A stretch of 43,899 nucleotides of DNA, from positions 1-43,899 of IMG/VR virus record IMGVR_UViG_3300040801_002077. One strand, given 5' to 3'. The notes beneath the pieces are model-generated. The model saw only the letters and a list, made by a program, of their open reading frames with translations, did no database searches and was not told where the DNA came from. Of the stretch, positions 1-43,899 are shown piece by piece (positions within the stretch are counted from its first letter, which is position 1; every line of letters begins with the position of its first letter). The DNA comes from a virus. Made by a program: the position numbers and the translations under genes.

Positions 1-117
1 ATCAGCAGCGGCGGTTTGATGAAACGTCGCGGGGCGTGCAACTCGCCGGCGATGTGCAGAGTAATCTCGGCGCGATCAGCGGGCTGGCGGGGGCAGCCGG
101 GGCCGGCGGCGTGGCCA
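1..117. repeat. Terminal direct repeat, left copy
   Basis: These 117 bases are identical to 43783-43899. The tape-measure reading frame continues through the joint in the same phase, so the repeat marks a circular or circularly permuted genome. It may simply be assembler overlap rather than a physical terminal repeat. Confidence 0.97.
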
Positions 118-2453
118 GTGGGGTGGCCGTCACGGGTGAGATTGCGGCGCTCGTGGAAGAACTGCCACGACTCAAGGCGGCGGCAGCCGGGTTGCCGGGC
201 ACGATTAGCACGGCGGTCGGGGCGCTAGGCCCGGCAGGCATTGCGGCGGGAGTTGGATTAGCCGCGGCAGTAGTTGGGCTAGGTCTTGCCGCCGAAGATG
301 CCGCTCGAAAAATAGATCAGGCCCGGCAGGCGCAAGAGCGCCGCACGGCGGCAGTAACGGCCGCCGCTGAAGTAGAGGGCGAATCCAGCGATGTAATCCG
401 AGACACGACCGATGCGAACCTAGATGCAGCATCAACCGCCGGCGAAACACTTAACCGCCTAACGGCAGAACGAGAACGATTAGAGGCGCAGTTTGAGGAA
501 GAATTCGGGCGCGATGTTTCAGGGCGAAGCGATCGGCAGTTAGGTCTAGCGAACCGCGCAACCCCGCTGTTTGCAACCGCAGGTGATGAATTAACAGAGC
601 AGATTTTAGAAGCGCGCAATGCCGAGCGCGATGCCCTGAACGACTTTTTACAATCGTCTGAATCGGCGCAGGAAGTTTTTGGTGAACTTGGCTCAGCCGA
701 AACTGAACTCGCGGACGCTCGCGCGCAAGCCTCAGTCGTTGCCGCGGCGCAATCCAATGAGATCACCCAGGCATACCAAGCCGAAGCGCAGGCGCGGGAG
801 TACGCCCGCACGGCGACCACCGAACAACTTAACGCTTTACTCGAACAAATCGACGAGGATCAACGCGCAAAACAGCAAGAGCTTGAAGACCAGCGTAATC
901 TCAACGAGCAAACCGAGACCTCCACGGCACGCATTGCACAACTTGAATCCCAACTCGGCAACCTAGAAGACAGAGAGCGCAGCCTAGAACAGGTTGCCCG
1001 GCCGCTGATCCAGCGCCGTGAGGAAGAAGAAGCGGCCGCCGAGCGCCAATCCGAAGCCCTCGAACGCGCCAAGGAAAAAGCGGAGGAGTTCGCGCAAACC
1101 GTCCGCGAGCGGTTCGATGAGCTGGTGCAGCGACAGGTGGACACCATCCGCCAACGCAGCGAGGACGCCGTCCGCTTTGCGGAGCTAGAACGCGAGGCGA
1201 CGGTGGACACCGCCACCAACAACTTGCAACGGCTACGCGACCGAGAGGCGGCGCTTGAAAGCGAACTCGACGCACTGCAAGCCCTCGCCGATTCCGGCGC
1301 GGATGTGTCCGACGAAATACGCAACACGCAAACCAGCCTCACGAACGTTCAGGGCGACATCGAGCGCACGTTCACGGACGTACTGCCGGCGGCGGTGCAG
1401 CGGGCGCGTCAAGAGATTGAGAAGGATCTTGCCGCTGACCTGCGAGAACTGGAAAGCGAGCGCAAAACAGCAATTGCCGAGGCAGAAGATGAACTCACTA
1501 AGCTGGACGAAAAACGAGACGCCGAGCTTGAGAAGATAGACAACGAACGCGCGGACGCGCTGGAGGACTTCCGCCAGGGCGAGATTCAACGCCTGCGGGA
1601 GTACACGCGCACGATTGCCAAGATTGAGCAACAAGGCCGCCGCGACCGACTGAAGGCTGCCGGACGACTGGACGCGGTGGCGCTTGAGGAGGCTATCTTC
1701 ACTGAGGAGCAGAAGCTCCAGGCTGAAGAAGAACGGATGAAGATCGAAACCGAGCGACGCGGCGAAGAACTGGACGAGATTCAGCAGCGCTTCCGCGAGC
1801 GCGAGCAGGAACGCCGGCGCGAGTTCGATGCCCAGCGGCAGGCAGCCGAGCGCGAGCTTGACCAGACGCGCGCTAAGTTCGACCAGCAAGAAGCGCAGCT
1901 ACGCGCCAACGCACAGAAAGAACTGAACATTATCGGCGAACGATTCCAGCGCGAGCAGCAACTTTACGCGCAAGCGAACAACGCCATCCTGCAAGGTGTG
2001 CAAACGCTGGTTGAACGTGTGCGCGGTGCGTTCGGTGGGTCCGGGGGCAGTAGTAGCGGTGGCTCACAAATCTCCGTTGCGGATGCAGCAGCCGCCGGCA
2101 AACAGAAGATTCTAGAGGCGCTCGGCGCGACCGGAGCTAGCGGCGGCGGTAGCTCTGCAACCAATGCCGGCGGGGGCGGCGTGATCCGCACGCAGGCGAC
2201 CATTCAGCGATTTAACCGGGGCGGGGTGTTCACCGGAGCATCACCGGGCTTTGCCATGCTAGAACCGGGCGAGCGCGTGCTGAGCAACCAGCAGACGGCG
2301 ACCTTCGACCGCATGGTGACGGCACTGGAGCGGCTGGCGTCCGGTGACATGGGTAGCCGGAGCGCGACAGTCAACAACACGTTCAACGGGTTCCAGGCAG
2401 AGCAGGTGCGTAACATTACGCGCCAAGAACTAATCTCGATTGTTCAGAGGTAA
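1..2453 (+). CDS. Tail tape measure protein, 3' part
   Basis: This is the C-terminal part of the tape measure; the GTG start and first codons are at 43461-43899. Joined across the circle the gene is 2775 nt, 924 residues. Alanine/glycine-rich hydrophobic segments lie near the beginning (about nt 60-280), followed by a long charged coiled-coil region rich in E, R, Q and A (about nt 300-1980), a Gly/Ser-rich linker, and a C-terminal segment with FNRGGVFTG and MLEPGERVL, a pattern common near the ends of tape measures. The protein sets tail length and is expected inside the tail tube. It follows the G/GT tail-assembly chaperone pair, the usual order. No lytic domain was recognised. Confidence 0.9.
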   Translation, partial: QQRRFDETSRGVQLAGDVQSNLGAISGLAGAAGAGGVASGVAVTGEIAALVEELPRLKAAAAGLPGTISTAVGALGPAGIAAGVGLAAAVVGLGLAAEDAARKIDQARQAQERRTAAVTAAAEVEGESSDVIRDTTDANLDAASTAGETLNRLTAERERLEAQFEEEFGRDVSGRSDRQLGLANRATPLFATAGDELTEQILEARNAERDALNDFLQSSESAQEVFGELGSAETELADARAQASVVAAAQSNEITQAYQAEAQAREYARTATTEQLNALLEQIDEDQRAKQQELEDQRNLNEQTETSTARIAQLESQLGNLEDRERSLEQVARPLIQRREEEEAAAERQSEALERAKEKAEEFAQTVRERFDELVQRQVDTIRQRSEDAVRFAELEREATVDTATNNLQRLRDREAALESELDALQALADSGADVSDEIRNTQTSLTNVQGDIERTFTDVLPAAVQRARQEIEKDLAADLRELESERKTAIAEAEDELTKLDEKRDAELEKIDNERADALEDFRQGEIQRLREYTRTIAKIEQQGRRDRLKAAGRLDAVALEEAIFTEEQKLQAEEERMKIETERRGEELDEIQQRFREREQERRREFDAQRQAAERELDQTRAKFDQQEAQLRANAQKELNIIGERFQREQQLYAQANNAILQGVQTLVERVRGAFGGSGGSSSGGSQISVADAAAAGKQKILEALGATGASGGGSSATNAGGGGVIRTQATIQRFNRGGVFTGASPGFAMLEPGERVLSNQQTATFDRMVTALERLASGDMGSRSATVNNTFNGFQAEQVRNITRQELISIVQR

Positions 2454-2456
2454 CCA

Positions 2457-2840
2457 ATGGCAACGACGACGTATGAATTCGCGGACGGGCACGACAACGC
2501 TGCCGGACTGAGCGAGCCGCCATTGCAACCGCGGACGGAGCAATTGCCGACGTGGAACCAGTTCGCGGCGGGATCGGGCATCTCGCAACGCATTGGCGGT
2601 GGTCGGTTGGTGTTCTCGTACAACGCACTGACGTATGGCGAGTACGATTCACTAACGACGTTCTTTGGTGTCAGCAACGCCGGCACGGTGTCGAAACTTT
2701 GCACAATCAGCGTCCGCGAAGGGGACGGCACGACGTACAACAACTACAACGCGACACTGACTTTCCAGCAGCCGCCTCAGCGCGGCGTCGGGCACTGGCG
2801 CAACCTCGAATTCACGTTTACGAAACTAGAGGCGATCTAG
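2457..2840 (+). CDS. Tail protein, possibly distal-tail-like
   Basis: This 127-residue protein starts 3 nt after the tape-measure stop, with AGAGG five bases before the ATG. It is beta-rich, with aromatic residues spread along it and no cysteines or membrane segments. It ends with a strand-like LEFTFTKLEAI and is followed at once by the large tail-tip gene. In siphophages the first gene after the tape measure often encodes the distal tail protein linking tube and tip, and size and position suit that role. The family was not recognised from sequence, so this assignment is by context. Confidence 0.65.
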   Translation: MATTTYEFADGHDNAAGLSEPPLQPRTEQLPTWNQFAAGSGISQRIGGGRLVFSYNALTYGEYDSLTTFFGVSNAGTVSKLCTISVREGDGTTYNNYNATLTFQQPPQRGVGHWRNLEFTFTKLEAI

Positions 2841-5807
2841 ATGAGCACGGCACTGACGACATCAGAGCGCGAGCGATTCGACGATTTGCCATTCGTGCAC
2901 GAATTATACCTGTACATCTACGATGCGCCGGTCGTTTTCGAGGCAACGATTAGCAGCGCCAACGACGCAGAGACACACGTGGCCATCGCCACGGACACGA
3001 TAACGTCCGGCTCGTTCAGCGACATCAAGGTTGGCATGACGCTGGAACTAGAGGACGACGACGGCAACTTCCGCGGCCGGCAGCGCGTGCGCGGCACGGA
3101 TGACCCGAACATATTGACAGGACGCGCCCCGCGTTCGAATTTCGACGGGGGACTGAACCCCGGCGAGGCGACGGTCGTCAAGGTGTACGACGAGTACCGG
3201 GTATGGGCGAAGATTCCGTATATTGACGAGGCAGGCAACCAGCTCCGCGATCAGCAGACATACCCCGGCGCGGACGAAGCGCAGCCGCCACTGGCGAACA
3301 ACGCGTTCCCGGCGGCGTTACTACTGAGTGAGGATGGCGGATCGCAGGTTGCCGAGTTTGATGCAAGTCTCTCGCGCGGCATCCGGGACGGGTCGCCACC
3401 GCTATCCTATTCGTGGGACTTCGTGGACGGCACCATTACCAGCGGCACAAGCACCGACATAGACCCCACTGTGGAGTTTCCGGTCGGGGATCGGTACGTG
3501 AGCCTTACGGTGACAGACAGTAACGGCGTGTCCGAAACCACGCGGATACTGGTTTGTGTTATTCAGCGCAGTGATTTGATTCCGGCACGGATTACGCGCC
3601 GGTCGCAAGGCATCAACCGCAATGACTTTGCGATTGAATCGCCGGCGGACTTGCTCTCAACGAGCATCCGCGATGGCGCACCGCTGCTGGTCGCGGATAA
3701 CGACAGCATTGGCGACTTTAGCTCGCGGTTTTACGGTTGGCTTGGCGAGGTGTCCAGTCGCTACCCGGATCCGATTAACGGTATTGGATATGTGTCAATT
3801 ACGTGCGAGGACGTCGGCACGCGCCTGCGCAAGCTGGTGAGCTTTCCGCAGGTGGTTAAGGTCGCTGAGGATGCGACTGGCTCGTGGCAGTTCCTGCCGA
3901 ATGTTGACATCCGCGTGCTTATCCACCATATGTGGCGGTGGTATAGCAGCGCGCTAGAGGTGGCAACGTTAGATATTGGCTCGGTGCTGTACTCGTTGCC
4001 GCGATTACAGGTGACCGGTAACACGCTCTTTGAGCAGTTCGACAGGCTGGCGCAGGCGATTGGCCACCGCGTCAGCATCGACGTGACCGGTGCCATACGC
4101 ATCATACCGGATCCGGTGGTGCAGCCAACAGCCGAGCAAAAAACCGAGTTCGACTTACCACTTGAACGTGATGTCACGGTGCGAACAACGCTAACGCAGG
4201 ACGATTACGCCAATCCGCAGTTTACATACACGCACGTTCCCCGGATTTCGTGGGCGCGGGCTAAAGCGGTTGTGGCGGCAACCACAGCCGATGGGCTGCG
4301 CGTTGTCTCGTCCATTGCGCCGAGCAAGACACCGGGGCAGGGCACGACCGAATCCAGCGAGACGGAGCAGCTTGTCAGCAACGCCGTCGGACAGGATGAG
4401 CTGAACGTCCGAACTGGCAACCGGTATGCCTCGCGCCAGGACAACCCGTTCGGACAGCTGCAAATTGAGCTGGCTAAATCGCGTGGGATCTTTGACCCGG
4501 CATTGATGCAGGTGTTTAAGATTCAACTGCCGGACACGCTGAAAAACCGCCATAACATCAGCGATGATGACCTATGGTTGCTCAACAATATTGATGAGAC
4601 GTTCGAGCCGGCGGACGGGATTAAGCTCGCCACCGCAACGTTTGAGCGAATTACCGTCGGCCGTCCGGCTGAGACCGTTGCGCAGATACCGCCGCCAGAC
4701 GGCATTGATCCGGTGGACGAAACGGCGCTTGATAGCGTTATTGAAGGTGCCATTGTTGATGTCTTCGACGACAATCCGGCGGTGAACCTAAACGGTCTGA
4801 GTGCGAACCTAGTTGCTATCCTCAGTGACGGATCAATCGCGGTCACATCAAACGCGGATGATGCGGGGGGCGCGGTGACGTGGACAGTGAATGACCATAG
4901 CGGCACAATCGGAAGCACCGTATACGCGTGGGCATTGAAGGCGGGCGCAACGGCAGTCACGGGTTGGGTGACGACTAGCACCGGATTGTTCCTGGTGGAA
5001 AATGCGCAGGGCGGGTCGCCGACATTTACCGACCTAACGCCTAGTGGCTTGACGGGTACGAAGGGTATCGACGCGGATTATGTCTTTGCGCCAGGTGAAA
5101 TACTAACGGTTACTTCATCAGGTGACGGCGACAGGGCTGTCCATGTTAGCTTTGATGCCGGCGCAACGTGGGAGAGACGACCAGCAGGATACGCGAACCG
5201 CAATGCCGACGTCCTCGCGATTAGTCCGGGGCGATATGGGCTTTGCGTCGGAGGGCAAAATAATGGTGACTTTCGCGCAGGCATTATCTCTAGCGGCGAT
5301 TTTTGGGATGCAGGCAGCAGACCGGTCTTTCCGATCAATGGTTATAATGTTGATCCAGCGGTAGCGCTTGGCGGAATTGACGCGCCGCAATACTTTTTCT
5401 ATGGCACCAACGATGGATCCGGAGTACGGCGCTATAACGTGGATACCGATACTGACACACCGTTAAATGCACCGGCAGCGCCATATGCGGCGTTAGGCTC
5501 AGCACCGGCGCGGTTCACAATTAGTGTGAATCCGAACAACACGAACGACGTTGCGTTTGCTCAGAGTAATGGCGGTGGATGTTACGTGACACACAGCGCC
5601 TTGTTATCGGCACCAACCTGGATAAAGGTTGGTGATACATCCAACGTGCGCCGGTGCGCGCTCGTTAATGGTGGTCAAGGACTTTACATGTTCGGTGCCA
5701 ATGGACGCATTAAGTACACCGGTGAAACATACGCACCAAATGAAGCCGCTGACTTGCAAGGTGACCTATCCACATCGGCGCAAATTGTCGGGATTGCGGG
5801 GTATTAG
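2841..5807 (+). CDS. Large tail-tip/baseplate protein with PKD and Asp-box-like segments
   Basis: This 988-residue protein starts directly after the previous stop, with AGAGG nine bases upstream. A PKD-like Ig fold is visible around residues 165-240: SYSWDFVDGT, then PVGDRYVSLTVTDSNG. The middle (about 260-620) resembles a tail-hub region. The last third is rich in G, D and T with SFDAGATW near residues 770-780, close to the Asp-box S-x-D-x-G-x-T-W of sialidase-like propellers. It probably sits at the tail tip and contacts the cell surface. PKD and propeller folds are common in extracellular glycan binding; whether this protein binds or cuts a glycan cannot be told. The middle section could instead be a gp27/hub-like fold. 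Confidence 0.75.
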   Translation: MSTALTTSERERFDDLPFVHELYLYIYDAPVVFEATISSANDAETHVAIATDTITSGSFSDIKVGMTLELEDDDGNFRGRQRVRGTDDPNILTGRAPRSNFDGGLNPGEATVVKVYDEYRVWAKIPYIDEAGNQLRDQQTYPGADEAQPPLANNAFPAALLLSEDGGSQVAEFDASLSRGIRDGSPPLSYSWDFVDGTITSGTSTDIDPTVEFPVGDRYVSLTVTDSNGVSETTRILVCVIQRSDLIPARITRRSQGINRNDFAIESPADLLSTSIRDGAPLLVADNDSIGDFSSRFYGWLGEVSSRYPDPINGIGYVSITCEDVGTRLRKLVSFPQVVKVAEDATGSWQFLPNVDIRVLIHHMWRWYSSALEVATLDIGSVLYSLPRLQVTGNTLFEQFDRLAQAIGHRVSIDVTGAIRIIPDPVVQPTAEQKTEFDLPLERDVTVRTTLTQDDYANPQFTYTHVPRISWARAKAVVAATTADGLRVVSSIAPSKTPGQGTTESSETEQLVSNAVGQDELNVRTGNRYASRQDNPFGQLQIELAKSRGIFDPALMQVFKIQLPDTLKNRHNISDDDLWLLNNIDETFEPADGIKLATATFERITVGRPAETVAQIPPPDGIDPVDETALDSVIEGAIVDVFDDNPAVNLNGLSANLVAILSDGSIAVTSNADDAGGAVTWTVNDHSGTIGSTVYAWALKAGATAVTGWVTTSTGLFLVENAQGGSPTFTDLTPSGLTGTKGIDADYVFAPGEILTVTSSGDGDRAVHVSFDAGATWERRPAGYANRNADVLAISPGRYGLCVGGQNNGDFRAGIISSGDFWDAGSRPVFPINGYNVDPAVALGGIDAPQYFFYGTNDGSGVRRYNVDTDTDTPLNAPAAPYAALGSAPARFTISVNPNNTNDVAFAQSNGGGCYVTHSALLSAPTWIKVGDTSNVRRCALVNGGQGLYMFGANGRIKYTGETYAPNEAADLQGDLSTSAQIVGIAGY

Positions 5808-5809
5808 GT

Positions 5810-7798
5810 ATGGCAATCAGCAGAGATGACGCCAGGCGCGTATTCGACGAGTCCGTCAAAACGATTGTTGATTCTAATCACATCACGGCAACAATCGGAC
5901 AGAGCATTGGCGGAAACAAATGGGACAAGAAAGCTGCCTCGCCGGGGTACGTTGCGATCACGTTGCCGGACGGGCTAGAAGTCGAAGCGTATAACGATGG
6001 CAGAGTTGCGCCCGTGCCTGGACGCGAAATAGAAGTCCAGTTCGTAAACGAGCAATACGTGGTGCGAGGAACGGGGGTTGTTCCGGCCCAAGAGGGGGAT
6101 AGCGCCGCTACGCCGCGTGGGCTGTCCGTGGGGCTTCACGGGGACAATATTTGGGATGTGCACTTTGTGCCATTTGACGAGGCATCAATGGTGGACGGCG
6201 GCGCGGAGGTGGAAGTCGGCACGACGAATATCAAGTTCAAGAGGAAGATGTACATCGATGACGAGGGGCGACCGCGAGTCTACCCTGGCGGCGATACCGT
6301 GCCGGTGCAGGACAATTACGGCAATGCGCTGGCGGGTGGTCAGCAGGCGTGGGTATTCGCGTATATCGCGCCGGCGACTGGCGTGCTGTCCTTTTATGAG
6401 GCGGGTGGAGCGGATGCTCCAATTGACTCGACAACTGACTTTAACGCAGCGCTGATAGATTTCGCAGCGAATGTGTCAGCTGGCAGCAAGCCGTACCTTG
6501 CAGTACGTGTCGGTCGCGGTTCAATACCCTACAAACGATATAAGCCGGCCAGTCGCTATGACTTCGACAACAAAGACATTCTGCGGTTTTACACTGAGGG
6601 ATTCACAACCTTAGCGTCTCTAGCGGACACGGACATCACCAGCCCCGCCGACGGCGACGCGTTCATGTACAACGGTAGCGCGTGGGAGAACCGCGCGTTA
6701 GATGCGGACGATGTGCAGACCGGCACGTTTCCGACGGCGCGTATCGCAGACCTTGCCATCACGACCGCAAAACTTGCTGACAGTGCAGTCACCACCGCTA
6801 AATTAGACAATCAAGCTGTAACCACAGCGAAAATTGATTCTAATGCCGTCACGACTGCCAAGCTACAAACAAGCGCCGTCACATCCACTAAGATTGCTGC
6901 AAACGCGGTCACTGAAGCAAAGATTGCCAATGACGCGGTAACATCCGATCAGCTTGCTGATGACGCCGTTATTGAAAGCCGTATTGCGGACGGTGCGGTG
7001 ACGTACCCAAAGCTGGATGTGCAGACGTTGCCACCGGCACAAGGCCGGCTTACGCTTAGCAGCACCGAGCCGCTACCGGACAGTGACATTACCGCCGCGA
7101 CGACGCTCTACTACTTGCCATACGCTGGTGACCAGGTGCGGCTGTTCGATGGTAGTGGTAACGTGTCCGGGTACACGCTTGGCTCGTCTGGCATATCTGT
7201 TAGCGTCCCAACCACGACGGACACGAATTACGACGTCTATCTCTATGATTCGAGCGGCTTAACGCTAGAGCTGGTGGCGTGGACGGATGATACCACACGC
7301 GCTACGGCACTGACGCGCGAGCAGGGTGTACTCGTCAAAAACGGTGACATCACACGCCTGTATCTTGGAACGGTTCGCACGACGGACACGAGCGGGGAAT
7401 GCGAGGATAGCGACACCAAGCGGCTTGTGTGGAATATGTACCAGCGCATATCACGGCTTTTGTTCAAACGTGATACGACGACACACAGCTATGCGAGTGG
7501 CAGCCTTCGTCCGTGGAATAATGACGCGACTAACGCCATAGAGGTAGTGAGCGGCGAAACCGTCCCGTTGACGGTTTCTGGTCAATCAACTATGGGTAAC
7601 ACGGCGGGTCAATCTGTTGTTCGACCTGTCGGTACGGCGACGGGAGATGCGGCAGTGAATCAGATTACTGTCGCATCTGTTTCAACCGCCGGTGGCGTCG
7701 AATCCTTTGGCTATATAAAAATAACCATGAATGAAAGAACGGATTCGGGAACCGGTAATTTCTTCAACTTTGTTATGCAAGCAACAGTCAACTGCTAG
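5810..7798 (+). CDS. Tail fibre-like protein with decapeptide repeats
   Basis: This 662-residue protein begins 2 nt after the preceding stop. The N-terminal third contains a baseplate-attachment-like region. Around residues 305-405 there are about ten tandem ten-residue repeats of the form AVTTAKLxxx (for example AVTTAKIDSN, AVTEAKIAND). Such repeats form trimeric beta-spiral shafts in phage fibres and tail spikes. The C-terminal third is Thr/Ser/Gly-rich and probably forms the distal head. Its likely role is host attachment, as a trimer at the tail tip. The repeats are encoded at about nt 6720-7015, where recombination could change shaft length. Confidence 0.85.
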   Translation: MAISRDDARRVFDESVKTIVDSNHITATIGQSIGGNKWDKKAASPGYVAITLPDGLEVEAYNDGRVAPVPGREIEVQFVNEQYVVRGTGVVPAQEGDSAATPRGLSVGLHGDNIWDVHFVPFDEASMVDGGAEVEVGTTNIKFKRKMYIDDEGRPRVYPGGDTVPVQDNYGNALAGGQQAWVFAYIAPATGVLSFYEAGGADAPIDSTTDFNAALIDFAANVSAGSKPYLAVRVGRGSIPYKRYKPASRYDFDNKDILRFYTEGFTTLASLADTDITSPADGDAFMYNGSAWENRALDADDVQTGTFPTARIADLAITTAKLADSAVTTAKLDNQAVTTAKIDSNAVTTAKLQTSAVTSTKIAANAVTEAKIANDAVTSDQLADDAVIESRIADGAVTYPKLDVQTLPPAQGRLTLSSTEPLPDSDITAATTLYYLPYAGDQVRLFDGSGNVSGYTLGSSGISVSVPTTTDTNYDVYLYDSSGLTLELVAWTDDTTRATALTREQGVLVKNGDITRLYLGTVRTTDTSGECEDSDTKRLVWNMYQRISRLLFKRDTTTHSYASGSLRPWNNDATNAIEVVSGETVPLTVSGQSTMGNTAGQSVVRPVGTATGDAAVNQITVASVSTAGGVESFGYIKITMNERTDSGTGNFFNFVMQATVNC

Positions 7799-7807
7799 GA
7801 GGCGTAC

Positions 7808-8266
7808 ATGATACCAGACGAGCTACTCGCGCATATTCACGTAACGATTAACGAGCGACTTGACGCGCAAGTCGTAGATGGTCTGCGCATCGTTGACGGC
7901 ACGTTGCAATATGACTGGAATCCGGCGGCAACGGCGGAGCAACGCCAAACCGTTGAGGACAATGCACCGGCGTATATCCAGCGCGTCATTGAACAAGCGC
8001 AAGCGGAGCGGACATCGCGCCAGTTTATGCAGACGTTGCGCCGACGGCTACCGGAGGCGGAAACCAACGCGGATATTCTCGCACTGTATGAGGATGTAAA
8101 GGCGTTCGCGGCAAACCACGCCGAATTTGAGCGCGGAATTGAGACGATATTCCGTGTTCTCAAAGTTGCTGACGGTGATCTGTTGGGCATTTCACTCAGC
8201 ACAAACAAAGGCAAGGCGATGTATTTGGCGGCGGCACTGCACGCGGCGGCGATCTGGTCCAGTTAG
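7808..8266 (+). CDS. Small protein after the fibre gene, function unknown
   Basis: The protein has 152 residues and an excellent ribosome binding site, AGGAGG five bases before the ATG. It is mostly alpha-helical by composition (AEQRQTVEDNAPAYIQRVIEQAQAER) with no cysteines, signal peptide or membrane segment. It ends in an alanine-rich helix. It closes the tail operon directly after the fibre gene, where fibre-assembly chaperones or accessory virion proteins are often found. I do not recognise the family and cannot choose between these. Confidence 0.7.
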   Translation: MIPDELLAHIHVTINERLDAQVVDGLRIVDGTLQYDWNPAATAEQRQTVEDNAPAYIQRVIEQAQAERTSRQFMQTLRRRLPEAETNADILALYEDVKAFAANHAEFERGIETIFRVLKVADGDLLGISLSTNKGKAMYLAAALHAAAIWSS

Positions 8267-8331
8267 TTGCCATCGCCTGACGATTTGATACACTCTTAGC
8301 GATTCTACATTTTCATACGCACCAACTCACT

Positions 8332-8416
8332 CGTGCCCGTAGAGGGGAGTCCGTCGCTTTCGCAGCCCGTTAGCGACTGGCTCCCCTGTGCGGGTACGCA
8401 CGTTTTAACGGGCTGC
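8332..8416 (+). ncRNA. Long imperfect hairpin with loop-tail pseudoknot, leader element
   Basis: The gap between 8266 and the next coding start holds a large hairpin. Paired blocks are CGTG (8332) with CACG (8399), CCCG (8336) with CGGG (8391), AGGGGAG (8343) with CTCCCCT (8381), and GTCGCT (8353) with AGCGAC (8372). The loop holds GCAGCCCGTT (8362-8371), which is the exact complement of AACGGGCTGC at 8407-8416, so a ten-pair pseudoknot or alternative helix can form. No T-run follows, so it is not a simple terminator. It lies upstream of the membrane/coiled-coil gene and may control it. The paired bases are seen; function is inference. Confidence 0.5.
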
Positions 8417-8481
8417 AAATGAGGCAATATATCTATGACGGAAGAAAGGGCGCGGGGGCAAACGCGGAAGAGGGCAATACC

Positions 8482-9333
8482 GTGACGCTAACACAGATTG
8501 TCACGGCGGCGGTGTGGATGCAGACGGCATCGGGTGGCATTGAGTGGCAGCAGTACGGCGAAATTATCGCAGTGTTGGGGGCGATTGCGGGTGTGCTGAT
8601 TACGCTGTGGCGGTCTAAGGTGGAACTGCGCGATGAGATGCAAGAGCAGTATCTGGCATTTGTGGATGAGCAATCGAAGCAACTGTCAACGGAGCGTCAG
8701 AAGCGGGAAGTAGCGACTTTGCGCGTGGACGAGCTGGAGGAGAAACTCAGCATCCAGACGTTGCAAATTGAGCGAGGTCGCAATGAGACGGACAACCTGA
8801 TTGAGAGTAATCAGAAGTTGCGGAGCGACATACAGCGGCAACACCGGGAGTTTACGAGTGAGATGGAGCAGGTGCAGCGTCTGCACGCCGAGCAGGTGAA
8901 GGCGCTGGAGCGGCGGATTGAGGAACAGGCGCGGCAGATTCGCAATCTGGAGGCAAAGCTGGAAGCTATGGAGGCACAGCGTGACATTGACAAGCGTAAG
9001 ATCAATGCGCTGCGCGGCATGGTGGATAGCTTGAATGTGCAGGTGGAGACGCTGTTGGCGACGAACAAGGAATTGAGGTCAGCATTGCGTGACACAACGA
9101 CAAATTCTAATTTGCTGCGGGCGGAACGGGACAACCTACACAAGGAACTGATTCGCCTGGAGGCGAAGTTGCAAAACACGCAGGACGAGCTTAATCGACT
9201 GCGTGAGGTGGTGCATATTTTAGAAAACAAAGAGGAGCGGCGACATGATGACGAGCAAGAAGCGGTACGGGTTGATGCTGATGGTGCTGTTGCTGGCGCT
9301 GGTGATGCCGGCGGCGGTGATGGCGCAGGGTGA
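8482..9333 (+). CDS. Membrane-anchored coiled-coil protein, possible lysis role
   Basis: I chose GTG 8482 because AGAGGG sits seven bases upstream; an in-frame ATG at 8419 exists but has no ribosome binding site and would add 21 unconvincing residues inside the structured leader. The 283-residue product has one membrane segment near the N-terminus (IIAVLGAIAGVLITLW), then about 220 residues of nearly unbroken coiled coil. The last 89 nt overlap the next gene in another frame. The topology resembles an inner-membrane spanin or a very long holin-associated protein. An overlapping second membrane gene is common in lysis cassettes, but no endolysin was recognised nearby. The assignment rests on topology only. 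Confidence 0.6.
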   Translation: MTLTQIVTAAVWMQTASGGIEWQQYGEIIAVLGAIAGVLITLWRSKVELRDEMQEQYLAFVDEQSKQLSTERQKREVATLRVDELEEKLSIQTLQIERGRNETDNLIESNQKLRSDIQRQHREFTSEMEQVQRLHAEQVKALERRIEEQARQIRNLEAKLEAMEAQRDIDKRKINALRGMVDSLNVQVETLLATNKELRSALRDTTTNSNLLRAERDNLHKELIRLEAKLQNTQDELNRLREVVHILENKEERRHDDEQEAVRVDADGAVAGAGDAGGGDGAG

Positions 9334-9742
9334 CGGGATGGCGACGGCGGCGGTTGATTGGCAATTCTGGGCGGTGCTGGCGGTGCTGTTGGGGGTGCTG
9401 TTCGGCGCGTCGGTGGTTCTGAACCAGTATCTGATGGACTTGCGTGAGCGGGTGCCGGAGTGGGCGAAACCGTATGCGCCGGCGGCGTATCAGCATGCAA
9501 GCACGGGGTTTGGTGCTGGTGTTGATTACTTAGCGGCGCGGGCAAAGCGGACGCCGACACCATTAGACGATGAATTGGTGGAGATTATCGACCAGAACGG
9601 GCGTCGGCTGCTCGTGAAGGCGGCGGGCATCGTGGGACACGTGCCGGGAGGTGAGCGTAACGCGGGCACGTTTCCGGGAGAGCCGGCGTTCCTCGGTAGT
9701 ATCGACGAAAACGCGAGTGAAGACACCCAGCCAATCGAATAG
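9245..9742 (+). CDS. Exported/membrane protein overlapping the coiled-coil gene, possible holin
   Basis: The protein has 165 residues and a GAGGAG box before ATG 9245, inside the end of the preceding gene. An N-terminal signal-like segment (LMLMVLLLALVMPAAVMA, with a possible AxA cleavage) is followed by a second hydrophobic segment, FWAVLAVLLGVLFGASVVL, at about residues 40-60. The rest is soluble. There is no lipobox cysteine, so it is not a typical outer-membrane spanin lipoprotein. Two membrane segments and the position after the virion genes suit a holin. A membrane-associated virion or superinfection protein is also possible. Confidence 0.6.
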   Translation: MMTSKKRYGLMLMVLLLALVMPAAVMAQGDGMATAAVDWQFWAVLAVLLGVLFGASVVLNQYLMDLRERVPEWAKPYAPAAYQHASTGFGAGVDYLAARAKRTPTPLDDELVEIIDQNGRRLLVKAAGIVGHVPGGERNAGTFPGEPAFLGSIDENASEDTQPIE

Positions 9743-9761
9743 CCTTGCGACAAGTAATCTT

Positions 9762-10391
9762 ATGCCAACCGTGCCTCAACTCAAAAACCCGACATTGGAG
9801 TGGGATAATCTGACTCCCACCTTACACGGCGTCCCGGTCGAACGGCCGGACGCCTGGCTCGTCGCCCAGCCGGACGCCACGCACAAGGACAACACCCTAG
9901 GCATGTTTCATCGTCCGGGCGGGTTCGGCATCGACGCCGGTGACAAAACCGGCGCTCTCGTCTTGTATCAAACCGACATCTACTTTCCGGCGGGCACGTA
10001 TGCGCTGCGCATTGACCTGCTCAGCCACGTGCGCAGGGAGGGGCCGTGGGACGCCAAGTGGGAAGTCGCGGTCATTACCCCAGGCGGCAAAACAACCTCT
10101 GTCGAGATGTGGGTCACTAGCCGCAAAGGAAGCAACCCGCTGATCGGCATCATCCACAATACACAACCCGCCACCGGCGCGCTGGAACTGCGCTACACCG
10201 TTCACTATGCGTCCACGCATGGCGAGATGCAAATTCGCCGCGTGCGCTTCACGGACACCCTACCGCCAACACCTAACTTCCGATTGACGCTCCAGCACAC
10301 GCCCGCAGACATTGACGCACTACAGCCCCGTGATTGGCGACTTGCTCAACCATGTCGGCTTAGCGCGCTCCATCCAGCGCCGGCTCGTTGA
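9762..10391 (+). CDS. Beta-rich protein, carbohydrate-binding-module-like; possibly frameshifted
   Basis: ATG 9762 gives 209 residues; its ribosome binding site is poor. The sequence is beta-rich with regular aromatic positions (GALVLYQTDIYFPAGTYALRI, LELRYTVHYAS) and resembles jelly-roll carbohydrate-binding modules. The last 20 or so residues (WRLAQPCRLSALHPAPAR) look non-native. The +1 frame over the same bases instead encodes a good amphipathic helix (see 10312-10494). A +1 shift at CCCC 10326-10329 would join them into a 243-residue protein. Its likely role is virion- or cell-surface-associated glycan binding, but the fold is inferred by eye. Confidence 0.55.
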   Translation: MPTVPQLKNPTLEWDNLTPTLHGVPVERPDAWLVAQPDATHKDNTLGMFHRPGGFGIDAGDKTGALVLYQTDIYFPAGTYALRIDLLSHVRREGPWDAKWEVAVITPGGKTTSVEMWVTSRKGSNPLIGIIHNTQPATGALELRYTVHYASTHGEMQIRRVRFTDTLPPTPNFRLTLQHTPADIDALQPRDWRLAQPCRLSALHPAPAR

Positions 10392-10494
10392 CAGCGCCAC
10401 GGCCCAGAGCGAACTCAACCAGCAGCTCCTCGCTACCCTCGAAAAACAGGAGGCAGCGACCGAGCGAATTTATCAACTTATCAAAACCAGGTAA
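10312..10494 (+). CDS. Small helical protein or shifted C-terminus of the preceding gene
   Basis: From TTG 10312 this frame encodes 60 residues, including LVDSATAQSELNQQLLATLEKQEAATERIYQLIK, a clear amphipathic/coiled-coil helix. The frame is open from 10288. No convincing start with a ribosome binding site exists; GTG 10330 follows CCCC directly. The simplest explanations are a sequencing indel or a natural +1 slip at CCC-C, making this the C-terminus of 9762-10391. An independent small gene is the alternative. Confidence 0.5.
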   Translation: MTHYSPVIGDLLNHVGLARSIQRRLVDSATAQSELNQQLLATLEKQEAATERIYQLIKTR

Positions 10495-10596
10495 CTGACT
10501 GCTCGGTGACTTCTGACAAGGTGGCAAACGTGGCAATATTGGTTAAATATGTAATTACTTATTGATAACCACCCTTATCACCGAGTTATTACTAGC

Positions 10597-10638
10597 TATA
10601 ATCTTCCCCACACAGGGAAGGTTAGGATATAATCTTCC
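10597..10638 (+). promoter_or_regulatory. Twin TATAATCTTCC repeats, candidate promoters
   Basis: TATAATCTTCC occurs at 10597-10607 and again at 10628-10638, 31 bases apart, in an AT-rich gap. The first has a weak -35 (TTATCA, 10575-10580, spacer 16). CTTCCC/GGGAAG (10603-10608, 10615-10620) form a hairpin between the copies. A transcript from here would end at the terminator at 10730-10762, giving a possible RNA of about 100-150 nt with no gene in it. The rest of 10495-10782 holds no convincing coding sequence. Confidence 0.4.
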
Positions 10639-10729
10639 AACAAAAGGCACTTTCGTATCCGCACAAAGCGCGCAGCAGAACAACCTGCCAAAAAGGGGTT
10701 TGGTGAACAGACCAAGATGCGCGTGACAA

Positions 10730-10762
10730 GAGCGCCCACCACCGGGCGCTCGTCTCTTTTTT
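10730..10762 (+). terminator. Rho-independent terminator ending the late operon
   Basis: GAGCGCCC (10730-10737) and GGGCGCTC (10744-10751) form an 8-bp perfect stem with a six-base loop, followed by GTCTC and six T residues (10757-10762). It lies after the last rightward late gene and faces the convergent leftward genes. Confidence 0.85.
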
Positions 10763-10782
10763 GTTTGGGGGTGGGGTGGGGC

Positions 10783-11142
10783 TTAGCTTTCGTAGCGCCG
10801 GCGGAGAATCTCGGTTTTGATTTCTTGCGACTCGCTACGGAGCATCTGCTTGATTGCCCCGTCGCATTCCGGGCACTGGCTTTCGCCATCATAAACGACG
10901 CGTCCACATTCTTTGCAGGCATTAACTCTCTCATACGCTGCGCCGCTGTCGCCGTCGTCGATCCGTTCCCGGTAACCGCCCCATTGCGTGGTTTGGCTCT
11001 CGATGACCTCATCATCCTCAGCGAGGAAGTCCGCCAGGATGTCCGCGCCAGCACGGCTCATGGTTGTCCCTGCCTCATTGCGGGCATATTCTTTCAATCG
11101 GTAGTAAACCAAATCGGACACGTTGAATGTTACTCGCTTCAT
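10783..11142 (-). CDS. Ribbon-helix-helix-like protein with C-terminal zinc ribbon
   Basis: The protein has 119 residues. The N-terminus MKRVTFNVSDLVYYRLKEY followed by MSRAGADILADFL has the strand-helix-helix pattern of MetJ/Arc-type DNA-binding proteins. A zinc ribbon follows at about residues 75-95: CKECG then CPEC, two C-x2-C pairs. The start overlaps the stop of the upstream gene (ATGA), with AAGGA eight bases before the ATG. It is the last gene of the small leftward operon begun by the promoter at 11832-11860. Ribbon-helix-helix proteins usually bind short inverted repeats, so it is a candidate regulator of the palindromes at 11844-11870; that is inference. Confidence 0.65.
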   Translation of the reverse strand: MKRVTFNVSDLVYYRLKEYARNEAGTTMSRAGADILADFLAEDDEVIESQTTQWGGYRERIDDGDSGAAYERVNACKECGRVVYDGESQCPECDGAIKQMLRSESQEIKTEILRRRYES

Positions 11143-11459
11143 TTGTCTTTTCCTTGTGATTTAGTGTAACTTCGCACGTCTTCGTCGCGGCTGTAACCCT
11201 TTCGAAGCCTTGCGCTCATAGCTCCTACGCTAATGCCGACTGCCTCTGCGGCTGCACTTACGGACGGATATTCAACGCCATTCCATACACATGGCTTACG
11301 TTTGTCATTGTTTATAGCGGACTCAATCTCCTCGTCGCAGGTATACCCCCTTTCAAGCCTTGAAATCATTGCTTCTGGGGTCACGCCAACCGCACGAGCG
11401 GCCGCGCTTATCGATTCATATTGTATGCCATTCCATTTGCAAGGTTTTTTGCTTGGCAT
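11139..11459 (-). CDS. Two-module HTH-like repeat protein
   Basis: The 106 residues consist almost wholly of two copies of one module of about 45-50 residues: a C-x-W-N-G-[IV]-x-Y strand start, then [SI]-[IV]-S-A-A-A-x-A-V-G-[VI] (first helix and turn), x-x-x-A-M-x-x-R-L-x-x-G-Y (second helix), and an acidic end T/S-x-D-E. The same module occurs once in 13492-14061 and four times in 14065-14640. The helix-turn-helix pattern suggests DNA binding, with one module per half site or per sub-site. The leader carries the shared element at 11472-11486, and AGAGG lies eight bases before the ATG. No catalytic residues were seen. Confidence 0.65.
   Translation of the reverse strand: MPSKKPCKWNGIQYESISAAARAVGVTPEAMISRLERGYTCDEEIESAINNDKRKPCVWNGVEYPSVSAAAEAVGISVGAMSARLRKGYSRDEDVRSYTKSQGKDK
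11155..11169 (-). repeat. Shared translation-leader element, copy 1
   Basis: Minus-sense TTACACTAAATCACA, directly before the ribosome binding site of the gene starting at 11142. Here it also encodes the C-terminus of the upstream gene (YTKSQ). The other copies are at 11472-11486 and 11788-11802. Confidence 0.8.
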
Positions 11460-11466
11460 GTATAAT
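11437..11466 (+). promoter_or_regulatory. Candidate promoter of an antisense small RNA
   Basis: TTGCAA (11437-11442), an 18-base spacer and a perfect TATAAT (11461-11466) on the plus strand, opposite the start of the two-module gene. Initiation would fall near 11473, exactly at the shared leader element, and a plus-oriented terminator lies 15 bases further on. Confidence 0.5.
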
Positions 11467-11471
11467 ACCTC

Positions 11472-11486
11472 TGTGATTTAGTGTAA
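11472..11486 (-). repeat. Shared translation-leader element, copy 2
   Basis: Minus-sense TTACACTAAATCACA, followed by AGAGG and the ATG at 11459. Its plus-strand complement would be the 5' end of the candidate antisense RNA. Confidence 0.8.
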
Positions 11487-11521
11487 TGCCCCGGACAGTG
11501 TGTGCTGTCCGGGGCGTTTTT
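11473..11521 (+). ncRNA. Candidate antisense small RNA
   Basis: A transcript starting near 11473 would carry GUGAUUUAGUGUAA at its 5' end, then a strong terminator hairpin, about 49 nt in all. This 5' stretch is complementary to the leader next to the ribosome binding sites of three genes in the opposing operon (11155-11169, 11472-11486, 11788-11802). Pairing would be in cis at its own locus and in trans at the other two. The promoter, terminator and complementarity are read from the sequence; the RNA itself is inferred. Confidence 0.5.
11488..11521 (+). terminator. Plus-strand terminator inside a minus-strand operon
   Basis: GCCCCGGACAG (11488-11498) and CTGTCCGGGGC (11505-11515) form an 11-bp perfect stem with loop TGTGTG, followed by G and five T. 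The T-run exists only on the plus strand, although all genes here are on the minus strand, so it must end a plus-strand RNA. Confidence 0.8.
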
Positions 11522-11525
11522 GTGT

Positions 11526-11774
11526 TTATTGTTGGTCGTAATCGACCTTGCGCCACCGGCGCAGATCAGACTGGTACTTTCGCATCTCGGATTCGAGGTT
11601 GGCGGGGGATACCGTCTCGCGGCTGTGGGGAATGTCCGTCCCACGGCGCGTAAAGATCATCTTGTATTCGCCATCCATGTTATCCCACACGGTGACGGTA
11701 TAGCTGCCGCTGGCATAGGTGGCTTCCAGTCCGATGTTTTCTTCGATGGTTTGTAGCTTTTTGGTGAGTTCCAT
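11526..11774 (-). CDS. Small hypothetical protein, first gene of the accessory operon
   Basis: The protein has 82 residues. The N-terminal helix MELTKKLQTIEENIGLEA is followed by strands (SYTVTVWDNMDGEYKMIFTRRG) and a basic C-terminal helix (ESEMRKYQSDLRRWRK). No family was recognised. It has GGAGA nine bases before the ATG and the shared leader element just upstream (11788-11802). It is the first gene behind the promoter at 11832-11860. Confidence 0.65.
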   Translation of the reverse strand: MELTKKLQTIEENIGLEATYASGSYTVTVWDNMDGEYKMIFTRRGTDIPHSRETVSPANLESEMRKYQSDLRRWRKVDYDQQ

Positions 11775-11787
11775 TTTATTAATCTCC

Positions 11788-11802
11788 TGTGATTTAGTGT
11801 GA
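11788..11802 (-). repeat. Shared translation-leader element, copy 3
   Basis: Minus-sense TCACACTAAATCACA, then GGAG and the ATG at 11774. It differs from copies 1 and 2 at one base of fifteen. Confidence 0.8.
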
Positions 11803-11831
11803 TCGGTGCTTTGTTGCTCCGACTTGTGTAT

Positions 11832-11860
11832 ATAATAGCATCAAGTGCTGCACTTGCCAA
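11832..11860 (-). promoter_or_regulatory. Promoter of the 10783-11774 operon
   Basis: On the minus strand TTGGCA (11855-11860), a 17-base spacer and TATTAT (11832-11837) match the sigma-70 consensus at five of six positions each. The -35 box lies between two palindromes, so a bound repressor would cover it. Confidence 0.65.
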
Positions 11861-11870
11861 GTGCAGCACT
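11844..11870. promoter_or_regulatory. Double-palindrome operator
   Basis: A 27-bp perfect inverted repeat, with 13-base arms around one central base, made of two 11-bp palindromes AGTGCTGCACT (11844-11854) and AGTGCAGCACT (11860-11870), five bases apart. It overlaps the promoter of the accessory operon. Two identical dyads one and a half turns apart is the usual layout for a cooperatively binding repressor. Confidence 0.7.
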
Positions 11871-11902
11871 CTAATATTTACGCAATTCACAAACCGGTGT
11901 GC

Positions 11903-12064
11903 TTACTCGGCATTGTCCGGTTGAAAGTAATCGTGGATAGTATCCGGTTTATCTGTGCCGTATCGGTTGATTAGAAACTGGCGCTGTCGCTCCCGGCGCA
12001 ACTCCTCCGCGCACGTTCGGCACCCAAATGTCGGGCCCGTCATTTCTCCGTCCTCAAGATCCAT
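11903..12064 (-). CDS. Small CxxC protein, hypothetical
   Basis: This frame encodes 53 residues from ATG 12064, or 46 from ATG 12043, which has GAGG and GGAG upstream and is the better start. The sequence contains GCRTCAEELRRERQRQFLINRYG: a single C-x2-C followed by a basic helix. It follows the ASCH gene by 17 bases on the same strand. No family was recognised. Codon use resembles the neighbours, which supports a real gene. Confidence 0.45.
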   Translation of the reverse strand: MDLEDGEMTGPTFGCRTCAEELRRERQRQFLINRYGTDKPDTIHDYFQPDNAE

Positions 12065-12081
12065 ATTGTCGTCATGCTCGA

Positions 12082-12510
12082 TTACCGCCTCTCATTATAT
12101 GGATACTCCCATAGCCCTTGCCGACCGCGGACGGTGCTACGTGGGATAATGAGGGATACTCGTAGTCGCCATGCGTAGCGGCCGGGGCGATAGTCCCCGA
12201 CGGCTTGCTCCAGACGGGAGATGTGCGGGAGTACATCTGCGACGGGCTGCACGGACACCAGGCGCACCACGCAGAGCAGCACCCCACGTGGCAACTCGTC
12301 CAGGCTGCCCATGTTGAGCGCGGCGCGGTACGGGTCGAGCAGGGTGCTGGCGAACACACGCCGCTCGTATGCTCCGACGGACTTCCCCGCGTGGATCAGC
12401 AGCCGGTCGCCGGGCTGGATGCAACGGGGTTGGAAGTGGCGCGTCTCGTATTGCTTGATTCCGGCGGCGATCAGGGATGCATAGGGCTGTTTGATCGTGA
12501 GTGCTCTCAT
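12082..12510 (-). CDS. ASCH-domain protein
   Basis: The protein has 142 residues. It starts MRALTIKQPYASLIAAGIKQYETRHFQP and continues with PGDRLLIHAGKSV, the typical beginning of an ASCH domain (K-Q-P-x-A-S-L-I-x-x-G-x-K, then E-T-R). ASCH domains are PUA-like beta barrels that bind RNA or modified nucleotides; some members hydrolyse N4-acetylcytidine. The invariant ExR is present. The gene overlaps the one before it by ATGA and lies in an operon with a second ASCH-like gene (12857-13492). The substrate is unknown. Confidence 0.8.
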   Translation of the reverse strand: MRALTIKQPYASLIAAGIKQYETRHFQPRCIQPGDRLLIHAGKSVGAYERRVFASTLLDPYRAALNMGSLDELPRGVLLCVVRLVSVQPVADVLPHISRLEQAVGDYRPGRYAWRLRVSLIIPRSTVRGRQGLWEYPYNERR

Positions 12511-12860
12511 CGGATGAACTGCCCTTCGCGGTGACGCACTTGGCGCTGCTGCACGTCAACCAGATTTAGCTTTTCGGTCACTTGTCGCAGCATGGATCGC
12601 TGCACCTGGATAGCCAGTTGACGCACGTCGTCCATATGCATATCCATGCCAGCAGTGGTTAACGTTGCGGACATCTCATAATCTTTGCCACTCCAGAACC
12701 ACCCCAGCGGATGCTGACTGACTGGGGATGCATATAGATCCACACGCACGTCTTCTGCCATCCCGTTCGGGTAATCTTCGCGCCAGAGTTCGAGAATACG
12801 AAACGCTAGCCCGTCGTCATCAACGGCACTCCGTTCCCAATGTACCTCAAAGCGCCTCAT
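12507..12860 (-). CDS. Hypothetical protein between two ASCH genes
   Basis: The protein has 117 residues and overlaps both neighbours by four bases (ATGA junctions), so it is translationally coupled. It begins with strands (RRFEVHWERSAVDDDGLAFRILELW) and ends in a helix and a basic tail (LRQVTEKLNLVDVQQRQVRHREG). There are no cysteines or membrane segments. The family was not recognised. Its tight coupling to ASCH genes suggests a shared task. Confidence 0.65.
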   Translation of the reverse strand: MRRFEVHWERSAVDDDGLAFRILELWREDYPNGMAEDVRVDLYASPVSQHPLGWFWSGKDYEMSATLTTAGMDMHMDDVRQLAIQVQRSMLRQVTEKLNLVDVQQRQVRHREGQFIR

Positions 12861-13492
12861 GTTGTGCCGTCCCCTGGCATGAGGTCGCCGGCGTCGTAGG
12901 CGTGCAGACGCTTGGCGGCTTGGGTGTAGGCGGTTTCTACGTCAACGGGCCGGCGGTCGCGGTCGACGATATACCAGCCGAGCCGGTCGTCCCACGCTTC
13001 GATTTGCCACGCGCAATATCCCTGCTCGCTGCCCGCCGATGTCTCGTAGATGCACAAGCGATAGTGCCCCGATTCGCTGCGCTCGTAGTAGTCCCCGTCG
13101 GCAAGGTTTACCTTTTGCCACGGTTCTTTTACAGAATCCTCGACAAGCTCGAACTCAATCACCCAGGCGTGATAGTTCTCCCCGTGCATCTCCCGCCATA
13201 GGTCGACAAAATCGGCGCGGGCGGCGAATCCCTCAGCTTGGACATCCTCATCGGAGATAAGGCGCACGTCCTGCTGGCGAATGCCGGTGATGAGAACGCG
13301 TGCGATGCCCGACTGCCCTCGTCCGGGCTGGACGGCGTAGGTCTGACCAGTGCGGTACTTGCGACGCCCGGAGGCATATTTTAGTAGTGTGTAAGCGTCG
13401 GCAACCAACAGGCGCTCGCCGGGCTTGGCTAGGCGGCGGGTCTGGGTTTTGTCACCGGATAGGACTTTGTCGATGGTGTGCTGGAAGATCAT
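12857..13492 (-). CDS. ASCH-like protein with extra C-terminal domain
   Basis: The protein has 211 residues from ATG 13492, which overlaps the TAA of the upstream gene by one base. The N-terminus IDKVLSGDKTQTRRLAKPGE and the later KYRTGQTYAVQPGRG and ARVLITGIRQQDV match the ASCH layout seen in phage proteins, where K-x-x-T-R-R replaces E-x-R. Residues 125-211 (CIYETSAGSEQGYCAWQIEAWDD) form a separate domain that I do not recognise. It may read or process a modified nucleotide. Confidence 0.7.
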   Translation of the reverse strand: MIFQHTIDKVLSGDKTQTRRLAKPGERLLVADAYTLLKYASGRRKYRTGQTYAVQPGRGQSGIARVLITGIRQQDVRLISDEDVQAEGFAARADFVDLWREMHGENYHAWVIEFELVEDSVKEPWQKVNLADGDYYERSESGHYRLCIYETSAGSEQGYCAWQIEAWDDRLGWYIVDRDRRPVDVETAYTQAAKRLHAYDAGDLMPGDGTT

Positions 13493-14061
13493 TATGCGAG
13501 TTCTCCTGTGTAGGTGGCGGTCGTGTTGGCTTGCAAGTGCCGGCGGACGCGCATGAGTGCAGCGTAGCCGGCGACCTCGTGGCGGTAGTGGTCGTCCTCG
13601 TGCGAGAGGACGATATAGCGGTTGTCCGAGAGGCGGACGGCGAACAGCACCGCGCAAAGTGCGCGGCCCGTGGGTGGGGTGATGTGGCGGAGATGATCAC
13701 CGGGCAGCAGGGCTTCGGCGCGGATACTGCGACCGGTGGACAGGCGGACACCGTAGACCACCCCACGGCGGTACAGACGCTTTTCGATGATGTTGAGCAC
13801 GCGGTAGCCGGACGGGGATAGTAACAGGGGGTATTTGTCCGGATTGCCGGCGACGGCATCCACCGCGACGGGGGTTGTGCGGCGGATGTCGGCGGTGTCG
13901 TGGATGGCGGACTGTGGCATCGGACCGCGCTCCATGTCGGCGTCGCAGGTATAGCCTTTGTCCAGACGCCGGCGCATGGCATCGTAGGTGACGCCTTCAT
14001 GCTCAGCGGCCGCGGTAATTGTCTGATGGCGGATCCCGTTCCAGGTACAGGTCTGGCTCAT
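13492..14061 (-). CDS. One-module HTH-like protein with unknown C-terminal domain
   Basis: The protein has 189 residues. Residues 1-48 are one copy of the C-x-W-N-G repeat module (TCTWNGIRHQTI, ITAAAEHEGVTYDAMRRRLDKGYTCDAD). Residues 60-189 are a different, beta-rich domain (LLSPSGYRVLNIIEKRLYRRGVVYGVRL, FAVRLSDNRYIVLSHEDDHYRHEVAGYAALMRVR) of unknown family. The module may deliver the C-terminal domain to DNA. It stands directly after the four-module protein on the same transcript, with only three bases between them. Confidence 0.65.
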   Translation of the reverse strand: MSQTCTWNGIRHQTITAAAEHEGVTYDAMRRRLDKGYTCDADMERGPMPQSAIHDTADIRRTTPVAVDAVAGNPDKYPLLLSPSGYRVLNIIEKRLYRRGVVYGVRLSTGRSIRAEALLPGDHLRHITPPTGRALCAVLFAVRLSDNRYIVLSHEDDHYRHEVAGYAALMRVRRHLQANTTATYTGELA

Positions 14062-14064
14062 GGT

Positions 14065-14640
14065 CTAGTCCTCCTTTTGAGTTCGCTTCATATCGGCGTC
14101 GCTGGTGTATCCACAGCGGATACGGCGGGCCATCGTGGTCTTTTGAACATTGTTAGCGCGAGCGGCTGCGGCAATAGATGGGTATCGGATGCCGTTCCAG
14201 GTGCATGGGCGCTGTTGCCGCTCTATGTCCTCGTCAGATGTGTAGCCGCTGCGGACACGGTAGAACATGGCGCTATAGGTGACGCCGATTGCTTTCGCCG
14301 CGGCTTTGATGGACGGGTACTCGACCCCATTCCATGTGCACGGCTTGCGTGGCGGGCCGAGCTTAGGCAGATCATCGTCGCAGGTGTAGCCGGCGTTGAC
14401 ATATTTGAGCATGGAGGCGTAGCAGACGTAGTTGGCGCGGGCAGCAGCGGCGATGGTGGGGTACTCGACCCCATTCCATACGCACGGTGTCGCGTTTGGC
14501 TGGTTGAGGTCATCGTCGCCGGTGTGGCCATTGCGGATGCGCTGCTGCATTGTTGCGTAGCTGACCTGCTCGGCGCGAGCGGCAGCCGCTACAGATTCGT
14601 AGCGGACGCCGTTCCAGGTGCACGGTTTCTTTCTGGACAT
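14065..14640 (-). CDS. Four-module HTH-like repeat protein
   Basis: The 191 residues are four tandem copies of the same module of about 45-48 residues. They begin PCTWNGVRYESV, PCVWNGVEYPTI, PCTWNGVEYPSI and PCTWNGIRYPSI, and each contains A-A-A-[RK]-A, then V-x-x-x-[STA]-M and R/Y-[VI]-x-x-G-[YH]-T-x-D-x-D. The variable residues cluster just before the conserved Met (SYAT, CYAS, TYSA, QKTT), where a recognition helix would begin. The single modules resemble helix-turn-helix domains seen beside phage and homing endonucleases. Nothing else is attached. The likely role is multivalent DNA binding. Confidence 0.65.
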   Translation of the reverse strand: MSRKKPCTWNGVRYESVAAAARAEQVSYATMQQRIRNGHTGDDDLNQPNATPCVWNGVEYPTIAAAARANYVCYASMLKYVNAGYTCDDDLPKLGPPRKPCTWNGVEYPSIKAAAKAIGVTYSAMFYRVRSGYTSDEDIERQQRPCTWNGIRYPSIAAAARANNVQKTTMARRIRCGYTSDADMKRTQKED

Positions 14641-14644
14641 GGGG

Positions 14645-16603
14645 TTAGCTCCTATTCAGGTTCAATTTGTCGAGGCGGGCGCGGAGGCGTTGCCAGGCGT
14701 CGCCGTCGGTGTATGCGCCGGCGTCCGGGAGTAGGTTGGCGGCGAGGCTGAGGAAGTTTTGCTTGTCCTCCTCCGCGAACTCGTCCTCCGTTTTAGTAAG
14801 CAGAAGTCGGGTTATGGTTACTAAAATGTCCTTGGGCGTGAGTTGCTGCGCCGGGGTTTGCTCCAGTGTGCCGCGTGGGTAGGTGCTGGGGTCGTCCAGG
14901 TCGATGTGTAGGTCGGGTTCGGCTGCGGAACACAGGACTTGCTCAACGTATTCGTCCGTGAAGAATTGGTCGCGCCCGATGTAGCGGTCGTCTTCGAGCG
15001 AGTGCCCGCGGGCGATATAACGGTTGGCGTCCTCGTAATCCTGGATCGCGTCCGCCAGTGATAGGCGAGGGTCGTAGTGATCGTCGCCGGCGGTGGGGAT
15101 GTACCGGGCGCGGAATGCCAACTCGCGGCGTGTCAGGTGCAGCCGGTCGCGGTAGACAGCAATCTTCATGCGGTCGTCCGCCTGCTGACGGAACATGGTG
15201 CAGCGCGTGTAGCGGTCGATCAATATAGAGGCGCAGGCGGCGTGATAGGCGAGCTTGCGCGTGCTGTAGCCGATGAGGTCGCGGCCGTGCGGGCGGGGTG
15301 GGGTGGCGTTTTCTTTAAGCGCCTGGTCGTGAAGCGTGTCGAGTTCGTCCTGGTACAACGTGGGGGCGTGGTGCTTAAACCGATCCATCCACATACCCAG
15401 CCAATGCGGTTTTTTGCGGACACCCCACCCGCTGTAATCGTTGCGACCGGTGCCGTTGGCGTGGAACAGGATGCCGTCGTGGGCGTTCTTGTAGGCACGG
15501 TGCAAGATGTGAAGCGGAAGCACTTCCTCCTGTTCGTCCCTCAACCCGTCAATCTCAGCAACGCTATACCCGCGATTGCCGTGTTTTTCGATAAATGCGG
15601 CTACATCGTAGATGTTGACGGCGAGTTGTTGCACGCTGACGCCGTGCAGGGCGGCGAGGTGGGCGAACGGCTGCTCATCGTCCGGTAGAGGGAACTTGTT
15701 ACGGAAGTCGTCCGGATCACTGGCGAAGTCATAAACCATGGCGTACTGAACATAACTTGGCGGGTAACCCTCGATGCCCAGCGGCAAGCACTCCCGCACC
15801 CAGGACGGGGCGCGGTTCCAGGCGCTGGCGGCAGTCGGCCCGGTGACGTGCCCGATGCCGGGGGCGGCGTCCAGTCCCTCGCCGGCGGTGAGCGCGTCGC
15901 CGACGTTGTGCCCGAAGTACTCGACGAGGCTCCGGGCGTGGTTGTGGTTCATGCTGGTGCAGGCGGTGAGATAGTAGATCGTGTTGCGTTGCTCGTCGGG
16001 GGTCATGGCGCGGCGTGGGGGCGGGGCCGGCTTGGGCGTGATCACCTCGGAGAGGTTGCCGTCCTGCTTGGGCGCGGAAAATAAATCCGGCTGCGGGTTG
16101 TCGGCGTCCGTGTCCGGGGACGGGGTTGGGGCTGGGTCGGTGGGTGTCTGCTCCTTTACCCATTCCCGGAGTGGCTTTTCAACTGCCCCGTTCTCGATTG
16201 CCAGTTTGCGTTTGTTCGGGCGGAGGTCGAAGTGGAAAAAGCGCCCGCTGATGCCGTCGGATTCGTGCGACCACCCCGGCTTTAGCCCGATGCTTTCGGC
16301 AAATGCGGTCAATTCCTCGTCTGTGCCGTCCGGTGTCCACATGTGGCACCACTCCCCGATCTTGCCGTAGTCTCTCAACTCATCTACGTAGATTGTCGGT
16401 CCCGTGGGTGCCGGCGTATGCTCCACGATGCGCTCGCGGAGACTATCCGACTTGTGCCAGTTGGTCTGCATCATGCCGTTATCATTCGGATAGCTTGTCT
16501 TGACCTTGCTGACGTTGCCGCCGGTGTCGTACTGCAATCCGGTGATGGTCATCTGCCGTCCGTCGTCGAGGGTCAGTTGGTCGTTGATGCTGTACTTGGT
16601 CAT
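14645..16603 (-). CDS. DUF4031 / helix-hairpin-helix fusion protein
   Basis: The protein has 652 residues. Residues 70-145 (IYVDELRDYGKIGEWCHMWTPDG, ELTAFAESIGLKPGW, HFDLRPNKRKLAIENGA) match DUF4031, a small domain of unknown function often phage-borne. A Pro-rich linker holds QPDLF (171-175), a match to the beta-clamp-binding pentapeptide Q-x-[SD]-L-F. Residues 205-265 (YYLTACTSMNHNHARSLVEYFG, APGIGHVTGPTAASAW) form two helix-hairpin-helix-like motifs like the N-terminus of RecD2-type helicases. No Walker motifs follow; the C-terminal 380 residues are helical and unrecognised. It is probably a DNA-metabolism factor tied to the replisome. Confidence 0.65.
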   Translation of the reverse strand: MTKYSINDQLTLDDGRQMTITGLQYDTGGNVSKVKTSYPNDNGMMQTNWHKSDSLRERIVEHTPAPTGPTIYVDELRDYGKIGEWCHMWTPDGTDEELTAFAESIGLKPGWSHESDGISGRFFHFDLRPNKRKLAIENGAVEKPLREWVKEQTPTDPAPTPSPDTDADNPQPDLFSAPKQDGNLSEVITPKPAPPPRRAMTPDEQRNTIYYLTACTSMNHNHARSLVEYFGHNVGDALTAGEGLDAAPGIGHVTGPTAASAWNRAPSWVRECLPLGIEGYPPSYVQYAMVYDFASDPDDFRNKFPLPDDEQPFAHLAALHGVSVQQLAVNIYDVAAFIEKHGNRGYSVAEIDGLRDEQEEVLPLHILHRAYKNAHDGILFHANGTGRNDYSGWGVRKKPHWLGMWMDRFKHHAPTLYQDELDTLHDQALKENATPPRPHGRDLIGYSTRKLAYHAACASILIDRYTRCTMFRQQADDRMKIAVYRDRLHLTRRELAFRARYIPTAGDDHYDPRLSLADAIQDYEDANRYIARGHSLEDDRYIGRDQFFTDEYVEQVLCSAAEPDLHIDLDDPSTYPRGTLEQTPAQQLTPKDILVTITRLLLTKTEDEFAEEDKQNFLSLAANLLPDAGAYTDGDAWQRLRARLDKLNLNRS

Positions 16604-16621
16604 GGTGGTTATCCTTTCTCG

Positions 16622-17074
16622 CTAAAATGGGATTTCGTTATCGTTGGGCGGCGGGGTGAAGTCGCCGGACGGGCTGCCGTGGGGGCGGTTGTACCACCAG
16701 TTACGCCAGCGGATGCTGACTGCCTTGTTATAGAGCGTGTCCGCGCCGAGCCAGTGCATCTCGTCGAAGCTATAGCCGAAGTCGTAGTATGTGCTGCCCC
16801 AGTCCCAGCGGCCGGTGATATGCCGGTAGTAGCCGTGCCCCCAGGCGATCTGCCAGCAATAAAGCCCGACTTCCCAGCCCGCGTCGCACATCTCCTCGTA
16901 GTCCGCGGACAGATAGCGAAGGATGATGCCCGGCGAGGTGACGTGAACGGCCAGGATCAGCCGGCGTTCGTTACCGATCTGGACGCCGCGCTCAACGATT
17001 TCGCCGTTGCTGTATTCTTCCGTGGTGCTGATGAAGTAGCGGATCCAACCCCAGATGGTGCGTGGCTTAAACAT
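16622..17074 (-). CDS. Hypothetical protein with SSB-like acidic C-terminal tip
   Basis: The protein has 150 residues from ATG 17074 (TAATG overlap with the upstream gene; AAAGGAG in the preceding codons). It is very rich in Trp and Tyr (VGLYCWQIAWGHGYYRHITGRW, RWRNWWYNRPHG). It ends PPPNDNEIPF at the stop, close to the D-D-D-I-P-F tip with which bacterial SSB recruits repair and replication proteins. The body does not obviously match an SSB OB fold, though aromatic richness would suit nucleic acid stacking. It could be a divergent SSB or an SSB-tip mimic. Confidence 0.6.
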   Translation of the reverse strand: MFKPRTIWGWIRYFISTTEEYSNGEIVERGVQIGNERRLILAVHVTSPGIILRYLSADYEEMCDAGWEVGLYCWQIAWGHGYYRHITGRWDWGSTYYDFGYSFDEMHWLGADTLYNKAVSIRWRNWWYNRPHGSPSGDFTPPPNDNEIPF

Positions 17075-17913
17075 TAGAATAGGCTCCTTTGGGTGGTTGC
17101 TTGCGGATTGGTGGGGAACTCCTCGCGCCAGTGTTTGCTTGCCCACGGTAGCGATTCCAGATTGCCTTTGAAAAAGACCGGTATACCTTGAGCATCCAGC
17201 TCAGCCACCAGGCGGACGACGTGGCGCTCATTTGGCGCGTAGGTTTTGCGTCCGTTGGACGCTGCGCCGATAACAGCCCACTGGAGCACGCCGGGATATG
17301 CCCGGACGATGTGGCTGACATCCCACGACAGCGGCTCAAACGACATCCATCGGACGGGGACACTCACCTGCTGAAGGCTGGTCAACGTCCGTGACAGCAT
17401 CTTGTTTTGCTGATGGCGAGATAAGCGCCGGCCCCACATGAAATCGGGCGGGCTGGACGCGCCGACCCAGGCATTGGGCGGCATGTCAAATTTCTTGGTA
17501 CGGACGGCGTTTTTGGTGAGCAGTTGGAACGTGTGCCGCGGCGCGCTGTGAACCGCAAGCAGAACGTCCTCAATGTGTTGCTCAGGAACCCAGTGCCCGA
17601 ACACGTCCGCCATACTGCCGGTGAAAATACGCGCCGGGGACTTGACGCGCTGCGGATCGGCGAGCTTCGTCGGGTGGTAGTAGTGGTGGTCGAAGCCGTG
17701 CGGGTACGCCGCAGATGCTATGCCGGTGGCCACATCGTCCGCGTAGCAACTGGCAACGCTGCCGTCCGGCATCTGCCACTCGCAGCCGTGGTGGCAGCCG
17801 GCGACGGGGTTCCAGGTGTAGTCCGTCCATTCGATGCCGCGTGATTTTAGGTTGCCGTCTCGGTCGTATTTCTTCTGCTTGTTCATGGGTGGCATTTCTC
17901 CTTTGGTGGTCAT
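17074..17913 (-). CDS. Gp37/Gp68-like protein (DUF5131)
   Basis: From ATG 17913 the protein has 279 residues (ATG 17886 and GTG 17931 are alternatives; 17913 shares its AGAAGA...TTATGACC context with 20519). GIEWTDYTWNPVAGC is the signature of phage Gp37/Gp68 proteins. Cysteines C-x3-C-x11-C follow (GCHHGC, then SCYAD), comparable to the cluster-binding cysteines proposed for this family. Later blocks include FQLLTKNA, WVGASSP and RWMSFEPLSWDV. Family function is unknown; a radical-SAM-like fold is possible. The protein ends in QRSLF, resembling a beta-clamp-binding peptide, although those codons also form the ribosome binding site of the next gene. Confidence 0.8.
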   Translation of the reverse strand: MTTKGEMPPMNKQKKYDRDGNLKSRGIEWTDYTWNPVAGCHHGCEWQMPDGSVASCYADDVATGIASAAYPHGFDHHYYHPTKLADPQRVKSPARIFTGSMADVFGHWVPEQHIEDVLLAVHSAPRHTFQLLTKNAVRTKKFDMPPNAWVGASSPPDFMWGRRLSRHQQNKMLSRTLTSLQQVSVPVRWMSFEPLSWDVSHIVRAYPGVLQWAVIGAASNGRKTYAPNERHVVRLVAELDAQGIPVFFKGNLESLPWASKHWREEFPTNPQATTQRSLF

Positions 17914-17931
17914 AAGCGATCTTCTGTGCAC

Positions 17932-18834
17932 CTAACTGGTGGCTGCGTGTGCGAATAAAGGTAGCGTCTCCGGGCGGGTGATGTTCGGTGAAAGCCACAG
18001 GACTTCGGTGCTGACGCTGTTGCCGTTGGTGGTGCTGGAGTATTCCAGCCGTGTCCAGTCGGCATACAGCTCGTCGTACAACGACGACGGGTAACCGGAC
18101 AGCACCGCCATCCCCTGGATATTGTTGAGTGCGACGGCTAGCGCGATGTGCTGCGTGTCGTTCATCTCGTGCTGGTAACGCTCGCGCGAATCTGCCCGCG
18201 ACGACAGCACATAAGGCGGATCCACATAGAACACGGTTTCGGGCGTATCCCAACGTTGAATGCACTCAACAGCAGGAACGCAGGATATTTGCGCGTCCAT
18301 GAGGCGCTCACGTGCTAGCTCTAGCCCATCCATGCGCCGCCAGGTATCGACCGCCGGAGTTCGCATATCGGCACGGAGCTGGCGTCGCCAGCCGCTGGGG
18401 TACTTCTGCAGCCCGCCGAAGGATTGCCACAGGGCAACGTAAAACCGCCGGGCGCGTTCAATAGGATCGTCTGTAGGTTCAAAGGCGAGGGTGTATTCCA
18501 CCTCGCTGTAGGGTGTCCACTTGATTTGATACAACAGCTCGTCGGGTTGCTCGCGCATGACGCGGAAGAAATTCACCAGGTTCTCGTCCAGATCGTTGAG
18601 GACTTCAACCGGTGACCGTTGCTTGCGAAAGAAGATAGCCGCGCTACCGCAGAACGGTTCGACGTAAATCCGGTGCGGCGGAAACTGGTTGATGATCCGT
18701 TCGGCGAGGATCCACTTGCTGCCGATCCAGCGCAGCGGGGGCGTTCCAAAAAATCCGACGGCGGTTCCGGGAGCGTATGTGCCGTTTGTCTTTGTCCGTG
18801 CCGGCAAGAGACCGGCGAGGGGTTGGGTGGTCAT
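17932..18834 (-). CDS. dam: DNA adenine methylase, D12 class (Dam-like)
   Basis: The protein has 300 residues. PPLRWIGSKW (32-41) with VEPFCGSAAIFF (58-69) forms the S-adenosylmethionine site, and VDPPYV (204-209) is the D-P-P-Y catalytic motif of N6-adenine methyltransferases. The motif order (FxGxG-type first, DPPY last) and length match the D12/alpha group. It probably methylates adenine in a short site such as GATC; the site cannot be read from sequence. No restriction enzyme was seen next to it, so it is an orphan methylase that may protect phage DNA or regulate genes. Confidence 0.9.
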   Translation of the reverse strand: MTTQPLAGLLPARTKTNGTYAPGTAVGFFGTPPLRWIGSKWILAERIINQFPPHRIYVEPFCGSAAIFFRKQRSPVEVLNDLDENLVNFFRVMREQPDELLYQIKWTPYSEVEYTLAFEPTDDPIERARRFYVALWQSFGGLQKYPSGWRRQLRADMRTPAVDTWRRMDGLELARERLMDAQISCVPAVECIQRWDTPETVFYVDPPYVLSSRADSRERYQHEMNDTQHIALAVALNNIQGMAVLSGYPSSLYDELYADWTRLEYSSTTNGNSVSTEVLWLSPNITRPETLPLFAHAATS

Positions 18835-18843
18835 GGGTTGCTC

Positions 18844-20187
18844 CTAGGCGATGGCTGCGGGTTGCTTGGTGTCGGTGATGGCGTCCTGCCAGCGTTGCCA
18901 GGTCACCGTGACGGGGTGGCCGGCGACGGTGCTGAGGGTGCGTTCGATCTTCGTGTGCAGTCGCTGCTCCAGCATGTCGTGTGATGTGGTGCGGCTGGTC
19001 GTTAGCGTGTAGGTGTGGGTTGCCTCGTCGTAGGCGGCGCATTGCACGTCGCGGAGATAGGTGTTGTAGGTTGCCAGGTCATACTCCGCCTCTAGCAGTG
19101 ACTTGCACACCGTGATCGTGTCGGTGACGTGTGCGGGCAGGTCGCCGGCAGGTTGGGGTTTACGTTGCATCCATGCGGGCAGGGTGTTGTGTGCCGGCGT
19201 GGGCTGCTCGTCGTCGGGCGGGGTGATGATGCCCAGGTCGGTCGCCTCGTCCCACAGCCACCCGTACTCCGGGGAGGGGGGTGTTGCGGAACTGGGGGGA
19301 GGGGTTTCTGTGCCGGTGATGTAGCTGGCCAGTAGTCCGTGTTCGTTGCGGATGCCGTGATTGGGCTTAGCTTTGCACTCGGCGACGTGCATCATCCAGC
19401 CGGCGACACGCTCCGGCTTGTATTGCGCCAGATCGTTGCGGGGGGTGAATCTACCCCACAGGCGGAGCAGGTGCTTGGTCTGCTCGTAGCCTTCCCGGCC
19501 CTCTTTTACAACCTGTACCGCGTCGATCCCTTCCCGGTCGGGGATGTCCCCCAAATCGAACTCCCCCGAATCTGCCAAAGACTCACCAACATCATCATCA
19601 CCCCGCTGTGCTGCCGGTGGGGTGATGCCGGCCGCGTGTTTGTTTGTTTGTTTGTTTTGTTCTCTGTGTTCTTTGTCCTTTGTGTTCTTTGTTGCTTTAT
19701 AAGTACTTTGTAGTTGCGGGTTTGCCGTAGCGGGTGAACCGCCCCTGGTTGCACCGGCACGGGTAAACCGCCCCCCGGTAACCCGTCGACGGAAGCCGCA
19801 AGATTGCGCCGCTGCCGACTGCTCCGGCGGGGATGCCTGGGGTGGGGTGCTGGTCGCCGGGGCGTCTGCGGGGTTCTCGTATACCTTGTAGATGTGACCC
19901 AGGAAGCGCCCGTTTTCGTCGCGTTGGACGGCGGGTTTGCCGTCGGCGTCCATGACCTGGATGAGATAGCCGGCGTCCTTGAGTTCGTCAAAGACGCTGT
20001 TGATCTTGTCCATGCCGCAGTTAAACATGCGGCGCAGGTGCTTCTTGATGATGATCCAGTCCGTGGGCAGGGAGATCAGCGAGCAGAGTGCCCCGCGTGC
20101 CTCCAGGGAAAGGTCGGCGTTTTGCAGGACGGCGTTGCTGATGATGGTGTAGTTCTCGGTCTTCTCGGCGCGGTTGATGTTAATCAT
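18844..20187 (-). CDS. Replication initiator: winged-helix N-terminus, DnaA-N-like C-terminus
   Basis: The protein has 447 residues. Residues 1-105 (NYTIISNAVLQNADLSLEARGALC, LPTDWIIIKKHLRRMF, VFDELKDAGYLIQ, DENGRFLGHIYKVYE) are the winged-helix domain of phage replisome organisers. A long disordered linker follows. About residues 360-445 (CKSLLEAEYDLATYNTYLRDV, YTLTTSRTTSHDMLEQRL, KIERTLSTVAGHPVTVTW) closely resemble the N-terminal domain of DnaA, which recruits the DnaB helicase. No AAA+ or DNA-binding DnaA domains are present. Likely role: bind the phage origin and load host helicase. The origin may lie inside this gene's linker, as in lambda O, but no clear iterons were found. Confidence 0.75.
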   Translation of the reverse strand: MININRAEKTENYTIISNAVLQNADLSLEARGALCSLISLPTDWIIIKKHLRRMFNCGMDKINSVFDELKDAGYLIQVMDADGKPAVQRDENGRFLGHIYKVYENPADAPATSTPPQASPPEQSAAAQSCGFRRRVTGGRFTRAGATRGGSPATANPQLQSTYKATKNTKDKEHREQNKQTNKHAAGITPPAAQRGDDDVGESLADSGEFDLGDIPDREGIDAVQVVKEGREGYEQTKHLLRLWGRFTPRNDLAQYKPERVAGWMMHVAECKAKPNHGIRNEHGLLASYITGTETPPPSSATPPSPEYGWLWDEATDLGIITPPDDEQPTPAHNTLPAWMQRKPQPAGDLPAHVTDTITVCKSLLEAEYDLATYNTYLRDVQCAAYDEATHTYTLTTSRTTSHDMLEQRLHTKIERTLSTVAGHPVTVTWQRWQDAITDTKQPAAIA

Positions 20188-20189
20188 GG

Positions 20190-20519
20190 TTACATCCCCA
20201 TTCTGTGCAGATTGCGGAGTATTTTGTGTAGACGGTACGTGTCCAGTTGCCCGTTGCGGATGAGGCGGTGCTTGGACATGCGCTGCCCGCGTGCGTCACC
20301 GTGCCCGCTCATGGCGAGCATGCCGGTGACGGCGAGTTGGCTGTGCGGGTTGAGGTAGATGGTGCCGTTGTGGACGACGCCGCGCCGGATCACGGCGGTG
20401 CAGTCATCCAGTAGCGTGATGTGCGTGGCGGTTTGCTTGCACCGGTTTACCCGGACGACAGCGGCGATGCTGCCGTCCGGGGCGTACTCGTAGCGAGTCT
20501 GGATGTGTTTACTGGTCAT
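20190..20519 (-). CDS. Hypothetical protein upstream of the initiator gene
   Basis: From ATG 20519 the protein has 109 residues (GTG 20534 would add five). It starts with strands (RYEYAPDGSIAAVVRVNRCKQTATHITLLDDCTAVIRRG) and ends with a basic helix (GQRMSKHRLIRNGQLDTYRLHKILRNLHRM). No family was recognised. The basic C-terminus suggests nucleic acid contact. It lies three bases before the replication initiator gene, with the context AGAAGATGCCTTATGACC at its start. Confidence 0.6.
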   Translation of the reverse strand: MTSKHIQTRYEYAPDGSIAAVVRVNRCKQTATHITLLDDCTAVIRRGVVHNGTIYLNPHSQLAVTGMLAMSGHGDARGQRMSKHRLIRNGQLDTYRLHKILRNLHRMGM

Positions 20520-20533
20520 AAGGCATCTTCTCA

Positions 20534-22408
20534 CTAGCTATCGCGGCGGTCGTTTAGCGCGTGGAATGCGTCTCCGAGCCGGTGCTGGAACGCGTCGTGC
20601 ATGTGCCCCAGCATGGCGGAGAGTAAATCTATGCTGCCGTCGAGTTCTTCCGGTGTCCGTTTGTGAATTTCTTCTAGTGTGCCGGTGCGGAGCAACTGTA
20701 GCGCGTCTCTTACGTCGCTGTAGTCCTCGTCCGGCATCCAGCGTTGGTGAATGTCTATCATCGTTTCAATGACGCTGAGTGCGTCGGCAAGCTCTGTGCC
20801 TAGATCATGCGGCAGGTCGTTGATGGCGGCTGCCGGCGTCGGTTGCGGCTGGGGCTTGGGGATGGCTGGGGCGGAGCGTTGCCATGCGCCCAGCAGCGCC
20901 GAAACTTGCTGGCCGTTGTCCGCCATTTGGACGGTCACAATTGGCGGGTTTTGTTCGTCTTTGATATGGACAACTTTGCCGGGGCGTGCGGGCTTGCTTT
21001 CCAGTGCGAGCCAGTCGCCGATGTTGTAGGGGCAGTGATAGGCGGCCGGCGGGTGCGTGAGTGGATCCTGTGGGGTGGCGCTCCCTGCGTCTTGCGCGTC
21101 CTCGGCCGCGGGTTCGATTGTCGATTCGTGGATGTTACGGAGCAGGCTGTTGGTGTCCTCCGTTCGGATTGCGACGTGGGCGTGGTCTTCCACCCGGTCG
21201 ATGCGTGCCAGCCCGTGTCGGGTGTGGTAGACGCGGTCACCGGTGGCAAAGTTGCGGTTTGTGTACTGTGGTGCGGGCGGGCGCTGCCGGGTGTCGTCGC
21301 TGGGGATGTGTTCGGTGCGGGTGTCCGGGGTGTGGGTGGGGGTGGGGGTGCGGTCGGCGGTTTGAGGGGTGTCGAGTTTACCAATTGGTAAACTCTCCTC
21401 GTCCTTAACGTACTCCTCGACCGTGTTTTCGAGCGCCTGAATGCTCCATTCTTCGTCTAGAGCAGCCTCGGCAAGGCTCTTATAGCCCTCATTAAACAGT
21501 TTGTCCAAGGCTTTGTTATAGGCGCGGATGGCTCCCTCTGCCCAGTTCTCGTCATCCGCACGCATCCAGAGGGCGTCCGGGATTGATAGCAGAGCGCGGT
21601 AGGCGCTGATCATGCGCGGGCTGGTTAAGCCCATGCCGGTTAGCACCTTGGAGCCGTCGCCGTCTTTCTTGTGGCTGTACTTGTAGCCGTTGGCAACCTG
21701 GGCATAGTATGCGCGGTCACAGTCCGTTACCGCCTCGTCATAAGACAGAAATTGCTCGTCGTCCTTATACAGCTCGATCATGAGCAGGGCAAGTTGCCGC
21801 GCCTTGCTGATGGCGTTGAGATCGTCACGGGCGTTGTTCTCGGCTGCTTGCCGCCAGACGTTGCGTTCCTCCTCAATCGTGGCGGGTATTTTCTTATACT
21901 TGGAATCATCAACCAGCATGGTTAGCAGGTGATGCGCTAGCAAGCGGCGCTCACCGGCGATGACCATAAACTCACCGTCACCCTTCCTGTAAACGGTGAT
22001 AGGGTTGTCTAATCCGTGCTGGTGAATGTCTCCCGCCAGTAATGCTAGGCGTATGAGCTTGTGAGCGGGGTGATCTTCCGACAAGTCCATCTCCGTCTCG
22101 CCTAGCATGATGCCTCGCAGGTCTGGGACGGCGTCGTCGTCTCGTTGTAGTTGCTGATGCCAGAGCATGAGCAAGTCCATAATTTGTTCGGGTTCGCCGT
22201 TCCAGGACATGAGCAGGTCACGAGGCAGCACCCGCCGCGGCTGTACGCGGTCGGGGATGATTTGCATGATGGGCAGCGGGCGGGCGACGATGGGCGTCCC
22301 TTCGCGCTGGCGTAGTCCGTCTACGAGGTGCGGGTTTACGTCTTCGTGGCTTACGTTGTTCCGATTGAAAGCGTTCTGTTTGTCTCCGAGCGGGTTCTTA
22401 ACTGGCAT
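20534..22408 (-). CDS. parB: ParB-like partition protein, large
   Basis: The protein has 624 residues, about twice the usual ParB length. Residues 125-165 (QHGLDNPITVYRKGDGEFMVIAGERRLLAHHLL) contain the ParB box and GERR motif, the CTP-binding ParB/sulfiredoxin fold. A helical region to about 340 would hold the DNA-binding HTH. The rest includes two SH3/KOW-like segments (FATGDRVYHTRHGLARIDRV; YNIGDWLALES, GKVVHI) and a helical tail. It overlaps the parA end by 11 bases. It is expected to bind parS and work with ParA to position phage DNA; a nucleoid-occlusion or transcription role is possible. A 22-bp palindrome lies in its own coding sequence. Confidence 0.85.
   Translation of the reverse strand: MPVKNPLGDKQNAFNRNNVSHEDVNPHLVDGLRQREGTPIVARPLPIMQIIPDRVQPRRVLPRDLLMSWNGEPEQIMDLLMLWHQQLQRDDDAVPDLRGIMLGETEMDLSEDHPAHKLIRLALLAGDIHQHGLDNPITVYRKGDGEFMVIAGERRLLAHHLLTMLVDDSKYKKIPATIEEERNVWRQAAENNARDDLNAISKARQLALLMIELYKDDEQFLSYDEAVTDCDRAYYAQVANGYKYSHKKDGDGSKVLTGMGLTSPRMISAYRALLSIPDALWMRADDENWAEGAIRAYNKALDKLFNEGYKSLAEAALDEEWSIQALENTVEEYVKDEESLPIGKLDTPQTADRTPTPTHTPDTRTEHIPSDDTRQRPPAPQYTNRNFATGDRVYHTRHGLARIDRVEDHAHVAIRTEDTNSLLRNIHESTIEPAAEDAQDAGSATPQDPLTHPPAAYHCPYNIGDWLALESKPARPGKVVHIKDEQNPPIVTVQMADNGQQVSALLGAWQRSAPAIPKPQPQPTPAAAINDLPHDLGTELADALSVIETMIDIHQRWMPDEDYSDVRDALQLLRTGTLEEIHKRTPEELDGSIDLLSAMLGHMHDAFQHRLGDAFHALNDRRDS
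21374..21395. promoter_or_regulatory. Perfect 22-bp palindrome in parB, candidate parS
   Basis: GAGTTTACCAA is followed directly by its reverse complement TTGGTAAACTC. It lies in the linker part of parB. The 12-base core TACCAATTGGTA occurs once more, at 38831-38842. Size and symmetry suit a ParB-binding site. Confidence 0.5.
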
Positions 22409-23255
22409 CTTTAACCTCCATCAGTTCTTTGATAAATGTGCTATCGGATTCAACTTCACCGAGCCGCTTAAGCGCCCAGTCCACGACCTTGAACGCCTGC
22501 CGAAATTCCTCGCCATAAGGCGCGTAGCTATAAACGAGCTGACCGTACTCCATAGCCTGTTCCCACACGGTGCGAAGTGTGACTGGATGCCAGACAACCC
22601 CTTTTTCAAACTGCCCGGCTAGCTGCTTAATGTTGTCGCGGTGATTGCTCGTATTGGCACGAAGTTTATTCGCTTGAATACCGAGGATCTCAATCGGTGA
22701 TTCCCGGAAGTCCTCAACTTGCTTGTTGATTTCGTCCAACTCCTCTAATGCATCAACAAGCCCGTCAAAGCTCAATGCAGAGCACTCGGTAATGTACAGG
22801 TAGTAGTCCGCGGCAATCATGATTGAGCCGTCAAACATGCTATTGGTGGGGCCGGTGTCTACGACGATGTAATCAAGCTCCAGCAGTTGCGCCATATCCT
22901 TCAGGATTCTGCGAAAACGGAATGGGGAGGGTTCGTCAAGCGGGATGCGGGACGTTTTCTTATGGCTGGGCAGTAGGAATAGTGTCGATTCCAGTCCGTC
23001 CCAGCCGGGGACGGCGTAACGCTCTAGGGGTACCTGACGCATTACATCGGCGAACGTGGTTTCGTAGTTCACCATGATGTTGAACAGCCCGTTTTCCTTG
23101 GGCATACCGAACGCTTTCGCGCTGTGCCCCTGCGAGTCGGTGTCTACGATGCCAACACGCAGCCCCAGCAAGGCCATCCCGGCGGCGAGGTGGGTGGCGA
23201 CGGTGGTTTTTCCTACGCCCCCCTTGCGGTTTGCGACGATGATTGTCTTGGTCAT
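22398..23255 (-). CDS. parA: ParA-family partition ATPase
   Basis: The protein has 285 residues. KGGVGKTT (11-18) is the deviant Walker A motif with its signature lysine; DTDSQG (38-43) is the A' motif; DYIVVDTGPT (about 140-150) is Walker B. There is no N-terminal HTH, so it is of the small or chromosomal ParA type and probably leaves autoregulation to ParB. AAAGGA lies nine bases before the ATG. With the downstream ParB it forms a partition module, suggesting that the phage genome can be maintained as a plasmid, or that ParA/B help replication or positioning. Confidence 0.9.
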   Translation of the reverse strand: MTKTIIVANRKGGVGKTTVATHLAAGMALLGLRVGIVDTDSQGHSAKAFGMPKENGLFNIMVNYETTFADVMRQVPLERYAVPGWDGLESTLFLLPSHKKTSRIPLDEPSPFRFRRILKDMAQLLELDYIVVDTGPTNSMFDGSIMIAADYYLYITECSALSFDGLVDALEELDEINKQVEDFRESPIEILGIQANKLRANTSNHRDNIKQLAGQFEKGVVWHPVTLRTVWEQAMEYGQLVYSYAPYGEEFRQAFKVVDWALKRLGEVESDSTFIKELMEVKDAS

Positions 23256-23340
23256 GACGTGATTCCTTTCGATAGTTGGTTGTCTATTAACTTGGTTAGG
23301 TGTTACCGTAGTTGCCGGTCATGTGAGACGGACGTTGAAT

Positions 23341-23396
23341 GTGACCCGCGGGGTAGTCGTTTGCGCGGCTACCCCGCCTTTTTATTTTGGGGTCAC
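23341..23396. other. Nested hairpin upstream of parA
   Basis: GCGGGGTAG (23348-23356) pairs with CTACCCCGC (23369-23377), nine perfect pairs; CTTTTTATTTT follows on the plus strand; an outer GTGACCC (23341-23347) pairs with GGGTCAC (23390-23396). The T-run is on the plus strand although the flanking genes are on the minus strand. In parA mRNA it would be a structured leader. The remaining gap 23256-23340 holds no recognised feature. Confidence 0.6.
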
Positions 23397-23404
23397 TTCA
23401 CTGG

Positions 23405-23698
23405 TCATAATGCGTCTTCTGCTGCCCTAATCCGTTTGCCGAGCATGATGCTTTGACCGCATTGCAGCCGGCGTCCGAACATTTGCGCGGCGTCGTAGTA
23501 GCAGCGCTGGAGTTCGGCGGTGGCGTTCGGTGTGCGATCGTCGCGCATGAGCAGCACGTCGCCGTTTGCGATGTACTCCGTTGTGATTCCGTTCGCCTGC
23601 GCTTCCTTGACGATGTTGAACGCGTCGCGTTCGGTGGTGCGCGTCAGGTGTAGGTTGTCGTGGTTGTCGTGGTACACGACGATGACGGTGTTGGTCAC
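23405..23698 (-). CDS. Hypothetical protein upstream of parA
   Basis: GTG 23698 overlaps the preceding TGA (GTGA), with AGGAG nine bases upstream; longer starts lie in the upstream gene's codons. The 97 residues begin VIVVYHDNHDNLHLTRTTERDAFNIVKEAQANG and end with GRRLQCGQSIMLGKRIRAAEDAL. The pattern is strand-helix-strand. No family was recognised. It is coupled to 23695-24315 and separated from parA by the hairpin leader. Confidence 0.6.
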   Translation of the reverse strand: MTNTVIVVYHDNHDNLHLTRTTERDAFNIVKEAQANGITTEYIANGDVLLMRDDRTPNATAELQRCYYDAAQMFGRRLQCGQSIMLGKRIRAAEDAL

Positions 23699-24315
23699 GA
23701 TGCTTGCTCCTGCCGTGCTTCGACTCGCTTGGCGATGTGGCGGAGCCAGTAGGCGACGCTCTCCGCGTTGCGGTGTCCGACCGGCTCCCCTTGCAGCGCC
23801 GACAAGATGCCAAAGGCGGCGGACTTGGTCATACCATTCCACGTGTTCTCGATATCCGCTGTTAAGTTCAGATCGAAGTCCATCTCGTGATATTCGCGGA
23901 GTACCTCGTCGATCCGCTTGACGAGTGGATGATCGGTGTCGATTTTGGCGATTGCATCTTGCAGGTCGGTCAGTTGCTTAAATGCCTCTTGCAACTTGTA
24001 GCGCGTAGACCGCGCATACATGAGCGTGGTGTGCAGTGCCTCGACATCCGCTAGCCAAGCCTGCCCGCCGCCGTTGGTGATGTTGGCGGCCTCGCTGAGT
24101 GCCGCTAGGGGGTCGGTTGCATCGCCACGCTGCACATCGTCGATCAGGTTCATAACGTGCTGGATGTGCGCGTTGATCTTACGGCGACGTTCTTGTACGC
24201 CTTCAGTGAGGTCGATGTCGTAGACCTCCATGAGAGCCTCGTCGTCATCCGCGGGAACGAGGTCGTGAATGTCCATTGCTTCATCGTCCGGCGGGGTGTC
24301 GTGGTTGTTAGGCAT
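23695..24315 (-). CDS. Helical acidic hypothetical protein
   Basis: ATG 24315 has a strong GGAGG box seven bases upstream and overlaps the previous gene by eight bases. The 206 residues are acidic at the N-terminus (PPDDEAMDIHDLVPADDDEALMEVYDIDL) and then helical, with coiled-coil-like stretches (RRKINAHIQHVMNLIDDVQRG, KLQEAFKQLTDLQDAIAKI). There are no cysteines, Walker motifs or membrane segments. It ends in a basic helix. The family was not recognised. Confidence 0.65.
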   Translation of the reverse strand: MPNNHDTPPDDEAMDIHDLVPADDDEALMEVYDIDLTEGVQERRRKINAHIQHVMNLIDDVQRGDATDPLAALSEAANITNGGGQAWLADVEALHTTLMYARSTRYKLQEAFKQLTDLQDAIAKIDTDHPLVKRIDEVLREYHEMDFDLNLTADIENTWNGMTKSAAFGILSALQGEPVGHRNAESVAYWLRHIAKRVEARQEQAS

Positions 24316-24904
24316 GGGTGACCTCCAGGTTGGGGATGTGCAGGGGGTTGTCGCGCAAGAACGAACTGTTAAGCGCGTCTGCCTCGTTGGCGGCTGGGTC
24401 AACTTTCCAGATACCGAGGTCTTCGTCGTAGTACTGGATGAGCGCTCCGGTGCGCCGGCGCTGTACGTCGTCAGCGAGTTGTTGCTTTGGCGGTGGCGGC
24501 GTGGGGGCGACCGGCGTTGGGCGGGGGTCGTTGTTGTGCACGTACACGACAACGGCACGGCTGACGGGTACCGTGGGGGGTGTTTCTTCTGGTGGGGTGG
24601 TCGGTTCGGGCTGTGGGGCCGGTGCGGGGTTGCCGCCGTCGGTGTCGTCGTCGATGTTGATGGTGATCCATTGCAGGTGGTTGAGCGCGTCGGTTTCTGC
24701 CCGGAACGGCGGGCATTCCTTGCGAAGCGGGATTAGCACGTACGGCCTATTTTCGTGACGGTCCATCAGGTAGTCCTGTGGCTCCCAGCCCTGCTGCACC
24801 TTCTCGTTGAGTTTCGAAAAGGCGGTGTCCAGGAGTTCGAATATGTAGTCGTACTGGTACTGCGGGAAGGCTTCGGGCATTTGTTGGGGTTGTCTTTGTG
24901 ACAT
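24308..24904 (-). CDS. Hypothetical protein, first gene of the leftward operon
   Basis: The protein has 198 residues, with AAGGGA six bases before ATG 24904. An N-terminal helical part (YQYDYIFELLDTAFSKLNEKVQQGW) and a strand block (NRPYVLIPLRKECPPFR, LQWITINIDDD) are followed by a long Pro/Thr/Glu-rich linker and a short C-terminal domain (DVQRRRTGALIQYYDEDLGIWKVD). No family was recognised. It is the promoter-proximal gene of the minus-strand operon that leads to parA/parB; only 38 bases separate it from the divergent integrase gene, so their promoters must overlap. Confidence 0.6.
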   Translation of the reverse strand: MSQRQPQQMPEAFPQYQYDYIFELLDTAFSKLNEKVQQGWEPQDYLMDRHENRPYVLIPLRKECPPFRAETDALNHLQWITINIDDDTDGGNPAPAPQPEPTTPPEETPPTVPVSRAVVVYVHNNDPRPTPVAPTPPPPKQQLADDVQRRRTGALIQYYDEDLGIWKVDPAANEADALNSSFLRDNPLHIPNLEVTHA

Positions 24905-24942
24905 ACAATTCCCTTTATTGATTCGTAGACTAAAAGTTGACT

Positions 24943-25866
24943 ATGGAATCGGTAACGTTTGATGAGGCAGTAGACGAGTTCATACTAGATTGCGAAGTGG
25001 GGAACCTGAGCGACGAAACGATTCGCACGTATAAAGAGGTACTGAATGCGTTCGGTCGGGATCAGGGGGATCCGCGCTTGGTGAATGTGGATGTATCGGT
25101 AATGCGCGGGTACATGGGCAAGCTGTGGCAGCGGAATAAGCGAGGGGAGCTATCGCCGCACACGGTGGGGAAGCATGATCGCCATCTGCGCGTCTTTTGG
25201 CGCTTTTGTGAAGACTGTGGCTTTATTGAGCGCTCGCCAATGCGAGGCTTGCGCCGGCCAAAACTACCAGAGATTAAGCCGTCCGGAGTCCCCCACAGGG
25301 ACATCATCCGTTTACTTCATGCTTGTAATCAGATGGATGACCAGATTGAAGCGGTGCGAAACAAGGCGATCATCCTATGGTTTGTCGACACCGGCTGCCG
25401 CCGGGGTGGGGCAGTGGGGTTGACGTTGGATGATATAGACTTGCGCCGCAAAATGGCGAGGGTCACCGAGAAGGGGGATAAAACGCGGGCGGTTTTCTTC
25501 AGTTACTATACTGCTCAGCACATTCGCCAGTGGCTGGCGGTGCGAGAGAGTGGCTCGCGGACGGTGTTTACAAGTGTCCGGACTGGCAAGCCGTTAAAGG
25601 AATCGGGTTTTAACCAGATGATTAAACGGATGAAAGCCCGGGCCGGCGTCCGGTCGCGGATCAGCCCGCAGCGATTCCGGAATTCATTCTCGCGTCAGTT
25701 TTTGCGTGCCGGTGGGGATATATCGGTATTGTCGCGGCTGTTGGGCCACAGTGATATAAAGACCACGCACCAGTATTACGCTGTCTTTGATGAGGATGAA
25801 TTGCAGGAATTGCACTCCGAGGTTGGGGTGCTGGATAGTATCCTGCGCGGTCATGACCTAGAGTAA
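24943..25866 (+). CDS. int: Tyrosine recombinase (integrase)
   Basis: ATG 24943 gives 307 residues (TTG 24937 would add two); no ribosome binding site is seen. Residues 1-95 are a SAM-like core-binding domain (LSDETIRTYKEVLNAF). The catalytic domain has DTGCRRGGAVGLTLDDID (Arg 153/154), VTEKGDKTR (Lys), box II SPQRFRNSF, LGHSDIKTTHQYY (His 269, Tyr 278/279). Box II normally reads H-x-x-R; here the His position is Gln 243, with Arg 246 kept. It should integrate phage DNA at the tRNA-Lys gene, since attP lies 21 bases after its stop. Confidence 0.93.
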   Translation: MESVTFDEAVDEFILDCEVGNLSDETIRTYKEVLNAFGRDQGDPRLVNVDVSVMRGYMGKLWQRNKRGELSPHTVGKHDRHLRVFWRFCEDCGFIERSPMRGLRRPKLPEIKPSGVPHRDIIRLLHACNQMDDQIEAVRNKAIILWFVDTGCRRGGAVGLTLDDIDLRRKMARVTEKGDKTRAVFFSYYTAQHIRQWLAVRESGSRTVFTSVRTGKPLKESGFNQMIKRMKARAGVRSRISPQRFRNSFSRQFLRAGGDISVLSRLLGHSDIKTTHQYYAVFDEDELQELHSEVGVLDSILRGHDLE

Positions 25867-25887
25867 ATGTGGCTCGCTACACCCAAA

Positions 25888-25932
25888 GGACTTTTAATCC
25901 GCTGGTTGTAGGTTCGAGTCCTACCGGGGTCA
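25888..25932 (+). other. attP core: 3' half of tRNA-Lys(UUU)
   Basis: The 45 bases carry part of an anticodon stem (GGA/TCC), anticodon loop CTTTTAA with anticodon TTT (25893-25895), a variable loop, a perfect T-arm (GTAGG, TTCGAGT, CCTAC, 25908-25924), the 3' acceptor strand CGGGGTC and discriminator A. The 5' half is missing, so this is not a functional gene. A tRNA 3' half next to an integrase is the classic sign of an attachment site; integration would restore the host tRNA. Confidence 0.9.
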
Positions 25933-25940
25933 TAAGCACG

Positions 25941-25975
25941 CAACTGAAAAAATCGGCGTGAGTCGGCTTCAGTTG
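25941..25975. repeat. Inverted repeat beside attP
   Basis: CAACTGAA (25941-25948) and TTCAGTTG (25968-25975) are inverted copies with TCGGC twice in between. They may be integrase or excisionase arm sites. No T-run follows. The rest of the gap 25976-26025 shows nothing else. Confidence 0.4.
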
Positions 25976-26025
25976 TTAAGCTGCCGTGGGCGGTGCTGGT
26001 ACACCGTTTTCGGAGTTCGATTTCA

Positions 26026-26069
26026 CCCCACTCGCTATCGTTTAACCGGCGGCGGCGAGCGGGGTTTTT
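26026..26069 (+). terminator. Terminator after integrase, overlapping the repressor gene end
   Basis: CCCC-A-CTCGC (26026-26035) pairs with GCGAG-C-GGGG (26055-26064), followed by five T (26065-26069). It would end rightward integrase transcripts. Its right arm lies in the final codons of the minus-strand repressor. Confidence 0.7.
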
Positions 26070-26362
26070 ATTTGCCCCGATTCTTCATCGGAGCCTTCCG
26101 TACTCTCGACCTCTACCCGTTTCATTAGGTCGCCCCAATCCACATCATCGCCAAGCCAATCTAGCAACTTGTCAATGACGGGGATGTCAACGCGGCTGTT
26201 TCTGTCATTCATCATGGATGTGACAGTTGACATGCCGACGTCGGCGGCCTCTGCGATTTCCTCATATGTGTACCGTGTTTTATCTCGCCGCCCCTCGTTG
26301 TAATCCTTAAGCCCTTTCTGGGCAACTAGGGTGCGCAAGTTGATGATGGTACGCTTCGGCAT
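26042..26362 (-). CDS. XRE/Cro-type phage repressor
   Basis: The protein has 106 residues; AAAGGAG lies four bases before the ATG. Residues 30-75 (RYTYEEIAEAADVGMSTVTSMMNDRNSRVDIPVIDKLLDWLG) are a helix-turn-helix of the XRE/Cro-C1 class, with STVTSMM as recognition helix. The C-terminus is short and acidic, with no LexA-like Ser/Lys peptidase, so induction cannot be by RecA-driven self-cleavage. It is transcribed divergently from the early operon and adjoins attP and int, so it is the best candidate for the lysogeny repressor. A Cro-like role is possible. Confidence 0.8.
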   Translation of the reverse strand: MPKRTIINLRTLVAQKGLKDYNEGRRDKTRYTYEEIAEAADVGMSTVTSMMNDRNSRVDIPVIDKLLDWLGDDVDWGDLMKRVEVESTEGSDEESGQIKTPLAAAG

Positions 26363-26385
26363 ATAACTCCTTTCTATTCAGTACA

Positions 26386-26414
26386 ATAGTATATCTGATG
26401 TAGTGACTTGTCAA
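26386..26414 (-). promoter_or_regulatory. Repressor gene promoter
   Basis: Minus-strand TTGACA (26409-26414), spacer 17, TACTAT (26386-26391). A full -35 consensus and a good -10, 24 bases before the repressor start. CTTGTCAAG (26407-26415) is a small palindrome over the -35. Confidence 0.8.
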
Positions 26415-26444
26415 GAAACTAAAGCCACTAATCGAACAAAGAGT

Positions 26445-26473
26445 TTGACATAGGGCGAAATATGCTGTAAAAT
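26445..26473 (+). promoter_or_regulatory. Rightward early promoter
   Basis: TTGACA (26445-26450), spacer 17, TAAAAT (26468-26473): a near-perfect sigma-70 promoter for the early operon. With the divergent repressor promoter it forms the lysis-lysogeny switch. Confidence 0.85.
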
Positions 26474-26490
26474 TGTTGTGAAGTCAACAA
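26473..26490. promoter_or_regulatory. Candidate operator at the early transcription start
   Basis: TTGTTG (26473-26478) and CAACAA (26485-26490) are inverted around six bases and cover the expected start site of the early promoter. TAGTG (26401-26405) and CACTA (26426-26430) form a second, wider dyad nearer the repressor promoter. Confidence 0.45.
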
Positions 26491-26496
26491 ACAAAA

Positions 26497-26541
26497 ACCC
26501 CCTCACGCCGCTTGATCGCAAATCTTCCCGGCGAAGGGGGT
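26497..26541 (+). promoter_or_regulatory. Leader hairpin before the first early gene
   Basis: ACCCCCT and CGCCG (26497-26503, 26506-26510) pair with CGGCG and AGGGGGT (26529-26533, 26535-26541). The ribosome binding site AGGAGG follows at once (26542-26547). No T-run, so it is more likely an mRNA-stabilising or translation-controlling structure than a terminator. Confidence 0.55.
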
Positions 26542-26557
26542 AGGAGGAACATCTTCG

Positions 26558-26890
26558 ATGGCCATCTCTAATGCCTCGAACCAAAGTATACCACGCACGG
26601 ACGCCGGGAACAAACCGGAAGCCGACCACCCCGAAGGCTACGACGTGATCGAACCCGGCGACTACGTTTTCAGTAACCTGTCGTGGCGGCGCCAAGGCGT
26701 GGTGCTGGACGTCATGCCGGTCACAATCGGCGACGTGGACATGACGGCTGCCCGTGTTACGCTGGCGATGACCGGCGACGTAACCATCATGCCAGAAAAC
26801 GAGATCGCGGACTTCCAAAAAAGTGAGGCGTGGTTCGACGCGCTGCAAGAATCCGACCACCCCACCCACGGAAAGGCGGTGCAGTCATGA
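26558..26890 (+). CDS. First early protein, hypothetical
   Basis: The protein has 110 residues, with AGGAGG ten bases before the ATG. The N-terminal 30 residues are disordered; residues 32-90 are a beta-rich domain (YDVIEPGDYVFSNLSWRRQGVVLDVMPVTIG, ARVTLAMTGDVTIMP), and a short helix follows (DFQKSEAWFDALQE). It overlaps the Rad52-like gene by ATGA, which couples their translation. No family was recognised; as the first early gene it may be a host-takeover or recombination partner. Confidence 0.65.
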   Translation: MAISNASNQSIPRTDAGNKPEADHPEGYDVIEPGDYVFSNLSWRRQGVVLDVMPVTIGDVDMTAARVTLAMTGDVTIMPENEIADFQKSEAWFDALQESDHPTHGKAVQS

Positions 26891-27861
26891 CGAACGCGAC
26901 CGCACCGAAAACCCTTACCCATGCGGACGTGGCGACGCTCACCGCTCGCTTCGAGCCAGACGAGCACGAGGTGAAGCCGCAGCTCAGCTACGGAAAGAAA
27001 AAGGAAAAGGGTTATCAGCTATTCCTACCGTATGTTGGTGAAGAAGCAATCAACCTGCGCCTATCCCAGGTGGATCCCGGCTGGACGTTCACAATTGACA
27101 ATGTGGTGTGCCGTTCGGATCACTACGCCGTGTATGCCACGCTGACCGTGCGCGGCGTGAGTCGGCAGGGGGTGGGCACGGATAGCAACCACGAGGACGA
27201 GAACGCAGAGAAGGGCGCAGCCACGGACGCGCTGAAGCGTACAGCTCGTTTGTTCGGCGTGGGAGCGTATCTGAAGCGCAGCCCGGATATTTATGTAGAC
27301 ATGGCGAAAACCAAGGCGCAAGAAGAACGTGCTGCAATGGTGAAGCTCCGGAAGTGGCTGGCGAGCGGCGACAACGCTGCATCGCCCAGCAGCACCAACA
27401 ACGACGACAACGACGACAACGCCGGCGGCGGTAACGATGAGGCAAGCGAAAAGCCGTCCGCGACACTCAGCACGATTGACGACGCTGACCAAGCATTCGC
27501 CGCCCCCTTCTTTAAGGATGGTGTGTTTGATGGCGGACGACTATACAAGGCGGCTGCAAAGCAGGAACTGCTTGACGAACTCAAAGACCGGCTGCAAGAG
27601 GCATGCGGCACGATGGACATGCGCCAGATTGAGCCGGCAAACGCCATCGCTGCATGGAAGTTCGTGCTGGACGAGCAGAACGCGGACGCCGGCGAGGATG
27701 ACGACCCGCGCCAGCCGCATGAGGTATTGGATTCGATACTGTCCAAGAGCGCCAAGGTGGACAAGGCGAAGCGGGATGCCGACAAGACGCCCAGCCCGGA
27801 CGACACCCCACCCCCGGAGCTAGAGACGTCGACGGATGAGGGCAACCAGGGAAAAGCGTAG
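26887..27861 (+). CDS. Rad52/Rad22-type single-strand annealing protein
   Basis: ATG 26887 gives 324 residues. Residues 10-140 (TARFEPDEHEVKPQL, YVGEEAINLRLSQVDPGWTFTI, YAVYATLTVRGVSRQGVGTD, NAEKGAATDALKRTARLFGVGAYL) match the Rad52/22 core, including the G-x-G-x-x-x and the A-x-x-D-A-x-K-R-A-x-x-x-F-G blocks. A disordered Asn/Asp/Gly linker and a helical C-terminus follow. It anneals complementary single strands in phage recombination, normally with an exonuclease; none was recognised nearby. The C-terminal region may contact SSB or other partners. Confidence 0.88.
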   Translation: MTNATAPKTLTHADVATLTARFEPDEHEVKPQLSYGKKKEKGYQLFLPYVGEEAINLRLSQVDPGWTFTIDNVVCRSDHYAVYATLTVRGVSRQGVGTDSNHEDENAEKGAATDALKRTARLFGVGAYLKRSPDIYVDMAKTKAQEERAAMVKLRKWLASGDNAASPSSTNNDDNDDNAGGGNDEASEKPSATLSTIDDADQAFAAPFFKDGVFDGGRLYKAAAKQELLDELKDRLQEACGTMDMRQIEPANAIAAWKFVLDEQNADAGEDDDPRQPHEVLDSILSKSAKVDKAKRDADKTPSPDDTPPPELETSTDEGNQGKA

Positions 27862-27914
27862 CGCCCGCCCCAAGCACCCCACAGACGCAACGCGGGGTGT
27901 TCGGTGCGCGGGCG
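27862..27914 (+). other. Hairpin between early genes
   Basis: CGCCCGC (27862-27868) pairs with GCGGGCG (27908-27914), and CACCCC (27875-27880) with GGGGTG (27894-27899). It follows the Rad52-like stop directly and has no T-run. The rest of the gap to 27993 could be coding (GTG 27897, in frame with the next gene) but that start lies inside the hairpin. Confidence 0.4.
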
Positions 27915-27992
27915 AATCAATCGCCGTTTGCGGACACAAGCAAGCCCGGCGGAATCGGACGGCGCAAGCAGCGGCGCAATCCGGCTGGCAGT

Positions 27993-28334
27993 ATGAAGTA
28001 CGACCTGGCGCAGTTGCACAGCGAACCGGTTGAGTTGTTCAAAGTCCGTAAAGGCGGCGGCATGACCGAGTACAAAGCACTCGCAAAACATCATGCCATT
28101 TCCGATGAAATCAAGGTCACCTTGTATGGCGAGGACATCATGTTTTTGCGTAAGGCGTGCGGGGTGGATACGTCGCGGTGGAGCAAGCCGGGCTTCACAT
28201 CAATCAAGGTTGATGTCACGCTCAAGACGAAAGACACGCGCTTCTCGCGTATTCTCGGCGCATGGACGCAGGATGGCGAGTATATCGAGCGCGAGGAATG
28301 GGTCGAGCAGCAGCAGGCAGGAGGTGCCGCGTGA
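27993..28334 (+). CDS. Early hypothetical protein
   Basis: ATG 27993 gives 113 residues; an in-frame GTG at 27897 would add 32 basic residues but lies in a hairpin. The protein has strands and helices (KVRKGGGMTEYKALAKHHAISDEIKVTLYGEDIMFLRKACG, FTSIKVDVTLKTKDTRFSRILGAW) and an acidic C-terminal helix. No family was recognised. The next gene overlaps it by GTGA. Its position behind an annealing protein suggests a role in DNA metabolism or control of it. Confidence 0.6.
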   Translation: MKYDLAQLHSEPVELFKVRKGGGMTEYKALAKHHAISDEIKVTLYGEDIMFLRKACGVDTSRWSKPGFTSIKVDVTLKTKDTRFSRILGAWTQDGEYIEREEWVEQQQAGGAA

Positions 28335-28579
28335 ACCGGCTGTCGGACATTGGGCGGTGGGAGCGTCACCGCCTGGACGGGCATTACCTGGTTAGTCGGC
28401 CGGCACCGAAGAACCGCTGGGGCGTGCCGTTGCGTCAGTGGCGGGCAATGCCGGCGTGGGAGCAGCAGGAGGTCATTGATTACGAGTTGCATCCGCGCCG
28501 GGAAGGGCGGGACGAGCTGGCCGATCGCCGCCGGGAGGGTCGCGGAGAGTGGCGGCCGCTGGTGCGTGAGAGAGCATGA
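28331..28579 (+). CDS. Small basic early protein
   Basis: GTG 28331 has GGAGG six bases upstream and overlaps the preceding TGA. The 82 residues are very basic and rich in Arg and Trp (RWERHRLDGHYLV, GVPLRQWRAMPAWEQQEVIDYEL, DRRREGRGEWRPL). No known motif was seen. It could bind nucleic acid. Coding support comes from the strong ribosome binding site and tight coupling. Confidence 0.55.
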   Translation: MNRLSDIGRWERHRLDGHYLVSRPAPKNRWGVPLRQWRAMPAWEQQEVIDYELHPRREGRDELADRRREGRGEWRPLVRERA

Positions 28580-28588
28580 CATAGTACA

Positions 28589-28627
28589 ATGGCTCCCAAA
28601 GACGTGAGCAGCGGGCGAGGGAGCCAT
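28589..28627 (+). promoter_or_regulatory. Start-codon-occluding hairpin
   Basis: ATGGCTCCC (28589-28597) is the exact inverted copy of GGGAGCCAT (28619-28627), which contains the ribosome binding site GGGAG and the first two bases of ATG 28626. The nine-pair stem would hide the start of the next gene. TACAAT (28585-28590) just before may be a -10 box. Confidence 0.6.
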
Positions 28628-29165
28628 GAATACCAAGCAGGCAATGCAACGCGCAAAACACTACATCAAAAATAAGCAGTACGATAAGGCGCGACGGATT
28701 CTAGCCAAGGTCGATCACCCCACGGCGCGAAAGTGGGAGTCGAAGCTGGATGAGGTTGCGCCTCGTCGTGGGTGGGTGCAAAGCGTGCTTAATGTGGTTG
28801 TCTGGGGTATTGTGGGGTTCGTAGTTTTATTTTTGGCTTATTTGGGTTGGGCGGTTTTTATCGCTGATCCGGTAGGATACGAAATCGGCGTTGAGGGTGA
28901 TCTGTCACGATTGTGCAGGGATGTTTACCGAGATGATATTGAGGGAACCACCTATGAAAATGACATCTTTGCGGCCTGTCGAATTGCTGTTGACGGAGAG
29001 GCAACGGGGCGATATGAAGCGGAGCTGCGTTACTGCTACGGGGAAACCCAGAAGGGGGAACTCGAAGCCCAGTTTGAGCAGTGCCTGATTGATAACGAGT
29101 ACGTGATGCCCCGGCCGGCGTTTAATTCCGCTCGCGCGACGGCAACGGCACGCGCCGGCACCTAA
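28626..29165 (+). CDS. Single-pass membrane protein with TPR-like N-terminus
   Basis: The protein has 179 residues. Residues 5-42 (QAMQRAKHYIKNKQYDKARRILAKVDHPTARKWESKLDEV) form a TPR-like helical hairpin, and residues 57-82 (VLNVVVWGIVGFVVLFLAYLGWAVFI) one membrane segment. The outer part has four cysteines (LCRDVYRDD, FAACRI, LRYCYG, FEQCLI) that could make two disulphides. The pattern resembles small surface proteins of Chloroflexota. It stands between early and terminase genes with its own hairpin-guarded start, like an independently regulated moron, perhaps for superinfection exclusion. Function unproven. Confidence 0.6.
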   Translation: MNTKQAMQRAKHYIKNKQYDKARRILAKVDHPTARKWESKLDEVAPRRGWVQSVLNVVVWGIVGFVVLFLAYLGWAVFIADPVGYEIGVEGDLSRLCRDVYRDDIEGTTYENDIFAACRIAVDGEATGRYEAELRYCYGETQKGELEAQFEQCLIDNEYVMPRPAFNSARATATARAGT

Positions 29166-29173
29166 CGAGTCAC

Positions 29174-29191
29174 TGTGCTATAATTAGCACA
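29174..29191. promoter_or_regulatory. 18-bp palindrome enclosing a TATAAT box
   Basis: TGTGCTA (29174-29180) and TAGCACA (29185-29191) are perfect inverted repeats around TAAT; TATAAT spans 29179-29184. No good -35 is seen. It looks like an operator built over the -10 of a promoter for the zinc-ribbon gene. Confidence 0.5.
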
Positions 29192-29192
29192 T

Positions 29193-29219
29193 ATGGAACA
29201 AGACGAAAGCGATCTGTAA
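29193..29219 (+). CDS. Possible leader peptide MEQDESDL
   Basis: Eight codons and TAA, whose last base begins the ATG of the next gene (TAATG). It starts two bases after the palindrome, so a transcript from that -10 would have a very short leader. It may couple translation of the zinc-ribbon gene. Confidence 0.3.
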   Translation: MEQDESDL

Positions 29220-29416
29220 TGCTCACCCCACTGACGGATTACCGGTTTAGCACCGCCCGCTACCGTCCGCAGCGGCGCGTGCAATGTACGTGCTGTCGGC
29301 AACGCAAGCCGGCGATGGCGTTCTCCCCGGACGCCCGCAAGCGCAACGGGCTGCACTCGCACTGCCGCCAGTGCCGTAATGTCGCCCGTCGCCGTCGGTA
29401 TGCCCGGAAAATGTGA
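29219..29416 (+). CDS. Small zinc-ribbon protein
   Basis: The protein has 65 residues. C23-x2-C26 (CTCC) and C49-x2-C52 (HCRQC) enclose KPAMAFSPDARKRNGLHSH, the pattern of a phage zinc ribbon often found near HNH and terminase genes. The C-terminus is very basic (RNVARRRRYARKM), suited to DNA or RNA binding. The same motif is the C-terminal part of 29500-30039. No HNH catalytic residues are present. Confidence 0.7.
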   Translation: MLTPLTDYRFSTARYRPQRRVQCTCCRQRKPAMAFSPDARKRNGLHSHCRQCRNVARRRRYARKM

Positions 29417-29440
29417 CGTAAATATGTTCTAATCGGGTGG

Positions 29441-29472
29441 TATACTGTGGTCACGATGCAGCGGAGCATCGT
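29441..29472 (+). promoter_or_regulatory. -10-like box and 5' hairpin
   Basis: TATACT (29441-29446) is followed by a perfect seven-pair hairpin, ACGATGC/GCATCGT (29453-29459, 29466-29472), at the position of a transcript's 5' end. There is no clear -35. It may be a promoter with a stabilised 5' end for the 29500 gene. Confidence 0.4.
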
Positions 29473-29499
29473 CCTTATCGGTAAACGGTTGATTCCCCA

Positions 29500-30039
29500 A
29501 TGCTAGCGCCACCTACCCCAGCCCAGGCAGTCCCCCCGACAACCAGTGACGATCTCTCCCTGTGGGAGGCGTACCTGGACGAGGCTGTTGGGCGGGTGGA
29601 TGCTGGCGGGGATGACCGCGAGGCCGCGTGCGGGCTGCGCCCCGGCGACCCGGACTATGAGCTGGTCACGCATGACGCGACGTATCACGGCTATGACTAC
29701 GGCTGCGAGAACCCCAACTTGCGGACATCCTATGCGCTGGTGGCACTCAGCGACGAGCAGCAGCGGGCAAGCGTCCGCCGTCCGCCGGAGTACGAGGCGC
29801 TGCGTAACATCATCCTCGGCTATACATCGAGTGTACGCCCGTGGGCGTGGTACGAGGCGGGGGACGAGGACGACGGCAGCTACAATCGGGAGCCGCGCAA
29901 GGACATGAAGTTCTGCTCGGAGTGTGGCAAGGAAAAACCGCTGCACTACTTCCACGAGGATAGTCGGCGCACGGACGGTCGGCGCAGCCGGTGCCAGACG
30001 TGCCGAAGTGCGGCGTATCGGCGGCGGAAGTATCGCTGA
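29500..30039 (+). CDS. Zinc-ribbon protein upstream of terminase
   Basis: The protein has 179 residues. Residues 15-125 are an acidic domain (LWEAYLDEAVGRVDAGG, YHGYDYGCENPNLRTSYALVALSDEQQRA) of unknown family. About residues 135-170 (FCSECGKEKPLHYFHEDSRRTDGRRSRCQTC) are the same zinc ribbon as in 29219-29416, followed by a basic tail RSAAYRRRKYR. It probably binds nucleic acid. Its position before the terminase genes suggests a packaging or late-transcription factor. Confidence 0.65.
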   Translation: MLAPPTPAQAVPPTTSDDLSLWEAYLDEAVGRVDAGGDDREAACGLRPGDPDYELVTHDATYHGYDYGCENPNLRTSYALVALSDEQQRASVRRPPEYEALRNIILGYTSSVRPWAWYEAGDEDDGSYNREPRKDMKFCSECGKEKPLHYFHEDSRRTDGRRSRCQTCRSAAYRRRKYR

Positions 30040-30060
30040 CGGACTTTTGGCGCGGCATGG

Positions 30061-30154
30061 TATAATAGTAGGTGTAGAGATAAAACAGATTTCTGAGCGC
30101 AGACCAGCGCGAGGAGCGAGAATATGCAACCGCCGGGTAACGCCCGGCGTTTTT
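30061..30154 (+). promoter_or_regulatory. Promoter, leader and attenuator before the terminase genes
   Basis: TATAAT (30061-30066) preceded by TGG forms an extended -10; no good -35. A leader of about 60 nt leads to CGCCGGG (30131-30137) paired with CCCGGCG (30143-30149) and five T (30150-30154), a terminator 20 bases before the small terminase start. The leader encodes a short peptide overlapping the terminator (30124-30156). The arrangement is that of a transcription attenuator. Confidence 0.6.
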
Positions 30155-30156
30155 GA
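30124..30156 (+). CDS. Leader peptide MQPPGNARRF over the terminator
   Basis: ATG 30124 has a strong GAGGAG box (30111-30116) seven bases upstream. Its ten codons cover both arms and the T-run of the terminator hairpin. A translating ribosome would melt the stem and allow read-through into the terminase genes. The peptide contains two Pro and two Arg codons in pairs, which could act as sensors. Confidence 0.5.
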   Translation: MQPPGNARRF

Positions 30157-30174
30157 TTCACGGTGGAGGCGACC

Positions 30175-30606
30175 ATGGCACGCTACAGCGATGAAGAACG
30201 GGCTGCCGCTGTGGCTCAACTCACGGCGGCAGGATACGGGGAAGGCAAGCCGGGGGCACTGAAAAGCGTCTCGGCGGCGCTGGATATTCCGACGAATACA
30301 TTGCGGCGGTGGTACAAGAAAAAGAGCAACCCGCCGCCTACCAAAATTGTTCGACAAAAAGAACTCGACCTGCGGCAGGCGATCCAGAACGAACTCAAGG
30401 CGATTATTCCGCAGATGAGCGCAACCCGCGACGAAGCGGACTATAAAGATCTGGTGCGGGCGTTCGGCATCATGTTCGACAAACTTCAATTGTTAGAAGG
30501 CAAGCCAACTACACGAGCTGATGTCAATGTTAACGATGCCCGCGAACGACTTGCACGCCTCATCGCTAGCCGCGCTGACAGCGACGGAACAGGAAGCGAT
30601 ACTTGA
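30175..30606 (+). CDS. terS: Terminase small subunit
   Basis: ATG 30175 has GGAGG five bases upstream and gives 143 residues. Residues 5-50 (SDEERAAAVAQLTAAGYGEGKPGALKSVSAALDIPTNTLRRWYKKK) form a helix-turn-helix of the small-terminase kind; residues 60-115 are helical and would oligomerise (LDLRQAIQNELKAIIPQM). The basic helix-turn-helix binds the packaging site. The end overlaps the large terminase gene by up to 86 bases. A general HTH regulator is less likely given the gene order. Confidence 0.8.
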   Translation: MARYSDEERAAAVAQLTAAGYGEGKPGALKSVSAALDIPTNTLRRWYKKKSNPPPTKIVRQKELDLRQAIQNELKAIIPQMSATRDEADYKDLVRAFGIMFDKLQLLEGKPTTRADVNVNDARERLARLIASRADSDGTGSDT

Positions 30607-31843
30607 TTCCCTGAGTGACGAGGAGTGCTTAGCGCTGCTTTATGACTGGTCGTTTATCGCCCGACCAAAGCAGCTTATGCCGGCGCTGGGTGATTGGGAC
30701 ACCTGGTTTCTTATCACCGGGCGCGGGTGGGGTAAGACGCGATCCGGCGCGGAAGGTGTTCGGAAGCTCGTGGACAACGGCTACCGACGGATTGCACTGG
30801 TTGCCCGCACGGCGGCGGACGCCCGCGACGTGATGGTCGAAGGTGAGAGCGGGCTGTTGAATATCTTCCCGCCGCACCAAAAACCGGTCTACGAACCCAG
30901 CAAGCGCCGAATCACATTTCATAACGGCGCAATCGCAACGACGTACAGCGCGGACAAGCCCGACCAGTTACGCGGGCCGCAGCATGACGCGGCATGGTGT
31001 GACGAGGTTGCCTCGTGGCGATACTCCGAAACGTGGGACAACCTGCAATTTGGGCTGCGCCTGGGGACACATCCGATTGTGATCGGGACGACCACCCCAC
31101 GTCCGACCAAGTTCATGCGTGATCTGCTCGCCGAGGATGGCGTCATTGTGACCGAGGGTCACACGATGGAGAACGCGGCCAACCTTGCCAAGCGGGCACT
31201 CAAAAAACTGCTGAGCAAATACGAGGGGACGCGCTTAGGCAAGCAGGAGCTAGCCGGCAAACTGCTCACGGATACGCCGGGGGCGCTGTGGACACTGGAC
31301 TTACTCGACACCACTCGCGTAAGTCGTGCGCCGAACGTGTTTGAGAAGGTGGTTGTCGGTGTTGATCCGGCAGTGACGTCCAGTAGCGAAAGCGACGAGA
31401 CCGGGATTATCGTCGTCGGTCGCGCGATTGATGGACATGTGTATGTAATTGAGGACGCCTCGGTTAATGATTCGCCGGAGAAGTGGGCGCTTGCGGCTAT
31501 TTCGGCGTATGAGCGACACGACGCCGATTCGATTGTTGCCGAGGTGAATAACGGCGGTGACCTGGTTGAATCTATCATTCGTACGGCGGCGGCCGGTCGT
31601 CCGTCTGTGCCGGCGGTTCGCACAGTCCGGGCAACACGCGGTAAGTACACGCGGGCGGAGCCGGTCTCCATGCTTTACGAGCAGCACCGGGCGCATCACG
31701 TTGGCGCATTCGCCGAGCTAGAAGACCAGCAGGCGACATGGGTACAGGGTGACCCGAACTCGCCTGACCGCCTGGACGCGCTCGTGTGGGCAGTTACATC
31801 GTTATCGCAGCAGGGCGTGGCAAGCCACTCATTTATGGATTAA
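30521..31843 (+). CDS. terL: Terminase large subunit
   Basis: The protein has 440 residues from ATG 30521 (30527 and 30536 are alternatives). GRGWGKT (67-73) is Walker A, AAWCDE (157-162) Walker B, GTTTP (189-193) the coupling motif. The nuclease part has VGVDPAVT (Asp 282), VAEVNNGGD and the final Asp in DRLDALVW. It cuts concatemers and drives DNA into the prohead by ATP hydrolysis. The N-terminal LSDEECLALLYDWSFIARPKQ resembles lambdoid and HK97-like gene-transfer-type terminases. All catalytic motifs are intact. Confidence 0.95.
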   Translation: MSMLTMPANDLHASSLAALTATEQEAILDSLSDEECLALLYDWSFIARPKQLMPALGDWDTWFLITGRGWGKTRSGAEGVRKLVDNGYRRIALVARTAADARDVMVEGESGLLNIFPPHQKPVYEPSKRRITFHNGAIATTYSADKPDQLRGPQHDAAWCDEVASWRYSETWDNLQFGLRLGTHPIVIGTTTPRPTKFMRDLLAEDGVIVTEGHTMENAANLAKRALKKLLSKYEGTRLGKQELAGKLLTDTPGALWTLDLLDTTRVSRAPNVFEKVVVGVDPAVTSSSESDETGIIVVGRAIDGHVYVIEDASVNDSPEKWALAAISAYERHDADSIVAEVNNGGDLVESIIRTAAAGRPSVPAVRTVRATRGKYTRAEPVSMLYEQHRAHHVGAFAELEDQQATWVQGDPNSPDRLDALVWAVTSLSQQGVASHSFMD

Positions 31844-31852
31844 AGGGGCATC

Positions 31853-33874
31853 ATGGGATTTAACACGGACGAAGTCAAAACAACAATTGAACAGTCGGTT
31901 CAAGAGCAAGAACCGGAAACCAGTTTAGGCGCGTCCTTCCTATTCTATGAGCCGACAACATCCGAGCTATTGCCCAACTGGGGTACGCACAAGCGTGACC
32001 GCGAGTTACGCAAGAAGTACCGAAACGAGTTCGCGTGGGTGGCCCAAAGTGCGGTGGCGGCGCTGACAAAGCGCATCCGTCAAACGCCCTGGCAACTCAA
32101 AGGCGGGCGCAACCTAACCAAGCGCTACCAGCGCGTGCTACAAAACGCGAACTTTGGCGCGGGCTGGTCGGACTTCCTCGCCCAGGTGATGCTTGACTTC
32201 CTGACGTGTGACTATGGCGCGTACATCGAGGTCATCGGACCGGGGGCGGCAGACCAACCCATCCGGGGCGGGGTGACGGGGCTTGCTCACCTGGACAGTC
32301 TGCGCTGCGTGCCAACGGGCAACCTGGAGTACCCGGTGATTTACTACAGCCGGCGCACAGGCAAGCTACACCGCCTGCACCATACGCGGGTTGTCCGGCT
32401 GGTGGACATGCCGGACGGGGATGAGCTGGTGCACGGCTGCGGACTATCGGCGCTGAGCCGGGCAGTCTCCATCATGGAGATGCAGAAGAACACGCAGCAG
32501 TATGTCACCGAGCAAACCGCCGACCAACCCCCCAGCGGAATCCTTTACAACAGCGGCATTAACGGGTCATCTTGGGAGCGTGCGTGGGAAGAATACAAGC
32601 TACGCCGTCGCAACCAGAACTATAAGGGGCCGATGGTTTTGAACGGCGGCGGGGCTAACTCGGAAGCGATTAGCGGTTCCATCGTCGGCTTCCAGAACGC
32701 CCCCGACGGCTTTGACCTTACCGAGTACATGGAGATCGCGGTGAATGCATTCGCGGCGGCGTTCGGTATTGACCGGCAAGACATCTGGCCGCTGTCAGGC
32801 AAGATGGCTGGCACGGCAACGCAAAGCGAGATCTTGTTCGAGAAGGCGCGCGGCATGGCGTTCGGCGACATCCTGCAACTGTTGGAGCGCGTGCTAAACA
32901 TGCATGTGCTACCGCCGGCGCTGAACTTCTCGTTTGAGTTTAAGGACGAGGAAAAGGATAAGCAGCGGGCTGAGCGGGACGGCATTATTGCGGAGACGGC
33001 GCTTAAGATGGTGCGGGATGGGCTGTGGACGCGAGCCGAAGCGCGGGCATATACGGCAGCACAGTCCGGCGAGTTGCGCGACGTGGTGACCAACGCGGAC
33101 GGGGAAATCGTGGAGTTACCCGACGACGAAGTGAAGCCGGACGATGCGCCGCCACCGATTGATGAAACTGAGGTGACGGATACCGACACGGACACCGAGC
33201 AGGTCGTGGACGAGACTGACGCGCAGACCGGTCAGCGGGCGGCCGATAAGGCCATCCAGGCAACGCGCTTGGACTTTGAAATAGCATTTGAGGACGTGCT
33301 CGCAGAAGCGCGGGCGGGGAACATCAGCCGCACACGGGCAGGCATTATCCTGAGAAACGAAATCAGCAACGCCGGCCGGCAAGCCATGATTGACGGGCTT
33401 GAGGAGGGCGGCGTAACGGCGACCGCCCTCGAAGGCGAGGACGCGGAGCGATACGCGGAGATCCTCGCGGAGCAGTCCGGGTACGTGACAAACTTCCTGG
33501 ATCGGGTGTACGAGGACGGTATCAGCGACGCTGAAGCGGCTACCAAGCCGGAGATGTGGTGGCGCAAGAGCATTCTCCCGTTCTTCGACGCCGGGCGACT
33601 GAGTGCGGACAAAAACGGTATGTACGAGTTCGGCGGGCCGGACGGCGAGGAGAGCTGCTGGACGTGTACAACCTTGAAGGGGCAACGGCATCGCTTCCGT
33701 ACGTGGGCGCGTCGCCGGCTGCGTCCGGGGGAGGATACGGAGAACTTCGCCTGCGGCGGGTGGCGGTGTGAGCATCGACTGCTGCCGACGGACTTACCCG
33801 CGTTTGGCACGTTGCCAGGGACGGGCGCGATTGCCCGGAACGCGAAGGAACACGATCACTCGCACGCTGCATAG
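31853..33874 (+). CDS. Portal protein fused to Mu gpF-like minor head protein
   Basis: The protein has 673 residues. Residues 1-410 are a portal (WVAQSAVAALTKRIRQTPWQL, DYGAYIEVIG, LRCVPTGNLEYPVIYY, FAAAFGIDRQDIWPLSG, EILFEKARGMAFGDIL). An acidic Thr/Asp linker (about 420-465) leads to a helical region and a C-terminal part (EMWWRKSILPFFDAGRLS, CWTCTTLKGQRHRF, CGGWRCEH) typical of Mu gpF/SPP1 gp7 head-morphogenesis proteins, with four Cys that could bind zinc. The portal forms the vertex ring; the gpF part is probably internal. Such fusions occur in several phage groups. Confidence 0.88.
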   Translation: MGFNTDEVKTTIEQSVQEQEPETSLGASFLFYEPTTSELLPNWGTHKRDRELRKKYRNEFAWVAQSAVAALTKRIRQTPWQLKGGRNLTKRYQRVLQNANFGAGWSDFLAQVMLDFLTCDYGAYIEVIGPGAADQPIRGGVTGLAHLDSLRCVPTGNLEYPVIYYSRRTGKLHRLHHTRVVRLVDMPDGDELVHGCGLSALSRAVSIMEMQKNTQQYVTEQTADQPPSGILYNSGINGSSWERAWEEYKLRRRNQNYKGPMVLNGGGANSEAISGSIVGFQNAPDGFDLTEYMEIAVNAFAAAFGIDRQDIWPLSGKMAGTATQSEILFEKARGMAFGDILQLLERVLNMHVLPPALNFSFEFKDEEKDKQRAERDGIIAETALKMVRDGLWTRAEARAYTAAQSGELRDVVTNADGEIVELPDDEVKPDDAPPPIDETEVTDTDTDTEQVVDETDAQTGQRAADKAIQATRLDFEIAFEDVLAEARAGNISRTRAGIILRNEISNAGRQAMIDGLEEGGVTATALEGEDAERYAEILAEQSGYVTNFLDRVYEDGISDAEAATKPEMWWRKSILPFFDAGRLSADKNGMYEFGGPDGEESCWTCTTLKGQRHRFRTWARRRLRPGEDTENFACGGWRCEHRLLPTDLPAFGTLPGTGAIARNAKEHDHSHAA

Positions 33875-33879
33875 CACAT

Positions 33880-33907
33880 ACCGCCCATCGAGGCGGTTTT
33901 ATTTTTG
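33880..33907 (+). terminator. Weak terminator or processing hairpin
   Basis: ACCGCC (33880-33885) pairs with GGCGGT (33892-33897), followed by TTTATTTTT. It lies between portal and protease genes; partial termination could lower downstream expression. Confidence 0.5.
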
Positions 33908-33915
33908 GAGGACAC

Positions 33916-35568
33916 ATGACCACGATTGTGGAACAGCCAGGCGGCAAGGCGCTGGAGGAGGCGGTCTATGTCTATATTGACCTAGCGGGCCGTGAAGAAC
34001 TTATATCCATCCAGCAGCAACTGAAAGAATTAATTCAGGGCGTTGAGGGGATTGAGTGGCAAGACCCGGACACGTTCCATATCACCCTCGTGTATGTCAA
34101 AGACATCTCACCAGAGGGGTTAGACCGTGTGGCACTGCCAGACGCGACCGCCTTAAATATCCGTGCCGGCAGCCTGAGCCTGTTTAACAACCCAACATCG
34201 CGGGCGCTAGTGCTGGCTGTTGACCACACGCCGGAACTCGACGCGCTGCAAAAAGAGATTTATGAATCATTTAACGGATTTGAGCGCAGTGATTTTAGCC
34301 GGCCGGAAGTTTATCAGCCGCACATCACGCTCGCTTATCTGCCGGTGACGGGGGTTGATGTGCCGATGATCGCGTTTGAACCGGTCATGCTGCTTGCAGA
34401 TACCTTTCATTATGCACGTGGGGAATACGAGGTCGTGACCACGGTCAGCCTCAACGAGCAGCCTGAGCAAGACGACAGTATGGAAGATGAGGCGGATATG
34501 GACGAGGACGAGATGACCATGACGGACATGGACGAGGACACCGGCGAGCGCGGCATTGTGGGACGGGTAAAGGACACCGTTGCCGGTGTGCGGGACACGG
34601 TCACCTCGTGGTATTCCCGCGATGCCCCGCCGCAGGAAACGCGGCTGAAGGTTAACGGGAATCAGTGGGTGATTGTGTGGTCGAATAACTTCGAGGATCG
34701 TGAGGGCGAAATCTTCACACAGAAGGCCATCGACGACTACATCACGCGGGTGGATACGGGCATCGTGGAGCCACCCGATTTGTGGGTGCATCACGCGGGT
34801 CCGGAAACGAAGATCGGTAAAGCCAAGTGGGTCGGGCGGCATGGTCACTTTGTCCTCGCCGGCGGCACGTTTGATGACACGGAGAAAGCCCGCAAGGCGC
34901 GGGACTACTACGAGCGGCATGCTGGCAAGACGTCCGTCTCGCACGGATTCACGTTCCCGGTGTGGGGCTTTGACGGCAAGTACTACAACCAATTCAACAC
35001 GTTTGAGATCAGCCTGCTCCCGCGCGGGGCAGAAGCAAACCGATACACGACATTACAGGGAGTGCGCAGTATGACGTTAGATGATAATAAGCGGCGTTAC
35101 TTAGCCAACGTGTTTGGCGAGGATGCGGCAGATGGGATACTCAACGACCTCGACAACGCGGGCAAGGCGCTGGAGGACGCACAGGCGGCGTTTAAGGCTT
35201 TTCCCCACGCGGAGGATGACCCGACGCCGGACGAGGGCGCGAAGGATGCCGACGAGGGCAACACGCCCAGCGGCAGCGAGGCGCTGCTGCCGGAACTGGT
35301 GAAGGCACAAGCCGAGGTCATGGGCATGGTGAAGGACATGACGCAGGCAATTGGCGCGTGGCGGACGGACGTTGAGTCCAAGATGGACGCGCTAGAGGCG
35401 GAGAATAAAGCGCTGCGCAACGAAATGGCGTTGACGCCGCCGGCTTCTCGCTCGGACAGCACGGTCATCCCAGACGGCGAGGCCGCCGACGAGAAGGGCA
35501 AGATCAAAGACAAAGAGAATAGCGGCGGGGATTCCTTCTGGGACTTCGCCCGTGGAGGGAATCTGTAA
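33916..35568 (+). CDS. 2H phosphoesterase / prohead protease / scaffold fusion
   Basis: The protein has 550 residues with GGAGG before the ATG. Residues 14-180 carry FHITLVYV (His 55, Thr 57) and PHITLAYL (His 136, Thr 138), the paired H-x-T motifs of 2H phosphoesterases (2'-5' RNA ligase/cyclic phosphodiesterase fold). An acidic Met/Asp/Glu linker (about 181-210) follows. Residues 245-380 resemble a capsid maturation protease (WVHHAG, KTSVSHGF with Ser 340/342 and His 343, FEISLLPRGAEAN). Residues 385-550 are helical and acidic like a scaffold. The protease processes the prohead; the 2H part may be carried into the capsid. Confidence 0.8.
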   Translation: MTTIVEQPGGKALEEAVYVYIDLAGREELISIQQQLKELIQGVEGIEWQDPDTFHITLVYVKDISPEGLDRVALPDATALNIRAGSLSLFNNPTSRALVLAVDHTPELDALQKEIYESFNGFERSDFSRPEVYQPHITLAYLPVTGVDVPMIAFEPVMLLADTFHYARGEYEVVTTVSLNEQPEQDDSMEDEADMDEDEMTMTDMDEDTGERGIVGRVKDTVAGVRDTVTSWYSRDAPPQETRLKVNGNQWVIVWSNNFEDREGEIFTQKAIDDYITRVDTGIVEPPDLWVHHAGPETKIGKAKWVGRHGHFVLAGGTFDDTEKARKARDYYERHAGKTSVSHGFTFPVWGFDGKYYNQFNTFEISLLPRGAEANRYTTLQGVRSMTLDDNKRRYLANVFGEDAADGILNDLDNAGKALEDAQAAFKAFPHAEDDPTPDEGAKDADEGNTPSGSEALLPELVKAQAEVMGMVKDMTQAIGAWRTDVESKMDALEAENKALRNEMALTPPASRSDSTVIPDGEAADEKGKIKDKENSGGDSFWDFARGGNL

Positions 35569-35570
35569 CC

Positions 35571-37004
35571 ATGGCGATCAACGTAAACGGTAAGGAATAT
35601 ACCGACGAGCAGGCACAGGCCATCATCGAAGTGATGGGCGCGAAGAACGACACCACGCAGAGCGGGTTCATCCAGCCGATGCACGGCATCAGCGATGAGT
35701 TCCCGAATGCCGGCGGCTTATTCAGTCGTCCAGGCTCTGCACCGGACATGTACAGCGCAGTACCAAGCGTTGTGCGCGGCTTGTTCGCTCGCCTGTATGC
35801 TGGGACGGATGTCATCAGCAAACTGGAATACGACATCATCACAGGTGTGGATGATGCGAGCGGGACCAACCCAACGAGCTACTGTGGGACGCCCGTAACG
35901 TCTGGGGTGGCGAAGGTCGGCACGACGCGCGCCAGCTTCGGCGAGTTCTTTATGGGCACGGAAAAGATCACCCTGAACAAGGAAGGGGGTCGTGTCGACT
36001 ACGCTGACGTGAATCGGCGGCTGCTGAACAATGTCGCGGCACAATCGGGGGTTATCCCGGAAGTTTTGGGCGCACCCGATGTCAACACAACAACCGGCGG
36101 CTTCATTTACCGTTTTGCGATTACAGCCATGCGCAAGATGGAGCGTGTGCTGTACACGGGCAATGTTGGCGTGACGGGCGCGAGTGCCGAGAAAGGCTTC
36201 ATCAAAGAGTTTGATGGCTTTGACCGGCTGATCAAGACGGGCTATACCGACGTTGAGACTGGGAATGCGATTCCGGCGGCGGACAGCATCGTCACGGACT
36301 TTGCGAACGCAGATGCGACGGTGGGCGGCAACGGCATCGTTGACCTGATGTCCAACATCGAATATCGCCTGACGCAACTGGCGGAGCGTAACGAGCTTGA
36401 TCCGGCACAGATCGAACTGGGGATGCGCCCAGACCTGTTCTACGCGCTAACGGCAATCTGGCCGAGCAGTTACCTCACCGACGGCAACACGGTCACCAGC
36501 GCTAACGGTGAACGTGTGAACATCAATGCTGAAACGGCTATCGAGATGCGCGACACCATGCGCCAGCAGCGCTATCTGATGCTGAACGGCAAGCAGATTC
36601 GCGTGAATCTCGCCGACGGCATTGAGCAGACCGTGAACGGCGAAGGGTTCAGCACGAGTATCTACTTCATTCCGATTGTTGCCGGCGGCGAGCGGGTGAC
36701 ATTCATTGACGGTTTTGACCAGAACAATGCTGAGATCCAAGAGCTTGTCCAGCTTCTGGGTAGCAACGACTACCGGACGAGCAACGCCGGCTTCTGGGCG
36801 ATGACCAAAAGACAGACGGGCATGTGTTTCGAGTTGCTGTTCGCTGCCCAGCCGCGTCTCATCATGCGGACGCCTTGGTTGGCGGCACGCATTGAGAACG
36901 TGAACTACAAGCTAACGAACGGCTACAGCCGTAGCCCGTATCCGAGTGAGCCGTACTACGCGAACGGCGGGCGCTATCTGAACGATCCGTATAGCGGCGC
37001 GTAA
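35571..37004 (+). CDS. Major capsid protein
   Basis: The protein has 477 residues and starts two bases after the protease/scaffold stop. It has the composition and order expected for an HK97-fold capsid (LEYDIITGVDDASGTNPTSYCGTPVTSG, MRKMERVLYTGNVGVTGASAEKGF, LAERNELDPAQIELGMRPDLFYALTAIWPSSYLTDGN, VAGGERVTFIDGFDQNNAEIQELVQLLGS). The position directly behind protease and scaffold is the strongest evidence. It is long for the family and may contain an insertion domain. It forms the icosahedral shell and is a likely substrate of the neighbouring glycosyltransferases. Confidence 0.85.
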   Translation: MAINVNGKEYTDEQAQAIIEVMGAKNDTTQSGFIQPMHGISDEFPNAGGLFSRPGSAPDMYSAVPSVVRGLFARLYAGTDVISKLEYDIITGVDDASGTNPTSYCGTPVTSGVAKVGTTRASFGEFFMGTEKITLNKEGGRVDYADVNRRLLNNVAAQSGVIPEVLGAPDVNTTTGGFIYRFAITAMRKMERVLYTGNVGVTGASAEKGFIKEFDGFDRLIKTGYTDVETGNAIPAADSIVTDFANADATVGGNGIVDLMSNIEYRLTQLAERNELDPAQIELGMRPDLFYALTAIWPSSYLTDGNTVTSANGERVNINAETAIEMRDTMRQQRYLMLNGKQIRVNLADGIEQTVNGEGFSTSIYFIPIVAGGERVTFIDGFDQNNAEIQELVQLLGSNDYRTSNAGFWAMTKRQTGMCFELLFAAQPRLIMRTPWLAARIENVNYKLTNGYSRSPYPSEPYYANGGRYLNDPYSGA

Positions 37005-37007
37005 CCC

Positions 37008-38165
37008 ATGATTGCCACGGTTGTGATCCCCGTCTCACCCCACCACGGTGAGACGGGCGTGTATGAGGAGGCAGTCGCCAGCGTCCACGCGCAAACCGTG
37101 CCTACTGCCCTCGAAGTCGTCCATGACACGGACGGCAACGGGGCAGCCTGGGCGCGGAACGTTGGCACGCGGCAGGTTGAAACACCGTTCGTCGTCTATC
37201 TGGACGCGGACGACCTGCTTGAGCCGGCATTTGTGGAGCAAGCGGTGCAGCATTACCAGCGCGGTCAGTACGTGTATACCGACTGGATGCTAGACGGCGA
37301 CCGCAAGACCATGCCGGACTGCCTGAACTCACGAAAGAATGGGCTGGAGCACATCGTGACGACACTCTTGCCCGTTGCCGCGTGGCGGGCGGCTGGCGGG
37401 TTCGATGAAGAACTGGACACGCTTGAGGACGAGGACTTTTACCGGAGGCTGCATAGCTATGGCTGGTGCGGGGCGCGTTGCCCGGAGCGGCTGGTGACCT
37501 ATCGCCGCGAGAAGGGGCACAGCCTGACGAACCGCACACGGGTTGACAACGAGACATTTCGTAAGCGTGTTGATCAACACGCCCGTTTATTTGATGAGCG
37601 ATACAGGAGGTTTGGCGGAATGGGCTGCGGATGCAATGAGGAAACGGTCAAGCCCCCGGAATCGGGTGAGGACGATGTACTGGTTGAGACGCTGTACTCG
37701 CCAATGACGCAGGTTGGCGCGGTGACCAAGCGCAAGTACCCGCGCCGGGGCATGGGCTATCCGATGTGGATGGACCGCCGCGACGCCGAAGCGCGCCCGG
37801 ACTTGTTCCGCATTCTGGCGAGCAACCCGGGCAGCGTGTCACCGGATCCGGCACGGGTGATCGAACTGGCACAGCGGGCGATGACTGACGAGGGTAAGCA
37901 AGCAGATACTCCCCCAGCGCCAGCACCCAAGCCGCCCACACGGCCGCCGCTACAGCCATCGCCGGACGACCCACCACCGACGAAACCGAAACCGCCAACG
38001 CGACCGCCGGCTACTCAGGAAGCTGATCACCAAACGGGTGTGGATGCGATGGGGCGCGAGGACGTGAAGGCGGCGCTTGATGATCTCGACGTGGAATATA
38101 GCAAGTATGCCCACACGTCCACGCTCAAGGACTTGCTGAGAGAGCACTATGCCCCCGCTGATTAG
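37008..38165 (+). CDS. GT2 glycosyltransferase with Pro-rich linker and SAP/HeH-like end
   Basis: The protein has 385 residues. IATVVIPVSPHHGETGVYEEAVASVHAQ and FVVYLDADDLLEP (DxD-type Asp triad) with EDEDFYRRLHSYGW are GT-A, family 2 features. Cysteines (GCGCN) and a segment about residues 220-290 (LVETLYSPMTQVGAVTKRKYPRRGMGYPMWMDRRDAEARPD) follow, then a Pro-rich stretch, and a last helical hairpin (EDVKAALDDLDVEYSKYAHTSTLKDLLREHY) like SAP/HeH DNA-associated motifs. It adjoins the capsid gene and overlaps the next glycosyltransferase by 17 bases. It probably glycosylates a virion protein. Confidence 0.8.
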   Translation: MIATVVIPVSPHHGETGVYEEAVASVHAQTVPTALEVVHDTDGNGAAWARNVGTRQVETPFVVYLDADDLLEPAFVEQAVQHYQRGQYVYTDWMLDGDRKTMPDCLNSRKNGLEHIVTTLLPVAAWRAAGGFDEELDTLEDEDFYRRLHSYGWCGARCPERLVTYRREKGHSLTNRTRVDNETFRKRVDQHARLFDERYRRFGGMGCGCNEETVKPPESGEDDVLVETLYSPMTQVGAVTKRKYPRRGMGYPMWMDRRDAEARPDLFRILASNPGSVSPDPARVIELAQRAMTDEGKQADTPPAPAPKPPTRPPLQPSPDDPPPTKPKPPTRPPATQEADHQTGVDAMGREDVKAALDDLDVEYSKYAHTSTLKDLLREHYAPAD

Positions 38166-39837
38166 CGTTGTCACGGGGACATACAACCGCCTCGAATCAT
38201 TAAAGGCAATGATTGCCTCGGTGCGGTCAACGATCCCGCGCCGGCTATCCTACGAGATTATCGTGGTGGACAACGGTAGCACCGACGGGACAGACCGCTG
38301 GGCAAAGAGCCAGGCTGACATCTTCCTGATCCAGCTAGGGCAGCCACGTGGGGCAGTCCATGCCTTTACCGAGGGAGCCTATGCCGCCGAGGGTGATTAC
38401 GTACTGCTGGCAACCGACGATGTGACCTTCCCGCCGCACGCCATCACGCGGGCACTGGTGCATATGGAAGCAACGTTAACATGTGGGGCGGTGGCGTTCC
38501 AGCACAACAAATACGGTGACGGGATGGACGTGGATTACGTGCGGTCGAAAGACGGGCGGCATGTTCCCTACCCGCAGATTGCCCTCGTCCGGCGCAGGCT
38601 GGGCGACGTGGTTGGCTGGTGGGGTGGACGCAACAATGTGATGAGCCAGGCGTTCACCTACGGCGGGGACAACTTCCTCGGCGCAGGGATCTGGTCGCGC
38701 GGGTATACCGTGTGCAAGGTCAATGGCGTTTACGAGAACGAACACATCTATCAGGATACGAGCCGGCAACTCAGCCGAGCAAACGCCAAGCGGGACGGGC
38801 GACTGTATCACAGCTTATACCCGGACGGCGTACCAATTGGTACGTTGGACACTCCGCCGGCGGATACCGAGCGGCTACGGGTGTTACTGGCGGTGCACTA
38901 CGACCCGAACCGACCGCAGCATAAGCGCAATAAGCGCGGGTGGCGGGAGGCGTGGGACGAACTTGGGCACGTCGTGGAGTATGACTTTGCCTGGGCACAT
39001 GCACAGGATCGGTGTGTAAGTGATGAGCTGGCCGACCTGGCCGAGGCATGGCAGCCGCACATTATCTTTGCACAGGTGCAAAACACCGCACATGGCTTCA
39101 ACGGATTCACAGCGCAACGACTACGGTATGCCGCACCAAATGCGGTCATGGTCAACGTAAACGGCGACTACTGGCGTCACAGCTACCTGTCCGAAACGAT
39201 GATGGGGGTGCACCAGTGGTTTGACGTGCTGGGGTGCACAGATGCGGCCGTACTGTCGGAGTTGCGTAACCGTGGGGTGAACGCGGTGCATCTGCTACAC
39301 GCCTATGAGCCGGTGGGTGACCTGCCCGACGCGGCAACGCACGAGATTGTATTCCTAGGAAACGGATACAGCCCGGAGCGGCAGGCACTCGCTAAGGCTT
39401 TGCGCCGCCTGAATCCCGATGCCGGCTTGTATGGCTCAATGCCGGGCATGCGTATGGATGGTAACACGCTATACGATTTCGCCCTGGGGCGAGCGTTGTA
39501 CGCGAACGCTGACTTTGCCGTGTCGCCTATGCAATTTGATGACACTGATGGCTACGTGAGTAATCGGCTGTGGGAAATCATGGTAGCCGGCGGGGCGGTG
39601 GCATTGCAGCAGCGGTCGCCGGGGCTGGAAGATGCGACCGGGATTGTGGACGGTGAGCATGTCCTGCTGTGGGATACACTGGACGATCTCGCCGACCTGG
39701 TGGAGGCGTACCGGAAGCGCCCCAACGAGCGGGCGCGCATTGCTTGTCAGGCGCAGCAACTCGCCCGTGAGCGGCATTCGTTTCGCAGTCGGGTGCAGCA
39801 GGTGCTTACTTATGTAGAGCAGATGGAAGGTGCATGA
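38149..39837 (+). CDS. Two-domain glycosyltransferase (GT2 + GT1/CgeB-like)
   Basis: The protein has 562 residues. Residues 1-235 are GT-A (ISVVTGTYNRLESLKAMIASV, IIVVDNGSTDGTD, VLLATDDVTFPP). Residues 240-560 are GT-B (LRVLLAVHYDPN, HIIFAQVQNTA, IVFLGNGYSPERQALAKALR, NADFAVSPMQ, GYVSNRLWEIMVAGGAVALQQRSPGLED), with the C-terminal nucleotide-sugar site typical of CgeB-like transferases. Together with the preceding gene, three transferase domains stand inside the head-gene block. They could build a short glycan on capsid or tail proteins. The palindrome at 38829-38844 lies in this gene. Confidence 0.85.
   Translation: MPPLISVVTGTYNRLESLKAMIASVRSTIPRRLSYEIIVVDNGSTDGTDRWAKSQADIFLIQLGQPRGAVHAFTEGAYAAEGDYVLLATDDVTFPPHAITRALVHMEATLTCGAVAFQHNKYGDGMDVDYVRSKDGRHVPYPQIALVRRRLGDVVGWWGGRNNVMSQAFTYGGDNFLGAGIWSRGYTVCKVNGVYENEHIYQDTSRQLSRANAKRDGRLYHSLYPDGVPIGTLDTPPADTERLRVLLAVHYDPNRPQHKRNKRGWREAWDELGHVVEYDFAWAHAQDRCVSDELADLAEAWQPHIIFAQVQNTAHGFNGFTAQRLRYAAPNAVMVNVNGDYWRHSYLSETMMGVHQWFDVLGCTDAAVLSELRNRGVNAVHLLHAYEPVGDLPDAATHEIVFLGNGYSPERQALAKALRRLNPDAGLYGSMPGMRMDGNTLYDFALGRALYANADFAVSPMQFDDTDGYVSNRLWEIMVAGGAVALQQRSPGLEDATGIVDGEHVLLWDTLDDLADLVEAYRKRPNERARIACQAQQLARERHSFRSRVQQVLTYVEQMEGA
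38829..38844. promoter_or_regulatory. Second TACCAATTGGTA palindrome
   Basis: CGTACCAATTGGTACG is a perfect 16-bp palindrome sharing its 12-base core with the parB palindrome at 21374-21395. Candidate second ParB-binding site. Confidence 0.35.
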
Positions 39838-40418
39838 TGGCTATCCGCTCGCGGGTCGTGGTGGACAAGAGCGTCGTCCAGGAAGTGAACCGGGCAGTGC
39901 GTGGGGTGAAGCAGCAAGTGGATAAAGCCGCGCAAGCCTCGTATCGAAAGGTGTTCCCCGGACTGGAGCGTCGCCTGGCCCGGTATCCATCGCAGCGGCC
40001 GGCCGGGGTGAAGCATGAATTTGCGAGCGACAAGTCCCGACGGTGGTACTTCGCCGCCGTCAACGGGCGCATTCCCGGCGTAACCATACCCACCCGCAAC
40101 GGGCGCTATGCCCGCACCGGGCAGCTCGGCGACAGTTGGAAAGCAACGCTGCGCGTGCAGGACAACCGCACCGACTTCATTGTCAGCAGTGACTACGACT
40201 CCACCTGGCGCGGGCAGTCTTACCCAATTGCCGCGCTGGTCGGCGGCCCGATTGCCCCCAACAGCAAATTCAACCAGGTGCCGGGACATCGGCGCGTGTG
40301 GGGGCGCAACCGCTACCGGCGGATCGTCGTCAGTGGGCAGCAGGAATACGAGCGCGACCTGAAGAAGCGGCTACGGAGCATCGACCTAACGGACGCGATT
40401 ATACGGAGGAACTTATAG
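39834..40418 (+). CDS. Head-tail connector/tail completion-like protein
   Basis: The protein has 194 residues; the ATG overlaps the previous TGA (ATGATGG), with GGAAGG upstream. It is very basic (VNRAVRGVKQQVDKAAQASYRKVFPGLERRLARYP, YARTGQLGDSWKATLRVQDNR, DYDSTWRG). The helix-then-strands layout with GYARTGxLxxSWK-like motif resembles HK97 gp10-like tail completion or neck proteins. Position between capsid and tail genes agrees. Exact role not certain. Confidence 0.65.
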   Translation: MMAIRSRVVVDKSVVQEVNRAVRGVKQQVDKAAQASYRKVFPGLERRLARYPSQRPAGVKHEFASDKSRRWYFAAVNGRIPGVTIPTRNGRYARTGQLGDSWKATLRVQDNRTDFIVSSDYDSTWRGQSYPIAALVGGPIAPNSKFNQVPGHRRVWGRNRYRRIVVSGQQEYERDLKKRLRSIDLTDAIIRRNL

Positions 40419-41288
40419 ATGGCGGTTCCATACACGCCCGACCTATGCACGCTGGAGCGGGTACTTAAAAAGCAGGACCTGACCGACCGCAACGCGCAGG
40501 CGTTGAACCTGCGCGATGACTATGACGAGGTACTCGTGCTGCTGACGGACATGATCCACGAGGTAAGTGCGGACATCGCCGATTACTGTGGCCGGGTGTT
40601 CATGCCGTATGAGGAGACGAAGGAATACGGCTGGGCAGAGGAGGAGCATGTGTCGCTGCGCGAGTTGGCGTTGCTGGGGGATGACCTCATCGCCGTCAGT
40701 AGCTTCACGTATGCCAACGGCGGCACGCCTACAACAACGACACTGCTACCCCGCAACGAGTATCCAAAGTGGAAGATTCGCCTCGGCAAGTATGACCGCA
40801 TGGTGTACGACAGCACGAGTGAATTGGCGGCAACTGTCGTCGGTACGTTCGGGTATGCGCCGCGCTGGCCAAACCACTGGCTCGACAGTGGGGTGACGTT
40901 GGACAGTAGCCTGACGGCAGCGGCGAGCACGATCACGCTGGCGACAGAGGATGAGGCGGCGGTGTTTGAGCGCTTGCAGTACATCCAGGTGAACGACGAG
41001 ACGCTGCAAATCACGGACATTGACGGGGCTAACCTGACGGTGACGCGGGGCGAGCTGGGCACGACGCCGGCCGCGCACGACAGCGGCGACGCAATCAACG
41101 TGTACAAGCAGTTGGAGGACTTAGCCCGCGCCACGGCGGACGCGGTGCGGTATCGGTACAAGACGCTGAGTGATGTCGGTGGGCAGATTGAGATCTCTGC
41201 CGTGGGTACGGTGGCTATCGAAAGGATGGATCGGTCAATCACCAAGACGATTGAGCGCTATCGGCGGGTGGGTGGATTCGCGGTATGA
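40419..41288 (+). CDS. Head-tail adaptor with inserted beta domain
   Basis: The protein has 289 residues. The N-terminal half (LTDRNAQALNLRDDYDEVLVLLTDMIHEVSADIADYCGRVF) and C-terminal helices (LEDLARATADAVRYRYKTLSDVG) resemble gp6-like connectors, in which a helical bundle binds the portal ring. An inserted beta domain at about residues 165-225 (TLDSSLTAAASTITLATEDEA, LQITDIDGANLTVTRGELGTTPAAHDSG) is extra to the usual fold. It overlaps the next gene by ATGA. Confidence 0.7.
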   Translation: MAVPYTPDLCTLERVLKKQDLTDRNAQALNLRDDYDEVLVLLTDMIHEVSADIADYCGRVFMPYEETKEYGWAEEEHVSLRELALLGDDLIAVSSFTYANGGTPTTTTLLPRNEYPKWKIRLGKYDRMVYDSTSELAATVVGTFGYAPRWPNHWLDSGVTLDSSLTAAASTITLATEDEAAVFERLQYIQVNDETLQITDIDGANLTVTRGELGTTPAAHDSGDAINVYKQLEDLARATADAVRYRYKTLSDVGGQIEISAVGTVAIERMDRSITKTIERYRRVGGFAV

Positions 41289-41734
41289 CGGTCACGACAA
41301 AGGCGCTGCTGGATCGGGTGCATGAACTCAATCAGACACTGGATTCGATTAACGCGTGGAGGTACTACGAAAGCTCGCTGAAAGGCGCGATCTTTCCGGT
41401 GGTTATCCCGACCGTTGGTGAAGGCGACCAATCGGCAGAGAGCGGGGGCACGCTGCGGGCAACGCGGGCGGTTCGGTTGGAGTTGTTCGCCGGGCCGGCC
41501 ACGCAGGGGTTACTCGCCAAGACCTATGCCGAAAACGCAGAGGTTGCGGTTGAGGATCTGTATACGCTGTACAACCAGCGGATGAGCCTGCAACTGCCGG
41601 GCACAGATCAAGGCATTGTCACGATGGCGCTACTCGCCAACGACACGGGTATCCTGTACGACGAGATAACCGGACACTTCCGCATGGACCTCACCCTGTC
41701 GGTGACGTTCCAGCGCTATATTACGCACACATAG
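41285..41734 (+). CDS. Tail terminator-like protein
   Basis: The protein has 149 residues. The helix-strand pattern (TKALLDRVHELNQTLDSINAWRYYESSLKGAIFPVVIPTVGEG, RLELFAGPATQGLLAKTYAENAEVAVEDLYTLYNQ) and the final strands (GHFRMDLTLSVTFQRYI) suit lambda gpU/HK97 gp10-type tail terminators. It stands just before the major tail protein, the normal position. The assignment is by size, pattern and order. Confidence 0.65.
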   Translation: MTVTTKALLDRVHELNQTLDSINAWRYYESSLKGAIFPVVIPTVGEGDQSAESGGTLRATRAVRLELFAGPATQGLLAKTYAENAEVAVEDLYTLYNQRMSLQLPGTDQGIVTMALLANDTGILYDEITGHFRMDLTLSVTFQRYITHT

Positions 41735-41750
41735 ATAGAGAGGGAATATC

Positions 41751-42644
41751 ATGACAATCAACCAATCCGGGGCTATCGGACTGAACAAGGTCCTATACTC
41801 CTTCAAGGACAATAACGGGATCAACATCGGCTCTAGCCCGACGCTGGCAGAAGGTGCGGACAGCGATATCGGCATGTTCTTTGCGTCTCAAGAATTGGCG
41901 ATGTCGATCCCGTCCCTGAACGTTGTGAATCTGCAGGGGGACGATGGCACCCGTGGGGCTATCGGATTTGAAGGTGACGGATCGCCACAAGGTAACCTTA
42001 CGGTCAACAGCTACGATGTGCAGTTGTCGGCGGATATGGAGGGGCTAACCGCAAACGACGAAACCGACTTTGCGAAGTACGGCCTCATCGGCGCCGAAAA
42101 CAAAACACCCAAAAATATGTCGCTAATGACGCAGTCCCAGACCGTCATCCACGATGAAAACCTGAGAGGCACGATTGGCTGGGAATACATCAACTGGCTG
42201 GCTGTGCAGGGGCAAAATCTCGGACGGGCTACGTATGCGTTCCAGGGCGTCGGCGGCTATAACTATTTCTTGTTCGCAAACCGAGGGTCGCGCTGGATAT
42301 GGAATGAGTCCGTCGCTTCGGAGGATGTCGGTGATACAGCCGGCTACAACACAAGCCCGATCACGTTCACCGAGCGCCTGCGCGTGCATTACTTCCGGGA
42401 TGACGAAACCGTAGTTCAGTTCACGCTTGCTTATAAGCCGAGCAGCAAGGATCAGGTGTCAGCGTATCGCACAACGGCAGACGGCACGACATCGGCACTG
42501 ACGCAGTCCGACACGCCCGCCGACGAAACCGAGTTCGACGTGAACATCAGCACCGGCGTGTTTGACCTTGGCGGCTCAGGCACGGCAGGCGATGTCGTCA
42601 CGGTCCGCTACAACTACGAGAGCATCGACGATGCTACATCGTAA
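41751..42644 (+). CDS. Major tail (tube) protein
   Basis: The protein has 297 residues, with GAGGG eight bases upstream. It is beta-rich (LNVVNLQGDDGTRGAIGFEGDGSPQGNLTVNSYDVQLSADMEGL, TFTERLRVHYFRDDETVVQFTLAYKPSSKDQ) and ends with an Ig-like tail (DVNISTGVFDLGGSGTAGDVVTVRYNYESI), often found decorating tail tubes. It is followed by the G/GT pair and the tape measure, which fixes its identity as the tube subunit. It overlaps the next gene by 14 bases. Confidence 0.82.
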   Translation: MTINQSGAIGLNKVLYSFKDNNGINIGSSPTLAEGADSDIGMFFASQELAMSIPSLNVVNLQGDDGTRGAIGFEGDGSPQGNLTVNSYDVQLSADMEGLTANDETDFAKYGLIGAENKTPKNMSLMTQSQTVIHDENLRGTIGWEYINWLAVQGQNLGRATYAFQGVGGYNYFLFANRGSRWIWNESVASEDVGDTAGYNTSPITFTERLRVHYFRDDETVVQFTLAYKPSSKDQVSAYRTTADGTTSALTQSDTPADETEFDVNISTGVFDLGGSGTAGDVVTVRYNYESIDDATS

Positions 42645-43173
42645 CGACTTAGCGACACGGGAGTATGAGATCGCGGACGGGGTAACGGCAACCGTCCGCG
42701 ACAGCACGTTATTCGATGCCGGCGCGGTGCGGGTGATGTTCCGCAAGCTGCGCTCGGTGGAGGCTTACCAGTCGCTGCCAACGTTCCAACGGGACGTGGT
42801 GGACGAGGTGGTCGTGGACATCCTCGGCGCGATGGCACGCACGACGGGCATCACCGGCGACATGCCGTGCTTTGGCCCACAGGATGACGCACAGACCATC
42901 TTTGACGGCGTGATGGAAATCGCCAACCGCCCCCGGACGCGGGCAATGGGCGCATGGCTGAACTCGCAGAACGCGGTGTTCGCCAATGACCCCGACCTGC
43001 TGCCGCCGGAGGACGTGCCAGAGGGAAAAGACAAAAGCCCGCCATCCAGCAAAAGCGGAAAGAGTGGCGGGAACGCGTCCAAGGAAACGTCCGAAAGCGA
43101 CACGACGCCATCCTCCGCCGAGACAAGCACCGTGAAGAGTTCGGCGAGCAAGTCAAGCAGTACCGAAAGCTAA
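42631..43173 (+). CDS. Tail assembly chaperone gpG-like
   Basis: ATG 42631 gives 180 residues. Residues 1-125 form the folded part (YEIADGVTATVRDSTLFDAGAVRVMFRKLRSVEAYQSL, IFDGVMEIANRPRTRAMGAWLNSQNAVF). After the slip site the zero-frame tail is only Ser, Lys and Thr (SPPSSKSGKSGG, SSAETSTVKSSASKSSSTES), as expected when that part matters little. A -1 shift at 43023-43029 produces the G-T form. It keeps the tape measure soluble during tail assembly. Confidence 0.85.
   Translation: MLHRNDLATREYEIADGVTATVRDSTLFDAGAVRVMFRKLRSVEAYQSLPTFQRDVVDEVVVDILGAMARTTGITGDMPCFGPQDDAQTIFDGVMEIANRPRTRAMGAWLNSQNAVFANDPDLLPPEDVPEGKDKSPPSSKSGKSGGNASKETSESDTTPSSAETSTVKSSASKSSSTES
43023..43029 (+). promoter_or_regulatory. 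-1 frameshift site GGGAAAA
   Basis: The zero frame reads GAG GGA AAA, so G-GGA-AAA is a canonical X-XXY-YYZ slippery heptamer, very close to the lambda G-T site. The -1 frame is open from here to 43451. Confidence 0.85.
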
Positions 43174-43451
43174 ATCCGAACTCGGACTTTGAACCGGAGT
43201 ACGTGCCGTTGCCGCCCGATCCGCTACCACCCGATTACGGGATGTACGACGAGCGGATGCTGGAGGCGCTGTATGCGCTGCGGGACGAGAACATCGACCC
43301 GTACACGTACCTGCACGAGTGGACGGAAGAAATGCGGCACGACTTCTGGCTCGCGGTGGCCATCGACAATCACGAGCGCTATAACGCTAAACACCGACCC
43401 AACGCCGGCAAGCTCAAGACGGTACCGGCGGACAAGGTCAACAAACTCTAG
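43029..43451 (+). CDS. gpT-like part of the frameshifted G-T chaperone
   Basis: After the slip the -1 frame encodes 140 residues (QKRKEWRERV, FEPEYVPLPPDPLPPDYGMYDERMLEALYALRDENIDPYTYLHEWTEEM, ending VPADKVNKL). The fusion totals 273 residues from 42631. The part after 43203 could be read as a gene of its own, but no ribosome binding site is seen there. The charged helical T domain binds the tape measure and tube protein in lambda-like tails. Confidence 0.85.
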   Translation, partial: RQKPAIQQKRKEWRERVQGNVRKRHDAILRRDKHREEFGEQVKQYRKLNPNSDFEPEYVPLPPDPLPPDYGMYDERMLEALYALRDENIDPYTYLHEWTEEMRHDFWLAVAIDNHERYNAKHRPNAGKLKTVPADKVNKL

Positions 43452-43460
43452 GAGTATCCA

Positions 43461-43899
43461 GTGGCAAACGAGGAAGTCCTCAATCTATTACGGATTGAGA
43501 CCGAAACGGATACAACCGAATTAGAGCGCTCACTGCAACGGTTCCAGCAACTGGCGGACGCCGGCGAGGAAATCGACAACGCGCTGACACGCGTTGGGCG
43601 CAACCGGGCGCTGGACAACATTGCCCGCGATGCGCAGTCCGCGAGTGTGCCGAGCGACCGGTTAGCAACGGCACTGAAAGAAATCGGCGCGTCGGACAGT
43701 GATCTGAAGCGCGTGAGCCGGGAATACGAGCGCATTGGCGACGCGGCGCAGCGGGCAACACGCGATGCCCAGCGGCTATCCGATCAGCAGCGGCGGTTTG
43801 ATGAAACGTCGCGGGGCGTGCAACTCGCCGGCGATGTGCAGAGTAATCTCGGCGCGATCAGCGGGCTGGCGGGGGCAGCCGGGGCCGGCGGCGTGGCCA
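43461..43899 (+). CDS. Tail tape measure protein, 5' part
   Basis: GTG 43461 has AGGAG six bases upstream. The 146 codons visible here include helical, Arg/Asp-rich sequence (TTELERSLQRFQQLADAGEEIDNALTRVG) and then run into the terminal repeat. Joining 43782 to base 1 continues the frame to the stop at 2453. Confidence 0.9.
   Translation, partial: MANEEVLNLLRIETETDTTELERSLQRFQQLADAGEEIDNALTRVGRNRALDNIARDAQSASVPSDRLATALKEIGASDSDLKRVSREYERIGDAAQRATRDAQRLSDQQRRFDETSRGVQLAGDVQSNLGAISGLAGAAGAGGVA
43783..43899. repeat. Terminal direct repeat, right copy
   Basis: Identical to 1-117; see the left copy. Removing it leaves 43782 bases. Confidence 0.97.

Follow-up and report, generated by a model that had tools for sequence, protein, structure and literature searches.

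Three consecutive genes on the minus strand of the uncultured phage genome described here are each preceded by the same short sequence, and in the gap between the first two lies a terminator-like hairpin that points against them, raising the question of what the repeat and the hairpin do and whether they belong together. The genome is IMG/VR record IMGVR_UViG_3300040801_002077, all 43,899 nucleotides of which were analysed and are referred to here as the window. A first-pass annotation had proposed an antisense small RNA that could block the ribosome binding sites of all three genes, an interpretation that our analysis partly supports.

Genome and gene organization of the locus

The window has a direct terminal repeat of 117 bp (positions 1-117 and 43783-43899), and one relative (G002) crosses the joint, so that the genome is circular (or circularly permuted) and, at ~43.8 kb, essentially complete. 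The first of the three genes (11526-11774, 82 aa) has no relative that we could find in IMG/VR. The second (11139-11459, 106 aa) contains two NUMOD/HTH-like 'CxWNG' repeats, and its stop codon overlaps the start of the third (ATGA). The third (10783-11142, 119 aa) has a CxxC...CxxC segment that is zinc-ribbon-like and falls below the Pfam cut-offs; the structure model of its product, with a pLDDT of 43, is too poor for use. Two paralogues of the 106-aa protein (11139-11459) are encoded at 13492-14061 and 14065-14640, sharing the unit 'CTWNGVxYxSxxAAA...GYTxDxD', and they resemble the DNA-binding segments of NUMOD/HTH endonucleases without a recognised nuclease domain.

A candidate promoter, TTGGCA-17-TATTAT with TG ahead of the -10 hexamer, precedes the 82-aa gene on the minus strand (11832-11860), and its -35 hexamer is flanked by twin palindromes, AGTGCWGCACT, 5 bp apart (11844-11870). 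The palindromes are likely to be a repressor operator, and together with the promoter they give the three genes the appearance of a separate repressible unit; the twin pattern has no exact match in viral contigs. Beyond the unit, ~150 nt of non-coding DNA are enclosed by a plus-strand TTATCA-16-TATAAT (10575-10602) and a T-run hairpin (10730-10762), with short blocks in the vicinity that are kept in another relative (G001); the region could encode a further small RNA, or it could serve as a late terminator or as a site of attachment or replication.

A repeated leader precedes all three genes

The minus-strand sequence TTACACTAAATCACA occurs in two exact copies and a third with a single change, one ahead of each gene. 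Copy 1 (11155-11169) and copy 2 (11472-11486) are exact and lie 12 nt, counted from the last base of the repeat, from the ATG codons of the 119-aa gene (start 11142) and the 106-aa gene (start 11459) respectively; copy 3 (TCACACTAAATCACA, 11788-11802) lies 13 nt from the ATG of the 82-aa gene (start 11774). The Shine-Dalgarno sequence (SD) is directly downstream of the repeat in all three leaders, and the repeat is therefore situated as it had been annotated, beside the three ribosome binding sites. It is asymmetric, in gene orientation, and at a near-constant distance ahead of the ATG of non-structural genes. Copy 1 is also coding, spanning codons 97-102 of the 106-aa gene. No fourth copy with three or fewer mismatches is present in the whole 43.9-kb window.

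Chance similarity of the leaders was rejected, because the 13-mer common to three of the ~86 SD-bearing starts, at the same offset, stands alone in a k-mer comparison: no further 11-mer is common to three leaders in this set, which is a crude one, and a back-of-envelope expectation for such a 13-mer triple is ~1e-8. Tandem gene duplication was also rejected, as the three genes have no obvious common sequence beyond the leader, and so was a sigma-70 -10 element within the repeat, since TACACT has no -35 partner as judged by eye.

A candidate promoter and terminator oppose the genes

On the plus strand at copy 2 we find the promoter-like TTGCAA-18-TATAAT (11437-11466; hexamers at 11437-11442 and 11461-11466), which matches at ten of twelve positions (only four of six in the -35) a general consensus from which the promoter rules of the host may differ. 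Its -35 sits within the opening codons of the 106-aa gene, and its TATAAT is in the AT-rich spacer between SD and ATG; a perfect TATAAT is found on the opposite strand at two of the 86 SD starts. The plus strand of the window contains three sites of this quality (10/12), and from 10602 to the terminator this is the only promoter-like site that scores at least 9/12. Transcription from it would begin on the second base of the copy 2 complement, at 11473, so that at the level of sequence the annotated promoter and start hold up.

The predicted intrinsic terminator (11488-11521, plus strand) begins 22 nt past the -10 hexamer and consists of a perfect 11-bp stem (11488-11515) with nine GC pairs and a 6-nt loop, then GTTTTTG (GTTTTTGTG, with five T). 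Its orientation, opposed to the genes, was likewise borne out: a d'Aubenton-Carafa-type score gives +19.6 for the plus strand against -15.9 for the minus strand, and we rejected the hairpin as a minus-strand terminator on the latter value. A promoter and terminator at such spacing occur once in the window with both strands scanned, in none of 20 shuffles, and nowhere in 1.05 Mb of other DNA despite 1,407 promoter-like sites scoring at least 9/12, although these figures flatter the unit because the criteria were fixed after the case was seen. By the controls run, the pairing of promoter and terminator is not chance.

Predicted structure and pairing of the candidate RNA

The promoter and terminator together define a candidate antisense RNA of ~49 nt (11473-11521, plus strand), with a single-stranded 5' tail of 12-15 nt followed by the terminator hairpin. 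The predicted start falls at the edge of the repeat, so that the free tail corresponds almost exactly to the repeat. A 50-nt RNA folds at -28.7 kcal/mol, compared with -10.8 in shuffles (z = -7.5), and its first 12 nt are predicted to be unpaired. No Rfam family matches it at the gathering score.

Pairing of a 15-nt tail with the three leaders is predicted at -20.5, -20.2 and -17.4 kcal/mol, and the next SD start reaches -12.9, so that the three leaders are the best targets among the SD starts, with a gap of at least 4.5 kcal/mol to all others. When folding of both partners is counted, the cofold gain is -46.7 kcal/mol for the cis duplex with the 106-aa leader, and -16.7 and -15.5 for the trans duplexes. 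Pairing in trans with copies 1 and 3 is no independent evidence, however, as it follows automatically from the repeat. The SD of the 106-aa gene (11468-11471) is outside an RNA starting at 11473, and the pairing ends ~1-2 nt from it; the candidate RNA thus abuts the SD, within reach of the 30S subunit, without masking it directly. The predicted pairing with the three leaders agrees with the proposal that one RNA blocks all three ribosome binding sites, which is weakened by a pairing that ends short of the SDs and by the coding position of copy 1.

Relatives of the locus

Searches with all three proteins in IMG/VR, and with the 106-aa protein or its region in GTDB genomes, phage records and plasmids, yielded only two close relatives, G001 (37.6 kb) and G002 (30.7 kb). 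G002 is 99.9% identical to the window and ends at 13802, before the three-gene locus; other terminase relatives are 46-59% identical and uninformative for the locus. G001 is the sole relative that reaches it, and has retained the 106-aa gene starting at codon 8-9, with copy 1 matching at 15 of 15 positions. Copies 2 and 3, the promoter and the terminator are absent, as 11437-13260 is missing there; relative to the window, a clean deletion (L001, 4980-5030) fuses the 106-aa gene, at its codon 8-9, with the gene that occupies 12857-13657. Homology ends on one side at 11436, ~8 codons inside the 106-aa gene, and on the other at 11144, at the start codon past copy 1, where a different gene follows.

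The perfect copy 1 in G001 is suggestive and not significant, because in the aligned 106-aa genes 43 of the 76 codons that encode identical residues are themselves identical. Conservation of repeat and terminator in relatives had been named as a check on the annotation, and what G001 offers is the repeat in coding form with neither terminator nor promoter. This comes near to what the annotation had named as refuting it, relatives with the leaders but no promoter and terminator; as the G001 copy is coding, with no proper leader and another gene next, this genome neither supports nor refutes an antisense RNA. No relative carrying the promoter-terminator unit was found in IMG/VR, GTDB or phage records. 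Exact matches to the 15-mer number 39 stretches in viral contigs, chance-like except for G001, and a search for the pattern of leader, SD and ATG gave five single, unrelated matches.

A proposed antisense RNA and the competing explanations

The best explanation of these features is in our view a short antisense RNA of the P22 sar type that acts via the repeated leader, a reading suggested by sequence that we put forward tentatively and at somewhat less than an even chance. The 82-, 106- and 119-aa genes would constitute a single short, repressible unit transcribed from the promoter at 11860-11832, and the plus-strand promoter and terminator in the gap that separates the 82-aa gene from the 106-aa gene would yield the ~49-nt RNA (11473-11521), whose hairpin would be the terminator and whose free 5' tail would be perfectly complementary to the leader repeat. 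In cis, the whole of this RNA would pair with the 106-aa mRNA leader, much as P22 sar does with the arc-ant junction. Because the leader is repeated, its 12-15 nt tail could in addition reach the 82-aa leader in trans; trans pairing with the translated copy ahead of the 119-aa gene is less credible. A duplex beside the SD may hinder 30S loading or recruit RNase III, so that leaky expression of the unit would stay low. Repression of the third gene (119 aa) in trans is the weakest part, since copy 1 is translated and ribosomes would strip the RNA. We infer that the RNA is transcribed and terminated, that it represses, and that it acts in trans. In favour of the antisense RNA are the uniqueness of the unit in the window, the directional terminator, the unpaired tail, and the ranking of the three leaders as top targets; against it are the position of the TATAAT in an AT-rich SD-ATG spacer, the -35 that matches only 4/6, the unpaired SD, the coding nature of copy 1, and searches that turned up neither an Rfam match nor a relative carrying the unit. 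The broader claim, that one self-encoded antisense RNA silences the whole operon through a leader duplicated before every gene, as a multi-target form of P22 sar with repeat and RNA having co-evolved, we regard as doubtful.

The main rival is that the repeat is a start-associated leader element comparable to the SAS of cluster K mycobacteriophages, a site of translational or mRNA control to which a protein, the ribosome or a different RNA would bind, with the hairpin a feature of the minus-strand mRNA (spacer, processing or stability) and the plus-strand promoter and T-run incidental. We judge this to be on the unlikely side. A spacing to the ATG that is fixed at 12-13 nt across three unrelated genes agrees with it, as do the short asymmetric form of the repeat by the SD, its restriction to non-structural genes and the single inverted repeat upstream, all of which recall SAS and ESAS (PMC3203893), and G001 retains copy 1 at 15/15 without the antisense unit. 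It leaves the directional terminator and adjacent promoter unexplained, however, and there are only three copies, whereas SAS number 11-19 per genome and include the SD. Next is the explanation that a plus-strand RNA is produced whose effect is confined, in cis, to the gap separating the 82- and 106-aa genes, by antisense pairing or transcription collision, the repeat being a separate matter. The same promoter and terminator evidence applies to it, and the duplex with the 106-aa leader is far the stronger (a cofold gain of -46.7 versus -16.7 and -15.5 kcal/mol), but it does not account for a predicted start at the edge of the repeat or a free tail that is almost exactly the repeat, and we consider it distinctly improbable.

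Two further explanations were considered. Short common leaders could be recombination boundaries at which cassettes are swapped at start codons, as the end of G001 homology at 11144, with a different gene beyond, would suggest; this is a single instance, the other end at 11436 lies inside a gene and not at a leader, and the promoter and terminator are unaccounted for; we regard the idea as very improbable. Less probable still, and barely credible, is a stoperator-like operator: copy 3 reads TCACA-N5-TCACA, a direct repeat spaced by 10 bp that could suit a dimeric repressor, and the unit encodes an HTH-like protein, but the first half is TTACA in copies 1 and 2, a DNA site needs no constant distance to the ATG, and a better operator is present at the promoter (11844-11870).

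Discussion

The sar RNA of Salmonella phage P22, 68-69 nt long, is transcribed from a promoter directed against its operon and ends in a terminator hairpin. The layout described here is of the same type at the sequence level, with a promoter and terminator opposite the operon in an intergenic gap. Both are short antisense RNAs, a candidate one in our case, located between two genes, and both belong to an operon of a moron-type unit that is under repressor control in P22 and probably so here (PMC7968456, PMC2629481). The sar RNA is complementary to the ribosome binding site of the gene that follows; the candidate is predicted to pair with the 15 nt immediately ahead of the SD. In P22, sar and two protein repressors control ant within the 'ant moron' (PMC2629481, PMC7968456), and a separate repressible unit would be consistent with an additional lock at the RNA level, as in P22 immunity I. 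The candidate RNA differs from sar in being shorter (~49 nt), in having a tail that matches a leader repeated before three genes, and in a pairing that abuts the SD, where that of sar covers it; there is no sequence or gene relationship between the two, and ours is a prediction from sequence.

Lambda OOP, likewise a short antisense RNA that ends in a terminator and belongs to a regulatory region of its phage, overlaps the end of cII, whereas the RNA proposed here would pair with a set of repeated leaders. OOP and P22 sar are both listed in PMC13397905. In what would otherwise be an RNA of a known type, the repeated target is likely to be the new element.

The SAS of cluster K phages have a 13-bp consensus, GGGATAGGAGCCC, that contains the SD and is present in 11-19 copies per genome (PMC3203893). 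The leader repeat resembles SAS and ESAS in being short and asymmetric, in one orientation, at a near-fixed distance from the ATG of non-structural genes, and in having one copy with an inverted repeat directly upstream (PMC3203893). It differs in its sequence (TTACACTAAATCACA), in having the SD outside, and in being confined to three copies in one operon instead of spread genome-wide; sequence, copy number and SD position all place it outside the SAS family. We found no description of an antisense promoter or terminator for SAS.

If the antisense reading is correct, a single ~13-nt tail acting against a leader before each gene would be a compact means of silencing a multi-gene phage unit. The authors who described SAS did not decide between an RNA and a protein as their binding partner (PMC3203893), and the locus described here would, if the reading is true, provide a testable answer, in one case, to the purpose of start-associated leader repeats in phages.
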